45,606 nt of DNA. Source: Patescibacteria group bacterium (GTDB taxonomy: Bacteria; Patescibacteriota; Dojkabacteria; JAKAPS01). The stretch lies in assembly GCA_025450075.1 (NCBI GenBank), contig JANWIC010000025.1, positions 1 to 45,606 of the forward strand, in the 5' to 3' direction. The notes beneath the pieces were generated by a model. That model did not search any database. It was not told the origin of the DNA and saw nothing but the letters and a program-made list of their open reading frames with translations. Shown here piece by piece: positions 1 through 45,606 of the stretch; positions within the stretch are counted from its first letter, which is position 1, and the number at the start of each line of letters is the position of its first letter. Both the position numbers and the translations under genes were made by a program.

Positions 1-257
1 ACCATAAATTCGTCGATATAGCACCACCCCCAGGTTTCTCCGGGTTGAAATGTCTTTATGACAGGATGGTTGGTTTCATGGAAATGTTTTGTTGCATGTT
101 TGTTGATAGATTGATCACAACATCCTACATGGCCGCATGCAAGACATAATCGAAGATGAATCCATGTATCACCTGATTTTAAACATTCTTTACAGCCTTG
201 TGGGGTTTTAGGTAACGTATCTTTTGGTGATTGTTTTATATGAGAGCAAGTATCCAT
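1..257 (-). CDS. UBP-type zinc finger domain protein (partial, runs off window start)
   Basis: Minus-strand translation MDTCSHIKQSPKDTLPKTPQGCKECLKSGDTWIHLRLCLACGHVGCCDQSINKHATKHFHETNHPVIKTFQPGETWGWCYIDEFM; Cys/His pattern typical of ZnF-UBP; not in the ORF track because it is truncated by the window edge. Confidence 0.85.
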   Translation of the reverse strand, partial: MDTCSHIKQSPKDTLPKTPQGCKECLKSGDTWIHLRLCLACGHVGCCDQSINKHATKHFHETNHPVIKTFQPGETWGWCYIDEFM

Positions 258-279
258 AAGAAAGGTATAATTTATATAC

Positions 280-312
280 AAAAAAGAGTCCCCCCGTTTT
301 CGACAGGAGGAC
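280..312 (-). terminator. Rho-independent terminator downstream of the DUF1761 gene
   Basis: Minus strand GTCCTCC-tgtcgaaaacg-GGGGGAC (one G-T wobble) followed by TCTTTTTT. Confidence 0.65.
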
Positions 313-324
313 AAAGATGGCGAG

Positions 325-738
325 CTATTTCCAGGCTCCCATTATCACACTAATGGCAATAATGTTTGCAAGATGATACCCTGCGGTGATGAAATAGAGT
401 TTTCTGGATCTTTTTTCAAATATGAAATTTATTCCAGTTAATGCTGCTACAAATCCCACCCATATCAAAAGAGCTAATTGCACACTTCCGAAAACATCAG
501 TAATTCTTGCATAATAGCTGATTTTACCGAAGATAAATGCTTCAAGTAGAAATAATAGGAATACGAAGGCATAGATAGAATAAACTGGTTTGAAATCTTC
601 CATCTTTCGACCTAATGCCTCACTCCATTGTCTGGAAAAAAGGGATTTAGAATACCAAATAGAACCAATAACCATACAAAGGATGCTGCTAAGTATAACA
701 GCGAGAATATTAACATGAAACAGTTGCATGTTTATCAC
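325..738 (-). CDS. DUF1761-family membrane protein
   Basis: Four predicted TM segments, GSIWYSKSLFSRQW motif; strong SD GAGGAGGTGA before ATG. Confidence 0.75.
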   Translation of the reverse strand: MINMQLFHVNILAVILSSILCMVIGSIWYSKSLFSRQWSEALGRKMEDFKPVYSIYAFVFLLFLLEAFIFGKISYYARITDVFGSVQLALLIWVGFVAALTGINFIFEKRSRKLYFITAGYHLANIIAISVIMGAWK

Positions 739-790
739 CTCCTCTATACAAGAGTATCATCTCATAGTTACACTCCTAAATCAATGGTCA

Positions 791-1474
791 TTATCCGGTG
801 ATAGTTACCGATCTTGCCTGGATATCCCCATTTTGTTCTTTCGTTCCTGTTGCTGTAATAGTCTTTCCAGAAACAATATCCTGAATTGTTGCAATAGTTT
901 GTTTGCTATATATAGTACTTGTAGAAATAGTTACAGCATATGAAGATCCTCCTCGAAGCAAAAGGTTAAATCCATTCGATGTAATAGATGATACAGTTCC
1001 CAAAAAAGTATTTACCTGCTGCAGTTGGTTATTTGGGTTAAAATTAGCCCCACCTCTTGCTCGAAACCCGCCTGCTCGTCGTGAAGGTGTAGCAATTGTT
1101 GATGAAGTAATACGAGTTGCTGTAATGGTATTTCCATTTCTTTGTCCATTTACAATAACAGTTGCTCCATCAGTTAATACATCTTGCTGGGAAGAGAGCA
1201 CAATTTGGGAAACTCTCGTTGTATCGGAAAGAAAAACTAGAGTTTGTCCACTCGAGTTCGTGTTATTCACAATAGCTGTATTGTTTTGGATGCTTTGGAC
1301 AGATCCTGTTATAAAACCAAGGTTTGCACGATTGGCAAAATTGCCAAAATTTCCAGTTCGCTGAGATGCTGCATTGGTTGCAGTGTGTTGAGCAAATATA
1401 TATACCCCGGTACAAAGTATTGCGATACCAAGAAAAATTCCTCCAGCAATAAGAATATTTTTTTTGTTTTTCAT
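791..1474 (-). CDS. DUF5666-like secreted/anchored protein
   Basis: N-terminal TM followed by repeated small beta domains (GSVQSI..NTAIV...; GTVSSITSNGF...); next to MacAB-type genes. Confidence 0.55.
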   Translation of the reverse strand: MKNKKNILIAGGIFLGIAILCTGVYIFAQHTATNAASQRTGNFGNFANRANLGFITGSVQSIQNNTAIVNNTNSSGQTLVFLSDTTRVSQIVLSSQQDVLTDGATVIVNGQRNGNTITATRITSSTIATPSRRAGGFRARGGANFNPNNQLQQVNTFLGTVSSITSNGFNLLLRGGSSYAVTISTSTIYSKQTIATIQDIVSGKTITATGTKEQNGDIQARSVTITG

Positions 1475-1492
1475 ATTTGTATTGATAAAATA

Positions 1493-2704
1493 TTATTCAT
1501 AACGAAGTGCTTCAATTGGTATGAGTCTTGAGGCTTTGTAGGCAGGATACAAGCCAAAGATTATACCAATTAAAAATGAGATCCCAGTTGATAAGATAAT
1601 TGCAAATGGAGTAATAAGTACCGAAGTCAGCGTAATATGAGTAAGGATACTTCCTACGCTAAACCCAAGCAGGATACCTAATATCCCACTCGAAAGCGTT
1701 AAAAGGATAGCTTCTATTAAAAACTGTTGTAATATCGTTGCATTTTTAGCTCCAATTGCTTTTCGTAGACCAATTTCTCTTGTCCTTTCTGTTACAGTAA
1801 CAATCATAATATTCATAATTCCAATTCCTCCAACAAGAAGAGAAATACTTGCGATACTTGCAAGAAGAATAGTGAATACATTTGTAATGGAGGAAAGAGT
1901 AGAGAGTGTAGTCGCTGAATTACGTACAATAAAATCTGCATTTTGTGGATTAGTAATTGAATGGCGAGTTAACAAAAGTGTCGTTACATCGTTTTGTACC
2001 TGAGAAACCACATCTGCGCTGCTAGCTTGAATAGCAATTGAGCGAAGGTTCGTCATTCCAAAAACAATTTGTTGTGCCGTTGTAAGGGGGATTATGACAA
2101 AATCATCCTGACTTGCAAATCCGTTTGACCCTTTAGGTACAGTTTCTCCAATGATATTAAACTGGACATGGTTGATCATAATTGATTGCCCAATCGGGGA
2201 GTTAGTTCCAAATAATGTCGTAGCAGTATCAGGACCAATCACTGCTACTCGAGATAATGAATCGACTTGTGATTGGACGATGAAACCACCTGCTTGTATT
2301 TGATAATTATGTACCAGAGCATAAGACGGAGTTACTCCATATACTATTGTATTGGTGTTATTTTGCCCTGCTATTATTTGTGCTTGGCTTTGTGTTTCCG
2401 GCGAAACTGCACTTACTCCTTGTACTTGAGAAAGCGCTGTTGCATCATCCATAGTTAGTGTGGAAGCTGCTCCTGCTGCTCCTCGAACAACGCCACTGAA
2501 TTGCCCTGATGATGATATAGTTAAGACGTTTGTTCCCAATGCTGTGACGGAGCTCTGGATTGAAGCTTGTGCACCGCTTCCAATTCCAAGCATTGTGATG
2601 ACTGATGCTATGCCAATGATTATCCCAAGCATTGTCAATCCGGTTCTTACCTTATTCGTGCTAAGTGCCTGTATTGCAGTTTTTAATAATTCAATTAAAC
2701 TCAT
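1493..2704 (-). CDS. MacB-type ABC transporter permease (FtsX fold)
   Basis: GLTMLGIIIGIASVITMLGIGSGAQ N-terminus and GGIGIMNIMIVTVTERTREIGLRKAIGA motif. Confidence 0.93.
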   Translation of the reverse strand: MSLIELLKTAIQALSTNKVRTGLTMLGIIIGIASVITMLGIGSGAQASIQSSVTALGTNVLTISSSGQFSGVVRGAAGAASTLTMDDATALSQVQGVSAVSPETQSQAQIIAGQNNTNTIVYGVTPSYALVHNYQIQAGGFIVQSQVDSLSRVAVIGPDTATTLFGTNSPIGQSIMINHVQFNIIGETVPKGSNGFASQDDFVIIPLTTAQQIVFGMTNLRSIAIQASSADVVSQVQNDVTTLLLTRHSITNPQNADFIVRNSATTLSTLSSITNVFTILLASIASISLLVGGIGIMNIMIVTVTERTREIGLRKAIGAKNATILQQFLIEAILLTLSSGILGILLGFSVGSILTHITLTSVLITPFAIILSTGISFLIGIIFGLYPAYKASRLIPIEALRYE

Positions 2705-3399
2705 AATCTTTTAAAAGCCGGATTAGATATGTCAGATACAATGATCCCATCTTTTAGTGAAATGATGCGTTTTGCGCATGATGCAATATCCGGTTCATGG
2801 GTAATAAGAATAATTGTTTTTCCTTCTTCATTCATCTGTTGAAAGATTCTCATTACTTCTATGCTTGTTTGTGTGTCAAGGTTTCCTGTTGGTTCGTCAG
2901 CCAGGATGATCGATGGGTTTGTTACAAGAGCACGAGCAATTGCAACTCTTTGTATTTGCCCTCCAGAAAGTTGGTTTGACATGTTATGTATTTTTTCTTC
3001 CAGCTTTACAGCTGCAAGGGCATCTAAAGAACGCTTTTCACGTTGCGGGTATGGCATATGCCGATAGGTAAGGGGAAGCATAACATTTTCCAGTACACTT
3101 GTCCTTTGCAGTAAATTAAATGATTGAAATACAAAGCCGATTTCTTTATTTCGAACTGTTGCTAACTCGTCATCATTTAATTTTTCAACATTTAATCCAT
3201 TTAATAAGTATGTACCGCTTGTTGGCGTATCAAGAGCTCCCATGATATGCATAGTGGTAGATTTACCACTTCCAGACGGACCGATGATTGCTACCATTTC
3301 ACCTTTTTCAATAGAGAAGGTTATTCCTTTCAATGCTTCAAAAAGGATATCTCCCGTCTTATATGATTTTCGTATGTCTTTTAATTCAATTAGTGCCAT
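2701..3399 (-). CDS. MacB/LolD-type ABC transporter ATP-binding protein
   Basis: Walker [10 protein letters not shown], signature [15 protein letters not shown], Walker [17 protein letters not shown]-type overlap with permease. Confidence 0.95.
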
Positions 3400-3401
3400 A
3401 G

Positions 3402-4682
3402 TTAAAAAAGTCTTGTTGCTCCTCCAAATCCACCTCGTCCGGTTCCGGATCCCAATGAAGTTGTGGATGATGTTATTGCGCTTGGATTAATAGTTGATGT
3501 TATAACAGTATCGCCTTCGTTAACACCACTCGTGATTTCAGTATCTGTTCCATTCGTTAATCCTGTTGTTACGACAACTGTAGTTGGAACACCATTTTTC
3601 ATTATCTGCACTGTTGGTTGTCCGTTTTGGGATTGAACAGCAGTACTTGGTACTGTAATCACATTATCTTTTGTTTGTGTAATAATTGTAGCATTTGCTG
3701 TCATACCCAGTTTTAATGCAGAATCAATTTTACTCAAACTTAATAACACATTATATGAAATGACATTAGATGAAGTAGTTGCCTGCTCTGCAATACTTGC
3801 AACAGTACCTACATATGATGTGTCTCCTAAAGCTGTGAATGTTAATTGAGCATTTTGTCCAACAGCAATTTTTGCAATATCTGCTTCCGGTATCTGAAGG
3901 CTTACTGCAAATGAAGATGGATCAATGATTTGAATTTGAGCAGTTGATTGGGAAGATGATGATGCAGTAGTGCTTGTAGATGAATTCCCTGCTGATATGT
4001 TATCCCCCGAGTTAATATTGACTCCAGCAACAATGCCGTCAATAGTACTAGTTAATGTTGCATTATCATAATTCGCCAGTGCATTTTCATATGATGCCTC
4101 TGCATTTGTAACTGCAAGTTGTAGATTGTTTAGAGAATATTGGGTAGTATTTGATTGCTGCTGTGCTTGTGAAAGATTGTTCTGGGCTGTATTGACTGCA
4201 TTTTGTAAGTTACTTAGTTGTGATGCAGTTGTTGCTGGATCTGTTTGACCGGCAGTTAAGTTATTCTGAGCTGTTGTGAGCGCTAATTGCAGGTTATTCA
4301 GTTGGTAGGACGAAACACTAGGATTTGCTTGGGCACTTGCCAAATTGTTTTTTGCAGTTTGCAATGCATTCTCTGCTTGTGTCAATTGGGTTGCAATGGT
4401 TGAGTTGGTGACATCGAGTTTTGCCAATTGCTGGCCATTAGTTACTTTATCTCCAGGTTTTACATCAACTTCAAGTACTTTTCCTGAAACTGGGAAGTTT
4501 GCATTTTCTACTTTTTGAGCAACAACCGTACCTGAAGCATTCACGCTAACTGTAATCTCTCCTTTTGTTGCTAAGGCAGTAATATATCGGATACTGCTAG
4601 CAGTACCTCTCCCGTGGATGATGATGCTGCTAGAAAGAATGAGGAGTAGGATGAGGCAGATAATGACGATTTTCTTTTTCAT
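3402..4682 (-). CDS. MacA/HlyD-type periplasmic adaptor (membrane fusion) protein
   Basis: N-terminal TM, biotinyl-lipoyl-like half motifs, coiled-coil, beta-barrel; same operon as MacB-type genes. Confidence 0.88.
   Translation of the reverse strand: MKKKIVIICLILLLILSSSIIIHGRGTASSIRYITALATKGEITVSVNASGTVVAQKVENANFPVSGKVLEVDVKPGDKVTNGQQLAKLDVTNSTIATQLTQAENALQTAKNNLASAQANPSVSSYQLNNLQLALTTAQNNLTAGQTDPATTASQLSNLQNAVNTAQNNLSQAQQQSNTTQYSLNNLQLAVTNAEASYENALANYDNATLTSTIDGIVAGVNINSGDNISAGNSSTSTTASSSSQSTAQIQIIDPSSFAVSLQIPEADIAKIAVGQNAQLTFTALGDTSYVGTVASIAEQATTSSNVISYNVLLSLSKIDSALKLGMTANATIITQTKDNVITVPSTAVQSQNGQPTVQIMKNGVPTTVVVTTGLTNGTDTEITSGVNEGDTVITSTINPSAITSSTTSLGSGTGRGGFGGATRLF
4062..4397 (-). repeat. 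Four tandem 28-aa (84-nt) coiled-coil repeats inside the adaptor protein
   Basis: IATQLTQAENALQTAKNNLASAQANPSV / SSYQLNNLQLALTTAQNNLTAGQTDPAT / TASQLSNLQNAVNTAQNNLSQAQQQSNT / TQYSLNNLQLAVTNAEASYENALANYDN. Confidence 0.8.
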
Positions 4683-4868
4683 GGATAGATTATCTTAATT
4701 GGCTTGATTATATCCGAGAAAGATGAATTCTATATGATGGGTTAAAAAAGTATGCAGATAAAGGATAAATGAATAGAAGTTGGTAAAGCAATTCTATCTT
4801 TCAAATGATAAATCCCCTTTTTTTGCATATTTACTGAGTATTGTAACTTCCTGAAGGTTTGGAATATC

Positions 4869-5330
4869 TTAATGACTTCTGACGGCCATTAGAGGGAGTA
4901 AATGTCTTGGAAGAGGTATTGATGGACAAAATTTATGCAATTCAATTAGTGCTTCATCAGACATTCTCCTTCTTTCAAGTGGAAGAAATTCATTTAACCT
5001 CATCATTAATGAGACAAAGGTAAGTCTGTTGTCAATTCCCATTTCACCATTATATCTTGTTTGATTTTGAAGTAAGGCAGGATCATGGATAATCCTCAAA
5101 CATGTGTCATAGAGAACTGCTATGAGTGCAATATCAGGAATTGCGATCCGTTTAAATGATTCTTGATAAGGAGGATGTTCTGAATTAACTTCATGAATAA
5201 TTTTATAATAAAGTTCTCCTAACCCATTAAGTACAACTTCTTGTTGAGGAGAAACCAGTGCACATACAATGATGTCACTTGTGGCTTTTTTTTCATCGGG
5301 GGAAATAATGTCGAATATTTGGTCTTCCAT
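4869..5330 (-). CDS. hypothetical protein
   Basis: 153-aa ORF with coding-like composition; no family recognised. Confidence 0.55.
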   Translation of the reverse strand: MEDQIFDIISPDEKKATSDIIVCALVSPQQEVVLNGLGELYYKIIHEVNSEHPPYQESFKRIAIPDIALIAVLYDTCLRIIHDPALLQNQTRYNGEMGIDNRLTFVSLMMRLNEFLPLERRRMSDEALIELHKFCPSIPLPRHLLPLMAVRSH

Positions 5331-5456
5331 AGGATTTTAAAACCCTAAGATTATCCTATATTATTCTAAAAAAAATCAATACTTCTATTAGATATCTCAC
5401 AAGAGGACGGATGGATTAACAGCATATACAAGATATGCTATTATTATAACAATGCC

Positions 5457-5771
5457 ATGAAGAAAAGAAACACTATTAACAAAGAGATATTCCGTATATA
5501 TATGATCATTGCGATGATCATATATATCATATTTTTCCTGAGTATCAATAATTCTTTTTCCGGTCTAACTGATTTAGGTGGTATCATACAGCGTCAGATG
5601 GATAGGGTCATTTATCGTCCATATGGGACTGCATCCCCAATTTTTACTGATTTCATCATAACCCCAACTCCAAGTCCTTCTCGAAAACCTAGTCAAAATA
5701 ATCTTCAATCTGGTGTATCGAGAAGAGCAAATAGGGTGCCAATTCCAACACTTCAACCGTCAGATGATTAA
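5457..5771 (+). CDS. small single-TM protein with Pro/Ser/Thr-rich tail, first gene of redox operon
   Basis: TM helix IYMIIAMIIYIIFFLSI and TPTPSPSRKPS tail; overlaps the next gene. Confidence 0.65.
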   Translation: MKKRNTINKEIFRIYMIIAMIIYIIFFLSINNSFSGLTDLGGIIQRQMDRVIYRPYGTASPIFTDFIITPTPSPSRKPSQNNLQSGVSRRANRVPIPTLQPSDD

Positions 5772-6129
5772 AAAGAAGAAAACTATAATTACAATTGTTG
5801 GTTTTGCATTACTAGATGCAATCGTTATCATACTAGTATTCTTTTTCTTTATCCGCCATCCAGCATATTCTGTTCATGTAAGAATTAAACCGCCTTTAAA
5901 GATATATACAAGACAACAATTAGCTGCATATAATGGGGATGATCCATCGAAGCCTATATATATCGGGTTGGATGGTTATGTTTTTGATGTTTCAAAAAGC
6001 CCTGGAATATATGGTCTTGGTGGAGAATACCACAAGCTAGCCGGAACAGATACAACAAGTCCGTTGATGGAGATGTTTGGAGCTGCAACTGTCATGCGAA
6101 AATACTACGCTGTTGGAGTATTAAAATAA
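5764..6129 (+). CDS. membrane-anchored cytochrome b5-like heme protein (MAPR family)
   Basis: YTRQQLAAYNGDDPSKPIYIGLDGYVFDVSKSPGIYGLGGEYHKLAGTD matches the MAPR pattern; N-terminal TM; ATG overlaps the preceding stop (ATGATTAA). Confidence 0.85.
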   Translation: MIKKKKTIITIVGFALLDAIVIILVFFFFIRHPAYSVHVRIKPPLKIYTRQQLAAYNGDDPSKPIYIGLDGYVFDVSKSPGIYGLGGEYHKLAGTDTTSPLMEMFGAATVMRKYYAVGVLK

Positions 6130-6134
6130 AAGAA

Positions 6135-7427
6135 ATGCAAAAAATTATAGGTGTTACAAGTATATTTGTGCTGTGTTTTGTAACAATCGTCATTTGGGTT
6201 TTGGGAAAGGAAGTTATTCCAGTTATTTGGCTTACACCTCAGCGTTCAATAGCTGAGATAACTGGCCTCATTGGAACAATTCTTATTTCCTTAAGTTTTT
6301 TGTTTGCAACAAGAATGAAATGGATTGAGAACTTGTTTGGTGGTCTTGATGTAGTTTATCGAGTCCATCATATTATGGGAGGATTGGGGTTTTCATTCAT
6401 TTTGTATCATCCGGTTTTTCTTGTTATGGGAGTAATCCCAAATTTCACACTTGCACTTTCCTATGTCTTCATTTCAAGTAACATATCATATGATTTAGGT
6501 ATCCTATCTCTTTATAGCTTTATTATCCTACTAATGCTGACATTTTTTATCAGACTGCCGTATTCAACATGGAAGAAAACTCATGAATGGATGGGGATCC
6601 CTCTGCTTATTGGTGGAATCCATGTTCTGTTAGTCCAATCCGATACCTCATTAAATTTAGTTTTGAAATTATGGATCATGGGTTTTATTATCATGGGGCT
6701 CATATCATTTTTCTATGTCCGTTTCTTGTATGCTTTGCTTCCCGTAAAATATGCATATGTCATTGACCAGATTGCAATGGCAGCTGACAAAACTTTTAAA
6801 ATTGTCCTTAAACCTGAAATTCGAAAAATGATCCATAATCCAGGCCAATTCATTTATTTGGAAATCAAGGATTTGTTATGGTCAGAAGGAGAACGGCATC
6901 CGTTTTCTATTGCTTCGTATGCAGAAGATCATATCACCATCGGAGTAAAAGTATCGGGTGATTACACGACAAAACTTGAAGAAGTAAAAGCAGGACAAAA
7001 AGTAAATATATATGGCCCATATGGAAAATTTGGTGAAAAACTTATAGTAAAAGATGCAGATGAAATATGGATTGGTGCGGGGATAGGCATTACTCCGTTT
7101 CTTAGCATGCTGGAATACAAACGAATTCATAAACCACAGCTTCAAGTCTCACTCTTTTATTGCTTTTCATCCCCAGAAGATGCTGTCTATGACAATGAAT
7201 TACAAACATTAACAACACAAGCGCAGAATGTGACATATATTCCTTTTTGTTCTAAAGAAAAGGGACATATTACCGCGGGTGCTGTTGGTTATATATGTAA
7301 ATCTCTTTCAGATAAATACATCTTTTTATGTGGACCGAACAAAATGATGGAAGGTATAATAGAGCAATTTATTGATCTTGGTGTGAAACCAGACCATATC
7401 ATATTTGAAGATTTTAATGTCTTATGA
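6135..7427 (+). CDS. ferric reductase/NADPH oxidase-like flavocytochrome (FRD TM + FAD + NAD domains)
   Basis: TM His pairs (VYRVHHIMGGLGFSFILYHP; THEWMGIPLLIGGIHV), FAD motif RHPFSIAS, NAD-domain IGAGIGITPFLSML and FLCGPNKMMEG. Confidence 0.92.
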   Translation: MQKIIGVTSIFVLCFVTIVIWVLGKEVIPVIWLTPQRSIAEITGLIGTILISLSFLFATRMKWIENLFGGLDVVYRVHHIMGGLGFSFILYHPVFLVMGVIPNFTLALSYVFISSNISYDLGILSLYSFIILLMLTFFIRLPYSTWKKTHEWMGIPLLIGGIHVLLVQSDTSLNLVLKLWIMGFIIMGLISFFYVRFLYALLPVKYAYVIDQIAMAADKTFKIVLKPEIRKMIHNPGQFIYLEIKDLLWSEGERHPFSIASYAEDHITIGVKVSGDYTTKLEEVKAGQKVNIYGPYGKFGEKLIVKDADEIWIGAGIGITPFLSMLEYKRIHKPQLQVSLFYCFSSPEDAVYDNELQTLTTQAQNVTYIPFCSKEKGHITAGAVGYICKSLSDKYIFLCGPNKMMEGIIEQFIDLGVKPDHIIFEDFNVL

Positions 7428-7573
7428 AGCCATATATATCAAAGATCGCAGCATTATCACTTATTACCTTTGTTATTGTTACCTTGACGGTACTACTTAT
7501 GGCAAATATCAATGGAATTGTAGATGGCATTAGCGGTTTTTTTGTACATTTGTTTAATCTTTTTTATCATTAA
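7424..7573 (+). CDS. 49-aa single-TM protein
   Basis: MKPYISKIAALSLITFVIVTLTVLLMANINGIVDGISGFFVHLFNLFYH; starts in ATGA overlap with upstream gene, stops in TAATG overlap with downstream gene; not in ORF track. Confidence 0.75.
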   Translation: MKPYISKIAALSLITFVIVTLTVLLMANINGIVDGISGFFVHLFNLFYH

Positions 7574-8529
7574 TGAAACGAATACCGATAAAACGAAAAT
7601 ATATATTCTTTTCAATTCTCAATATTCTCTTTGTCGGAGGTGTACTTGTTTTAATTAACTTCCTGTATGGAAGAGGATATGCACAATCTACCTGTATAGT
7701 GACAATTAATGGAAGCCTATATAACATTACCTCTCTTCTTCCTGGAGGAGCTCATGATCACCAGGTGAATTCGGGTTATGCACCAGCTTTTCAATGCGGA
7801 GGAGATAATACGAAATTGTTCAATGGAGGACATGGTAATAATTATGGAAAGATTGCAGCGTTTTTAGTAACATCAACATCTACGCCAACGCCGACTCCGA
7901 CTACACAACTTACCTCTACACCTACATCAAACCCAACGAGTACTCCAGCTCCGACCTTAACTACTGGACCAACTAATACACCTGCTCCTACGCAAACAGT
8001 AGTACCTACCGGCAAAACAAATCCGACACCATCGATTCAGCCGACTTCAATATCTATCCAATCAACACCTGTGCCGACAGTTTCCATTCCATTGCCGACA
8101 AGTGTGGCTGTAAACCCACAAGCTCCTCAATTACCAGAAACATCAACTATTGCTATCCAATTCATTGATCCACAATATATACCTTATGGAAATATTACAG
8201 TAGATATTGTGTATAACCATTATGAATATACAATTCAAACTACGCAGGATGGATATATCCATGTCCCTGAAAATACATATATATGGCGCGCATCTATAGA
8301 TAATACTCAATCTCTGATAAATATCAGGGCTGTTGTATTATTGGGGTATAAAATTATGATAAGCAGGGGGGACGGCACAGTTGTGCAAGTTCTCGCATAT
8401 AATATGGCAGCTGCAGATGCGCTGTATCATTTTATGATCATTGCAGCAATTGTAACTGGAGTACTAGTCATAATGATGCTTACCGGAATATGCATGTTTT
8501 TGGTTAAAACTGGCAGGTTAAAGATTTAG
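7573..8529 (+). CDS. divergent cytochrome b5-like domain on a long Thr/Pro-rich linker, TM at both ends
   Basis: CIVTINGSLYNITSLLPGGAHDHQVNSGYAPAFQCGGDNTKLFNGGHGNNYGKIAAFLV resembles bacterial extracytoplasmic b5 domains; then ~75 aa of TPTPT-rich linker; C-terminal TM. Confidence 0.7.
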   Translation: MKRIPIKRKYIFFSILNILFVGGVLVLINFLYGRGYAQSTCIVTINGSLYNITSLLPGGAHDHQVNSGYAPAFQCGGDNTKLFNGGHGNNYGKIAAFLVTSTSTPTPTPTTQLTSTPTSNPTSTPAPTLTTGPTNTPAPTQTVVPTGKTNPTPSIQPTSISIQSTPVPTVSIPLPTSVAVNPQAPQLPETSTIAIQFIDPQYIPYGNITVDIVYNHYEYTIQTTQDGYIHVPENTYIWRASIDNTQSLINIRAVVLLGYKIMISRGDGTVVQVLAYNMAAADALYHFMIIAAIVTGVLVIMMLTGICMFLVKTGRLKI

Positions 8530-8957
8530 GTATGCTCAACAACTTTTCGAATTCCATCCAGAACAATATTCCAATTATGCTCTGAATGTTGCTGATCATC
8601 TTTAGATGCAATGTTTTCCTGAGTAATGATAAGTTTCGTTTGATTTCCGACACTTTCAAGGATATAACTGACAATCATATAGTTTTCAGGCGTATCTGGA
8701 ATGCCTGACATGCTACTCCAATAGGAAGATTTTAAAAGCTTTTCAGGAATGATTTCCAATATTTCCCCTTTATCTTCATACTTTTTACCTTGCCATTCTC
8801 CAGTATATGTAATTGGGCTGCCTTTTTTCCAATCAGATTTTGCTATTGTTCCAAATAAATATTGTTTAATTTTTTCAGGATTGGTAAGTGCATCCCAAAG
8901 ATCATAAGTAGATGCATTAAAAACAAGTGAAACGGAAGAGGTATAGGTATCTTTCAT
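8526..8957 (-). CDS. SRPBCC/AHSA1-domain protein
   Basis: FNASTYDLWDALTNPEKIKQYLFGT...W..G; start chosen at MKDTYTSS. Confidence 0.85.
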   Translation of the reverse strand: MKDTYTSSVSLVFNASTYDLWDALTNPEKIKQYLFGTIAKSDWKKGSPITYTGEWQGKKYEDKGEILEIIPEKLLKSSYWSSMSGIPDTPENYMIVSYILESVGNQTKLIITQENIASKDDQQHSEHNWNIVLDGIRKVVEHT

Positions 8958-9049
8958 TGATTTATAATTAATTATTACCAGTATAGCAAAAGTACATTGA
9001 CTTTGCATTCCCTTGGCAATATACTACAAAAGATATTTTTCAAAAGCAT

Positions 9050-10222
9050 ATGGATAAAAGAACTACTGAACATGAGATAGTCTTACTTGCAGACCAGATT
9101 ATGCAAAATCACGAAATTCGCACAGAACTTCTTGAAATTGTAAAAGGAACTAATTATCGGTGGCACAACTTTATTAAAGAACTTCATGTCTTAGTAAAAA
9201 ATCAGGGAACAAATCAAAAAGAAGAAACCCCTTTTGATTTGTGGAAAAAGAAGGTAGTAAAAGTTTATCGCGATCTTTACGAATTAGAGCAGCGGGATAA
9301 TATCCAAAATATATTCATTAATATTGCAAAAGTTCTTCGCCATAAAAATACAAAAGACAAAGAAATTTATGAACTCATTCAGGCATTTGAAGAAGAAAGA
9401 CGCTTGACACTTTTCTCATTGGAATGGGATGATGCAAAGTTATTGAAATACTTAGTGAATGCTTTAGAATTAATGCAAGTACAGGAAGAGCCGGAAAGAA
9501 TATTGGGTTGCATTGATGAGGCATTAGCAAATCATCCAATAACAAGATTTGATGCCGGTTCACGAGTTACACAATTAACTGAAGCGTTTCAGTCCGGAGT
9601 AACAAAAATTCATTATGAACAGGCTGTCGCAGATAATGCAGAATTTATAGTAAAAAACGAAATCCATTGTATCACGACTCACGAAAATTGTGGTGCATCT
9701 GCACTTGTCTTTGCAACTAATATACAGCCGTTACTTCATGAGAAAGATTTTCCAACATATTTTCTCAGCCCTGATGAAATCGCCCGTAAATTTTCTTTGG
9801 ATACCATTTCATGTATTAATGATACTCATCCAAAATATGCAATACGACATGAATTTATCCAGGCAAGTGAAATGGACCGTCCAATTTATGAGCATATTGC
9901 AGCGGGAATTACTGTCGCTCCCGGAGAAGTTATCAATGCCATGTATGAGGCTAATCCGAAATATCCGTATACGTTTAATGTGGATACGCATTTCTCACTT
10001 GATATTGTGAAAATGAATATTGCCATTTCTTTAAGTATAGCATTTAGCGGACATGGAAGGTTAGATGAATATCTCAGACAACCATTTGTAATTGCAATTA
10101 TTGGAAATGATGAAAAACAGACTGAGGATTTAGCTTCATTAGCAGATATATGTATACAAACCTATTCGGATAAGCCGATAAAGGTAATAAAGACAACAAT
10201 ACCACAAGAATTTAAGAGTTAA
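9050..10222 (+). CDS. conserved hypothetical with carbonic-anhydrase-like HxxCG motif
   Basis: 390 aa; C-terminal half contains EIHCITTHENCGAS, reminiscent of the H-x2-C zinc motif of beta-CA; family otherwise not recognised. Confidence 0.6.
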   Translation: MDKRTTEHEIVLLADQIMQNHEIRTELLEIVKGTNYRWHNFIKELHVLVKNQGTNQKEETPFDLWKKKVVKVYRDLYELEQRDNIQNIFINIAKVLRHKNTKDKEIYELIQAFEEERRLTLFSLEWDDAKLLKYLVNALELMQVQEEPERILGCIDEALANHPITRFDAGSRVTQLTEAFQSGVTKIHYEQAVADNAEFIVKNEIHCITTHENCGASALVFATNIQPLLHEKDFPTYFLSPDEIARKFSLDTISCINDTHPKYAIRHEFIQASEMDRPIYEHIAAGITVAPGEVINAMYEANPKYPYTFNVDTHFSLDIVKMNIAISLSIAFSGHGRLDEYLRQPFVIAIIGNDEKQTEDLASLADICIQTYSDKPIKVIKTTIPQEFKS

Positions 10223-10225
10223 ATT

Positions 10226-10681
10226 ATGGTACTTATCATAATAATAGCGTTAGCAACTTCTGCCCTCATCGTATTAGGGATCGTTAGTATTTTGCATAAA
10301 AATGTAGATAATGAAAAAGCGATATTATCATTTCCTCGGTTTATTCTTGGCTCATTATCTCTTCAATTTGTGCTGGGTATTCTTGCAAATCTCTATCAAA
10401 CTATTCCAAATGACAAACCATGGCTGGTTTTCCATACAGTTGGGTTTATCATATTCCATACTTTAAATGCATTTTTTCTTGTAATTCTCAGCACATATCT
10501 TGTATTTTATGATAAAAAAGACAGAAAACTGAACCAAAGAGGTTTTGGAGCTATTGCACTTGCATTTATCAGCGGAATAATATTTGTAAATGGGGGACAA
10601 AACGATTTCTTTTCTTTTACGATGGCATTAGGCTTTCTTTTAGCCATTCTTGTCTTCAGCTATAAGGTATTCCATCAATAG
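10226..10681 (+). CDS. hypothetical membrane protein
   Basis: Four hydrophobic helices; 3 nt downstream of previous gene. Confidence 0.65.
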   Translation: MVLIIIIALATSALIVLGIVSILHKNVDNEKAILSFPRFILGSLSLQFVLGILANLYQTIPNDKPWLVFHTVGFIIFHTLNAFFLVILSTYLVFYDKKDRKLNQRGFGAIALAFISGIIFVNGGQNDFFSFTMALGFLLAILVFSYKVFHQ

Positions 10682-10751
10682 GCAATAGTAACTCTATAGG
10701 CTTTATTTTCTTCTTAAAAAGTGGTATTATTCCTTATATTATAATGAATTT

Positions 10752-11294
10752 ATGTTGGATTCTGGCATAGTTACAGAAGCAGACGAACTTCCAATTAGGG
10801 ATAAAATTTATATGGATTTTGCAAAAGTTGAAGGATTAAATGTAAAAAGAATTGGCCAAGTGGTATTTGTATGGGAAAATGACATATATCCTGAAGATAA
10901 TGTTGAAAGGGTTCATTCTGATCTTCATGAGACATTAATAAATAAGGTTTGGCCAGTTGCTCGATCAAAACATCGTATGATTTTCCCCATTGTAAGGGAG
11001 AAAGTAAGCAAAACATTAGAGGGTTATGATTATTTACCTTTTCCCCGAATACTTGTCTATAGTCCTGAACCCGATGGAATGGCAAATGGGTATAAATCAG
11101 AAGAATGGGTATATGTTACTGTAATTCCAGCATCATTACGAGGTTTTATTGAAGAATATCTATTGTGGCTTGGCCAGCATCCTGATAATGAAGAAAACTT
11201 TCGTTATATACGAGATCTTTGGATGGGAGTAGAAGTAATGAATGGATGTGTTGATAGTCCAGTTTTACCGGTTATTAGTCTTAATTCAAATTAA
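10752..11294 (+). CDS. hypothetical protein
   Basis: 180-aa ORF with TATAAT-N6-ATG upstream. Confidence 0.65.
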   Translation: MLDSGIVTEADELPIRDKIYMDFAKVEGLNVKRIGQVVFVWENDIYPEDNVERVHSDLHETLINKVWPVARSKHRMIFPIVREKVSKTLEGYDYLPFPRILVYSPEPDGMANGYKSEEWVYVTVIPASLRGFIEEYLLWLGQHPDNEENFRYIRDLWMGVEVMNGCVDSPVLPVISLNSN

Positions 11295-11295
11295 A

Positions 11296-11598
11296 TTATT
11301 CCTCTTCCAGCTTATTTGAGATATCCTCAAGAGTCTTTTGCAGTTTTGCTACATCTTCCTTTGTTGCAAAAACATTTCTTTTTTCAACTTCAGATGTGAT
11401 TCTTTTTACGAAATCATCCTTGTGTGCTTTTGCAGAATTGAGAACTTCCTGAGCGGTCTTTTCTGCTTCTTCTTTTGTGAAACCGTTTGCTTCAAGATCT
11501 TTCACCAGTTCCTGTAGTTTGTTCTTTCCAACAATAAAAAGCCCTGCAGAAAGAAGGAGAGCTTTTTTCATTTCAGATTTGAGATCAATATTAGCCAT
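11296..11598 (-). CDS. phasin/PhaF-like small helical protein
   Basis: MKKALLLSAGLFIVGKNKLQELVKDLEANGFTKEEAEKTAQEVL...VAKLQKTLEDISNKLEEE; overlaps the UbiB gene end. Confidence 0.65.
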   Translation of the reverse strand: MANIDLKSEMKKALLLSAGLFIVGKNKLQELVKDLEANGFTKEEAEKTAQEVLNSAKAHKDDFVKRITSEVEKRNVFATKEDVAKLQKTLEDISNKLEEE

Positions 11599-13195
11599 GG
11601 TTATAAAGTAATAGATATAATATGAGTATCATAGCGATTATACTTCCCCAACATAAAATAAGCAAGGCAAAAGTGACATGAAATGAAGGAAGTACAATTC
11701 CAAGAAATACAAGATAGAGTGCAGTTATACTAAATACTAGCTTACGATTAAAGAAAGGAGCATGTGGTGTATTGACAAGCCCTTCCTGCTTAATATTTTG
11801 CAGCAATATATTAAGAGATTCAGGAAGATTCATTCCAAGAGTCGTTGTTTCATCTAAAAACTTTGCCATTTTTTCATTTGTGAATTTCTTAAAAGAGTCT
11901 TTTGTCCTGAATGAATAGACATAAGGTTGGAATTCATTAATAACATTCAAATCTGGAATTAGATACCCTGCCAATCCTTCTAAGGTAAATATCTGTTTGG
12001 TAATGAGCATTAAAAATGAGGGTGGAGGAAATGAAAATTTAAATGACATACTCCCAAGTGTATACATGAATTTCGTTATTGGAAAGTTTTTCTGATCGGA
12101 TGTAACAAAATCTGATAAAATATCATGCATAAAGTGTTTTAAATGAAGAATTGTTGTCTTATCTGGAGAAGGATATCCTAGTGTCTTATTATACTCAATA
12201 AGTAGCTGCAACAATTTTTCTTCATCTTTTATCCCGATGCAATATACAATTTCCCTGAATAAAATTTTCTCATTATTCAACATATCTCCAACCATCCCAA
12301 AATCAATATATGCAACTTTGTTATCAAGAGTAAGAATAATATTTGCAGGATGCGGGTCAGCATGGAAAAATCCTGCATCAAAAATACTATGCGCAACAAC
12401 TTGGATAAGTTTTTGGGCAAGTTTCCTTTTATGAATTATTATTCCATCAATTTCTATTGTTTCGTGATTGCGCAATTCAGGGTTCGTATCTATTGTATGG
12501 AATACTTTCTTTAATGTGATGCCAGGAATAAATTCCATTACTAGCAGATTCCGAGAGGTATATTCCCAATATATCTTTGGTGTTTTAACAAAATGAATAT
12601 CTTTGAATACTTCTTTGAATCGTTCTACATTTGATCCTTCTTTTGAGAAGTCTACTTCCTTATCAAGGACAGATTGTAGGTCATTGATAAAACTTCTGCT
12701 ATTGATTCTCCTCTGGATAAGCGGATAGAAAACTGTATTCAAAAATTTTAATATTGCCACATCTGTCCGGATAATTTTTTCAACGTTCGGCTTCTTAATT
12801 TTAAGTGCAACAAATTCATTACTGTCCTTTATTCGTGCTTTATGGACTTGAGCTATTGAAGCGGATGCAACTGGACGTTTGCTGATATGGGAAAAAACAT
12901 CTTTTGGTTTTCTACCTAATTCTTTTTTTAATATATACATTACTTCTTCTAAATCCATCTCTTCCGTTTTATCCAGAAGATCACGAAGAGGCATACAATA
13001 TTCTACAGGTACAAGGTCAGGACGAAGACTGAGTATTTGTCCGACTTTAATAAAGGTTGGACCAAGTTGTTCCAACTTCATCTTCAAAAATCTTCCAAAT
13101 GCATCTTTGGTAATGAGACCTTTTTCAACTTTATTATGTTGTCGAAATATTTGATAAAATCCGAAGAAAATTCGGAAGAAACGTGATATAAACAT
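11591..13195 (-). CDS. UbiB/AarF/ABC1-family atypical kinase
   Basis: KLGPTFIKVGQILS-type motif (LEQLGPTFIKVGQILSLRPDLVP), PVASASIAQVHKA, HADPHPANI, YIDFGMVG. Confidence 0.95.
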   Translation of the reverse strand: MFISRFFRIFFGFYQIFRQHNKVEKGLITKDAFGRFLKMKLEQLGPTFIKVGQILSLRPDLVPVEYCMPLRDLLDKTEEMDLEEVMYILKKELGRKPKDVFSHISKRPVASASIAQVHKARIKDSNEFVALKIKKPNVEKIIRTDVAILKFLNTVFYPLIQRRINSRSFINDLQSVLDKEVDFSKEGSNVERFKEVFKDIHFVKTPKIYWEYTSRNLLVMEFIPGITLKKVFHTIDTNPELRNHETIEIDGIIIHKRKLAQKLIQVVAHSIFDAGFFHADPHPANIILTLDNKVAYIDFGMVGDMLNNEKILFREIVYCIGIKDEEKLLQLLIEYNKTLGYPSPDKTTILHLKHFMHDILSDFVTSDQKNFPITKFMYTLGSMSFKFSFPPPSFLMLITKQIFTLEGLAGYLIPDLNVINEFQPYVYSFRTKDSFKKFTNEKMAKFLDETTTLGMNLPESLNILLQNIKQEGLVNTPHAPFFNRKLVFSITALYLVFLGIVLPSFHVTFALLILCWGSIIAMILILYLLLYNHG

Positions 13196-13291
13196 AGGGC
13201 GTGTGTTCTTGTATTAGGATATATGAAATATTGCATTTAATCAAGGACGCATGAGCATATTTTGGAATATATGTGAGAAGTTGTATAATAC

Positions 13292-15517
13292 ATGAGATCA
13301 TCAAATAATATGTTAGAACGGATTGGCTCATTCTTTTATAGTCATAGAAAAATATCACTTCTTGTGATTTTTTTATGCGTGATACTTTCTGGTGTTTGGG
13401 GATTAAAGGTATTTGGAACTCTTGGTACTGAGGGTTACTCTGATCCATCAAGTGAATCATATCGCTCACAGGACTTTATTTCTAAAAATCTTCCACAATC
13501 TTCAAGTGACATTCTTGTCTTATTACATAATTCTTCTTTAACAGTCCATTCACCAGAGTTTAGCCAGGCAGTTAGAGGGCTTGTTACAACTCTTCGATCA
13601 AATAGAGGAGTTGCAGCAGTTAGTTCATATTATGATACTGGTCAAAACAATTTTATCTCAAATGATGGACATGAAACTTATATACAAATTCTTTTAGCAT
13701 CTGGGAATAAAGAAAAGGAATATACCGATATAATTCCACTCATTTCAGCACCTCCATTAGATTTCAAACTTGGAGGAACATTAGTTGCAAACAAACAAAT
13801 TAATGCGCAATCTGGAAGCGATATTGAAAGAGCGGAATTAATTACTTTCCCAATTGTATTAATTTTGCTTCTAATTATTTTTGGAACTGGTGTTGCAGCA
13901 ATCCTTCCATTAATTACAGGTGGGGTGACAATTCTAGGTGGTTTTGCCTTTATACATCTTTTATCAGTACATACTGATATTTCAATATTCTCTCTTAACA
14001 TTATTACCGGACTTGGATTAGGACTTGCTATTGATTATGGCCTTTTAATTGTTACTAGGTTTCGTGAAGAACTTGTTGAACAGAATATGCAAGTTGAAGA
14101 TGCAGTGAAACAAACCATGAAGACAGCCGGAAGAACGGTCCTCTTTTCAGGATTAACAGTTTGTATCAGCATGTTAAGTCTTCTTTTGTTTCCGGGTTAT
14201 TTTCTGAGAAGTATGGGACTAGGAGCAATTGGAGCAGTGGTTATGGCAATGCTTTGTGCCATTACACTCATCCCTGCATTCTTATCCCTAGTTGGTCCTA
14301 AAATAAACAGTCTAGCCATACGGAAAACCACAATTGCAAAAGAAAAAGGAGAACATGGGGGATGGTACAGGCTATCGCAAGCTGTCATGAAATTCCCCAT
14401 CCCCATAATCATAATAGTGGTTGGTATTCTCGTCTTTTTAGGGATTCCATTTTCTCATGCATCTTTTAGTGAATTTTCCATATATTCCATACCAGAATCA
14501 TTTTCTTCACGACAGGTATATGATGCATTAAGTAAAAATTTTCCACATAAACAAGGAGCTCAAATATATATAGGAATACAAACAATAGGAAATCCCATAG
14601 CAACTGATAACATTGCTAAATTGTATCCATATGTGCAAGCAATTCAACAAATGAGAGGAGTAAATCAGGTACAAAGTATTGTCTCAATTCTTCCGAATGG
14701 AAACCTTAAACAATATGAACAGCTGTATACACGAATCCCTGTACAATTACAACCTGCAATTAATGCAATGAGTGGTAAAAATGCAACCCTTGTTAGCGTT
14801 TCATTAAATGCCGAGGACAACTCAACAGATGCGATCAATACTGTGAAAGCCATTCGAAATTTACCCGACCCTCCAACTATGACAACTCTTGTTGGAGGAA
14901 ATACTGCCGCACAATTGGATTTGTTCTCAGCATTGGAAACAAAGATTCCTTTGGCACTTCTAAGTATTATCATTGCAGTATTTATCCTCATATTCTTTAT
15001 GACAGATTCACTCGTCATTCCATTAAAGGTAGTTATTTTAAATTTTCTTTCACTTTCTGCAACTTTTGGAGCACTAGTCTTCATTTTTCAGGATGGACAT
15101 TTTTTGAATCTTTTAGGATTGCATCAGTCACTGCAATTAGAAAGTACGCAGCTGGTATTAGTATTTGCTGTCGCTTTTGGGCTTTCTATGGATTATGAGG
15201 TCTTTTTATTGAGTAGGATTAAAGAATATTATGATAAAACACAGGATAATCAATTGGCAATTGCCCATGGATTACAAAGTACCGGTGGAGTAATTACAAG
15301 TGCTGCGTTACTTCTTGCAGTTGTACTTGCAGGATTTACTACCTCAATGCTTCCTTTTGTAAAAATGCTTGGAGTTGGGTTAACTATAGCTGTCCTTATG
15401 GATGCAACATTAGTTAGGGCACTTCTAGTTCCTGCCACAATGAGATTACTCGGAAAATTAAACTGGTGGGCTCCATCCTTTTTACACAAACTTCGAGGAA
15501 GAATTCAGAATCATTAA
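13292..15517 (+). CDS. MMPL-family RND transporter
   Basis: Two repeats; GLGLAIDYGLLIVTRFREE and FGLSMDYEVFLLSRIKE; start may be 13310. Confidence 0.94.
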   Translation: MRSSNNMLERIGSFFYSHRKISLLVIFLCVILSGVWGLKVFGTLGTEGYSDPSSESYRSQDFISKNLPQSSSDILVLLHNSSLTVHSPEFSQAVRGLVTTLRSNRGVAAVSSYYDTGQNNFISNDGHETYIQILLASGNKEKEYTDIIPLISAPPLDFKLGGTLVANKQINAQSGSDIERAELITFPIVLILLLIIFGTGVAAILPLITGGVTILGGFAFIHLLSVHTDISIFSLNIITGLGLGLAIDYGLLIVTRFREELVEQNMQVEDAVKQTMKTAGRTVLFSGLTVCISMLSLLLFPGYFLRSMGLGAIGAVVMAMLCAITLIPAFLSLVGPKINSLAIRKTTIAKEKGEHGGWYRLSQAVMKFPIPIIIIVVGILVFLGIPFSHASFSEFSIYSIPESFSSRQVYDALSKNFPHKQGAQIYIGIQTIGNPIATDNIAKLYPYVQAIQQMRGVNQVQSIVSILPNGNLKQYEQLYTRIPVQLQPAINAMSGKNATLVSVSLNAEDNSTDAINTVKAIRNLPDPPTMTTLVGGNTAAQLDLFSALETKIPLALLSIIIAVFILIFFMTDSLVIPLKVVILNFLSLSATFGALVFIFQDGHFLNLLGLHQSLQLESTQLVLVFAVAFGLSMDYEVFLLSRIKEYYDKTQDNQLAIAHGLQSTGGVITSAALLLAVVLAGFTTSMLPFVKMLGVGLTIAVLMDATLVRALLVPATMRLLGKLNWWAPSFLHKLRGRIQNH

Positions 15518-15529
15518 ATATGTAGCAAG

Positions 15530-15558
15530 TTGAATTCGGTTAATGTTCGGTATATAAT
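15530..15558 (+). promoter_or_regulatory. sigma70-type promoter of rarA, TTGAAT-N17-TATAAT, ATG 6 nt after -10
   Basis: TTGAAT 15530-15535; TATAAT 15553-15558; ATG 15565. Confidence 0.75.
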
Positions 15559-15564
15559 AGAGAC

Positions 15565-16938
15565 ATGGTTGCACTATCACCCCTTCAATTTGATGACCTT
15601 ATAGAACCCGAAGAAGAAACTTCAAATGCTCCATTAGCTGCACGAATGCGACCAACGACATTAGACGAAATAGTTGGACAAGATGATATCATTGGACCTT
15701 ACAAACCTCTCCGGATAAGTATTGAGCAAGGGAAGCTTTCTTCTATGATTTTTTGGGGACCTCCGGGTAGTGGTAAGACGACACTTGCAGAAGTAATAGC
15801 AAGACAAACACAAGCATACTTTTCACGCGTTCCTGCAGTCTCTTCAGGTGTTGCAGAAATTCGGAAAGTAATCAGTGAAGCTAAACTAAGAAAAAGGGAA
15901 TCTAAACAAACAATTCTTTTTATTGATGAAATCCACAGATTTAACAAAGCTCAGCAGGATGCAATCCTTCCATATGTTGAGGATGGGACTGTTATCTTTA
16001 TAGGTGCAACGACTGAAAATCCAAGTTTTGAAGTAAATAGTGCGTTACTTTCCAGAACTCGTCTTTTTGTACTCCATGCTCTAAAAGATAGTGATATAGA
16101 AAAGATCATCCAAAGGACTTTAAGAAATCAAGATAAAGGATTAGGAATGTATGACATTTCGATTTCAAACGATTTGATAAATAAGATTGCTGGATTTGTT
16201 AATGGTGATGCACGCATGGCATTGAATATTCTTGAATTTGTCCTAAATAGTACAAAAAAGACTGAAGAAGATAGTAAAATCATTATACAAGAGAAAATTG
16301 TTGCAGAGGCTTTACAATCAAAATCACTTTTGTATGACAAACACGGAGATTACCATTATGATCTCATTTCAGCACTGCATAAATCTCTTCGAGGCTCTGA
16401 CCCTGATGCCTCTCTTTACTGGCTTGCCAGGATGCTTGAAGCAGGTGAAGACCCATTATATATTATCCGTCGACTCATTAGATTTGCTTCAGAAGATGTA
16501 GGTATGGCAGATCCTGCAGCTTTACTTGTGTGTGTTGCAGCCCAGCAGGCGATTCATTTCATTGGAATGCCGGAAGCAAAACTTGCCTTAATTCAAGCAG
16601 TCGTACATCTTGCTACTGCACCAAAAAGCAATGCGCTATATATCGCATATGGAAAAGTTGAAGAGGATGTGAAAAAGACTAGAAATGAACCAGTTCCGCT
16701 ACACCTTCGCAATTCGCCAACAAAGATGCTGAAGAACCTGGGTTATTCAAAAGGATACAAATATAGCCATGAATATTATGCATCATTATCCGCTGATGAT
16801 CCGAACCGGCCGCCAAGTGAAAAATTACAGGAATATCTTCCGGAGAATATAAAAAATAGTGAATACTATCATCCAACAAAACAAGGTAAAGAAGCAAATA
16901 TTTTCACATGGCTCTTGAAAAGACGAAGAAAGAAATAG
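15565..16938 (+). CDS. rarA: replication-associated recombination protein A (AAA ATPase)
   Basis: [19 protein letters not shown], Walker [47 protein letters not shown]. Confidence 0.97.
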
Positions 16939-16995
16939 GGAAGAATGTTTAAAATATCTCAGATTATTTTCCCAAAGGAGAATATAATATATAGA

Positions 16996-17124
16996 ATGGC
17001 ATACCCTGTGAAAGGACAAATTGTAACAAGAAGTGGAGGATGTGGTGGCTGTTGTTGCGGTCTTCCATTCTTTATTCCCTTTATGATACTTATCATCTTT
17101 ATTCTATTATATTACCATCATTAA
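16996..17124 (+). CDS. 42-aa Cys/Gly-rich single-TM miniprotein
   Basis: MAYPVKGQIVTRSGGCGGCCCGLPFFIPFMILIIFILLYYHH; AAAGGAG SD 16 nt upstream; not in ORF track. Confidence 0.55.
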   Translation: MAYPVKGQIVTRSGGCGGCCCGLPFFIPFMILIIFILLYYHH

Positions 17125-17944
17125 CATTTCTTCCTTTTCTCTTAATAGTTACACTCTTAAGTCTAGTTACAAGTTTTGTCGGAGAAAGTTTCCAAAGTTT
17201 ATACATGAATTTAGAAGTATGCAATGATGAAATTTCAAATTCATCTCCTAATAATGCATGAAGCCCTTTGAGAAAAAGTTCTGGATTTCGAATTGTGTGG
17301 GGAAATTGAAAAGCAAAGGCTCCATCTGGAGCGAGAAGTTCTTGTGAAATAGATTTAAACAATGCAAGATAAAATGAATCAACAGTTTCAGATGATATCC
17401 CATTCGCAATTTCCATTGATGAAAAGGCGATAATCGGCCGACACCAAATTAGTGCTGCACCTTGACTACATCCTTGATTGTGTAACGCATCAACTATCTT
17501 TTCTTTCAGGTTTCCTTCATAATCTAGCTTTTGTGCAAGTTCAGCCATATCACCAATACATTTGGTAACTCTATTGTCATGGAATGGTCCCGGATCTAAT
17601 GAAACAGAAATTGCTGTGTTTCTTTCATTTGATTTCTTATCAAACCTTCTTTTTAATAGTTGCGATGGAGCAAATCCATATCCAGCAAATTCAATAATTC
17701 CTCCTACTCTATAAGGATGTAATGCATGCCAATTAGCTAGTAAGATTTCACTGTTTATGCCAAATGTTTGATTATATTCACGAACACCTGCATCAACCTG
17801 GGTATATTTCCAATGTTCTGGTAGCTGTGGTGCTGGAATACCAATATCTTGAATAACTTTAAAGCCAGAGTATAAAGCAAATCTTACCTGAGGAGGTAAT
17901 GAATCAACAACTTTTTGAAATCCTGTAGGGTTTTCTGGTGACAT
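17099..17944 (-). CDS. hypothetical protein, possible Rossmann/SAM-methyltransferase-like
   Basis: IIEFAGYGFAPSQLLKRRF ... LLAPDGAFAFQFPH resembles methyltransferase late strands; weak. Confidence 0.5.
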   Translation of the reverse strand: MSPENPTGFQKVVDSLPPQVRFALYSGFKVIQDIGIPAPQLPEHWKYTQVDAGVREYNQTFGINSEILLANWHALHPYRVGGIIEFAGYGFAPSQLLKRRFDKKSNERNTAISVSLDPGPFHDNRVTKCIGDMAELAQKLDYEGNLKEKIVDALHNQGCSQGAALIWCRPIIAFSSMEIANGISSETVDSFYLALFKSISQELLAPDGAFAFQFPHTIRNPELFLKGLHALLGDEFEISSLHTSKFMYKLWKLSPTKLVTRLKSVTIKRKGRNVNDGNIIE

Positions 17945-18008
17945 AGAAGTGTTAATATATACATACTCTACGTAATGATTAGAAATAAATCAAGAAGTTG
18001 AGAATATT

Positions 18009-18038
18009 TGACAATCTGTTCAGTTATCTGGTCTAATT
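18009..18038 (+). promoter_or_regulatory. promoter TTGACA-N18-TCTAAT
   Basis: TTGACA 18009-18014, TCTAAT 18033-18038, ATG at 18062. Confidence 0.6.
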
Positions 18039-18061
18039 GGTGGTAATTAGAAAAATTAACA

Positions 18062-19216
18062 ATGGATGAAAATCAGGATAATCAATTACCTCCCATTCAA
18101 GATACTCCTACTCAACCATTACAAACTGAATTACCACCATTCACACCAGCAGATGTACAAGAATCGCCATTATTCGCTTCTTCCCCAGAATCTGAAAAAA
18201 AGAAGTTCAATAAAAAGCTAATTATCATCAGTGCAGCAGTAGTTTTAGTATTTCTTGTAGTTTCAGGAACTGTTGCATTTGGATATGATGCATTACCAAT
18301 AAAAAATCCTCAATTAGAATCAAAAATTTCTGGCATTATGATGGCTGTCCCATTTATGCCAAAGACAACGCAATATGTTTTGGGACAAGCATACTTAGCC
18401 AATTCACAAATCACAAAAGGTTCTTTTAACCTTTCCCTTGCAGCAGATAGCGGAGGATCTCAGCTTGCAGGCGGTGTCCATTATGATGCCCAGGTTTCAG
18501 GATCAATAGATAATTCAGATAGCCAGAATCCTGTTTTTAGTCTGAATGCAGCAATTATCAAAGATTTAAATATAGACTTAATTGGAAAAGATAAGAACAT
18601 ATTTTTCCGAATAGATTCTCTTCCAGCAGATCTCAAGTTATTGTTGCCAACTCTTGCAAAAGTAAAACCCCAGTGGTATGAAATTAATTCACAGACTATG
18701 AACACAGATGCAAGAAATAGTTTAAACCAGAATTTACTCAACCAGCAAAAGCTACAATCACAAGATACAATGAATACTTTGGTAAATGCGATATATAATC
18801 CAGTATATGCGAAAAATATAACGATGACACAAGAAACATTGCAGGATGTCATTGCATATAATACTTATCATATCCATTTCACTCCTGATGCAACTGCAAT
18901 TGATACAATGATGAATAATTCATCTAGTAGTACAAAATCATCTGATATATTTAAGAATGTAACAATTGATGCATGGGTCGACCGTGATCAATACTATGTA
19001 TATAAAATGCAATGTAATTTCAGCATTGATCTTTCCAAGGTACAATCAACATCTTCTGCTTCAATCGGTTCATTCCTTAATCTTAATCAGCAGCTTCAAG
19101 TTGCAGCGGTCTTGAAATTTTCAAATTTTAATCAGCCAGTTACTGTAACACCACCATCTGGTGCACAAGACTATACAAATCTAATAAAAAGCCTTCAATT
19201 ATCACAAGGGTTTTAA
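18062..19216 (+). CDS. hypothetical single-pass protein with large extracytoplasmic domain
   Basis: Charged/Pro N-terminus, TM LIIISAAVVLVFLVVSGTVAFGY, long beta-rich ectodomain. Confidence 0.7.
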   Translation: MDENQDNQLPPIQDTPTQPLQTELPPFTPADVQESPLFASSPESEKKKFNKKLIIISAAVVLVFLVVSGTVAFGYDALPIKNPQLESKISGIMMAVPFMPKTTQYVLGQAYLANSQITKGSFNLSLAADSGGSQLAGGVHYDAQVSGSIDNSDSQNPVFSLNAAIIKDLNIDLIGKDKNIFFRIDSLPADLKLLLPTLAKVKPQWYEINSQTMNTDARNSLNQNLLNQQKLQSQDTMNTLVNAIYNPVYAKNITMTQETLQDVIAYNTYHIHFTPDATAIDTMMNNSSSSTKSSDIFKNVTIDAWVDRDQYYVYKMQCNFSIDLSKVQSTSSASIGSFLNLNQQLQVAAVLKFSNFNQPVTVTPPSGAQDYTNLIKSLQLSQGF

Positions 19217-19276
19217 GGAAATTAAATTGCATGTTAGATTACAACTCAGCTTCTACCGATACTATATACTTATGGT

Positions 19277-20179
19277 ATGAAGAAGCATTCTGCAATTCGA
19301 TCAGTTTCTCTAATTGTAAATATAAGTGCACGAAAAGGGGAAAAACTTTTTTTTCGTGCTCTTGACATATTGTATGAAAACGGTATTAAAATTAATACTG
19401 CATTTCCGGTAAAAGACCCCAGCAGATTACCTCTAATTGTGCAGGATGCGATAAAACGAAAAGATGATGTCATCATAATTGGAGGAGGTGACGGAACGAT
19501 AAGTTCAGTCATTGATTATTTTGTCGGGAAAAATGCCGTATTAGGAATTTTACCCTTCGGGACAAGCAATAGCTTTGCAAGAACCTTACATCTTCCACTT
19601 GATGTAGAAGGAGCAATCAATACAATACTAGATGGAAATATTGAAGAAATAAATCTTGGAAAGGTTGATAATGACTATTTTGCCAATGTTATTAGTATCG
19701 GTTTTCCAGCACTTATCGCAAAACATACTTCTCATCGGTTAAAAACAATATTCGGGCCTGGAGCATATTGTCTCATTGGAATAAAAGAGTTTTTCACTGC
19801 AAAAAGGTTTACCTGTACAATGAAAATGAATAAAAAAGAACATATCGTACATACGCACCATGTTTTAGTTGCAAATGGTAGTGTTTATGGTGTTTCCCCG
19901 ATTGTTCCTCAAGATGAATTAAAAGAAAATAGTTTACTTGTACTCACCATGGATATGGTAAGTAGATGGAAGCTGCTATACTTTTGGATGCATTTTTTTT
20001 TAGGAAGGTTTACCCTGCTGCCTGAGATTGATGCTTTTTATGCTAAAGAAATATCGATTACAGCTAGTCCAAACCAATATATTGATGTGGATGGAGAAAT
20101 TACTCAAAAGACACCCGTACAAATCTCTCTTATCCCTAAAGCAGTGAGAATCATTGTAGGAAAGAATAAAAAAGTATAG
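19277..20179 (+). CDS. diacylglycerol kinase family lipid kinase
   Basis: GGGDGTISSVIDYF and LGILPFGTSNSFARTL motifs. Confidence 0.95.
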   Translation: MKKHSAIRSVSLIVNISARKGEKLFFRALDILYENGIKINTAFPVKDPSRLPLIVQDAIKRKDDVIIIGGGDGTISSVIDYFVGKNAVLGILPFGTSNSFARTLHLPLDVEGAINTILDGNIEEINLGKVDNDYFANVISIGFPALIAKHTSHRLKTIFGPGAYCLIGIKEFFTAKRFTCTMKMNKKEHIVHTHHVLVANGSVYGVSPIVPQDELKENSLLVLTMDMVSRWKLLYFWMHFFLGRFTLLPEIDAFYAKEISITASPNQYIDVDGEITQKTPVQISLIPKAVRIIVGKNKKV

Positions 20180-20206
20180 TAAAAAATTAAAACTATCAGG
20201 CGCATT

Positions 20207-20914
20207 ATGGAAACAAAAGGATTAGTTGCAATTGTTACCGGAGCATCAACAGGAATTGGGAAAGCGGTTGATGAACTCTTTTCGCAAAAAGGAATGAATG
20301 TTGTTCTCGTCGCTCAATCAAAAGAGCGTATCAATAAGTTATCACAATCCTTACCAGATTCCTTACCGATTTTTGGAGATGTTGTAAAACCGGAAGAGAT
20401 AAAAAAAATAGTTGCAAGGACTATGGAAAAATATGGAAAAATTGATATATTGGTCAATAATGCAGGACAAGGATATGATGCAAGTGTTGAAAAGATAAAT
20501 ATCTCTACATTCCACTATATTTTTGATTTCATTTTAGTCACGCCAATAATTGCGATGCAGGAAGTAATTCCAATTATGAGAAAGCAAAAGAAAGGAATTA
20601 TTGTGAATGTAAGTTCAGGAACAGCTTTTATGGTTTTAGAACATATGAGTCCTTATGCATCACTCAAACAGGCACTTGCAAAAATATCATTGACTGCACG
20701 GGAAGATTTAAAAGATGATGGTATCTATGTGAGTGTTATATATCCATATTTAACCGATACTGAATTTCACAAAAATTCAATTCATGAAGAAGTCGATGAG
20801 GGTGGATATGATATGCCAAGAGGTAATAGTCCGGAATCTGTCGCACAAAAATTATTGGAAGAGATTGAGAAAAATGAAGGTGAAATTATTGTCTATGATT
20901 GGATTGGAAGATAA
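20207..20914 (+). CDS. SDR family oxidoreductase
   Basis: TGASTGIGKAV, LVNNAGQG, Ser-x11-YASLK. Confidence 0.95.
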   Translation: METKGLVAIVTGASTGIGKAVDELFSQKGMNVVLVAQSKERINKLSQSLPDSLPIFGDVVKPEEIKKIVARTMEKYGKIDILVNNAGQGYDASVEKINISTFHYIFDFILVTPIIAMQEVIPIMRKQKKGIIVNVSSGTAFMVLEHMSPYASLKQALAKISLTAREDLKDDGIYVSVIYPYLTDTEFHKNSIHEEVDEGGYDMPRGNSPESVAQKLLEEIEKNEGEIIVYDWIGR

Positions 20915-21258
20915 TTATTTTTAATTTGTTCAATCCTGCAATCAATTATAGTTTTTAACAATTTTTTTGATATAGGATGATTGTAAGGGATCTGGATAGT
21001 TCCTTTAAATGTCCTATACCCTTTTAATTTATCATGCAATACTTCAACAACATACCCACTGCAAGGAAAGATGCCAATATGATCCTTATAAGCATTGTAT
21101 GCAAGAAAACCTTTACCATTCCATTTAAATGCAGGCAAGGAGTAATATATGCATTCTTCTGCTTCGGGCACTAATTCTTTCACAAAGGATCTAATTCTCT
21201 CAAGTTCATTTCTCTTTGCAGGTTCAAAAGATTGTATATGTTCTTCAACTGTTTTCAT
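20893..21258 (-). CDS. DUF1801/iron-chaperone-like (YdhG) protein
   Basis: ECIYYSLPAFKWNGKGFLAYNAYKDHIGIFP. Confidence 0.88.
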   Translation of the reverse strand: MKTVEEHIQSFEPAKRNELERIRSFVKELVPEAEECIYYSLPAFKWNGKGFLAYNAYKDHIGIFPCSGYVVEVLHDKLKGYRTFKGTIQIPYNHPISKKLLKTIIDCRIEQIKNNYLPIQS

Positions 21259-21288
21259 ATAGTTTTTATCATAAATTCTTTTTTCCTT

Positions 21289-22056
21289 TTAAGTGGTTCT
21301 GTGATGATGGGGTTTAGTTCTAATATTCCCGATTATTCTTAGTGGATGCCACCATGGTCGATCCACTTGAGAAAGTAGTCTTTGCGAAATTTCTTTATCA
21401 ATTAGATATCTTAAAACCTCTTCTGCTTCAACTTCCCCATCTTTTATTGCATATTCTAATTTAAGTGTTAACCATCCTTCATATGTTTGCATTAAAACAT
21501 AATCATGTATGAAACCATTTACATCCTCAAGAAACTCTTGAAGTTCATGGGAGAATATGAACTTATCCCCAAAATTATTCTGAAATTCTTTATTTTGATC
21601 TAACAATCTTTGTCTCAAATTACTAATTGCTGTAGAGCAAGATTCTGGATCGGGAATAAATCTTCCATTATTTCCAACTTCTAATAACCCATTCCAATCT
21701 CGTTTAGTATTTCCATATTTTAAATTGAAATAGTCTAAAAGATATAGGAAGGCATCTGATAAAGGTATGATATAATGGGCTTTCTCATATATTTGCATTC
21801 TTGGGGTACAATCTAAAGGGAATATGTGGAGCAAACCTTCATTATCTATATCACCAAATATGATTGCAAGGAAGAATAAATCATGCTCTAAATCCGGTTC
21901 ATATAATATAAATGGAGGATCTATTGGATCGATATCAGACGATAAGGGTTGTGAAATTTCATAAAGACCGGCAATATCTTGGAAGCTTCCATTTTCAAGA
22001 AGAGGATTTATATATCTTTGAGCAAACATATCTTCTGTAAACCTCTCATTTAGCAT
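21289..22056 (-). CDS. hypothetical protein
   Basis: 255-aa ORF with coding-like composition. Confidence 0.6.
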   Translation of the reverse strand: MLNERFTEDMFAQRYINPLLENGSFQDIAGLYEISQPLSSDIDPIDPPFILYEPDLEHDLFFLAIIFGDIDNEGLLHIFPLDCTPRMQIYEKAHYIIPLSDAFLYLLDYFNLKYGNTKRDWNGLLEVGNNGRFIPDPESCSTAISNLRQRLLDQNKEFQNNFGDKFIFSHELQEFLEDVNGFIHDYVLMQTYEGWLTLKLEYAIKDGEVEAEEVLRYLIDKEISQRLLSQVDRPWWHPLRIIGNIRTKPHHHRTT

Positions 22057-22102
22057 ATGATTTTTTCCTATATGAAAATCATAACAAAGTTATGTCTCTA
22101 TG

Positions 22103-22468
22103 CTACTTCCAAGGAGTCATTAATTGAAAATAGTTACCATCTGGATCAGCAAATGTCGCTATCATGGTTTCTTTATCTTCACCGGGATGATAAGGTCTAG
22201 CAATAACTGTTGCACCTATTTTTTCAATTCTGTTGAATTCTTCTTCAACCTGTTCAGTTTGAAAGTTAAAAAGAATTCTATCAGGATTTGGATTTGCACC
22301 ATGAATTTTATCATGGGGTCCAACCATGAGTATTGTTTGATGGGCAACTTGAAACCCATGGTAGTCACCTTCCTGGAACTCGGGTTTTTTATCAAATACT
22401 TTTTCATAAAATTCGCTAAGCTTTTTAGCATCTTCGGAAAAAAGAAGGATAGAATTGAGTAATAACAT
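22103..22468 (-). CDS. VOC (glyoxalase/bleomycin resistance) family protein
   Basis: single VOC module ending FADPDGNYFQLMTPW. Confidence 0.9.
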   Translation of the reverse strand: MLLLNSILLFSEDAKKLSEFYEKVFDKKPEFQEGDYHGFQVAHQTILMVGPHDKIHGANPNPDRILFNFQTEQVEEEFNRIEKIGATVIARPYHPGEDKETMIATFADPDGNYFQLMTPWK

Positions 22469-22702
22469 AAATGGATGATAATGTCTGCATTATACTCCTG
22501 ACTTCATATTTGTTCAAATTCTCAAGAAATGGTCCAACCTAGCAAAAGATTATGCTGTTTTGCCTATAAATACACTTGTATTGAGCTTGAGGGGATGAAG
22601 TGAAAGAACTAAATTTACATATATGCCTTAGTTTAGATATTTTGAATAAAAAGTCTTTGTTATTCATCAATTGGTGAAATTTCCTGGAGATAAATTTAAT
22701 AT

Positions 22703-23563
22703 TTAAATTGAAGTGGAAGAATCATGGGAGATTAATCGAATTTGGTTTTTCCAAGGATCTTCAAATACAAGCATATTCTTTTCTTCCTCATATGGAATTT
22801 CTGCTGCATTCAACCTTTCTTTTACATCTAAAATATCATTATTGTTATCAAGAATCAATTCAAAACTTTTTAATCCTAATGAAGGCTTTCGCTTCAATGC
22901 TCCAAAACTCTCCCAGCTGTTTATCCCGATATGGTGATGATACTTTCCGATTGAAATAAAAAGAGCATGGGGTAACTGCGCTGTAATATCAAACCCTAAC
23001 AGATCAACATAAAACTCCTTTGCTTTATTTACATCTCCAACTTTTAAATGAATATGTCCCATTTGATTTTTTGATTGCTTATCTTCTACCACTAAATACT
23101 TTTGGATATATTCAATCGGATCAATAAATATTGTTGCCATCTTTATTTGATTATTCTCCCAGATCCAAGTGGTCCTTTCCCTGTCAAAATATAGCTCGAT
23201 TCCATTCCCTTCAGGGTCATAAAAATAGAATGCTTCACTGACAAGATGATCTCCTGAGCCGGAGAAAGATTCGGGAGATTTTTGCAGGATGTTTTGGATA
23301 GTTTTAGCAAGTTCAGATCGCGATGAATAAAGAATTGCAAAGTGATACAATCCAGCTTGATGTGATGAAGCAAATGAAAGATCTTCTTTGCTATGCAATC
23401 CAATGAGGGGAGTCTGATTTTTGCCAAGCACAATAATTCCAGTTTCTTCAGATATAATTTCTAATAATAGTTTTGATGTATAAAAAGATTTCATTTCAGA
23501 TAAATCTTTTACAAATAGTTCGACTTTTCCGACTTGTAACGATTTTGTAAGAGTATTTTTCAT
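22703..23563 (-). CDS. two-module VOC protein (CatE-like extradiol dioxygenase family)
   Basis: FYFYDPEGNGIELYFDRERTTW, GHIHLKVGDVNKAKEFYVDLLGFDI. Confidence 0.92.
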   Translation of the reverse strand: MKNTLTKSLQVGKVELFVKDLSEMKSFYTSKLLLEIISEETGIIVLGKNQTPLIGLHSKEDLSFASSHQAGLYHFAILYSSRSELAKTIQNILQKSPESFSGSGDHLVSEAFYFYDPEGNGIELYFDRERTTWIWENNQIKMATIFIDPIEYIQKYLVVEDKQSKNQMGHIHLKVGDVNKAKEFYVDLLGFDITAQLPHALFISIGKYHHHIGINSWESFGALKRKPSLGLKSFELILDNNNDILDVKERLNAAEIPYEEEKNMLVFEDPWKNQIRLISHDSSTSI

Positions 23564-23790
23564 AATTCAAATCTTAAATGAAACATCTGTTCGTCACTAT
23601 TATCAATTGTTCCTCCTGATGATGAGTAAAGTGCCATTGCTGCTGTATTTGATTTATTTGTTAATATCCAAACTTCATCTGAGCCCATTTCTTTTGCCCA
23701 ATTTTTTTGAGTGAATTGATAAGTTGTATTCCAGATCATTTTTAAAACTTTTTTAATTAAAATCCCATTATTTAAATCTATATCCATCAT
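23560..23790 (-). pseudogene. 5'-truncated GNAT acetyltransferase remnant (AAC(3)-I-like C-terminus)
   Basis: WAKEMGSDEVWILTNKSNTAAMALYSSSGGT is a GNAT C-terminal half; the N-terminal half is absent upstream. Confidence 0.65.
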
Positions 23791-23922
23791 GGCTAATGTA
23801 AAATTATATTATGTATCAATTATATTCTCTTTTGACTTGTAAATAAAGATAAAAATTGTATCAACTAACTATGTTGCTCTTACATGTATAGTATGTTATA
23901 AGTTGGCATATAAGTAATTTCT

Positions 23923-24354
23923 ATGGAGCAACCAGTATCAGACCATTTAAGCCCAATTGATATCATAGTTCCAGAATTAGGACAACGGGCCGAATTGCTT
24001 GATCACTTTAAAACTTCCTGCAATTCAGCACTATATCTTGGAGTCTTATTAGAAAATTTCTGCTCTCGAACACTTACATTATTGAAACAACCAAGTATTT
24101 TAAAAAAGATTTGTACTGGTGAAATAATACATCAAGATCCAGAAGACATGAATGCTAACATTTATCAAGGAGTTGTTAGAAGAATCATTTATAAGACCAT
24201 AGATCCAAGAGTACTTTTAGAAGAAACAAAGATAAAGATGAGAGAAAAAGGATTACCTGGTCATCAACAATTGGTCATCTGGGAATATAGATTTTTTGGT
24301 GTTAATGGGCTGGCTGAATTTATAGAGAATGGTAAACAAATAGGGACTGTTTGA
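23923..24354 (+). CDS. hypothetical protein
   Basis: 143-aa ORF. Confidence 0.6.
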   Translation: MEQPVSDHLSPIDIIVPELGQRAELLDHFKTSCNSALYLGVLLENFCSRTLTLLKQPSILKKICTGEIIHQDPEDMNANIYQGVVRRIIYKTIDPRVLLEETKIKMREKGLPGHQQLVIWEYRFFGVNGLAEFIENGKQIGTV

Positions 24355-24406
24355 TATATTATTATTTAGACAATATAATATCTATAATGTATATTATGAT
24401 TTCAAT

Positions 24407-24811
24407 ATGTTAAAAGAATTCAAACAGTTTTTGTTAAGAGGAAATGTTGTTGATCTTGCGGTTGGTATTGTAATCGGAGCCTCATTCGGAGCAGTTGTGA
24501 CGAGCTTTGTTAAAGATATGATTACTCCTTTGATTGCAGCTGTTGGAGGAAAAACTGATTTTTCATCCTTATCTTTTACAATCCATAATAGCAGATTCTT
24601 ATATGGTGATTTTCTCAATTCTATTATCTCGTTTGTAATACTTGCAGCTATTATTTTCTTTTTCATCATCAAACCGGTAAATGTGCTTATTGAAAAGTCA
24701 CGCAGTAAAAAGCCACTGGATCCTACAACAAAGAAATGTCCTGAATGTTTTAGTGAAATTCCAAAAGAAGCAAAAAGATGTGCATATTGCACCAGCGAAT
24801 TAAGGAAATAA
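24407..24811 (+). CDS. mscL: large-conductance mechanosensitive channel with C-terminal zinc ribbon
   Basis: FLLRGNVVDLAVGIVIGASFGAVVTSFVKDMITPLI; KKCPECFSEIPKEAKRCAYCTSEL. Confidence 0.97.
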   Translation: MLKEFKQFLLRGNVVDLAVGIVIGASFGAVVTSFVKDMITPLIAAVGGKTDFSSLSFTIHNSRFLYGDFLNSIISFVILAAIIFFFIIKPVNVLIEKSRSKKPLDPTTKKCPECFSEIPKEAKRCAYCTSELRK

Positions 24812-24827
24812 ATTATAGGGAGGGGAA

Positions 24828-25643
24828 TTAGTTAAAAAATTGAGAATAAGGATCTTTCCGAAAGAATATTCGTTGGAACCAATAAAGTGATATTTCTTTA
24901 CATATTCTTAATAGTAATTTCCAATCTTTTAAAGGATAGAGTGGAATTATTTTATGCTCGTGTAGAACAATAGCTTTGGGACAATAGACTATATCGAACC
25001 CTAAAAGATGAATAAACCAAGAATATTCAGCATCTTCCCCACTAAATATTTTCTCATTCATACCTCGTTTTTCCCATATTGATCTTCTAAAAGCGCAACA
25101 TCCTCCTGCAAACCAAAGAACTTTTATTCCGTTAAAAAAATTCAAATGAGATAATGGGTTTGGTTTTATAGAAAAACGTATCTCTTTTTCAGGAAACCTT
25201 TTTTTTGACCAATATTGCGGATACCCATATCCCGGATTTTCTCCAGAAATAGTATATTTACCATATGTTCCGCCAACTTTCGTATCTTCAAATGGTCTGA
25301 TCATTTCTTTTAACCATTGGTCATTTATTGGTACAGCATCTCCAGAAAGCCGAACAAGAATTTCTCCAGTTGCATGCTTTGCACCAATATTAAACACTTT
25401 TGCATACTGAAAATCTTCTGGTTTAATTTGTATCAATTTTACTGGTTGGGATGCAATATACTCCACTGATCCATCATTTGATCCTGAATCAAGTATGATG
25501 ATTTCATACTCTTGGTCATCCAAATCTTGCTTAAGAAGAATTGGAATGGTTTGTGAAATTAAAGGTAACTGGTTCTTTGTAAGTATAATGATTGATGCTT
25601 TCATCTGAATAGTAATCTGATATATTATATCACTTCTCATCAA
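24828..25643 (-). CDS. GT2 family glycosyltransferase
   Basis: ASIIILTKNQ...IIILDSGSNDGSVEYI; start probably at internal MKASIIIL. Confidence 0.92.
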   Translation of the reverse strand: MMRSDIIYQITIQMKASIIILTKNQLPLISQTIPILLKQDLDDQEYEIIILDSGSNDGSVEYIASQPVKLIQIKPEDFQYAKVFNIGAKHATGEILVRLSGDAVPINDQWLKEMIRPFEDTKVGGTYGKYTISGENPGYGYPQYWSKKRFPEKEIRFSIKPNPLSHLNFFNGIKVLWFAGGCCAFRRSIWEKRGMNEKIFSGEDAEYSWFIHLLGFDIVYCPKAIVLHEHKIIPLYPLKDWKLLLRICKEISLYWFQRIFFRKDPYSQFFN

Positions 25644-25699
25644 TTTATTAACTCAACCACACTACCCTATTACTTATCAATTTATGTATAATATCAATC

Positions 25700-26785
25700 A
25701 TGAAAGAAGAAACTAGTCTATTAAATACCCGACTGCAAAATCAATTTATCACATCTCACCCTGTTTTAACTCCTTCAGCAATTGTAAAGAAGATGGTGGC
25801 AATGCAAGCGCAGGATTTTAATGCATCAAAATGGGCAATTGCTTTAAGAAGTAACCGACTTACAAAAACTCAAATAGAAACATCTTTAAATGCCGGAGAA
25901 ATTCTTCGTATCCATATCCTGAGACCAACTTGGCATTATGTTTCATCAGAAGATATTTATTGGATCCTATCCTTAACCTCGCAATATGTTCAGAATCGTA
26001 ATTTACCTTATTATCATAAGCTAGGATTAGATGATAATGTATTTTCTAAAACAGAAACTATCATAAAAAATTCATTAAAAGGCGGAAAGTCAATTCGCAG
26101 AGAAAATCTTATTGAATTGATAAAACAGAAAGGTATTTCAACGACGAAATTAGGATATTTATATATTCTTATGCATGCAGAACTCAATGGTATTATTTGC
26201 AATGGAGTGTCTGAAGGAAATATAGTAAGTTATGCTTTACTGCATGAACGTGTCCCAAATATAAAAAATCTGCCTAGAGATGAGGCACTTGCACAATTAA
26301 CTCTCGGGTATTTTACTAGTCATGGCCCTACTACTATTAAAGATTTTATTTGGTGGTCGGGTTTACCAATAAAAATAGCAAAAGAAGGGTTTGATATGGT
26401 GAAGGATCAATTGGATTTACAAAAATATCAAGATGTTGATTATTGGTTTTGTTTTCCTCTTCTAAAAGATGAAATAAATGAGGCAGTGTATCTCTTACCT
26501 AACTTTGATGAATATATTGTCGGATATTCTAATAGGGAAATCATCTTTGATAGAAAGCAAAGAGTAAAACTGGATGGAAGAAAGAATGTGCTTTTCCAGC
26601 ATTCAATAGTACTTAATGGTAAAATTATTGGCAACTGGAAGGTTATATTGAAAAAGAATGAGGTACAAATTAGAATTAATCTTTTTGTGCATGTGACGAA
26701 AGCACAATTAATTCTTCTTAAAGATGAAATTAATCGTTTTAGTAATTATAACCATTTACCTGTTTCGTATGTTATAGAAAAATAA
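25700..26785 (+). CDS. winged-helix DNA-binding domain protein (HTH_42/AlkZ-like)
   Basis: LQAQDF-like MVAMQAQDFNASKWAIALRS, ILRIHILRPTWHYVSSEDIYWIL, LLPNFDEYIVGY. Confidence 0.9.
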   Translation: MKEETSLLNTRLQNQFITSHPVLTPSAIVKKMVAMQAQDFNASKWAIALRSNRLTKTQIETSLNAGEILRIHILRPTWHYVSSEDIYWILSLTSQYVQNRNLPYYHKLGLDDNVFSKTETIIKNSLKGGKSIRRENLIELIKQKGISTTKLGYLYILMHAELNGIICNGVSEGNIVSYALLHERVPNIKNLPRDEALAQLTLGYFTSHGPTTIKDFIWWSGLPIKIAKEGFDMVKDQLDLQKYQDVDYWFCFPLLKDEINEAVYLLPNFDEYIVGYSNREIIFDRKQRVKLDGRKNVLFQHSIVLNGKIIGNWKVILKKNEVQIRINLFVHVTKAQLILLKDEINRFSNYNHLPVSYVIEK

Positions 26786-26799
26786 TTTATGAGAATATT

Positions 26800-27480
26800 C
26801 TAATCAAATTCCTCGGCAGTGGTAGTATCTCCATATACATTGTTTAAGGTAAGAATATGTTTCAGAGCTTTTTCTTCAACCTCCTTAAGATGTATTAATT
26901 TGTCTACTTTGTACATTGGACCGTGACCGGGAATAATATAATCTGCAATTTCCCATACTTTTGCCCTATTTTGTATCTGTTCTTCAGGGTTTTTGCTAAA
27001 TGCAATCCAGTTTGCAATATCCATATAATCTTTTTCATATTCAAATAAATCTCCTGTTATTGCAATTATTCCCTTAACTGTTCTAACGATAACACCAATA
27101 CTTCGATCATCATGGCCAGTCATTCCCATAATAGTAATGTTAGTATCAATTTGCAATTCATGTGAGAAAAAACTAGCGATATCTCCTTCATAAATATCAA
27201 ATCCAACAATAAGCTTTGCATGAGGAAAAAGATTATTATTACTTGTATGGTCAGCATCTCCGTGTGTACAAACAATAAAATCAATATCATTTCCTGTTAA
27301 TCCTTGTTCTTCTATTCCTTTCAAGATTATATCTTTGTCTTTAGGAAGGCCAGTGTCTACAATTACTTTCCATTGTGATTTGATAAGTGTAATTGACCCA
27401 TCTGCCCGTTGGTTAGTGTGGTCTTCATTCCAAATAGCATATCCGTCTTGAATTTGATATATTTGTGCATTATTATCCAT
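26800..27480 (-). CDS. MBL-fold metallo-hydrolase
   Basis: CTHGDADHTSN, GMTGHDDRS, ITGDLFEYEKD, IPGHGPMY. Confidence 0.93.
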   Translation of the reverse strand: MDNNAQIYQIQDGYAIWNEDHTNQRADGSITLIKSQWKVIVDTGLPKDKDIILKGIEEQGLTGNDIDFIVCTHGDADHTSNNNLFPHAKLIVGFDIYEGDIASFFSHELQIDTNITIMGMTGHDDRSIGVIVRTVKGIIAITGDLFEYEKDYMDIANWIAFSKNPEEQIQNRAKVWEIADYIIPGHGPMYKVDKLIHLKEVEEKALKHILTLNNVYGDTTTAEEFD

Positions 27481-27528
27481 TTTGGGATTTAATAACTAAT
27501 AATCTTGATTTTGCTAATAGAAATTGCA

Positions 27529-28344
27529 TTAGCGTGAGGTATTTCTTCTGAAAAGAATTGTAACAAGAATGAAAGATACTACAATAATTGCAATACACCA
27601 TGCAAATGCTAACCATCCATGATTTCCGATTGGTGTTCCAAGCATTAAGGCTCGTATCGAATTGATAACATGGGTAACAGGCTGGTTTTCTGCAAACACT
27701 TTTAATATTGGAGGCATACTAGTTGTTGGAACAAAGGCACTGCTAGCAAAAGTTAATGGAAAAATGACAAGGAATGTCATCCATTGTACTGCTTCAGGGC
27801 TTTTTGCCAAAATTCCAAGTACTGCAGATGCCCAAGATATTGCAAAAGTGAAAGTTAAAAGGATACCCAATATTAAAATCCAGTCAGTTACGCTTGCTGT
27901 TGGTCTGAACCCTACCAGCAAGGCTACTAGAATCATAATAATAATAGAGATTGTATTGCGAACAAGATCAGCAACTACGTGTCCTACTAATACAGCAGAA
28001 CTCGTCATAGGCAGCGATTTAAATCGGTCTATGATTCCTTTTTGCAAGTCATTTGCTACTTCAACTGCAGTAAATGTTCCACCAAAAGCCGCTGTTTGTA
28101 CTAATATACCTGCAACTAAAAAGTTTACATAACTAACACCACCAGTATTAACCGCCCCGCCAAATACATATCGGAAAAGAATGGTAAACATAATCGGTTG
28201 TAATGCTGCACCAAGCAACTGGTCCATGCTTCTAATAATATGAAGGATGCTTCTTTTGATTAGCACAAGATTATCACTGATAATCCAGTATAGTTTTGAA
28301 TGGTTTGCTTGTTTTACCATAGTTGTTTGTGTTGACTCAATCAT
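27529..28344 (-). CDS. ABC-2 type (DrrB-like) permease
   Basis: six hydrophobic segments, QPIMFTILFRYVFGGA; start set at MIESTQ. Confidence 0.92.
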   Translation of the reverse strand: MIESTQTTMVKQANHSKLYWIISDNLVLIKRSILHIIRSMDQLLGAALQPIMFTILFRYVFGGAVNTGGVSYVNFLVAGILVQTAAFGGTFTAVEVANDLQKGIIDRFKSLPMTSSAVLVGHVVADLVRNTISIIIMILVALLVGFRPTASVTDWILILGILLTFTFAISWASAVLGILAKSPEAVQWMTFLVIFPLTFASSAFVPTTSMPPILKVFAENQPVTHVINSIRALMLGTPIGNHGWLAFAWCIAIIVVSFILVTILFRRNTSR

Positions 28345-29293
28345 GGTTTTCCTCTTTCTTTTCCGCTTCATGGCCGGTTAATTTTAAGAAGACATCGTCA
28401 AGTGTAGGTTTATGCAATGCTAATCCTTCAATCTGGATATTTGCATTTTCAATGCTCGTTAAAACTTTTTGTATTTCAGTAACAGTTCCGTCTGTTGCAA
28501 TACTGATAAGTCGTGCTTTCACATCAGATTGTTGTGCTTCTCCCTGGATGACACTAACAGCTTGAGAAAAATCACTTCCTTTAGCGATCGTAAATTCTAA
28601 TCTCTCTTTTCCCACTTTTTGTTTTAATTCATTTGATGATCCTTCAGCAATAACTTTTCCTTTATCAATAACTGCGATCTTATCAGCTAAAATATCAGCT
28701 TCTTCAAGATATTGTGTCGTTAGAAGAATCGTAATACCTTCTTTTGCAAGTTCTTTTACTGTATCCCAAACAACTAATCTACTTCTTGGGTCGAGGCCAG
28801 TTGTAGGCTCATCCAAAAATATAATAGGAGGCGAGGCGATAAGGCTTGCTGCTAAATCCAATCTTCTTCGCATACCACCTGAGTAGGTTTTTGCCGGTCG
28901 GTTTGCTGCATCAGTTAATTCAAACTGTTCTAATAGTAATACTGCACGTTTTTTAACATCTTCTGATCGTAGATGATATAGATGCCCCATCATTTCCAAG
29001 TTCTCTTTTCCAGTAAGATATTCATCAATAGCCGCATATTGTCCAGTAAGGCCAATAATACTTCTGACCTGGTCAGCTTGTTTTACAACATCATACCCAT
29101 TAATGGTAACCTCTCCACTGTCTGGTAACAGAAGTGTACTTAAGATCCTGATTGTGGTAGTCTTTCCTGCGCCATTTGGACCAAGTAGGGCAAATATGGC
29201 TCCACGCTCTATTTGCATGTCAATTCCTTCAAGAACTTTAAGTTCTTTAAAAGATTTCGTTAAATTTTTGATAACAATTGCATCCTTTGCCAT
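28337..29293 (-). CDS. DrrA-like ABC transporter ATP-binding protein
   Basis: GPNGAGKTTTIRILSTLL, YSGGMRRRLDLAASL, IIFLDEPTTGLDPRSR. Confidence 0.97.
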   Translation of the reverse strand: MAKDAIVIKNLTKSFKELKVLEGIDMQIERGAIFALLGPNGAGKTTTIRILSTLLLPDSGEVTINGYDVVKQADQVRSIIGLTGQYAAIDEYLTGKENLEMMGHLYHLRSEDVKKRAVLLLEQFELTDAANRPAKTYSGGMRRRLDLAASLIASPPIIFLDEPTTGLDPRSRLVVWDTVKELAKEGITILLTTQYLEEADILADKIAVIDKGKVIAEGSSNELKQKVGKERLEFTIAKGSDFSQAVSVIQGEAQQSDVKARLISIATDGTVTEIQKVLTSIENANIQIEGLALHKPTLDDVFLKLTGHEAEKKEENHD

Positions 29294-29469
29294 AGCCTTG
29301 ATTATATAGTATAAGCTGGAAAATGGGAAATAAATTATATAGCAATGGAGATGAATATATTTACTGTAATTGCAAAAAATAAGGAAGAAACAAAATCATA
29401 TTTTAAAAAATTAAATGAGCAGAAATAGTTGAGCTATGATATAATATTTCAAAATTAAACACTAAAAAA

Positions 29470-31075
29470 ATGGATACCCAGAGTTTATACACCATCGCAG
29501 TAGATTTAGGGGAACAAATATACGTGTTTGTGCATTTGAAGGAGATAATCCTTCATTTATTGAACTGATTAAGCAAAAAAGTAATATTGATAGTGATCCT
29601 CAAGATCTACTTTTAATGATTGACAATATGATTCAACAAGTAATGGAAAAACTTGGAATTACTTTCATGCAAGTAGATCATATAGGAATTTCAATTCCTG
29701 ATGCGGTCAGCCCTGAAGATGGAATATTATATTTTCCCTCAACATTACTTAAATGGAAGGGAATAAACGTAAGGAAATTCTTTACAGACAAATATCAAGT
29801 TCCTGTATATGTTGAAAATGATGCAAATATGGCAGCACTCGGTGAGTTTCACTTTGGAGCAGGGAAAGGCGCACGTAATTTAATTTATCTCACATTAAGT
29901 ACTGGAATCGGAGCAGGAATTATCATTGATGGGAAACTTTACCGGGGATCAAATGGGTTTGCTGGGGAAATTGGTCAGATGGTATTAGATACTCAAGGAA
30001 AAAATGTCCAAACTGTGGAAAACAGGGTTGTGTTGAAGTGCTTGCTTCAGGTTCAGCAGTAAAATATATGGCAAACGATTCTTCCGATAAAGATTTTCAT
30101 GGAAAAACCGCAGAAGATATTGTGCCTCTTGCAAGGGATGGAAATACTGAAGCAAAATATATAATGAAAAAAGTTTCAAATAATATAGCGATATTGATAA
30201 TGAATTTAATATTCACATTTGATCCAGACACCATTGTTATTGGTGGAGGACTTTCAGAGGCATTTGATATTATTTATCCCTATATAGATGAGTATTTGAA
30301 TGAAAATTTCCCTGAGGAATTCAGGAAAAAATTTAAAATCGTCAAGAATGAATTGGCGGGGGATGTAGGTTTACTTGGATCATTAGGAATTAAAAGCAAA
30401 GGAAGAGATCATACATTAAAGGCTGTCATATTTGACCATGATGGAGTAATGGTATTTTCCGAAAATGCTCATAGACTAGCTTTCACAAATGTTATAAAAA
30501 AACATTTTAATAAGGAATTAACAGATGGTCAATATAAGTTTTTTTTCCAGGGAAGAACTGATCATGATGGATTTAAAAACTACTTGGAGAATATCGGACA
30601 ACCAATTCAAAAAATTGATACTTTAATAAGTGAATCATCTCAGGAGTATATTACTACCTATGCACAAAGAGTTAGTCCAAATATGGAGGCAATAGAATTA
30701 ATAAAAAAGCTTCATGATCTGAATATTCCTATCGGTATAGCAACATCTTCCAGTAGGAGAGAAGTAGAAACGAGTTTACGAGTTTTTAATATTGAAAGGT
30801 GTATTGATACATGCATAACAGCAAATGAAATAGTTCATGGGAAACCCTCTCCAGAGATATATATAATTACAGCAACAAGAATGAACATTCTTCCGGATGA
30901 ATGTTTAATAATTGAAGATACACCCGTAGGAATTACAGCTGCAAAAGAAGCCGGTGCGAAATGTCTTGCAATCACAACCACTCATGCATCTCCACAGTTG
31001 AGTGAAGCAGATTATATCCGAGGAGAACTTAATGAAGATGATATACTTGGAATAATGCAGAGGAAAACTAAATAA
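29470..31075 (+). pseudogene. ROK-family sugar kinase fused to HAD (beta-phosphoglucomutase-like) domain, two frameshifts
   Basis: MDTQSLYTIAVDLG|(G)TNIRVCAFEG ... CPNCGKQGCVEVLASG ... KAVIFDHDGVMVFSENAH; one base missing at the G run 29509-29512 and one at the A run 29999-30004. Confidence 0.85.
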
Positions 31076-31086
31076 TTTTTAAAGTA

Positions 31087-31125
31087 AAAGAATAAAGCTA
31101 CAAAAATACAGTAGCTTTATTCTTT
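31087..31125. terminator. bidirectional hairpin terminator between convergent genes
   Basis: perfect 15-bp inverted repeat AAAGAATAAAGCTAC-N9-GTAGCTTTATTCTTT. Confidence 0.85.
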
Positions 31126-31138
31126 AATTACTAATCTT

Positions 31139-31537
31139 TTACATTGTCACAACAAACCAGTCAACACCGAATTTGTCCTGAAAATCACCGATCATTCCCC
31201 ATGGTTGATCTTCCAGAGGGTGTCCGATTTTTCCACCATTTGAGAGCTTTGTAAATAATTCTCTTGCTTCATCCTTGTTTGTGCATTCTAATGTTGCAAC
31301 CATATTATTCCCTTGTTTAAGTCCTTCTTCTCCTACCATATCTGATCCAAGAAGAACCATATCTTCTTTTTTCAATTGAGCATGGAAAATATTATTCTGC
31401 ATATCAGGTATAAATTGTGCCATTGGAGATTCTCCAACTGTTTGTAAGGATAGTTCTCCACCTAAACATGAATTATAAAATTCAAATGCTTCTTTTGCGT
31501 TTCCATTGAAACGTAAATAAGTATGTATTAATGCCAT
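31139..31537 (-). CDS. PhnB-like VOC family protein
   Basis: HTYLRFNGNAKEAFEFYNSCLGGEL; WGMIGDFQDKFGVDWFV; strong SD GGAGGTGA. Confidence 0.93.
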   Translation of the reverse strand: MALIHTYLRFNGNAKEAFEFYNSCLGGELSLQTVGESPMAQFIPDMQNNIFHAQLKKEDMVLLGSDMVGEEGLKQGNNMVATLECTNKDEARELFTKLSNGGKIGHPLEDQPWGMIGDFQDKFGVDWFVVTM

Positions 31538-31734
31538 ATTCCTTCACCTCCATTATATTTTCTATTTCAATAGTATTTCATTTTATTCAAGAAGTCTATA
31601 ATTTCAAATAGAAAGATTATTTGTTAGATGTTGCTGATATTGCAGCAAGTTTATAAATTGGTATGGGAATATATGTAACAACAAAATATATAATCTTGAC
31701 ATAATTTTTTAATCGAAAGGAGGTGTTAATTAAT

Positions 31735-32466
31735 ATGAGTAAACAAAATAGTCCCCAAAAAATAAAGGCAAGGATTGGAGAAGAGGTTATAGATAATAAT
31801 GGAGAAAAAATTGGATGCATAACTGAATTTTATGCAGTCGAAATGCTGAACATTTTATGTGGGCAGCTGTTAAAACAGGTTTGTTTGGTTTAGTACATCG
31901 AGGTTTTATTTCTCTAACAGAGGCACAAGATTAGGAGATATGTTAAAAATTCCGTATGATAATGATAAGGTAACAAATTCTCCTTCCCTGGATGAAGATC
32001 TTGCTCCAGCAAAAGAAAGAGAACTATACCAATACTATGAATTTTCTCCAACACAGGATCCTTCTCCTAGAGATACAAATTTAGGAAAGAAGAATAGTGG
32101 AAAAGATAAATATAATGACGTGTCATTATTGGAAGAAAGAATAAATGTTGAAAAGCATGAACAAGAAAAACTATTCACTTACATAAATATATTGTAAAAG
32201 ATGAAGTACCTTTTACAATCCCTATATAGCGTGAGGAATTAAGAATAGAAAGAAAACATGGAAAAATAGAAAGCATCAGTGAAAATGCAAAACTTGAAGA
32301 ATCAGATGAAACAATTGTATTAAAAGAAGAAGTTCCGAAAATTACAAAAAATATTGTTGAAAAAGAAAAAGTTTCCTTAGAAAAGAAAAATATTCAGGAT
32401 ACAAAACAAATCACTGAACAGAGAAAACGCGAAGAATTGGATATAGAAAGAAAGAAAAAGCAATAA
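31735..32466 (+). pseudogene. PRC-barrel + DUF2382 (YsnF/AvaK-like) stress protein, multiply disrupted
   Basis: MSKQNSPQKIKARIGEEVIDNNGEKIGCITEFYAVE|DAEHFMWAAVKTGLFGLVHRGFISLTEAQD|GDMLKIPYDNDKVTNSPSLDEDLAPAKERELYQYYEFS...LLEERINVEKHEQE|LHKYIVKDEVPFTIPI*REELRIERK; frameshifts near 31841, 31932, ~32175 and TAG at 32227-32229. Confidence 0.85.
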
Positions 32467-32601
32467 TTATACATAAAAGAATATATTGATGGCTATCGCT
32501 AGCAACAATTATTTATATGTTAGTTATGTTAGTATCCTGCTTTGCAGTAGTATACTAATTAATACCTTTAATTGAATAAAAGTTGAACAATATTATCATT
32601 A

Positions 32602-33144
32602 TTAAAACTGCGTATCAATTAATATTGCTTGAGCTGCATACATTTCATCCCAATACGATGAAGGAATTTTTTCCAGAAGTTCGACATCACTAAATCCCAT
32701 TTTAGAAATATATGATGCAAATGATGAATAAGATAAAGGGTGGGGTACCCAAGTATTTCCATCATCAATATTATATTCTACAATAAGTAATTTTCCATTT
32801 GGTTTTAGAAAATTCTTTATATTTTCAATAAACTGGTCTTTTTCTTCTATATAATGCAATGAATTAGCCATTAAAATTCCATCAAGCATCGGAAGGTGCA
32901 AATCTATTGTGAAGTCCTGTTGAATATAAATTATACTAGTTTTGGGAAATAGCTTCTTAAATTGCTTTTGTTGTGTTTCAAGCCTATGCTGATCCTTATC
33001 TATAGAATAGATAGTTGCATCTTTTCCAGCTAAGTCGCGTAAAGCAAGTGTAAATGCGCCATCACCAGATCCAAGATCAGCCCATACACCACCTTTATTC
33101 CTAATTGCTTTTTGGATAAGATGTACATGATCAGAATGGTTCAT
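32602..33144 (-). CDS. class I SAM-dependent methyltransferase
   Basis: GGVWADLGSGDGAFTLALRD; DGILMANSLHYIEEKDQFI. Confidence 0.92.
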   Translation of the reverse strand: MNHSDHVHLIQKAIRNKGGVWADLGSGDGAFTLALRDLAGKDATIYSIDKDQHRLETQQKQFKKLFPKTSIIYIQQDFTIDLHLPMLDGILMANSLHYIEEKDQFIENIKNFLKPNGKLLIVEYNIDDGNTWVPHPLSYSSFASYISKMGFSDVELLEKIPSSYWDEMYAAQAILIDTQF

Positions 33145-33233
33145 TAAAAATTGGGATAAAAGTATATTTAGATATTATATCCGGGATAAGGGAATTATAC
33201 CATGATTTTTGCATTACGCTTATAAATCTATAA

Positions 33234-33800
33234 TTATTTCCCTATAAAATCTTTCCAAATCTGACTTGGGGTTGGATCTGTTTGTCCGTTATATTTACTT
33301 CTTCCATTCGCTGATCCATAAGGCTTTTCAGCAGGTGTACTGAGTGCTTCATATGAAATCTGGGCTATTCGCATACCCGGATAAATTTTAATGGGTATGT
33401 TTGAGACATTTAACATTTCTAATGTAATATTACCTTTAAAACCTGGATCAATAAAACCTGCTGTTGCATGGATAATTAATCCAAGTCTTCCAATAGAACT
33501 TCGTCCATCAAGTCTTCCAACTAAATCGTCTGGTATTTCTACATACTCACCCGTGTTTCCTAATACAAATTCATGAGGATGCATGATAAAAAAGCCTCCT
33601 TCTTCAACTTCAATCATATTTGTATTATTAATTTTTTGTTTAACATCTAATATTTCATATGCATAATTATGAAATACCAAGAATTTATTTCCAAGGTGAA
33701 GGTCGACACTTGAAGGTTGAATATTATCAAGATTAATTGGGTCGATAATTATTTCTTCTTTTTTTATTCGTTCTTTGATTGTTTTATCTGAAAGAATCAT
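33234..33800 (-). CDS. dcd: dCTP deaminase
   Basis: IQPSSVDLHLGNKF, GRLDGRSSIGRLGL, HATAGFIDPGFKGNITLE. Confidence 0.95.
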   Translation of the reverse strand: MILSDKTIKERIKKEEIIIDPINLDNIQPSSVDLHLGNKFLVFHNYAYEILDVKQKINNTNMIEVEEGGFFIMHPHEFVLGNTGEYVEIPDDLVGRLDGRSSIGRLGLIIHATAGFIDPGFKGNITLEMLNVSNIPIKIYPGMRIAQISYEALSTPAEKPYGSANGRSKYNGQTDPTPSQIWKDFIGK

Positions 33801-33915
33801 AACTCTAGTGTATATGCATCAGAAAAAGATGTAAATATTATGAGAAAACCCCATTATTTACGGGTAAACTAAACGTTAGGGAAATTAAAATTATTCCAAA
33901 TAGTACTATTTGAAA

Positions 33916-34785
33916 TTATTTTAAAAGAGTAATAATCCTATCTAAGTTTTGATATCTTAATTCTTCAGGAAGTCGAGATGCAAGCAAAAGCACACGTTCC
34001 TGTTGAGCTTTATAACTGAGGTCTAATAAAATTAATCCTCCATCAAAATTTTGAGCAAGATAAAGTCTATATGCTAAATCTAAAATATCACAACTCGGCT
34101 GTATTCCTTCTCTCTCTTTTTCCCATAGATAAATTCCAACCCCATCTATAATTAATCTTTCCCTTTCTATTCCCCTTAATTTATAATCAACTCTTCCTGC
34201 AGCAAGTTGTGCTTTAAGTGCATTAATTAATGCTAATGCTTGCTGTTTAAATGTCGATTCTCCTATTACTTCTTGATATAAACTGGAATCGTTTATAACG
34301 TTTGAATGAGATCCAAAACCATTATTTATAGTGGTAGTTATTTTTAATCCTAAAAATTCTACTCGTTGAAGGCCGTCATGCTGATGGCTATCTCCTACAT
34401 GCACATCATCAAAAAATAATATTTTTGTAGGTTGACCACCAAGTTTTTTAATAAATGTATCTAAAACTCCAATAATATTAATTCTCGTTCTATTTTCTTC
34501 AATCCAATAACCTTGTGATTCAGGTAATGTATTCGTTAAAAGATATGGATGCCAGACTTCGAGTGCAATTCTTCCATTTGGCCATTCATTTTGTTCTAAT
34601 GATCTAACCCCAAGTCTCATTAAAATAGCTGCAAAGATTGCATAGGCATTTTGAAGCTCTGGATGATTTTTTCTATACTCCTCTAAATCTACTATTTGGC
34701 CAATATCATTTCCCAAACTATCAGGAACTTCATCAAATCCTGCTAAGGTTCTTAATGATTCGTTTATTGATTGAGTTTCTCCCAT
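33916..34785 (-). CDS. hypothetical protein
   Basis: 289-aa ORF; no family recognised. Confidence 0.6.
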   Translation of the reverse strand: MGETQSINESLRTLAGFDEVPDSLGNDIGQIVDLEEYRKNHPELQNAYAIFAAILMRLGVRSLEQNEWPNGRIALEVWHPYLLTNTLPESQGYWIEENRTRINIIGVLDTFIKKLGGQPTKILFFDDVHVGDSHQHDGLQRVEFLGLKITTTINNGFGSHSNVINDSSLYQEVIGESTFKQQALALINALKAQLAAGRVDYKLRGIERERLIIDGVGIYLWEKEREGIQPSCDILDLAYRLYLAQNFDGGLILLDLSYKAQQERVLLLASRLPEELRYQNLDRIITLLK

Positions 34786-34874
34786 AAATCTAATTTAATT
34801 ATCCAGATTATATCAAAGAAGATAAAGGTTCTAAATACCTGAGAAAATTATAAATAATGGGAAAGAACAAATTA

Positions 34875-34973
34875 TTATATTAATAAGTTATTTTTGATCT
34901 TATTGTTTTTTGACATTTCAACAAGTAGTTTCCGATCTTTAATAATAATCCCTGTGACATTATGTATAGTCAT
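34875..34973 (-). pseudogene. possible Nudix N-terminal remnant
   Basis: MTIHNVTGIIIKDRKLLVEMSKNNKIKNNLLI resembles the first strands of Nudix proteins; short, weak. Confidence 0.25.
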
Positions 34974-35030
34974 AGAAATATTCTATTGTACTGTTTTCGA
35001 ATTGTAAAACTATAAAACGTGATGAGGAAG

Positions 35031-35339
35031 TTATTTCTTGGATTTTTTACTTAACATATATTGAACAGATGGGCTTATTGCTTTATCAGTACGGTGGGTG
35101 CAACCTAACCAGCAACATGGACGTCTCATCCCTTCTTTGAGTTCTGAAACCACTCTTTCAACATGTTGTTTTCTTGTATCTGATCTTTTTACGTACGTTG
35201 TCCAACAAATCCATTCGTTACGGGCAAGAGGAGTAAGATTTTCCCATAAAGCTAATGCTTTTGGATCAGATGTTAAAGCTTTCCGAAGATCCCTAGGAAT
35301 AGTATGTACTGTTCCGCTTGAAATTTTTTTGTTTGCCAT
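35031..35339 (-). CDS. YdeI/OmpD-associated family protein
   Basis: VHTIPRDLRKALTSDPKALALWENLTPLARNEWICWTTYVKRSDTRKQHVER. Confidence 0.9.
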   Translation of the reverse strand: MANKKISSGTVHTIPRDLRKALTSDPKALALWENLTPLARNEWICWTTYVKRSDTRKQHVERVVSELKEGMRRPCCWLGCTHRTDKAISPSVQYMLSKKSKK

Positions 35340-35428
35340 AACGATATTTTATCAAAAAACATCATTGTAGACAAGAAAATCAATGATAGAGTAGGTGGAT
35401 CTAAAATTAAAAAGCATTTTGATGAAAC

Positions 35429-36343
35429 TTAAGATTTCAGATATTCATTTAAGTTATGAATACTCCAATTGTATGCTTTTGGATCAGGTTCTTTGCAGTC
35501 AGCCAACAATAAGCTATAATATACCCTATATATTGATAATACATGGGAGAAAGCTGTCCCATATTTCTTACTTATCAAATCATTTAAATAATCTTTTTCA
35601 ATTTGTGAAACTTCCTGGTATAAATCTAGAAACATAATGACACCTGCAATATCCATTAAATGATCTCCTATACAACTCCACCAGCCAAAGTCAATTACTG
35701 CAGAAATAGTAAGATTTTCATCTACTAACACATTCCCAAAGAAATAGTCTCCATGGACAAGATTTTTTGCAGGATATTGTTGTAATGTATCAATATCATT
35801 CCTAAAATTACTAATAATTTCATCATATGAAATCCCTTCTTCTTGAAGAAATGGCAATATTATATCTTTTTTAGATTGCGATTTTTCTTCAATAAACTCT
35901 TTCCAATTAGTACAATCCACATTACTTAATATAGTTCCGTATGATAATTGATCAAAAAATATGTGAGATAAAGATTCAATCGCTTCAAGATAATTTTGTA
36001 ATAATGCCTTTCTTTGTTCTGCATTTAGTTGCGAATAAACTTTATCTATTGTATTTCCCTTTAATTTCTTTTCAATTAAAAATAACGAATCTTTGAATTC
36101 TCCTATCTCAAGAATTAATGGAGTTTCAAAAGTTAAATGCATTGAATCAACTAACTTAAACAATTGATTCATTTTTTCTACCTCTTTTTTATTCGGACTA
36201 GACTTGAATATTTTTAAAACTTTATCTTCACCATAATTATATACATATGCCTCTCCTCCTTCTCCTATTAAAGGTAAATCAGATACATGAAGTATTGAGA
36301 AAATTCCTTTTATTTTTTCTTGTAATGTATCAGACATATTCAT
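35429..36343 (-). CDS. aminoglycoside phosphotransferase (APH)-family protein
   Basis: LVHGDYFFGNVLVDENLTISAVIDFGWWSCIGDHLMDIAG. Confidence 0.9.
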   Translation of the reverse strand: MNMSDTLQEKIKGIFSILHVSDLPLIGEGGEAYVYNYGEDKVLKIFKSSPNKKEVEKMNQLFKLVDSMHLTFETPLILEIGEFKDSLFLIEKKLKGNTIDKVYSQLNAEQRKALLQNYLEAIESLSHIFFDQLSYGTILSNVDCTNWKEFIEEKSQSKKDIILPFLQEEGISYDEIISNFRNDIDTLQQYPAKNLVHGDYFFGNVLVDENLTISAVIDFGWWSCIGDHLMDIAGVIMFLDLYQEVSQIEKDYLNDLISKKYGTAFSHVLSIYRVYYSLLLADCKEPDPKAYNWSIHNLNEYLKS

Positions 36344-36431
36344 GAGCTTATTATATCAAAAAGAGTAAAGTTATGTTTAGATGATACATTTATATATGAA
36401 TATTTTTGTAGTTAAAATAGACCATTCAAAT

Positions 36432-37979
36432 CTATTTCGCATCCGGTAGTCCCACATTCCAAACATATACATGATATGGAAGAGCTGTATAAGAAGAGTT
36501 ATATGGACCAATTATATGTTCTATACCAGCGAGATATCCTTGAGGTGTAAAGAAATCACTTGTTATAATAAATCTATGTTTTTCAGATGTATGAAACCAT
36601 TCTTCATTAGATAAGAATCGATAACCGACAATATCAGTATTTGATGGATCCACCTGACGTACTGTAATATTCCCATGTGCATACACAGTAATTATGGCGC
36701 TTGCCCAATATTGTCCGTACCCTCTTGTAAGGGAATGTGAAGTAAGATATGATACAACATTCCTTTCGGGTTCAGTATAAGGCTTAATCTGAATTGCATG
36801 ATGGATAAATACAATAATTGAAATGAAAGCTAATCCGATAACTAGGATTGTGTCCAGACGATCAAGAATAATATGTTCAGCAATAACTCTAGCACCTACA
36901 ATTCCTGAAAAAAAGAATAAGGGAAGTAAATACCGAGCATTTGTAATATCGCCTTGGGGATAAGTACTAAAGACAAATGCTAAAAGATCACCCATTGCAG
37001 CAATCCAAAATATTGTTGCGATGTTATCTTTGTCCCAAATAATTGAGAAGTTTTTTAATACTTTCTTTCCCATTACAATAATTCCAACAATAGCTCCAAG
37101 ATAGATTATTCCATGCAATAGGATGAGAGGAGTTGTTTTATCAAATATCGGTTGGCCAAAAATTGGAGAGCCGGATAGATCAAGGATAGAGACTAAAGCC
37201 TGATGCATATTGCCACCAATTAATTCCAGTGGAGCAATGGTCAAAGTGGTGCCAACGATGTGAGTTCCCGTTCTTACTAGATATGCTTCCAGTATATTGG
37301 CAATCATTACCGCACATATTATAAATACAAGTGCTAGAAAATTCCGACTTACTATTTTTCTCGTGTGATATATTCTGACTAAACTAATGATTGTGACAGG
37401 TAATGCTAGAATTGGGAGTGCAAGCGGATCTCCAAGAAAAGCTGCTAATGAAAGCATGAAAAATATAATTAACAAAATGGAAGTCCAAATACGATTTTTC
37501 CTTTGTTGTAAAAAGAGGATATAAAATAAGTAAGCAAGAAGGACAAATAAGATAGTTCCCATATGAATAGGTCCAACAAGAGATTCCTGAGCTAAAAATG
37601 CACCAGGTGTTCCTATAATTGTAATTACTAAAATAAAAGCAAAAACTTTTTCTTTTCCTCTCTTTCCCCATGATGAAAATATACAGCAAAGCAAAACAAC
37701 AAGAGTAAACATAGCAGCAGGTATTATTCCCATGAGTGAAGGAGACAGACCACTTATTTTTTCTGCTATGGCGTAAATGGGTACTTCAGTTGAAATATGA
37801 TTATCAGGTGGCATATACCATCCACGAAGAAACAGATTACCTGATTTCATCGATAGTCCTTCTAAAAGTACTGATGCATTGTCTGAGTTATGGGGAATTG
37901 AGAATGCAATATGCAAATATATGAGAAAAAGGACAATAAAACAACATAAATAGACGAGAATATTCTTGTACCTTTTCAT
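36432..37979 (-). CDS. polytopic membrane protein, possible GT-C glycosyltransferase
   Basis: about 10+ TM helices, NSDNASVLLEG after TM1; start set at MKRYKNIL. Confidence 0.7.
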   Translation of the reverse strand: MKRYKNILVYLCCFIVLFLIYLHIAFSIPHNSDNASVLLEGLSMKSGNLFLRGWYMPPDNHISTEVPIYAIAEKISGLSPSLMGIIPAAMFTLVVLLCCIFSSWGKRGKEKVFAFILVITIIGTPGAFLAQESLVGPIHMGTILFVLLAYLFYILFLQQRKNRIWTSILLIIFFMLSLAAFLGDPLALPILALPVTIISLVRIYHTRKIVSRNFLALVFIICAVMIANILEAYLVRTGTHIVGTTLTIAPLELIGGNMHQALVSILDLSGSPIFGQPIFDKTTPLILLHGIIYLGAIVGIIVMGKKVLKNFSIIWDKDNIATIFWIAAMGDLLAFVFSTYPQGDITNARYLLPLFFFSGIVGARVIAEHIILDRLDTILVIGLAFISIIVFIHHAIQIKPYTEPERNVVSYLTSHSLTRGYGQYWASAIITVYAHGNITVRQVDPSNTDIVGYRFLSNEEWFHTSEKHRFIITSDFFTPQGYLAGIEHIIGPYNSSYTALPYHVYVWNVGLPDAK

Positions 37980-38355
37980 AAATATAAAGCAATACATGGG
38001 ATCATACGCGATATATCTGGACAAATCAAGTCGTATTACTTATGAGAAGGATGATTTTTAGTATTTATTTTATACCAGATTCATTAAATACTAGAAGAGA
38101 CTTATCTTTCGTAAATAAAAGGTTTGACGAAATGAAAGGATGAAATACAATCTCCATGTTGAACTTTCCATTCAAATGATTCTCATCTACTATTTGAGCA
38201 AGAATACGATTTTGTTATCATCATGTGCAAATTTCAATACATTATAGCAGAGGTTGATGAAACAAACTAAATAGGAAAAAATTAGTACATTTAAGACAAT
38301 AATTTGTTGACTTATACATAAGATCTCTTTACAATTAATTCATTATAATTCAAAA

Positions 38356-38739
38356 ATGACAGAAGAATCTAATCATTTCGAAATCCCATCCACATGTATT
38401 CTTCACATTGCTTCGAAAGATGATTGGGAACAAGCTATGAGAGAGGGGGAATATCGGGTTAAATCATTAACAACTCAAGGTTTTATACACTTTTCACTTC
38501 CTTCACAACTTATCGAAGTTGCGAATTATCTTTATGTTGGAAGAAATGATCTAGTCCTTTTATATGTAGATGAAGAAAGAATAAAAGATGGAATTCGATA
38601 TGAAAAGCCAGAAGGAGTAGATGAAGCATATCCTCATCTATATAACCCTTTACCTTTAGTTGCTGTAGTAGGGGTTAGTGAATTTTTACCTGGAGAAGGT
38701 GGTTTATTTACTCTTCCAGATAATCTAAAAGAACCATAA
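38356..38739 (+). CDS. DUF952 domain protein
   Basis: ILHIASKDDWEQAMREGEYRVKSLTTQGFIHFSLPSQL; RYEKPEGVDEAYPHLYNPLPLVAVV. Confidence 0.92.
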   Translation: MTEESNHFEIPSTCILHIASKDDWEQAMREGEYRVKSLTTQGFIHFSLPSQLIEVANYLYVGRNDLVLLYVDEERIKDGIRYEKPEGVDEAYPHLYNPLPLVAVVGVSEFLPGEGGLFTLPDNLKEP

Positions 38740-38845
38740 TTTTTGGATCAAGTACAATTAAAAGTAGGTAACTCGAGTTATTATTCCAAACATTATCCCA
38801 TTGCTGTTGGAATTATTTTTAAGAAATAAGATGATACAATTGTAC

Positions 38846-39109
38846 TTATATAGTTGTTTCTAAACATTGATCATCCTTATTTGGTTCAGACTCAAACTCA
38901 GTTGTTACATGAGTAATTGTATATCTATCTTTTAACCTTGCTTTTAAAGATTAAATGATACAACTTGTAAAGCTTATAGTGATATTATCTATAAGAATAT
39001 GTGAGGAGAGAGCATATTGGTCACTTGAGATAGTCCAAATATGAAGATCATGTACATCTTCAATCCCATTTATTTTTAATATGTCCTTTCTAACATCTTC
39101 TTTCGATGC
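38846..39109 (-). pseudogene. CDF cation efflux transporter, C-terminal remnant
   Basis: ASKEDVRKDILKINGIEDVHDLHIWTISSDQYALSSHILIDNITISFTSCII*SLKARLKDRYTITHVTTEFESEPNKDDQCLETTI*; TM domain missing, in-frame TAA. Confidence 0.8.
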
Positions 39110-39127
39110 ATTGGTTTATGGATTTAG

Positions 39128-39883
39128 TTATTCAATTTCTCTATTTATTATCAATATTGCAGATAGTAATACGAAGCAAATTATTAAAATTGAAGCAAGA
39201 ATTGCGGATTGAAAATAATAACTTGCTGTTTGCTGATGTGCTAAGAGTGAAGTCATACTTTCAGACAATATTGTTGGAGTCCATTGCTTAATTGCAGAAA
39301 AAGATTCAAGTATCGGTAAAAAAATTAAAATCCCTAATGACAAACCAACTGAAGCTAACAGACCCCGAACCAGAGAAGTAGCGAGTAATACAACGGATAT
39401 ACAAAATATCCAATACAGACAGATATAAAAAGTACCGATTGAGATGTCCTTTGCTAATACTGATCCAAGTAGAGTTACAGTTTCATACGTTGCGGTAAGT
39501 GTGCCAATTATAAATGCAATTAAAACAGCAATTGTAATAACAATGAAGCGAGGTAATAGAAGTGTTAATGGTTGAATAATCCTTGTACGATAAAAGATAC
39601 TTATACCAGCTTTTGCATCAATTGCAAGTGAATATGCTGATACAATAACGACAACAACTATTCCGAGTTGCAAAGCATTTTTTAAATATTGCGAAATTCC
39701 ATCTAATGGAGTAGGGTTTGGAATTAAAACTTTAACACCTCCACTTATAGAGCTTCCTAATATTTGTGGAAGATATTTAGCTGTTAACGGACCGATAAAG
39801 CCAAAAAGTATGAAGAATGCCAATAAGACCACAAATCTTTGGGTTCTTATCAGGCGGAGCAATTCAAGTTTCCAAATATTCAT
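39128..39883 (-). CDS. ABC transporter permease (YxlG-like)
   Basis: six hydrophobic segments, KLELLRLIRTQRFVVLL N-terminus; next to ATPase. Confidence 0.85.
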   Translation of the reverse strand: MNIWKLELLRLIRTQRFVVLLAFFILFGFIGPLTAKYLPQILGSSISGGVKVLIPNPTPLDGISQYLKNALQLGIVVVVIVSAYSLAIDAKAGISIFYRTRIIQPLTLLLPRFIVITIAVLIAFIIGTLTATYETVTLLGSVLAKDISIGTFYICLYWIFCISVVLLATSLVRGLLASVGLSLGILIFLPILESFSAIKQWTPTILSESMTSLLAHQQTASYYFQSAILASILIICFVLLSAILIINREIE

Positions 39884-39888
39884 AAATT

Positions 39889-40791
39889 TTATTTAATTTG
39901 CGTTGTTTCCTTTTGAGTAAGATTTAAGAATGCATGTTCTAAATCACTATCAATAGGTTCAATTGAAATAATATGGAGATTAAGATTTGACAGGAGATGG
40001 ATTAAGTTAATTTCTACCTCATCAGATGATGTTCCAGTTATCTGAACCTTATTTTGCGATAATGCTTCAGCTTTAATTACCCAATGAGCTTGATTTAATT
40101 TCTCCATGAATTGTTCAATGCTATCATTGAGAGTTATATTCCAAATCGGATTAGTATTTTCATTTAAAAATGAATTTAAATCACCTTGATGCAGAAGTTC
40201 CCCTTTATTTAGAACTCCAATATAGTTACAAACACGTTGTACATCTGCAAGAATATGGGTAGAAAAAATTACTGTAGTATGATCTTTCATACGGGAAATT
40301 GTATCAAGTACTTCAGCTCTTCCGCTTGGATCAAGAGCAGAACATGGTTCATCAAGTATAACTAATTTTGGATTTCCAATAATAGTTGAAGCAAGAGCAA
40401 GCCGTTGTGTCATCCCTCTAGAAAATTCACCCACTTTTCTATCTTTGCTTTCAGCAAGTCCTGCATCTGCAAGATAATTTTCAATTTCAATTTTTGTCTT
40501 TGCAACTCCCATCAGATTTGCAGATAATTCTAATACTTCATAAGCAGTGAGCCAACGTTCAAATTCCGGAACATCAGGACAAACTGCTATTTCTTTTCTT
40601 TGTATGGTTTGAGAAATATTTCCACTTGTTTGCTTTCGTAATCCAGCGATTATTGATAATAATGTCGTTTTACCTGCTCCATTCGGCCCTACTAAGCCAT
40701 AAATTGACCTATCTGAAATTTGTAGATTCACATTATGTAGAGCAAAATGAGATCCATATCTTTTTGTGAGATCATGAGTTTCAAGTATCAT
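39889..40791 (-). CDS. ABC transporter ATP-binding protein (YxlF-like)
   Basis: GPNGAGKTTLLSIIAG, FSRGMTQRLALAST, LVILDEPCSALDPSGR. Confidence 0.95.
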   Translation of the reverse strand: MILETHDLTKRYGSHFALHNVNLQISDRSIYGLVGPNGAGKTTLLSIIAGLRKQTSGNISQTIQRKEIAVCPDVPEFERWLTAYEVLELSANLMGVAKTKIEIENYLADAGLAESKDRKVGEFSRGMTQRLALASTIIGNPKLVILDEPCSALDPSGRAEVLDTISRMKDHTTVIFSTHILADVQRVCNYIGVLNKGELLHQGDLNSFLNENTNPIWNITLNDSIEQFMEKLNQAHWVIKAEALSQNKVQITGTSSDEVEINLIHLLSNLNLHIISIEPIDSDLEHAFLNLTQKETTQIK

Positions 40792-40985
40792 CTTGACTTA
40801 CCAATAAGCAAATATATGATTCCACCTAAAGGAACAGATAGGATGCAAATAATCATCCAAAGCCATTTGGGTAAATACCGCGTATTATTGCTGTGTAAAA
40901 TGTCAAACCAGCAATAACCAACAAATGCTAGGAGAACAAAGAAAAGAGGTAGTAGGGCATTCCATGGGATAGCAGTGTGTGACAT
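40788..40985 (-). CDS. PLDc_N domain small membrane protein (YxlE-like)
   Basis: WNALLPLFFVLLAFVGYCWFDILHSNNTRYLPKWLWMIICILSVPLGGIIYLLIGK; ATGA overlap with ATPase gene. Confidence 0.88.
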   Translation of the reverse strand: MSHTAIPWNALLPLFFVLLAFVGYCWFDILHSNNTRYLPKWLWMIICILSVPLGGIIYLLIGKSR

Positions 40986-41098
40986 TGAATTGATATAAAT
41001 ATATTGTATATATCAAAAATATATCACTTCTTCTAAAAGTTTACAAACGAATTGAAGTTTAATTTTCAAAAAGTAACAATTAATAAATGTAAATGATT

Positions 41099-41557
41099 TT
41101 AATTTCTTTGAAATGGTGAAGAAGGAAATCTGTTTATATAATTATATGCTCTTTCCCAAGGGAGATTGGCAAATTGATAAGGTAATCTATGAAAGTTATT
41201 TTGACAAAAATCCTCAATCGAATCAGTTATTATTTTTCTTTCAAAATTCCATCCGGGATATATTCGTTCATATGCAATTTGAGTTTCTTCAAGTAATACT
41301 TTTTCCGGTGTCCATCCATTAAAATCAAATGCAAAAATCCCATTACTTACATACAAATGACTACCTGAAAAACCTTCTGCAGGTTTTATATAAATAAGTT
41401 TATAATCCTCTTTTGGGTGTAGTTCAATAAACAGATAAGCAAGTATATGACATGCACCCGATGCAAAAAATGAAATATCAGTCCGTTTCCAAGATAAAAA
41501 CGGGTCTCTTTTTTCTTCTTCTGTCCTTTTATAATCAATTCCTGAAACAAAATACAT
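41099..41557 (-). CDS. hypothetical protein
   Basis: 152-aa ORF preceded by extended -10 TGCTATAAT. Confidence 0.6.
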   Translation of the reverse strand: MYFVSGIDYKRTEEEKRDPFLSWKRTDISFFASGACHILAYLFIELHPKEDYKLIYIKPAEGFSGSHLYVSNGIFAFDFNGWTPEKVLLEETQIAYERIYPGWNFERKIITDSIEDFCQNNFHRLPYQFANLPWERAYNYINRFPSSPFQRN

Positions 41558-41637
41558 TTTTTTATTCTTTATTAGCTATTTGGTTGGATTATAGCAAAGA
41601 GCAGAAGTTTATTCGAATACCAGAAGCGGAATGAATT

Positions 41638-42489
41638 CTAATAAAAGGATCCTGTTTCTAATGGAAGTGTATCCGAATCTACAGTACATGGTCCCATTTC
41701 ATTTTGTCCACATGTCCGAGAAATTAGTTTTTTATATGTATAACTGCCGTTGCTTCCCCAAGTAAATGGAAGTGAAGCAACAATCTCCTTATAAGATTTT
41801 GTTTGAAGATCAACGAATAATGTTGCTTTACTTAACGCTTCACATCCCCAACACGGGTAAAGTGAGAATGCAACATATCGATTATCTGAGCTGATACTGT
41901 TAATAGACGGAACTTTTGATGTATCTGGAGAAGTATTTGTATAGGAAACTATTGTAGTTGCTTTTTGAGTACTAAGACTATAATGGATTATTTGGAATAT
42001 CCAAGGCAAGTCTTTTGTAGTTGATTCCCGCCAAGAGACAAGAATAAATCCATTTTTTGGAATTACTCTAAAACTTATTGGACACTCTTGATTATACAAA
42101 TTATCGTTATTAGGAGCAATTCCTATTGGCAACCAGTTGTATGTATCAGAAGATGCAGGAGTTGGAATAGGGTTTCCATCAATAAAATAATTTTGGGTGT
42201 AATATTGTCCAAATGATTTTAAGTAGATAGTTCCATTAATTGTTGCGAAACTAATTAGGTTAGGAGTGGTAATTGTTGTCGAAGGTATTGTTGTTTCTGT
42301 TACTAAATTCTTAGTAAGTATTGAAGAATTTAGTGTTTCCGTTTCTGAAATTTTATATGATGACGATTTTTATTGAGGTATGAATGGTTGTGATGAAGAA
42401 TTATGTTGATCTACATATATAAGAAAGATTGAAAGTGAAAGATAAATTATAATAATTCCTGATGCATATAATATATCCCTTCTTCGCAT
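41638..42489 (-). pseudogene. secreted/anchored protein interrupted by one in-frame TAA
   Basis: MRRRDILYASGIIIIYLSLSIFLIYVDQHNSSSQPFIPQ*KSSSYKISETE...NWLPIGIAPNNDNLYNQ...; 284 codons in one frame, only stop at 42370-42372. Confidence 0.75.
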
Positions 42490-42788
42490 TTTCCAATAAT
42501 ATTTTTTAGATAAAGTTTGAGATGCTTTTATTTATCTATTAGTAACCTCTTCCATATTTTGAATATAACATATTGATTGAAATATACTATCTTTGTAAGG
42601 ACGAAAAGTTTAGAAGATTTAATTGGTTTTAAGATTCATTTCTTTTTTTTGCAATGATTTTCTTTCCTTTTGACTTTATTATTTCATCACTTTTATCTTA
42701 AATTCAATTCTAAAGTGTTTATTTCCGGATATTTATTTCCATCGTTTTTTTTAAGAAATTTCTCTTAAAACTAATCGCAATCCTAACC

Positions 42789-43472
42789 CTAAAATTGGTT
42801 AATCGATTTGTCAATTCTATTTACTAAATCACGAACTTCATCAAATTCAATATCACCTCTCTTTCCGTATTCTTTGATTCTTAAAAATTCTCCAAATACT
42901 CTCTCTTGAGCAAATTTACTTGTAAACCAATTGCTTCTTGAAATTGGTACTTTTAAATCTCGGTATTCCGCAGAATTAGTTTGTTGGATTAATAAGCTAT
43001 TAGGTAGATACTTTCTTAATGTCAAATATCCTCTTCCTGCCGCATGTGATTTAAAAATAAACAAAACTCGTTTATAGTTAGAAAAATTCAGAACTTTCAA
43101 TGCTTCTGTAACGTTTTCTAAAGTATTTCGTGACTTTTCTTCCTTATAGAATATTACATCAGGAAATTTTGATCGGTTTATATTGGATAATATTAACTCT
43201 GACTCTGGAGTTGTGTTCCGTTTTACATCTGAGTAATTTGGAAAACCACCAGTAATAAATACTTTTTTTGATATATCCTTATCTAATAATCTTGAAATGG
43301 AATTGGCTGTTTTTTCCACAATTGTATGTGTAGAAAAGAGAAAGATTAAATCAACAGGTTCTGTTATTATGTTATCCTGTCTAAAACACAACTGAGTTAA
43401 CAGTCTTATGATTTCTTCATTTAATTTTGGAGAAGGAGGATTTCTCGGGATTTGTCTTTGTGATAATATCAT
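42789..43472 (-). CDS. YdcF/SanA-like DUF218 protein
   Basis: VFITGGFPNYSD, PESELILSN, SRNTLENVTEAL, KSHAAGRGYLTLRKY. Confidence 0.82.
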   Translation of the reverse strand: MILSQRQIPRNPPSPKLNEEIIRLLTQLCFRQDNIITEPVDLIFLFSTHTIVEKTANSISRLLDKDISKKVFITGGFPNYSDVKRNTTPESELILSNINRSKFPDVIFYKEEKSRNTLENVTEALKVLNFSNYKRVLFIFKSHAAGRGYLTLRKYLPNSLLIQQTNSAEYRDLKVPISRSNWFTSKFAQERVFGEFLRIKEYGKRGDIEFDEVRDLVNRIDKSINQF

Positions 43473-43670
43473 TCAATTGTTTCTAATAAGCGGATTATAG
43501 CAAAGTCTCAGGAGTTTATTAAATCGATGGCTAGAAAAGATTTTAATGATAAGGGAATATAGATTCTGGAGACCATGGTTGAAATCTTCAAGTTTAGTGA
43601 GAAGAAGATTGTGTAAAGAAGAAGAAACTATTACCTCAGGGGAACCTGAACGCAATTCGAACCTGGCAGC

Positions 43671-44861
43671 TTATCCCTGGTTACTTGACAATGAATTTAT
43701 ATCTTCTTTAATATCTTTGATAGGTGTTGCAACTTCCAAAATACTGTCTCTCCAATTCTTAGCCATTTCCATATCATTTTTTAGGCTGCTCAACTTAGCT
43801 TGAATTGGCATTCCTTTCTCGTCAGTTGTAATAAAACAAATATATTCGTCGTCCCATATTCCAAAATCAGGTATCTTATGAAGTTTGATAAATACATCGG
43901 TGGCAAGACAAATATAAATCTTAATACCAGCATCGAAATCTAAACTCATTTGTTTTCTTAATATCACATCTGATAGGTTTGCATACGAATCTAAAATAAA
44001 AACACGAGTAAAATTATGCATGCGTCTTGCTGCCTTTCTTCCTTCTTCCATATACTTCGACTGTGAGTCCCAAAATGATTTTGCTGAGAAAGGAAAGGTA
44101 CAAAATCCAACCTTTTGCAGGTTTCTAAATTTAAAAACCCCTTCATCCATTACCGCATTAGGTTCTAAATATACAACTTCTTCACTTTGTCCTTTTACAT
44201 AATCTATGGCAAAAAGTTCCCGTCTATGAGCTAAATATTTCTGGTATAACGAAAGATTAATTCTTGTCTTACATAATTCAAATACTAATGGAAACTCATT
44301 TAAATTTGAATTACTATTCATATGTCCTGCACCATTTACTTGTATTAATGCTGAATTAATTGCTTGGGCAAATTCTATAGAGAAATGCGCGTCTACATAT
44401 GGATCATTATTTGAATATAAAACATAAGAAATAGGAATATGTTTTTTAAGATAATCAAAATCAAAATCTGTTTTGTAAAAAGTCGCGTTGACACTATCAA
44501 TTTGCCAGCTCTTCTGCAATTTTTCCAAAAAAGGACTAACAAATATTGCACTGTCTACTGTTAGTTTAAACTTTTCTATTGCATGAAGAACAAACAAAGG
44601 TGCTAACGAATGAGCAACAATACAAACTTTATCGTTGCCAATAAATGGAATGCATTCCTTTTCAAATACATTCATCCAGCTCTCAAGGTTTTCTATTGTA
44701 TCGAAAAAATCTTCACCTTGTTTGGTAAGACTATCCCAATCATCAACCGGAAACATTGGAGATATGACTTGCTGGCCAAGAATTTCTAATTTTTCTTTTA
44801 GTTCAGGAAACCAATTACTTTCAGGATTACTGAAAGAACCGTGAAAAATAATATATTTCAT
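43671..44861 (-). CDS. RBBP9/YdeN-like alpha/beta hydrolase fused to an additional C-terminal domain
   Basis: MKYIIFHGSFSNPESNWFPELKEKLE...VCIVAHSLAPLFVLHAIEKF...NNDPYVDAHFSIEFA...NGAGHMN; extra ~215 aa C-terminal region; extended -10 TGCTATAAT 21 nt upstream. Confidence 0.85.
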   Translation of the reverse strand: MKYIIFHGSFSNPESNWFPELKEKLEILGQQVISPMFPVDDWDSLTKQGEDFFDTIENLESWMNVFEKECIPFIGNDKVCIVAHSLAPLFVLHAIEKFKLTVDSAIFVSPFLEKLQKSWQIDSVNATFYKTDFDFDYLKKHIPISYVLYSNNDPYVDAHFSIEFAQAINSALIQVNGAGHMNSNSNLNEFPLVFELCKTRINLSLYQKYLAHRRELFAIDYVKGQSEEVVYLEPNAVMDEGVFKFRNLQKVGFCTFPFSAKSFWDSQSKYMEEGRKAARRMHNFTRVFILDSYANLSDVILRKQMSLDFDAGIKIYICLATDVFIKLHKIPDFGIWDDEYICFITTDEKGMPIQAKLSSLKNDMEMAKNWRDSILEVATPIKDIKEDINSLSSNQG

Positions 44862-45014
44862 ATGCCTATATTTTACAATTGGATTATAGCAGGGATCGTT
44901 GGGAATATGGAACAGTATGGGTATATATTTGAAAATATTGGTTTCGCCGGTTGGATAGAAGTTGGTGTTTTTTGAAAGAAGAAGTATCTTATCAAAAACC
45001 TTTTTAATATATGC

Positions 45015-45061
45015 TTGACCTTGATTCTGGTAGTGCATATAATATAGACGTATTATATACA
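45015..45061 (+). promoter_or_regulatory. toxin-antitoxin promoter with overlapping operator-like inverted repeat
   Basis: TTGACC (45015-45020)-N17-TATAAT (45038-45043); inverted repeat TGCATATAATA-N6-TATTATATACA (10/11) at 45034-45061. Confidence 0.7.
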
Positions 45062-45071
45062 TTGTGATATA

Positions 45072-45350
45072 ATGATTATGAAACCAATATGCTGGAATGA
45101 AGGAAAAAATGAATGGTTAAAGCAAGTGAGAGGAATATCATTTGATGAGGTTGTTGTTTATATACTCGAAAATAAGATCTTGGCTATAAAACATCATTCA
45201 AATCAGCAGAAATATAAAAAACAAAAGATTTTTTTTGTAAGGATGAACGGATATGTGTTTATGGTTCCTTATGGAGAAGACGATGAGAAAATCTTTTTGA
45301 AAACAATAATTCCTAGCAGGAAAGCCACAAAAGATTATTTAAACAAATAA
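45072..45350 (+). CDS. BrnT-like toxin
   Basis: WNEGKNEWLKQVRGISFDEVVVYI...FLKTIIPSRKATKDYL; followed 2 nt later by antitoxin ORF. Confidence 0.8.
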   Translation: MIMKPICWNEGKNEWLKQVRGISFDEVVVYILENKILAIKHHSNQQKYKKQKIFFVRMNGYVFMVPYGEDDEKIFLKTIIPSRKATKDYLNK

Positions 45351-45352
45351 TT

Positions 45353-45606
45353 ATGAAAAAGATAAAGCAAGATTTACAACTAGATGAAGAAGAAAAAGAA
45401 ATACTTGCAGCATATGAAGCTGGTGAATTTGTAAGTATCTTTTCTGAAAATGAAAAGAAGAAGCTTATGGATGCAGCAGCTGCAACAGTACAAAAAAATA
45501 AGAATATCAATATTAGGCTTAGCTCAAAGGATTTGCTAAAGCTGAAAGCTAAATCAGTAGAAAAGGGAATCCCTTATCAAACTATTATATCGTCACTAGT
45601 ACATCA
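45353..45606 (+). CDS. CopG/BrnA-type antitoxin (partial, runs off window end)
   Basis: MKKIKQDLQLDEEEKEILAAYEAGEFVSIFSENEKKKLMDAAAATVQKNKNINIRLSSKDLLKLKAKSVEKGIPYQTIISSLVH. Confidence 0.85.
   Translation, partial: MKKIKQDLQLDEEEKEILAAYEAGEFVSIFSENEKKKLMDAAAATVQKNKNINIRLSSKDLLKLKAKSVEKGIPYQTIISSLVH

Follow-up and report, generated by a model that had tools for sequence, protein, structure and literature searches.

The membrane redox locus at positions 5457–8529 of the window (the whole 45,606-nucleotide stretch analyzed here, from the 1.11 Mb, 93.5%-complete genome of a member of the Dojkabacteria (WS6, Patescibacteria)) is a Dojkabacteria copy, reduced and rearranged at its edges, of the CPR operon that couples the Tyr-ligated cytochrome cytb5MY to a putative ferric reductase, as that operon is summarized in PMC10093951. 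The gene set is real, conserved and already described; judged from sequence, it would function as a putative redox module. We regard it as moderately probable that the locus passes electrons from NAD(P)H outward to cytochrome b5 domains at the cell surface. The features of the locus are as follows:

Possible promoter, 5416..5444, + strand: TTAACA-17-TATTAT with TG, just 5' of ORF A; weak.
ORF A, 5457–5771, + strand: 104 aa, N-terminal transmembrane (TM) helix and Pro/Thr-rich tail ending in PSDD.
ORF B, 5764–6129, + strand: 121 aa from the ATG at 5764; TM-anchored MAPR-type (Tyr-signature, cytb5MY-like) cytochrome b5.
ORF C, 6135–7427, + strand: 430 aa, FRD/NOX-like flavocytochrome.
ORF D, 7424–7573, + strand: 49 aa, single-TM peptide.
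ORF E, 7573–8529, + strand: 318 aa; TM helix, short two-Cys b5-like domain (residues about 38–99), Thr/Pro-rich stalk (about 100–190), ~90-aa domain and C-terminal TM helix.

The original prediction had placed five genes on the + strand here, and re-reading ORFs A–E reproduced every boundary; ORF B possesses an alternative in-frame GTG at 5713. The junctions likewise read as proposed: A and B overlap at ATGATTAA, B and C are separated by a 5 nt gap, and the C/D and D/E junctions are ATGA and TAATG, respectively. Promoter-like sites are not in excess in the region, with 26 counted against 22.1 (sd 4.8) in shuffled sequence. Only B and C scored above the Pfam cut-off; A, D and E have no family over it, and Pfam and NCBIfam scans returned nothing useful for A or for the C-terminal part of E. 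Adjoining the operon is a 390-aa ORF (window 9050–10222), likewise without a Pfam family over cut-off.

The grouping of B, C and E is conserved in relatives. A search of gene neighborhoods, which had been proposed as a check on the original prediction, was performed in a phylum sample of 389 genomes and a class sample of 91 genomes and, with named contigs added, recovered the B-C-E triad in 11 genomes from several Patescibacteria groups: the window itself and loci L021, L022, L027, L056, L057, L058, L059, L071, L075 and L076. The prediction thus clearly survives its own refuting condition, a lack of conserved synteny in related genomes. The hosts include Dojkabacteria HKST-UBA11, WS6 GW2011_GWF2_39_15, BroJett019, a Paceibacterota bin and a Shapirobacteria bin. 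Matches to the B profile were detected in 17/389 phylum genomes, seven of them strong, and all seven strong matches adjoin an FRD, the gene run also holding an E-type b5; B was present in 4/91 class genomes, each time directly upstream of the FRD. The other ten phylum genomes, with weak B matches, were left out of the triad count; where their neighborhoods were fetched the FRD was not adjacent, bar one weak, distant match. Two Yonathbacteria loci in which B lies near a contig end (L068, L069) were also left out of scoring; the ORF that follows B in L069 does not encode an FRD. The set that the original prediction treated as a five-gene unit thus stands for B, C and E, which form a conserved core, but not for A and D, which are not conserved parts of it.

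The recurrence of the B-C-E set in 11 genomes makes the grouping more than chance. A packing together of unrelated membrane genes might be expected in a small, dense genome, and the parts do occur apart as well; that explanation is contradicted by the synteny across different groups, and we reject it as extremely improbable. The association is asymmetric, with B tightly tied to C and E, and C and E also found without B. Many FRDs in the class genomes have no B. Strong E-type matches (E < 1e-15) were found in 11/389 phylum genomes, of which seven carry the triad, one (L110) has the FRD and E without B, and three (L111, L114, L115) have E far from any FRD; a second E is found elsewhere in G028 and G128 (L113 and L112, respectively). 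The parts are therefore separable. In a tree, the labels of triad FRDs were clustered, with several changes needed; the tree is poorly resolved and a single clade is not established. Two-Cys b5 copies without a nearby FRD (L111–L115) mostly possess a short TM anchor, with none evident in L115. At L059:4064-8864 (G109), two tandem FRD + E pairs flank B, and a further b5 protein precedes the whole array.

Protein C bears the complete architecture of a transmembrane flavocytochrome. Ferric-reductase, FAD and NAD domains were detected (PF01794, PF08022 and PF00175), the flavin and nucleotide motifs HPFSI, GAGIGITPF and LCGP are intact, and all four heme histidines are kept, as H78/H92 in TM3 and H150/H163 in TM5; their spacings of 14 and 13 residues are the same as those reported for NOX2. 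These histidines are kept in 12 orthologs, with the exception of one Gln in L058. The assignment as an FRD-type protein with FAD and NAD domains is thus borne out. The nearest solved structure is SpNOX (8qt6, E 4e-31, nearly full length), a transmembrane NAD(P)H oxidase producing reactive oxygen species (PMC11031084).

The SpNOX likeness raises a reading of C in terms of oxygen chemistry, in which C would make superoxide outside the cell or consume O2, and the b5 proteins would tune or buffer that activity. His-119 of NOX2 belongs to the NOX signature (PMC3591440); the equivalent position in C is L96, so the signature His is absent. Judged by alignment, SpNOX also lacks a His at this position, and L96 therefore does not decide the substrate of C. 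Gene neighborhoods in relatives lend the oxygen reading some substance: an Fe/Mn superoxide dismutase lies near the triads of L058 and L071, with L075 similar by sequence, L071 also has a glutaredoxin nearby, and MsrA and MsrB are encoded together with TspO upstream of the triad in L057. Yet no dismutase, MsrA/MsrB or glutaredoxin was seen beside the window copy, and a pure oxidase would need no two conserved b5 partners; we judge this reading improbable.

Protein B is a MAPR-type cytochrome b5, as originally proposed. The Pfam Cyt-b5 family was detected over cut-off (PF00173, E 9e-8), and a ten-member profile matched At2g24940 (1t0g, 6e-21) and PGRMC1 (4x8y, 7e-12) among PDB entries, and also the archaeal b5 structures 6nzx and 6vz6. 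A structural model of B (pLDDT 86.5) gave 1t0g, 1j03, 6nzx and 4x8y as its best Foldseek matches. Among relatives of B, Y83, Y89 and Y114 are invariant and K113 is nearly so; Y83 and Y89 align with both tyrosines of the PGRMC1 YGPEGPY motif. The heme of PGRMC1 has Tyr113 as its sole axial ligand, with its propionates held by bonds to Tyr107, Lys163 and Tyr164 (PMC4802085). These four positions are kept in B on a b5 fold that lacks the bis-His pair, and the heme of B is expected, by analogy, to be five-coordinate and Tyr-ligated as in PGRMC1. With this signature, B is no obvious simple electron carrier.

Protein E was proposed to join a b5-like domain to a Thr/Pro-rich stalk, and the b5-like sequence and fold were both recovered. 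Homologous domains in orthologous positions (L071, L110) pass the Pfam Cyt-b5 cut-off, the E-family profile matches solved b5 structures (best E 0.003), and the top PDB matches to the predicted fold are all cytochrome b5, at probability 0.99 but an E of only 0.047; together, these establish the b5-like domain as real. The family profile scores the window E at 1.4e-25, though that profile contained the window E itself. Model confidence within the b5 part has block means of 76–95, but only 50 at residues 61–70; the stalk and the domain that follows are poorly modeled. Members of the E family share the approximate motif C-I-V-T-I-x-G-x-x-Y-D-V-T-x-L-x-x-T-H-S-G-G-x-x-F-x-C-G-T-D-M...H-G, in which C41, C75 and H87 (the second His) are invariant. 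In the window E the first axial His is replaced by N66, and H61 and H63 lie in a 7-residue insert; this displacement makes heme binding by E uncertain. The L076 upstream copy likewise lacks the first axial His. In most relatives the order of E is TM, stalk and C-terminal b5, whereas in the window it is TM, b5, stalk, a domain without relatives and a second TM; no homologs of the C-terminal part were found in the 91 class genomes.

By positive-inside charge counts, A, B, D and E are each predicted to start on the cytoplasmic side, and E to end there as well; the margin for B is small, at +4 vs +3. The b5 domains are accordingly predicted to lie outside, in agreement with the original prediction. 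The invariant Cys pair of E, which may form a disulfide, together with these counts, fits an extracytoplasmic location.

Taken together, a model for outward electron transfer can be sketched. Cytosolic NAD(P)H would reduce FAD on C, electrons would cross the membrane via the two bis-His hemes of C, and they would be passed outside to TM-tethered, putatively heme-loaded domains: the MAPR-type B and the short two-Cys b5 of E. The stalked E could then pass electrons beyond the membrane, to a metal, oxygen, or an oxidized surface or host protein, which would endow the locus with a surface reductase activity. Three features stand against the electron-transfer reading: the PGRMC1-like Tyr heme in B, the displaced His in E, and the separability of the parts.

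A second rival starts from heme itself: B would bind scavenged ferric heme, and the FRD and the b5 domain of E would reduce it for release or import. ALAD is absent from 8/8 triad genomes, and none of the eight has an intact ferrochelatase, so heme is probably scavenged. Tyr ligation, which the signature of B recalls, is common among heme-capture proteins such as NEAT and HasA, and the heme-associated TSPO occurs in 5/8 triad genomes, in one of which (L057) it is near the triad. An inability to make heme is probably widespread among CPR bacteria in general, though, and is thus not specific to triad carriers; no heme transporter was recognized beside the operon, TSPO (PF03073) had no match in the window genome, which is 93.5% complete, and the FRD and E themselves require heme. 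We consider heme capture and reduction unlikely, and it is quite unlikely that the triad as a whole serves CPR bacteria that cannot make heme primarily to acquire it by reduction, after capture by B at the surface, and not to export electrons. If heme acquisition were its role, this would suggest that the PGRMC1 family's early task was to handle heme in concert with a membrane reductase. Also in favor of the heme reading, the sole PF00762 match in the window genome is a ferrochelatase-like stretch interrupted by in-frame stops, apparently the remains of a gene (L077:6588-6869, G000:C6:60587-60868).

The small proteins A and D stand outside the conserved core. Protein A occupies the slot that holds an anchor protein in several relatives, often with one or more b5 domains and an acidic tail, and the 4-nt overlap of D with C falls at the very site of the E start in most relatives; from position in the operon, our guess is that both are leftover anchors. 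Two specific identities gained no statistical support. The similarity of A to the b5-less anchor of L071 (L071:6594-6866) is not significant (shuffle 0.23), and a match of D to an E-type anchor without its b5 reached 5.9 bits, likewise not significant, since 9/162 control TM segments and 17/1000 shuffles attained that score. The upstream anchors at L021:5297-6187 and L022:4517-5395 each carry two different b5 domains, of the two-Cys and Cys..HHG..FPHP types, plus acidic tails.

These counts provide independent evidence that a flavocytochrome and a b5 of another kind accompany the CPR Tyr-type b5, and they describe a putative heme-based redox module retained in genomes of ~1–2 Mb without the heme-synthesis steps checked here. 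They also make a question testable: does a bacterial PGRMC1/MAPR relative receive or deliver electrons, or heme?

Comparison with known systems places the locus among several relatives. Protein C shares the FRD, FAD and NAD(P)H architecture and the four heme histidines with SpNOX (8qt6) and the FRD/NOX superfamily; SpNOX is described as a self-contained producer of reactive oxygen species, whereas the window FRD is tied to b5 partners. Protein B has the fold, the Y..GG.Y..LAG.D motif and the C-terminal KY of the MAPR proteins PGRMC1 (4x8y) and At2g24940 (1t0g); unlike these, it is bacterial, predicted to be extracytoplasmic, and shares its operon with an FRD. MsrQ-like flavinylated clusters likewise employ an FRD membrane protein, often with an NAD-binding domain, to feed an extracytosolic carrier, but there the carrier is an FMN-binding, ApbE-flavinylated protein, in place of the cytochrome b5 domains of the window; extracytosolic flavinylation is reported to be underrepresented in CPR (PMC8238504). 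Neither ApbE nor a protein with an FMN-binding domain turned up in Pfam scans of the five genes and the neighbors covered.

The closest counterpart is the CPR cytb5MY operon. The original prediction knew of no named system with this composition; on this point it is superseded, since the composition was already described for CPR by Tamarit et al. (bioRxiv 2021, doi 10.1101/2021.11.17.468889), as relayed in PMC10093951 (2023). According to that account, the operon comprises the Tyr-ligated cytb5MY, a putative ferric reductase, two other b5 proteins, TSPO and a two-component pair, and had earlier been called a possibly redox-related membrane complex. The window shares the Tyr-type MAPR-like b5, a further b5 and the putative ferric reductase, and each of these carries TM segments. 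In contrast to the operon so summarized, the window copy has a single other b5 (E), which is rearranged, and two small TM proteins in addition, A and D; TSPO was not found in its genome, neither TspO nor a response regulator was seen beside the window copy, and ORF reading recognized no adjacent two-component pair. Relatives come nearer to the summarized composition, with two further b5 proteins beside the triad in loci such as L021, L027 and L076, and a response regulator downstream of it in L022, L027 and L059, and by sequence also in L056. Because the source, in the account given in PMC10093951, describes a reconstructed ancestral operon, losses are to be expected in living copies, and in themselves they do not rule the reduced window locus out as a member.
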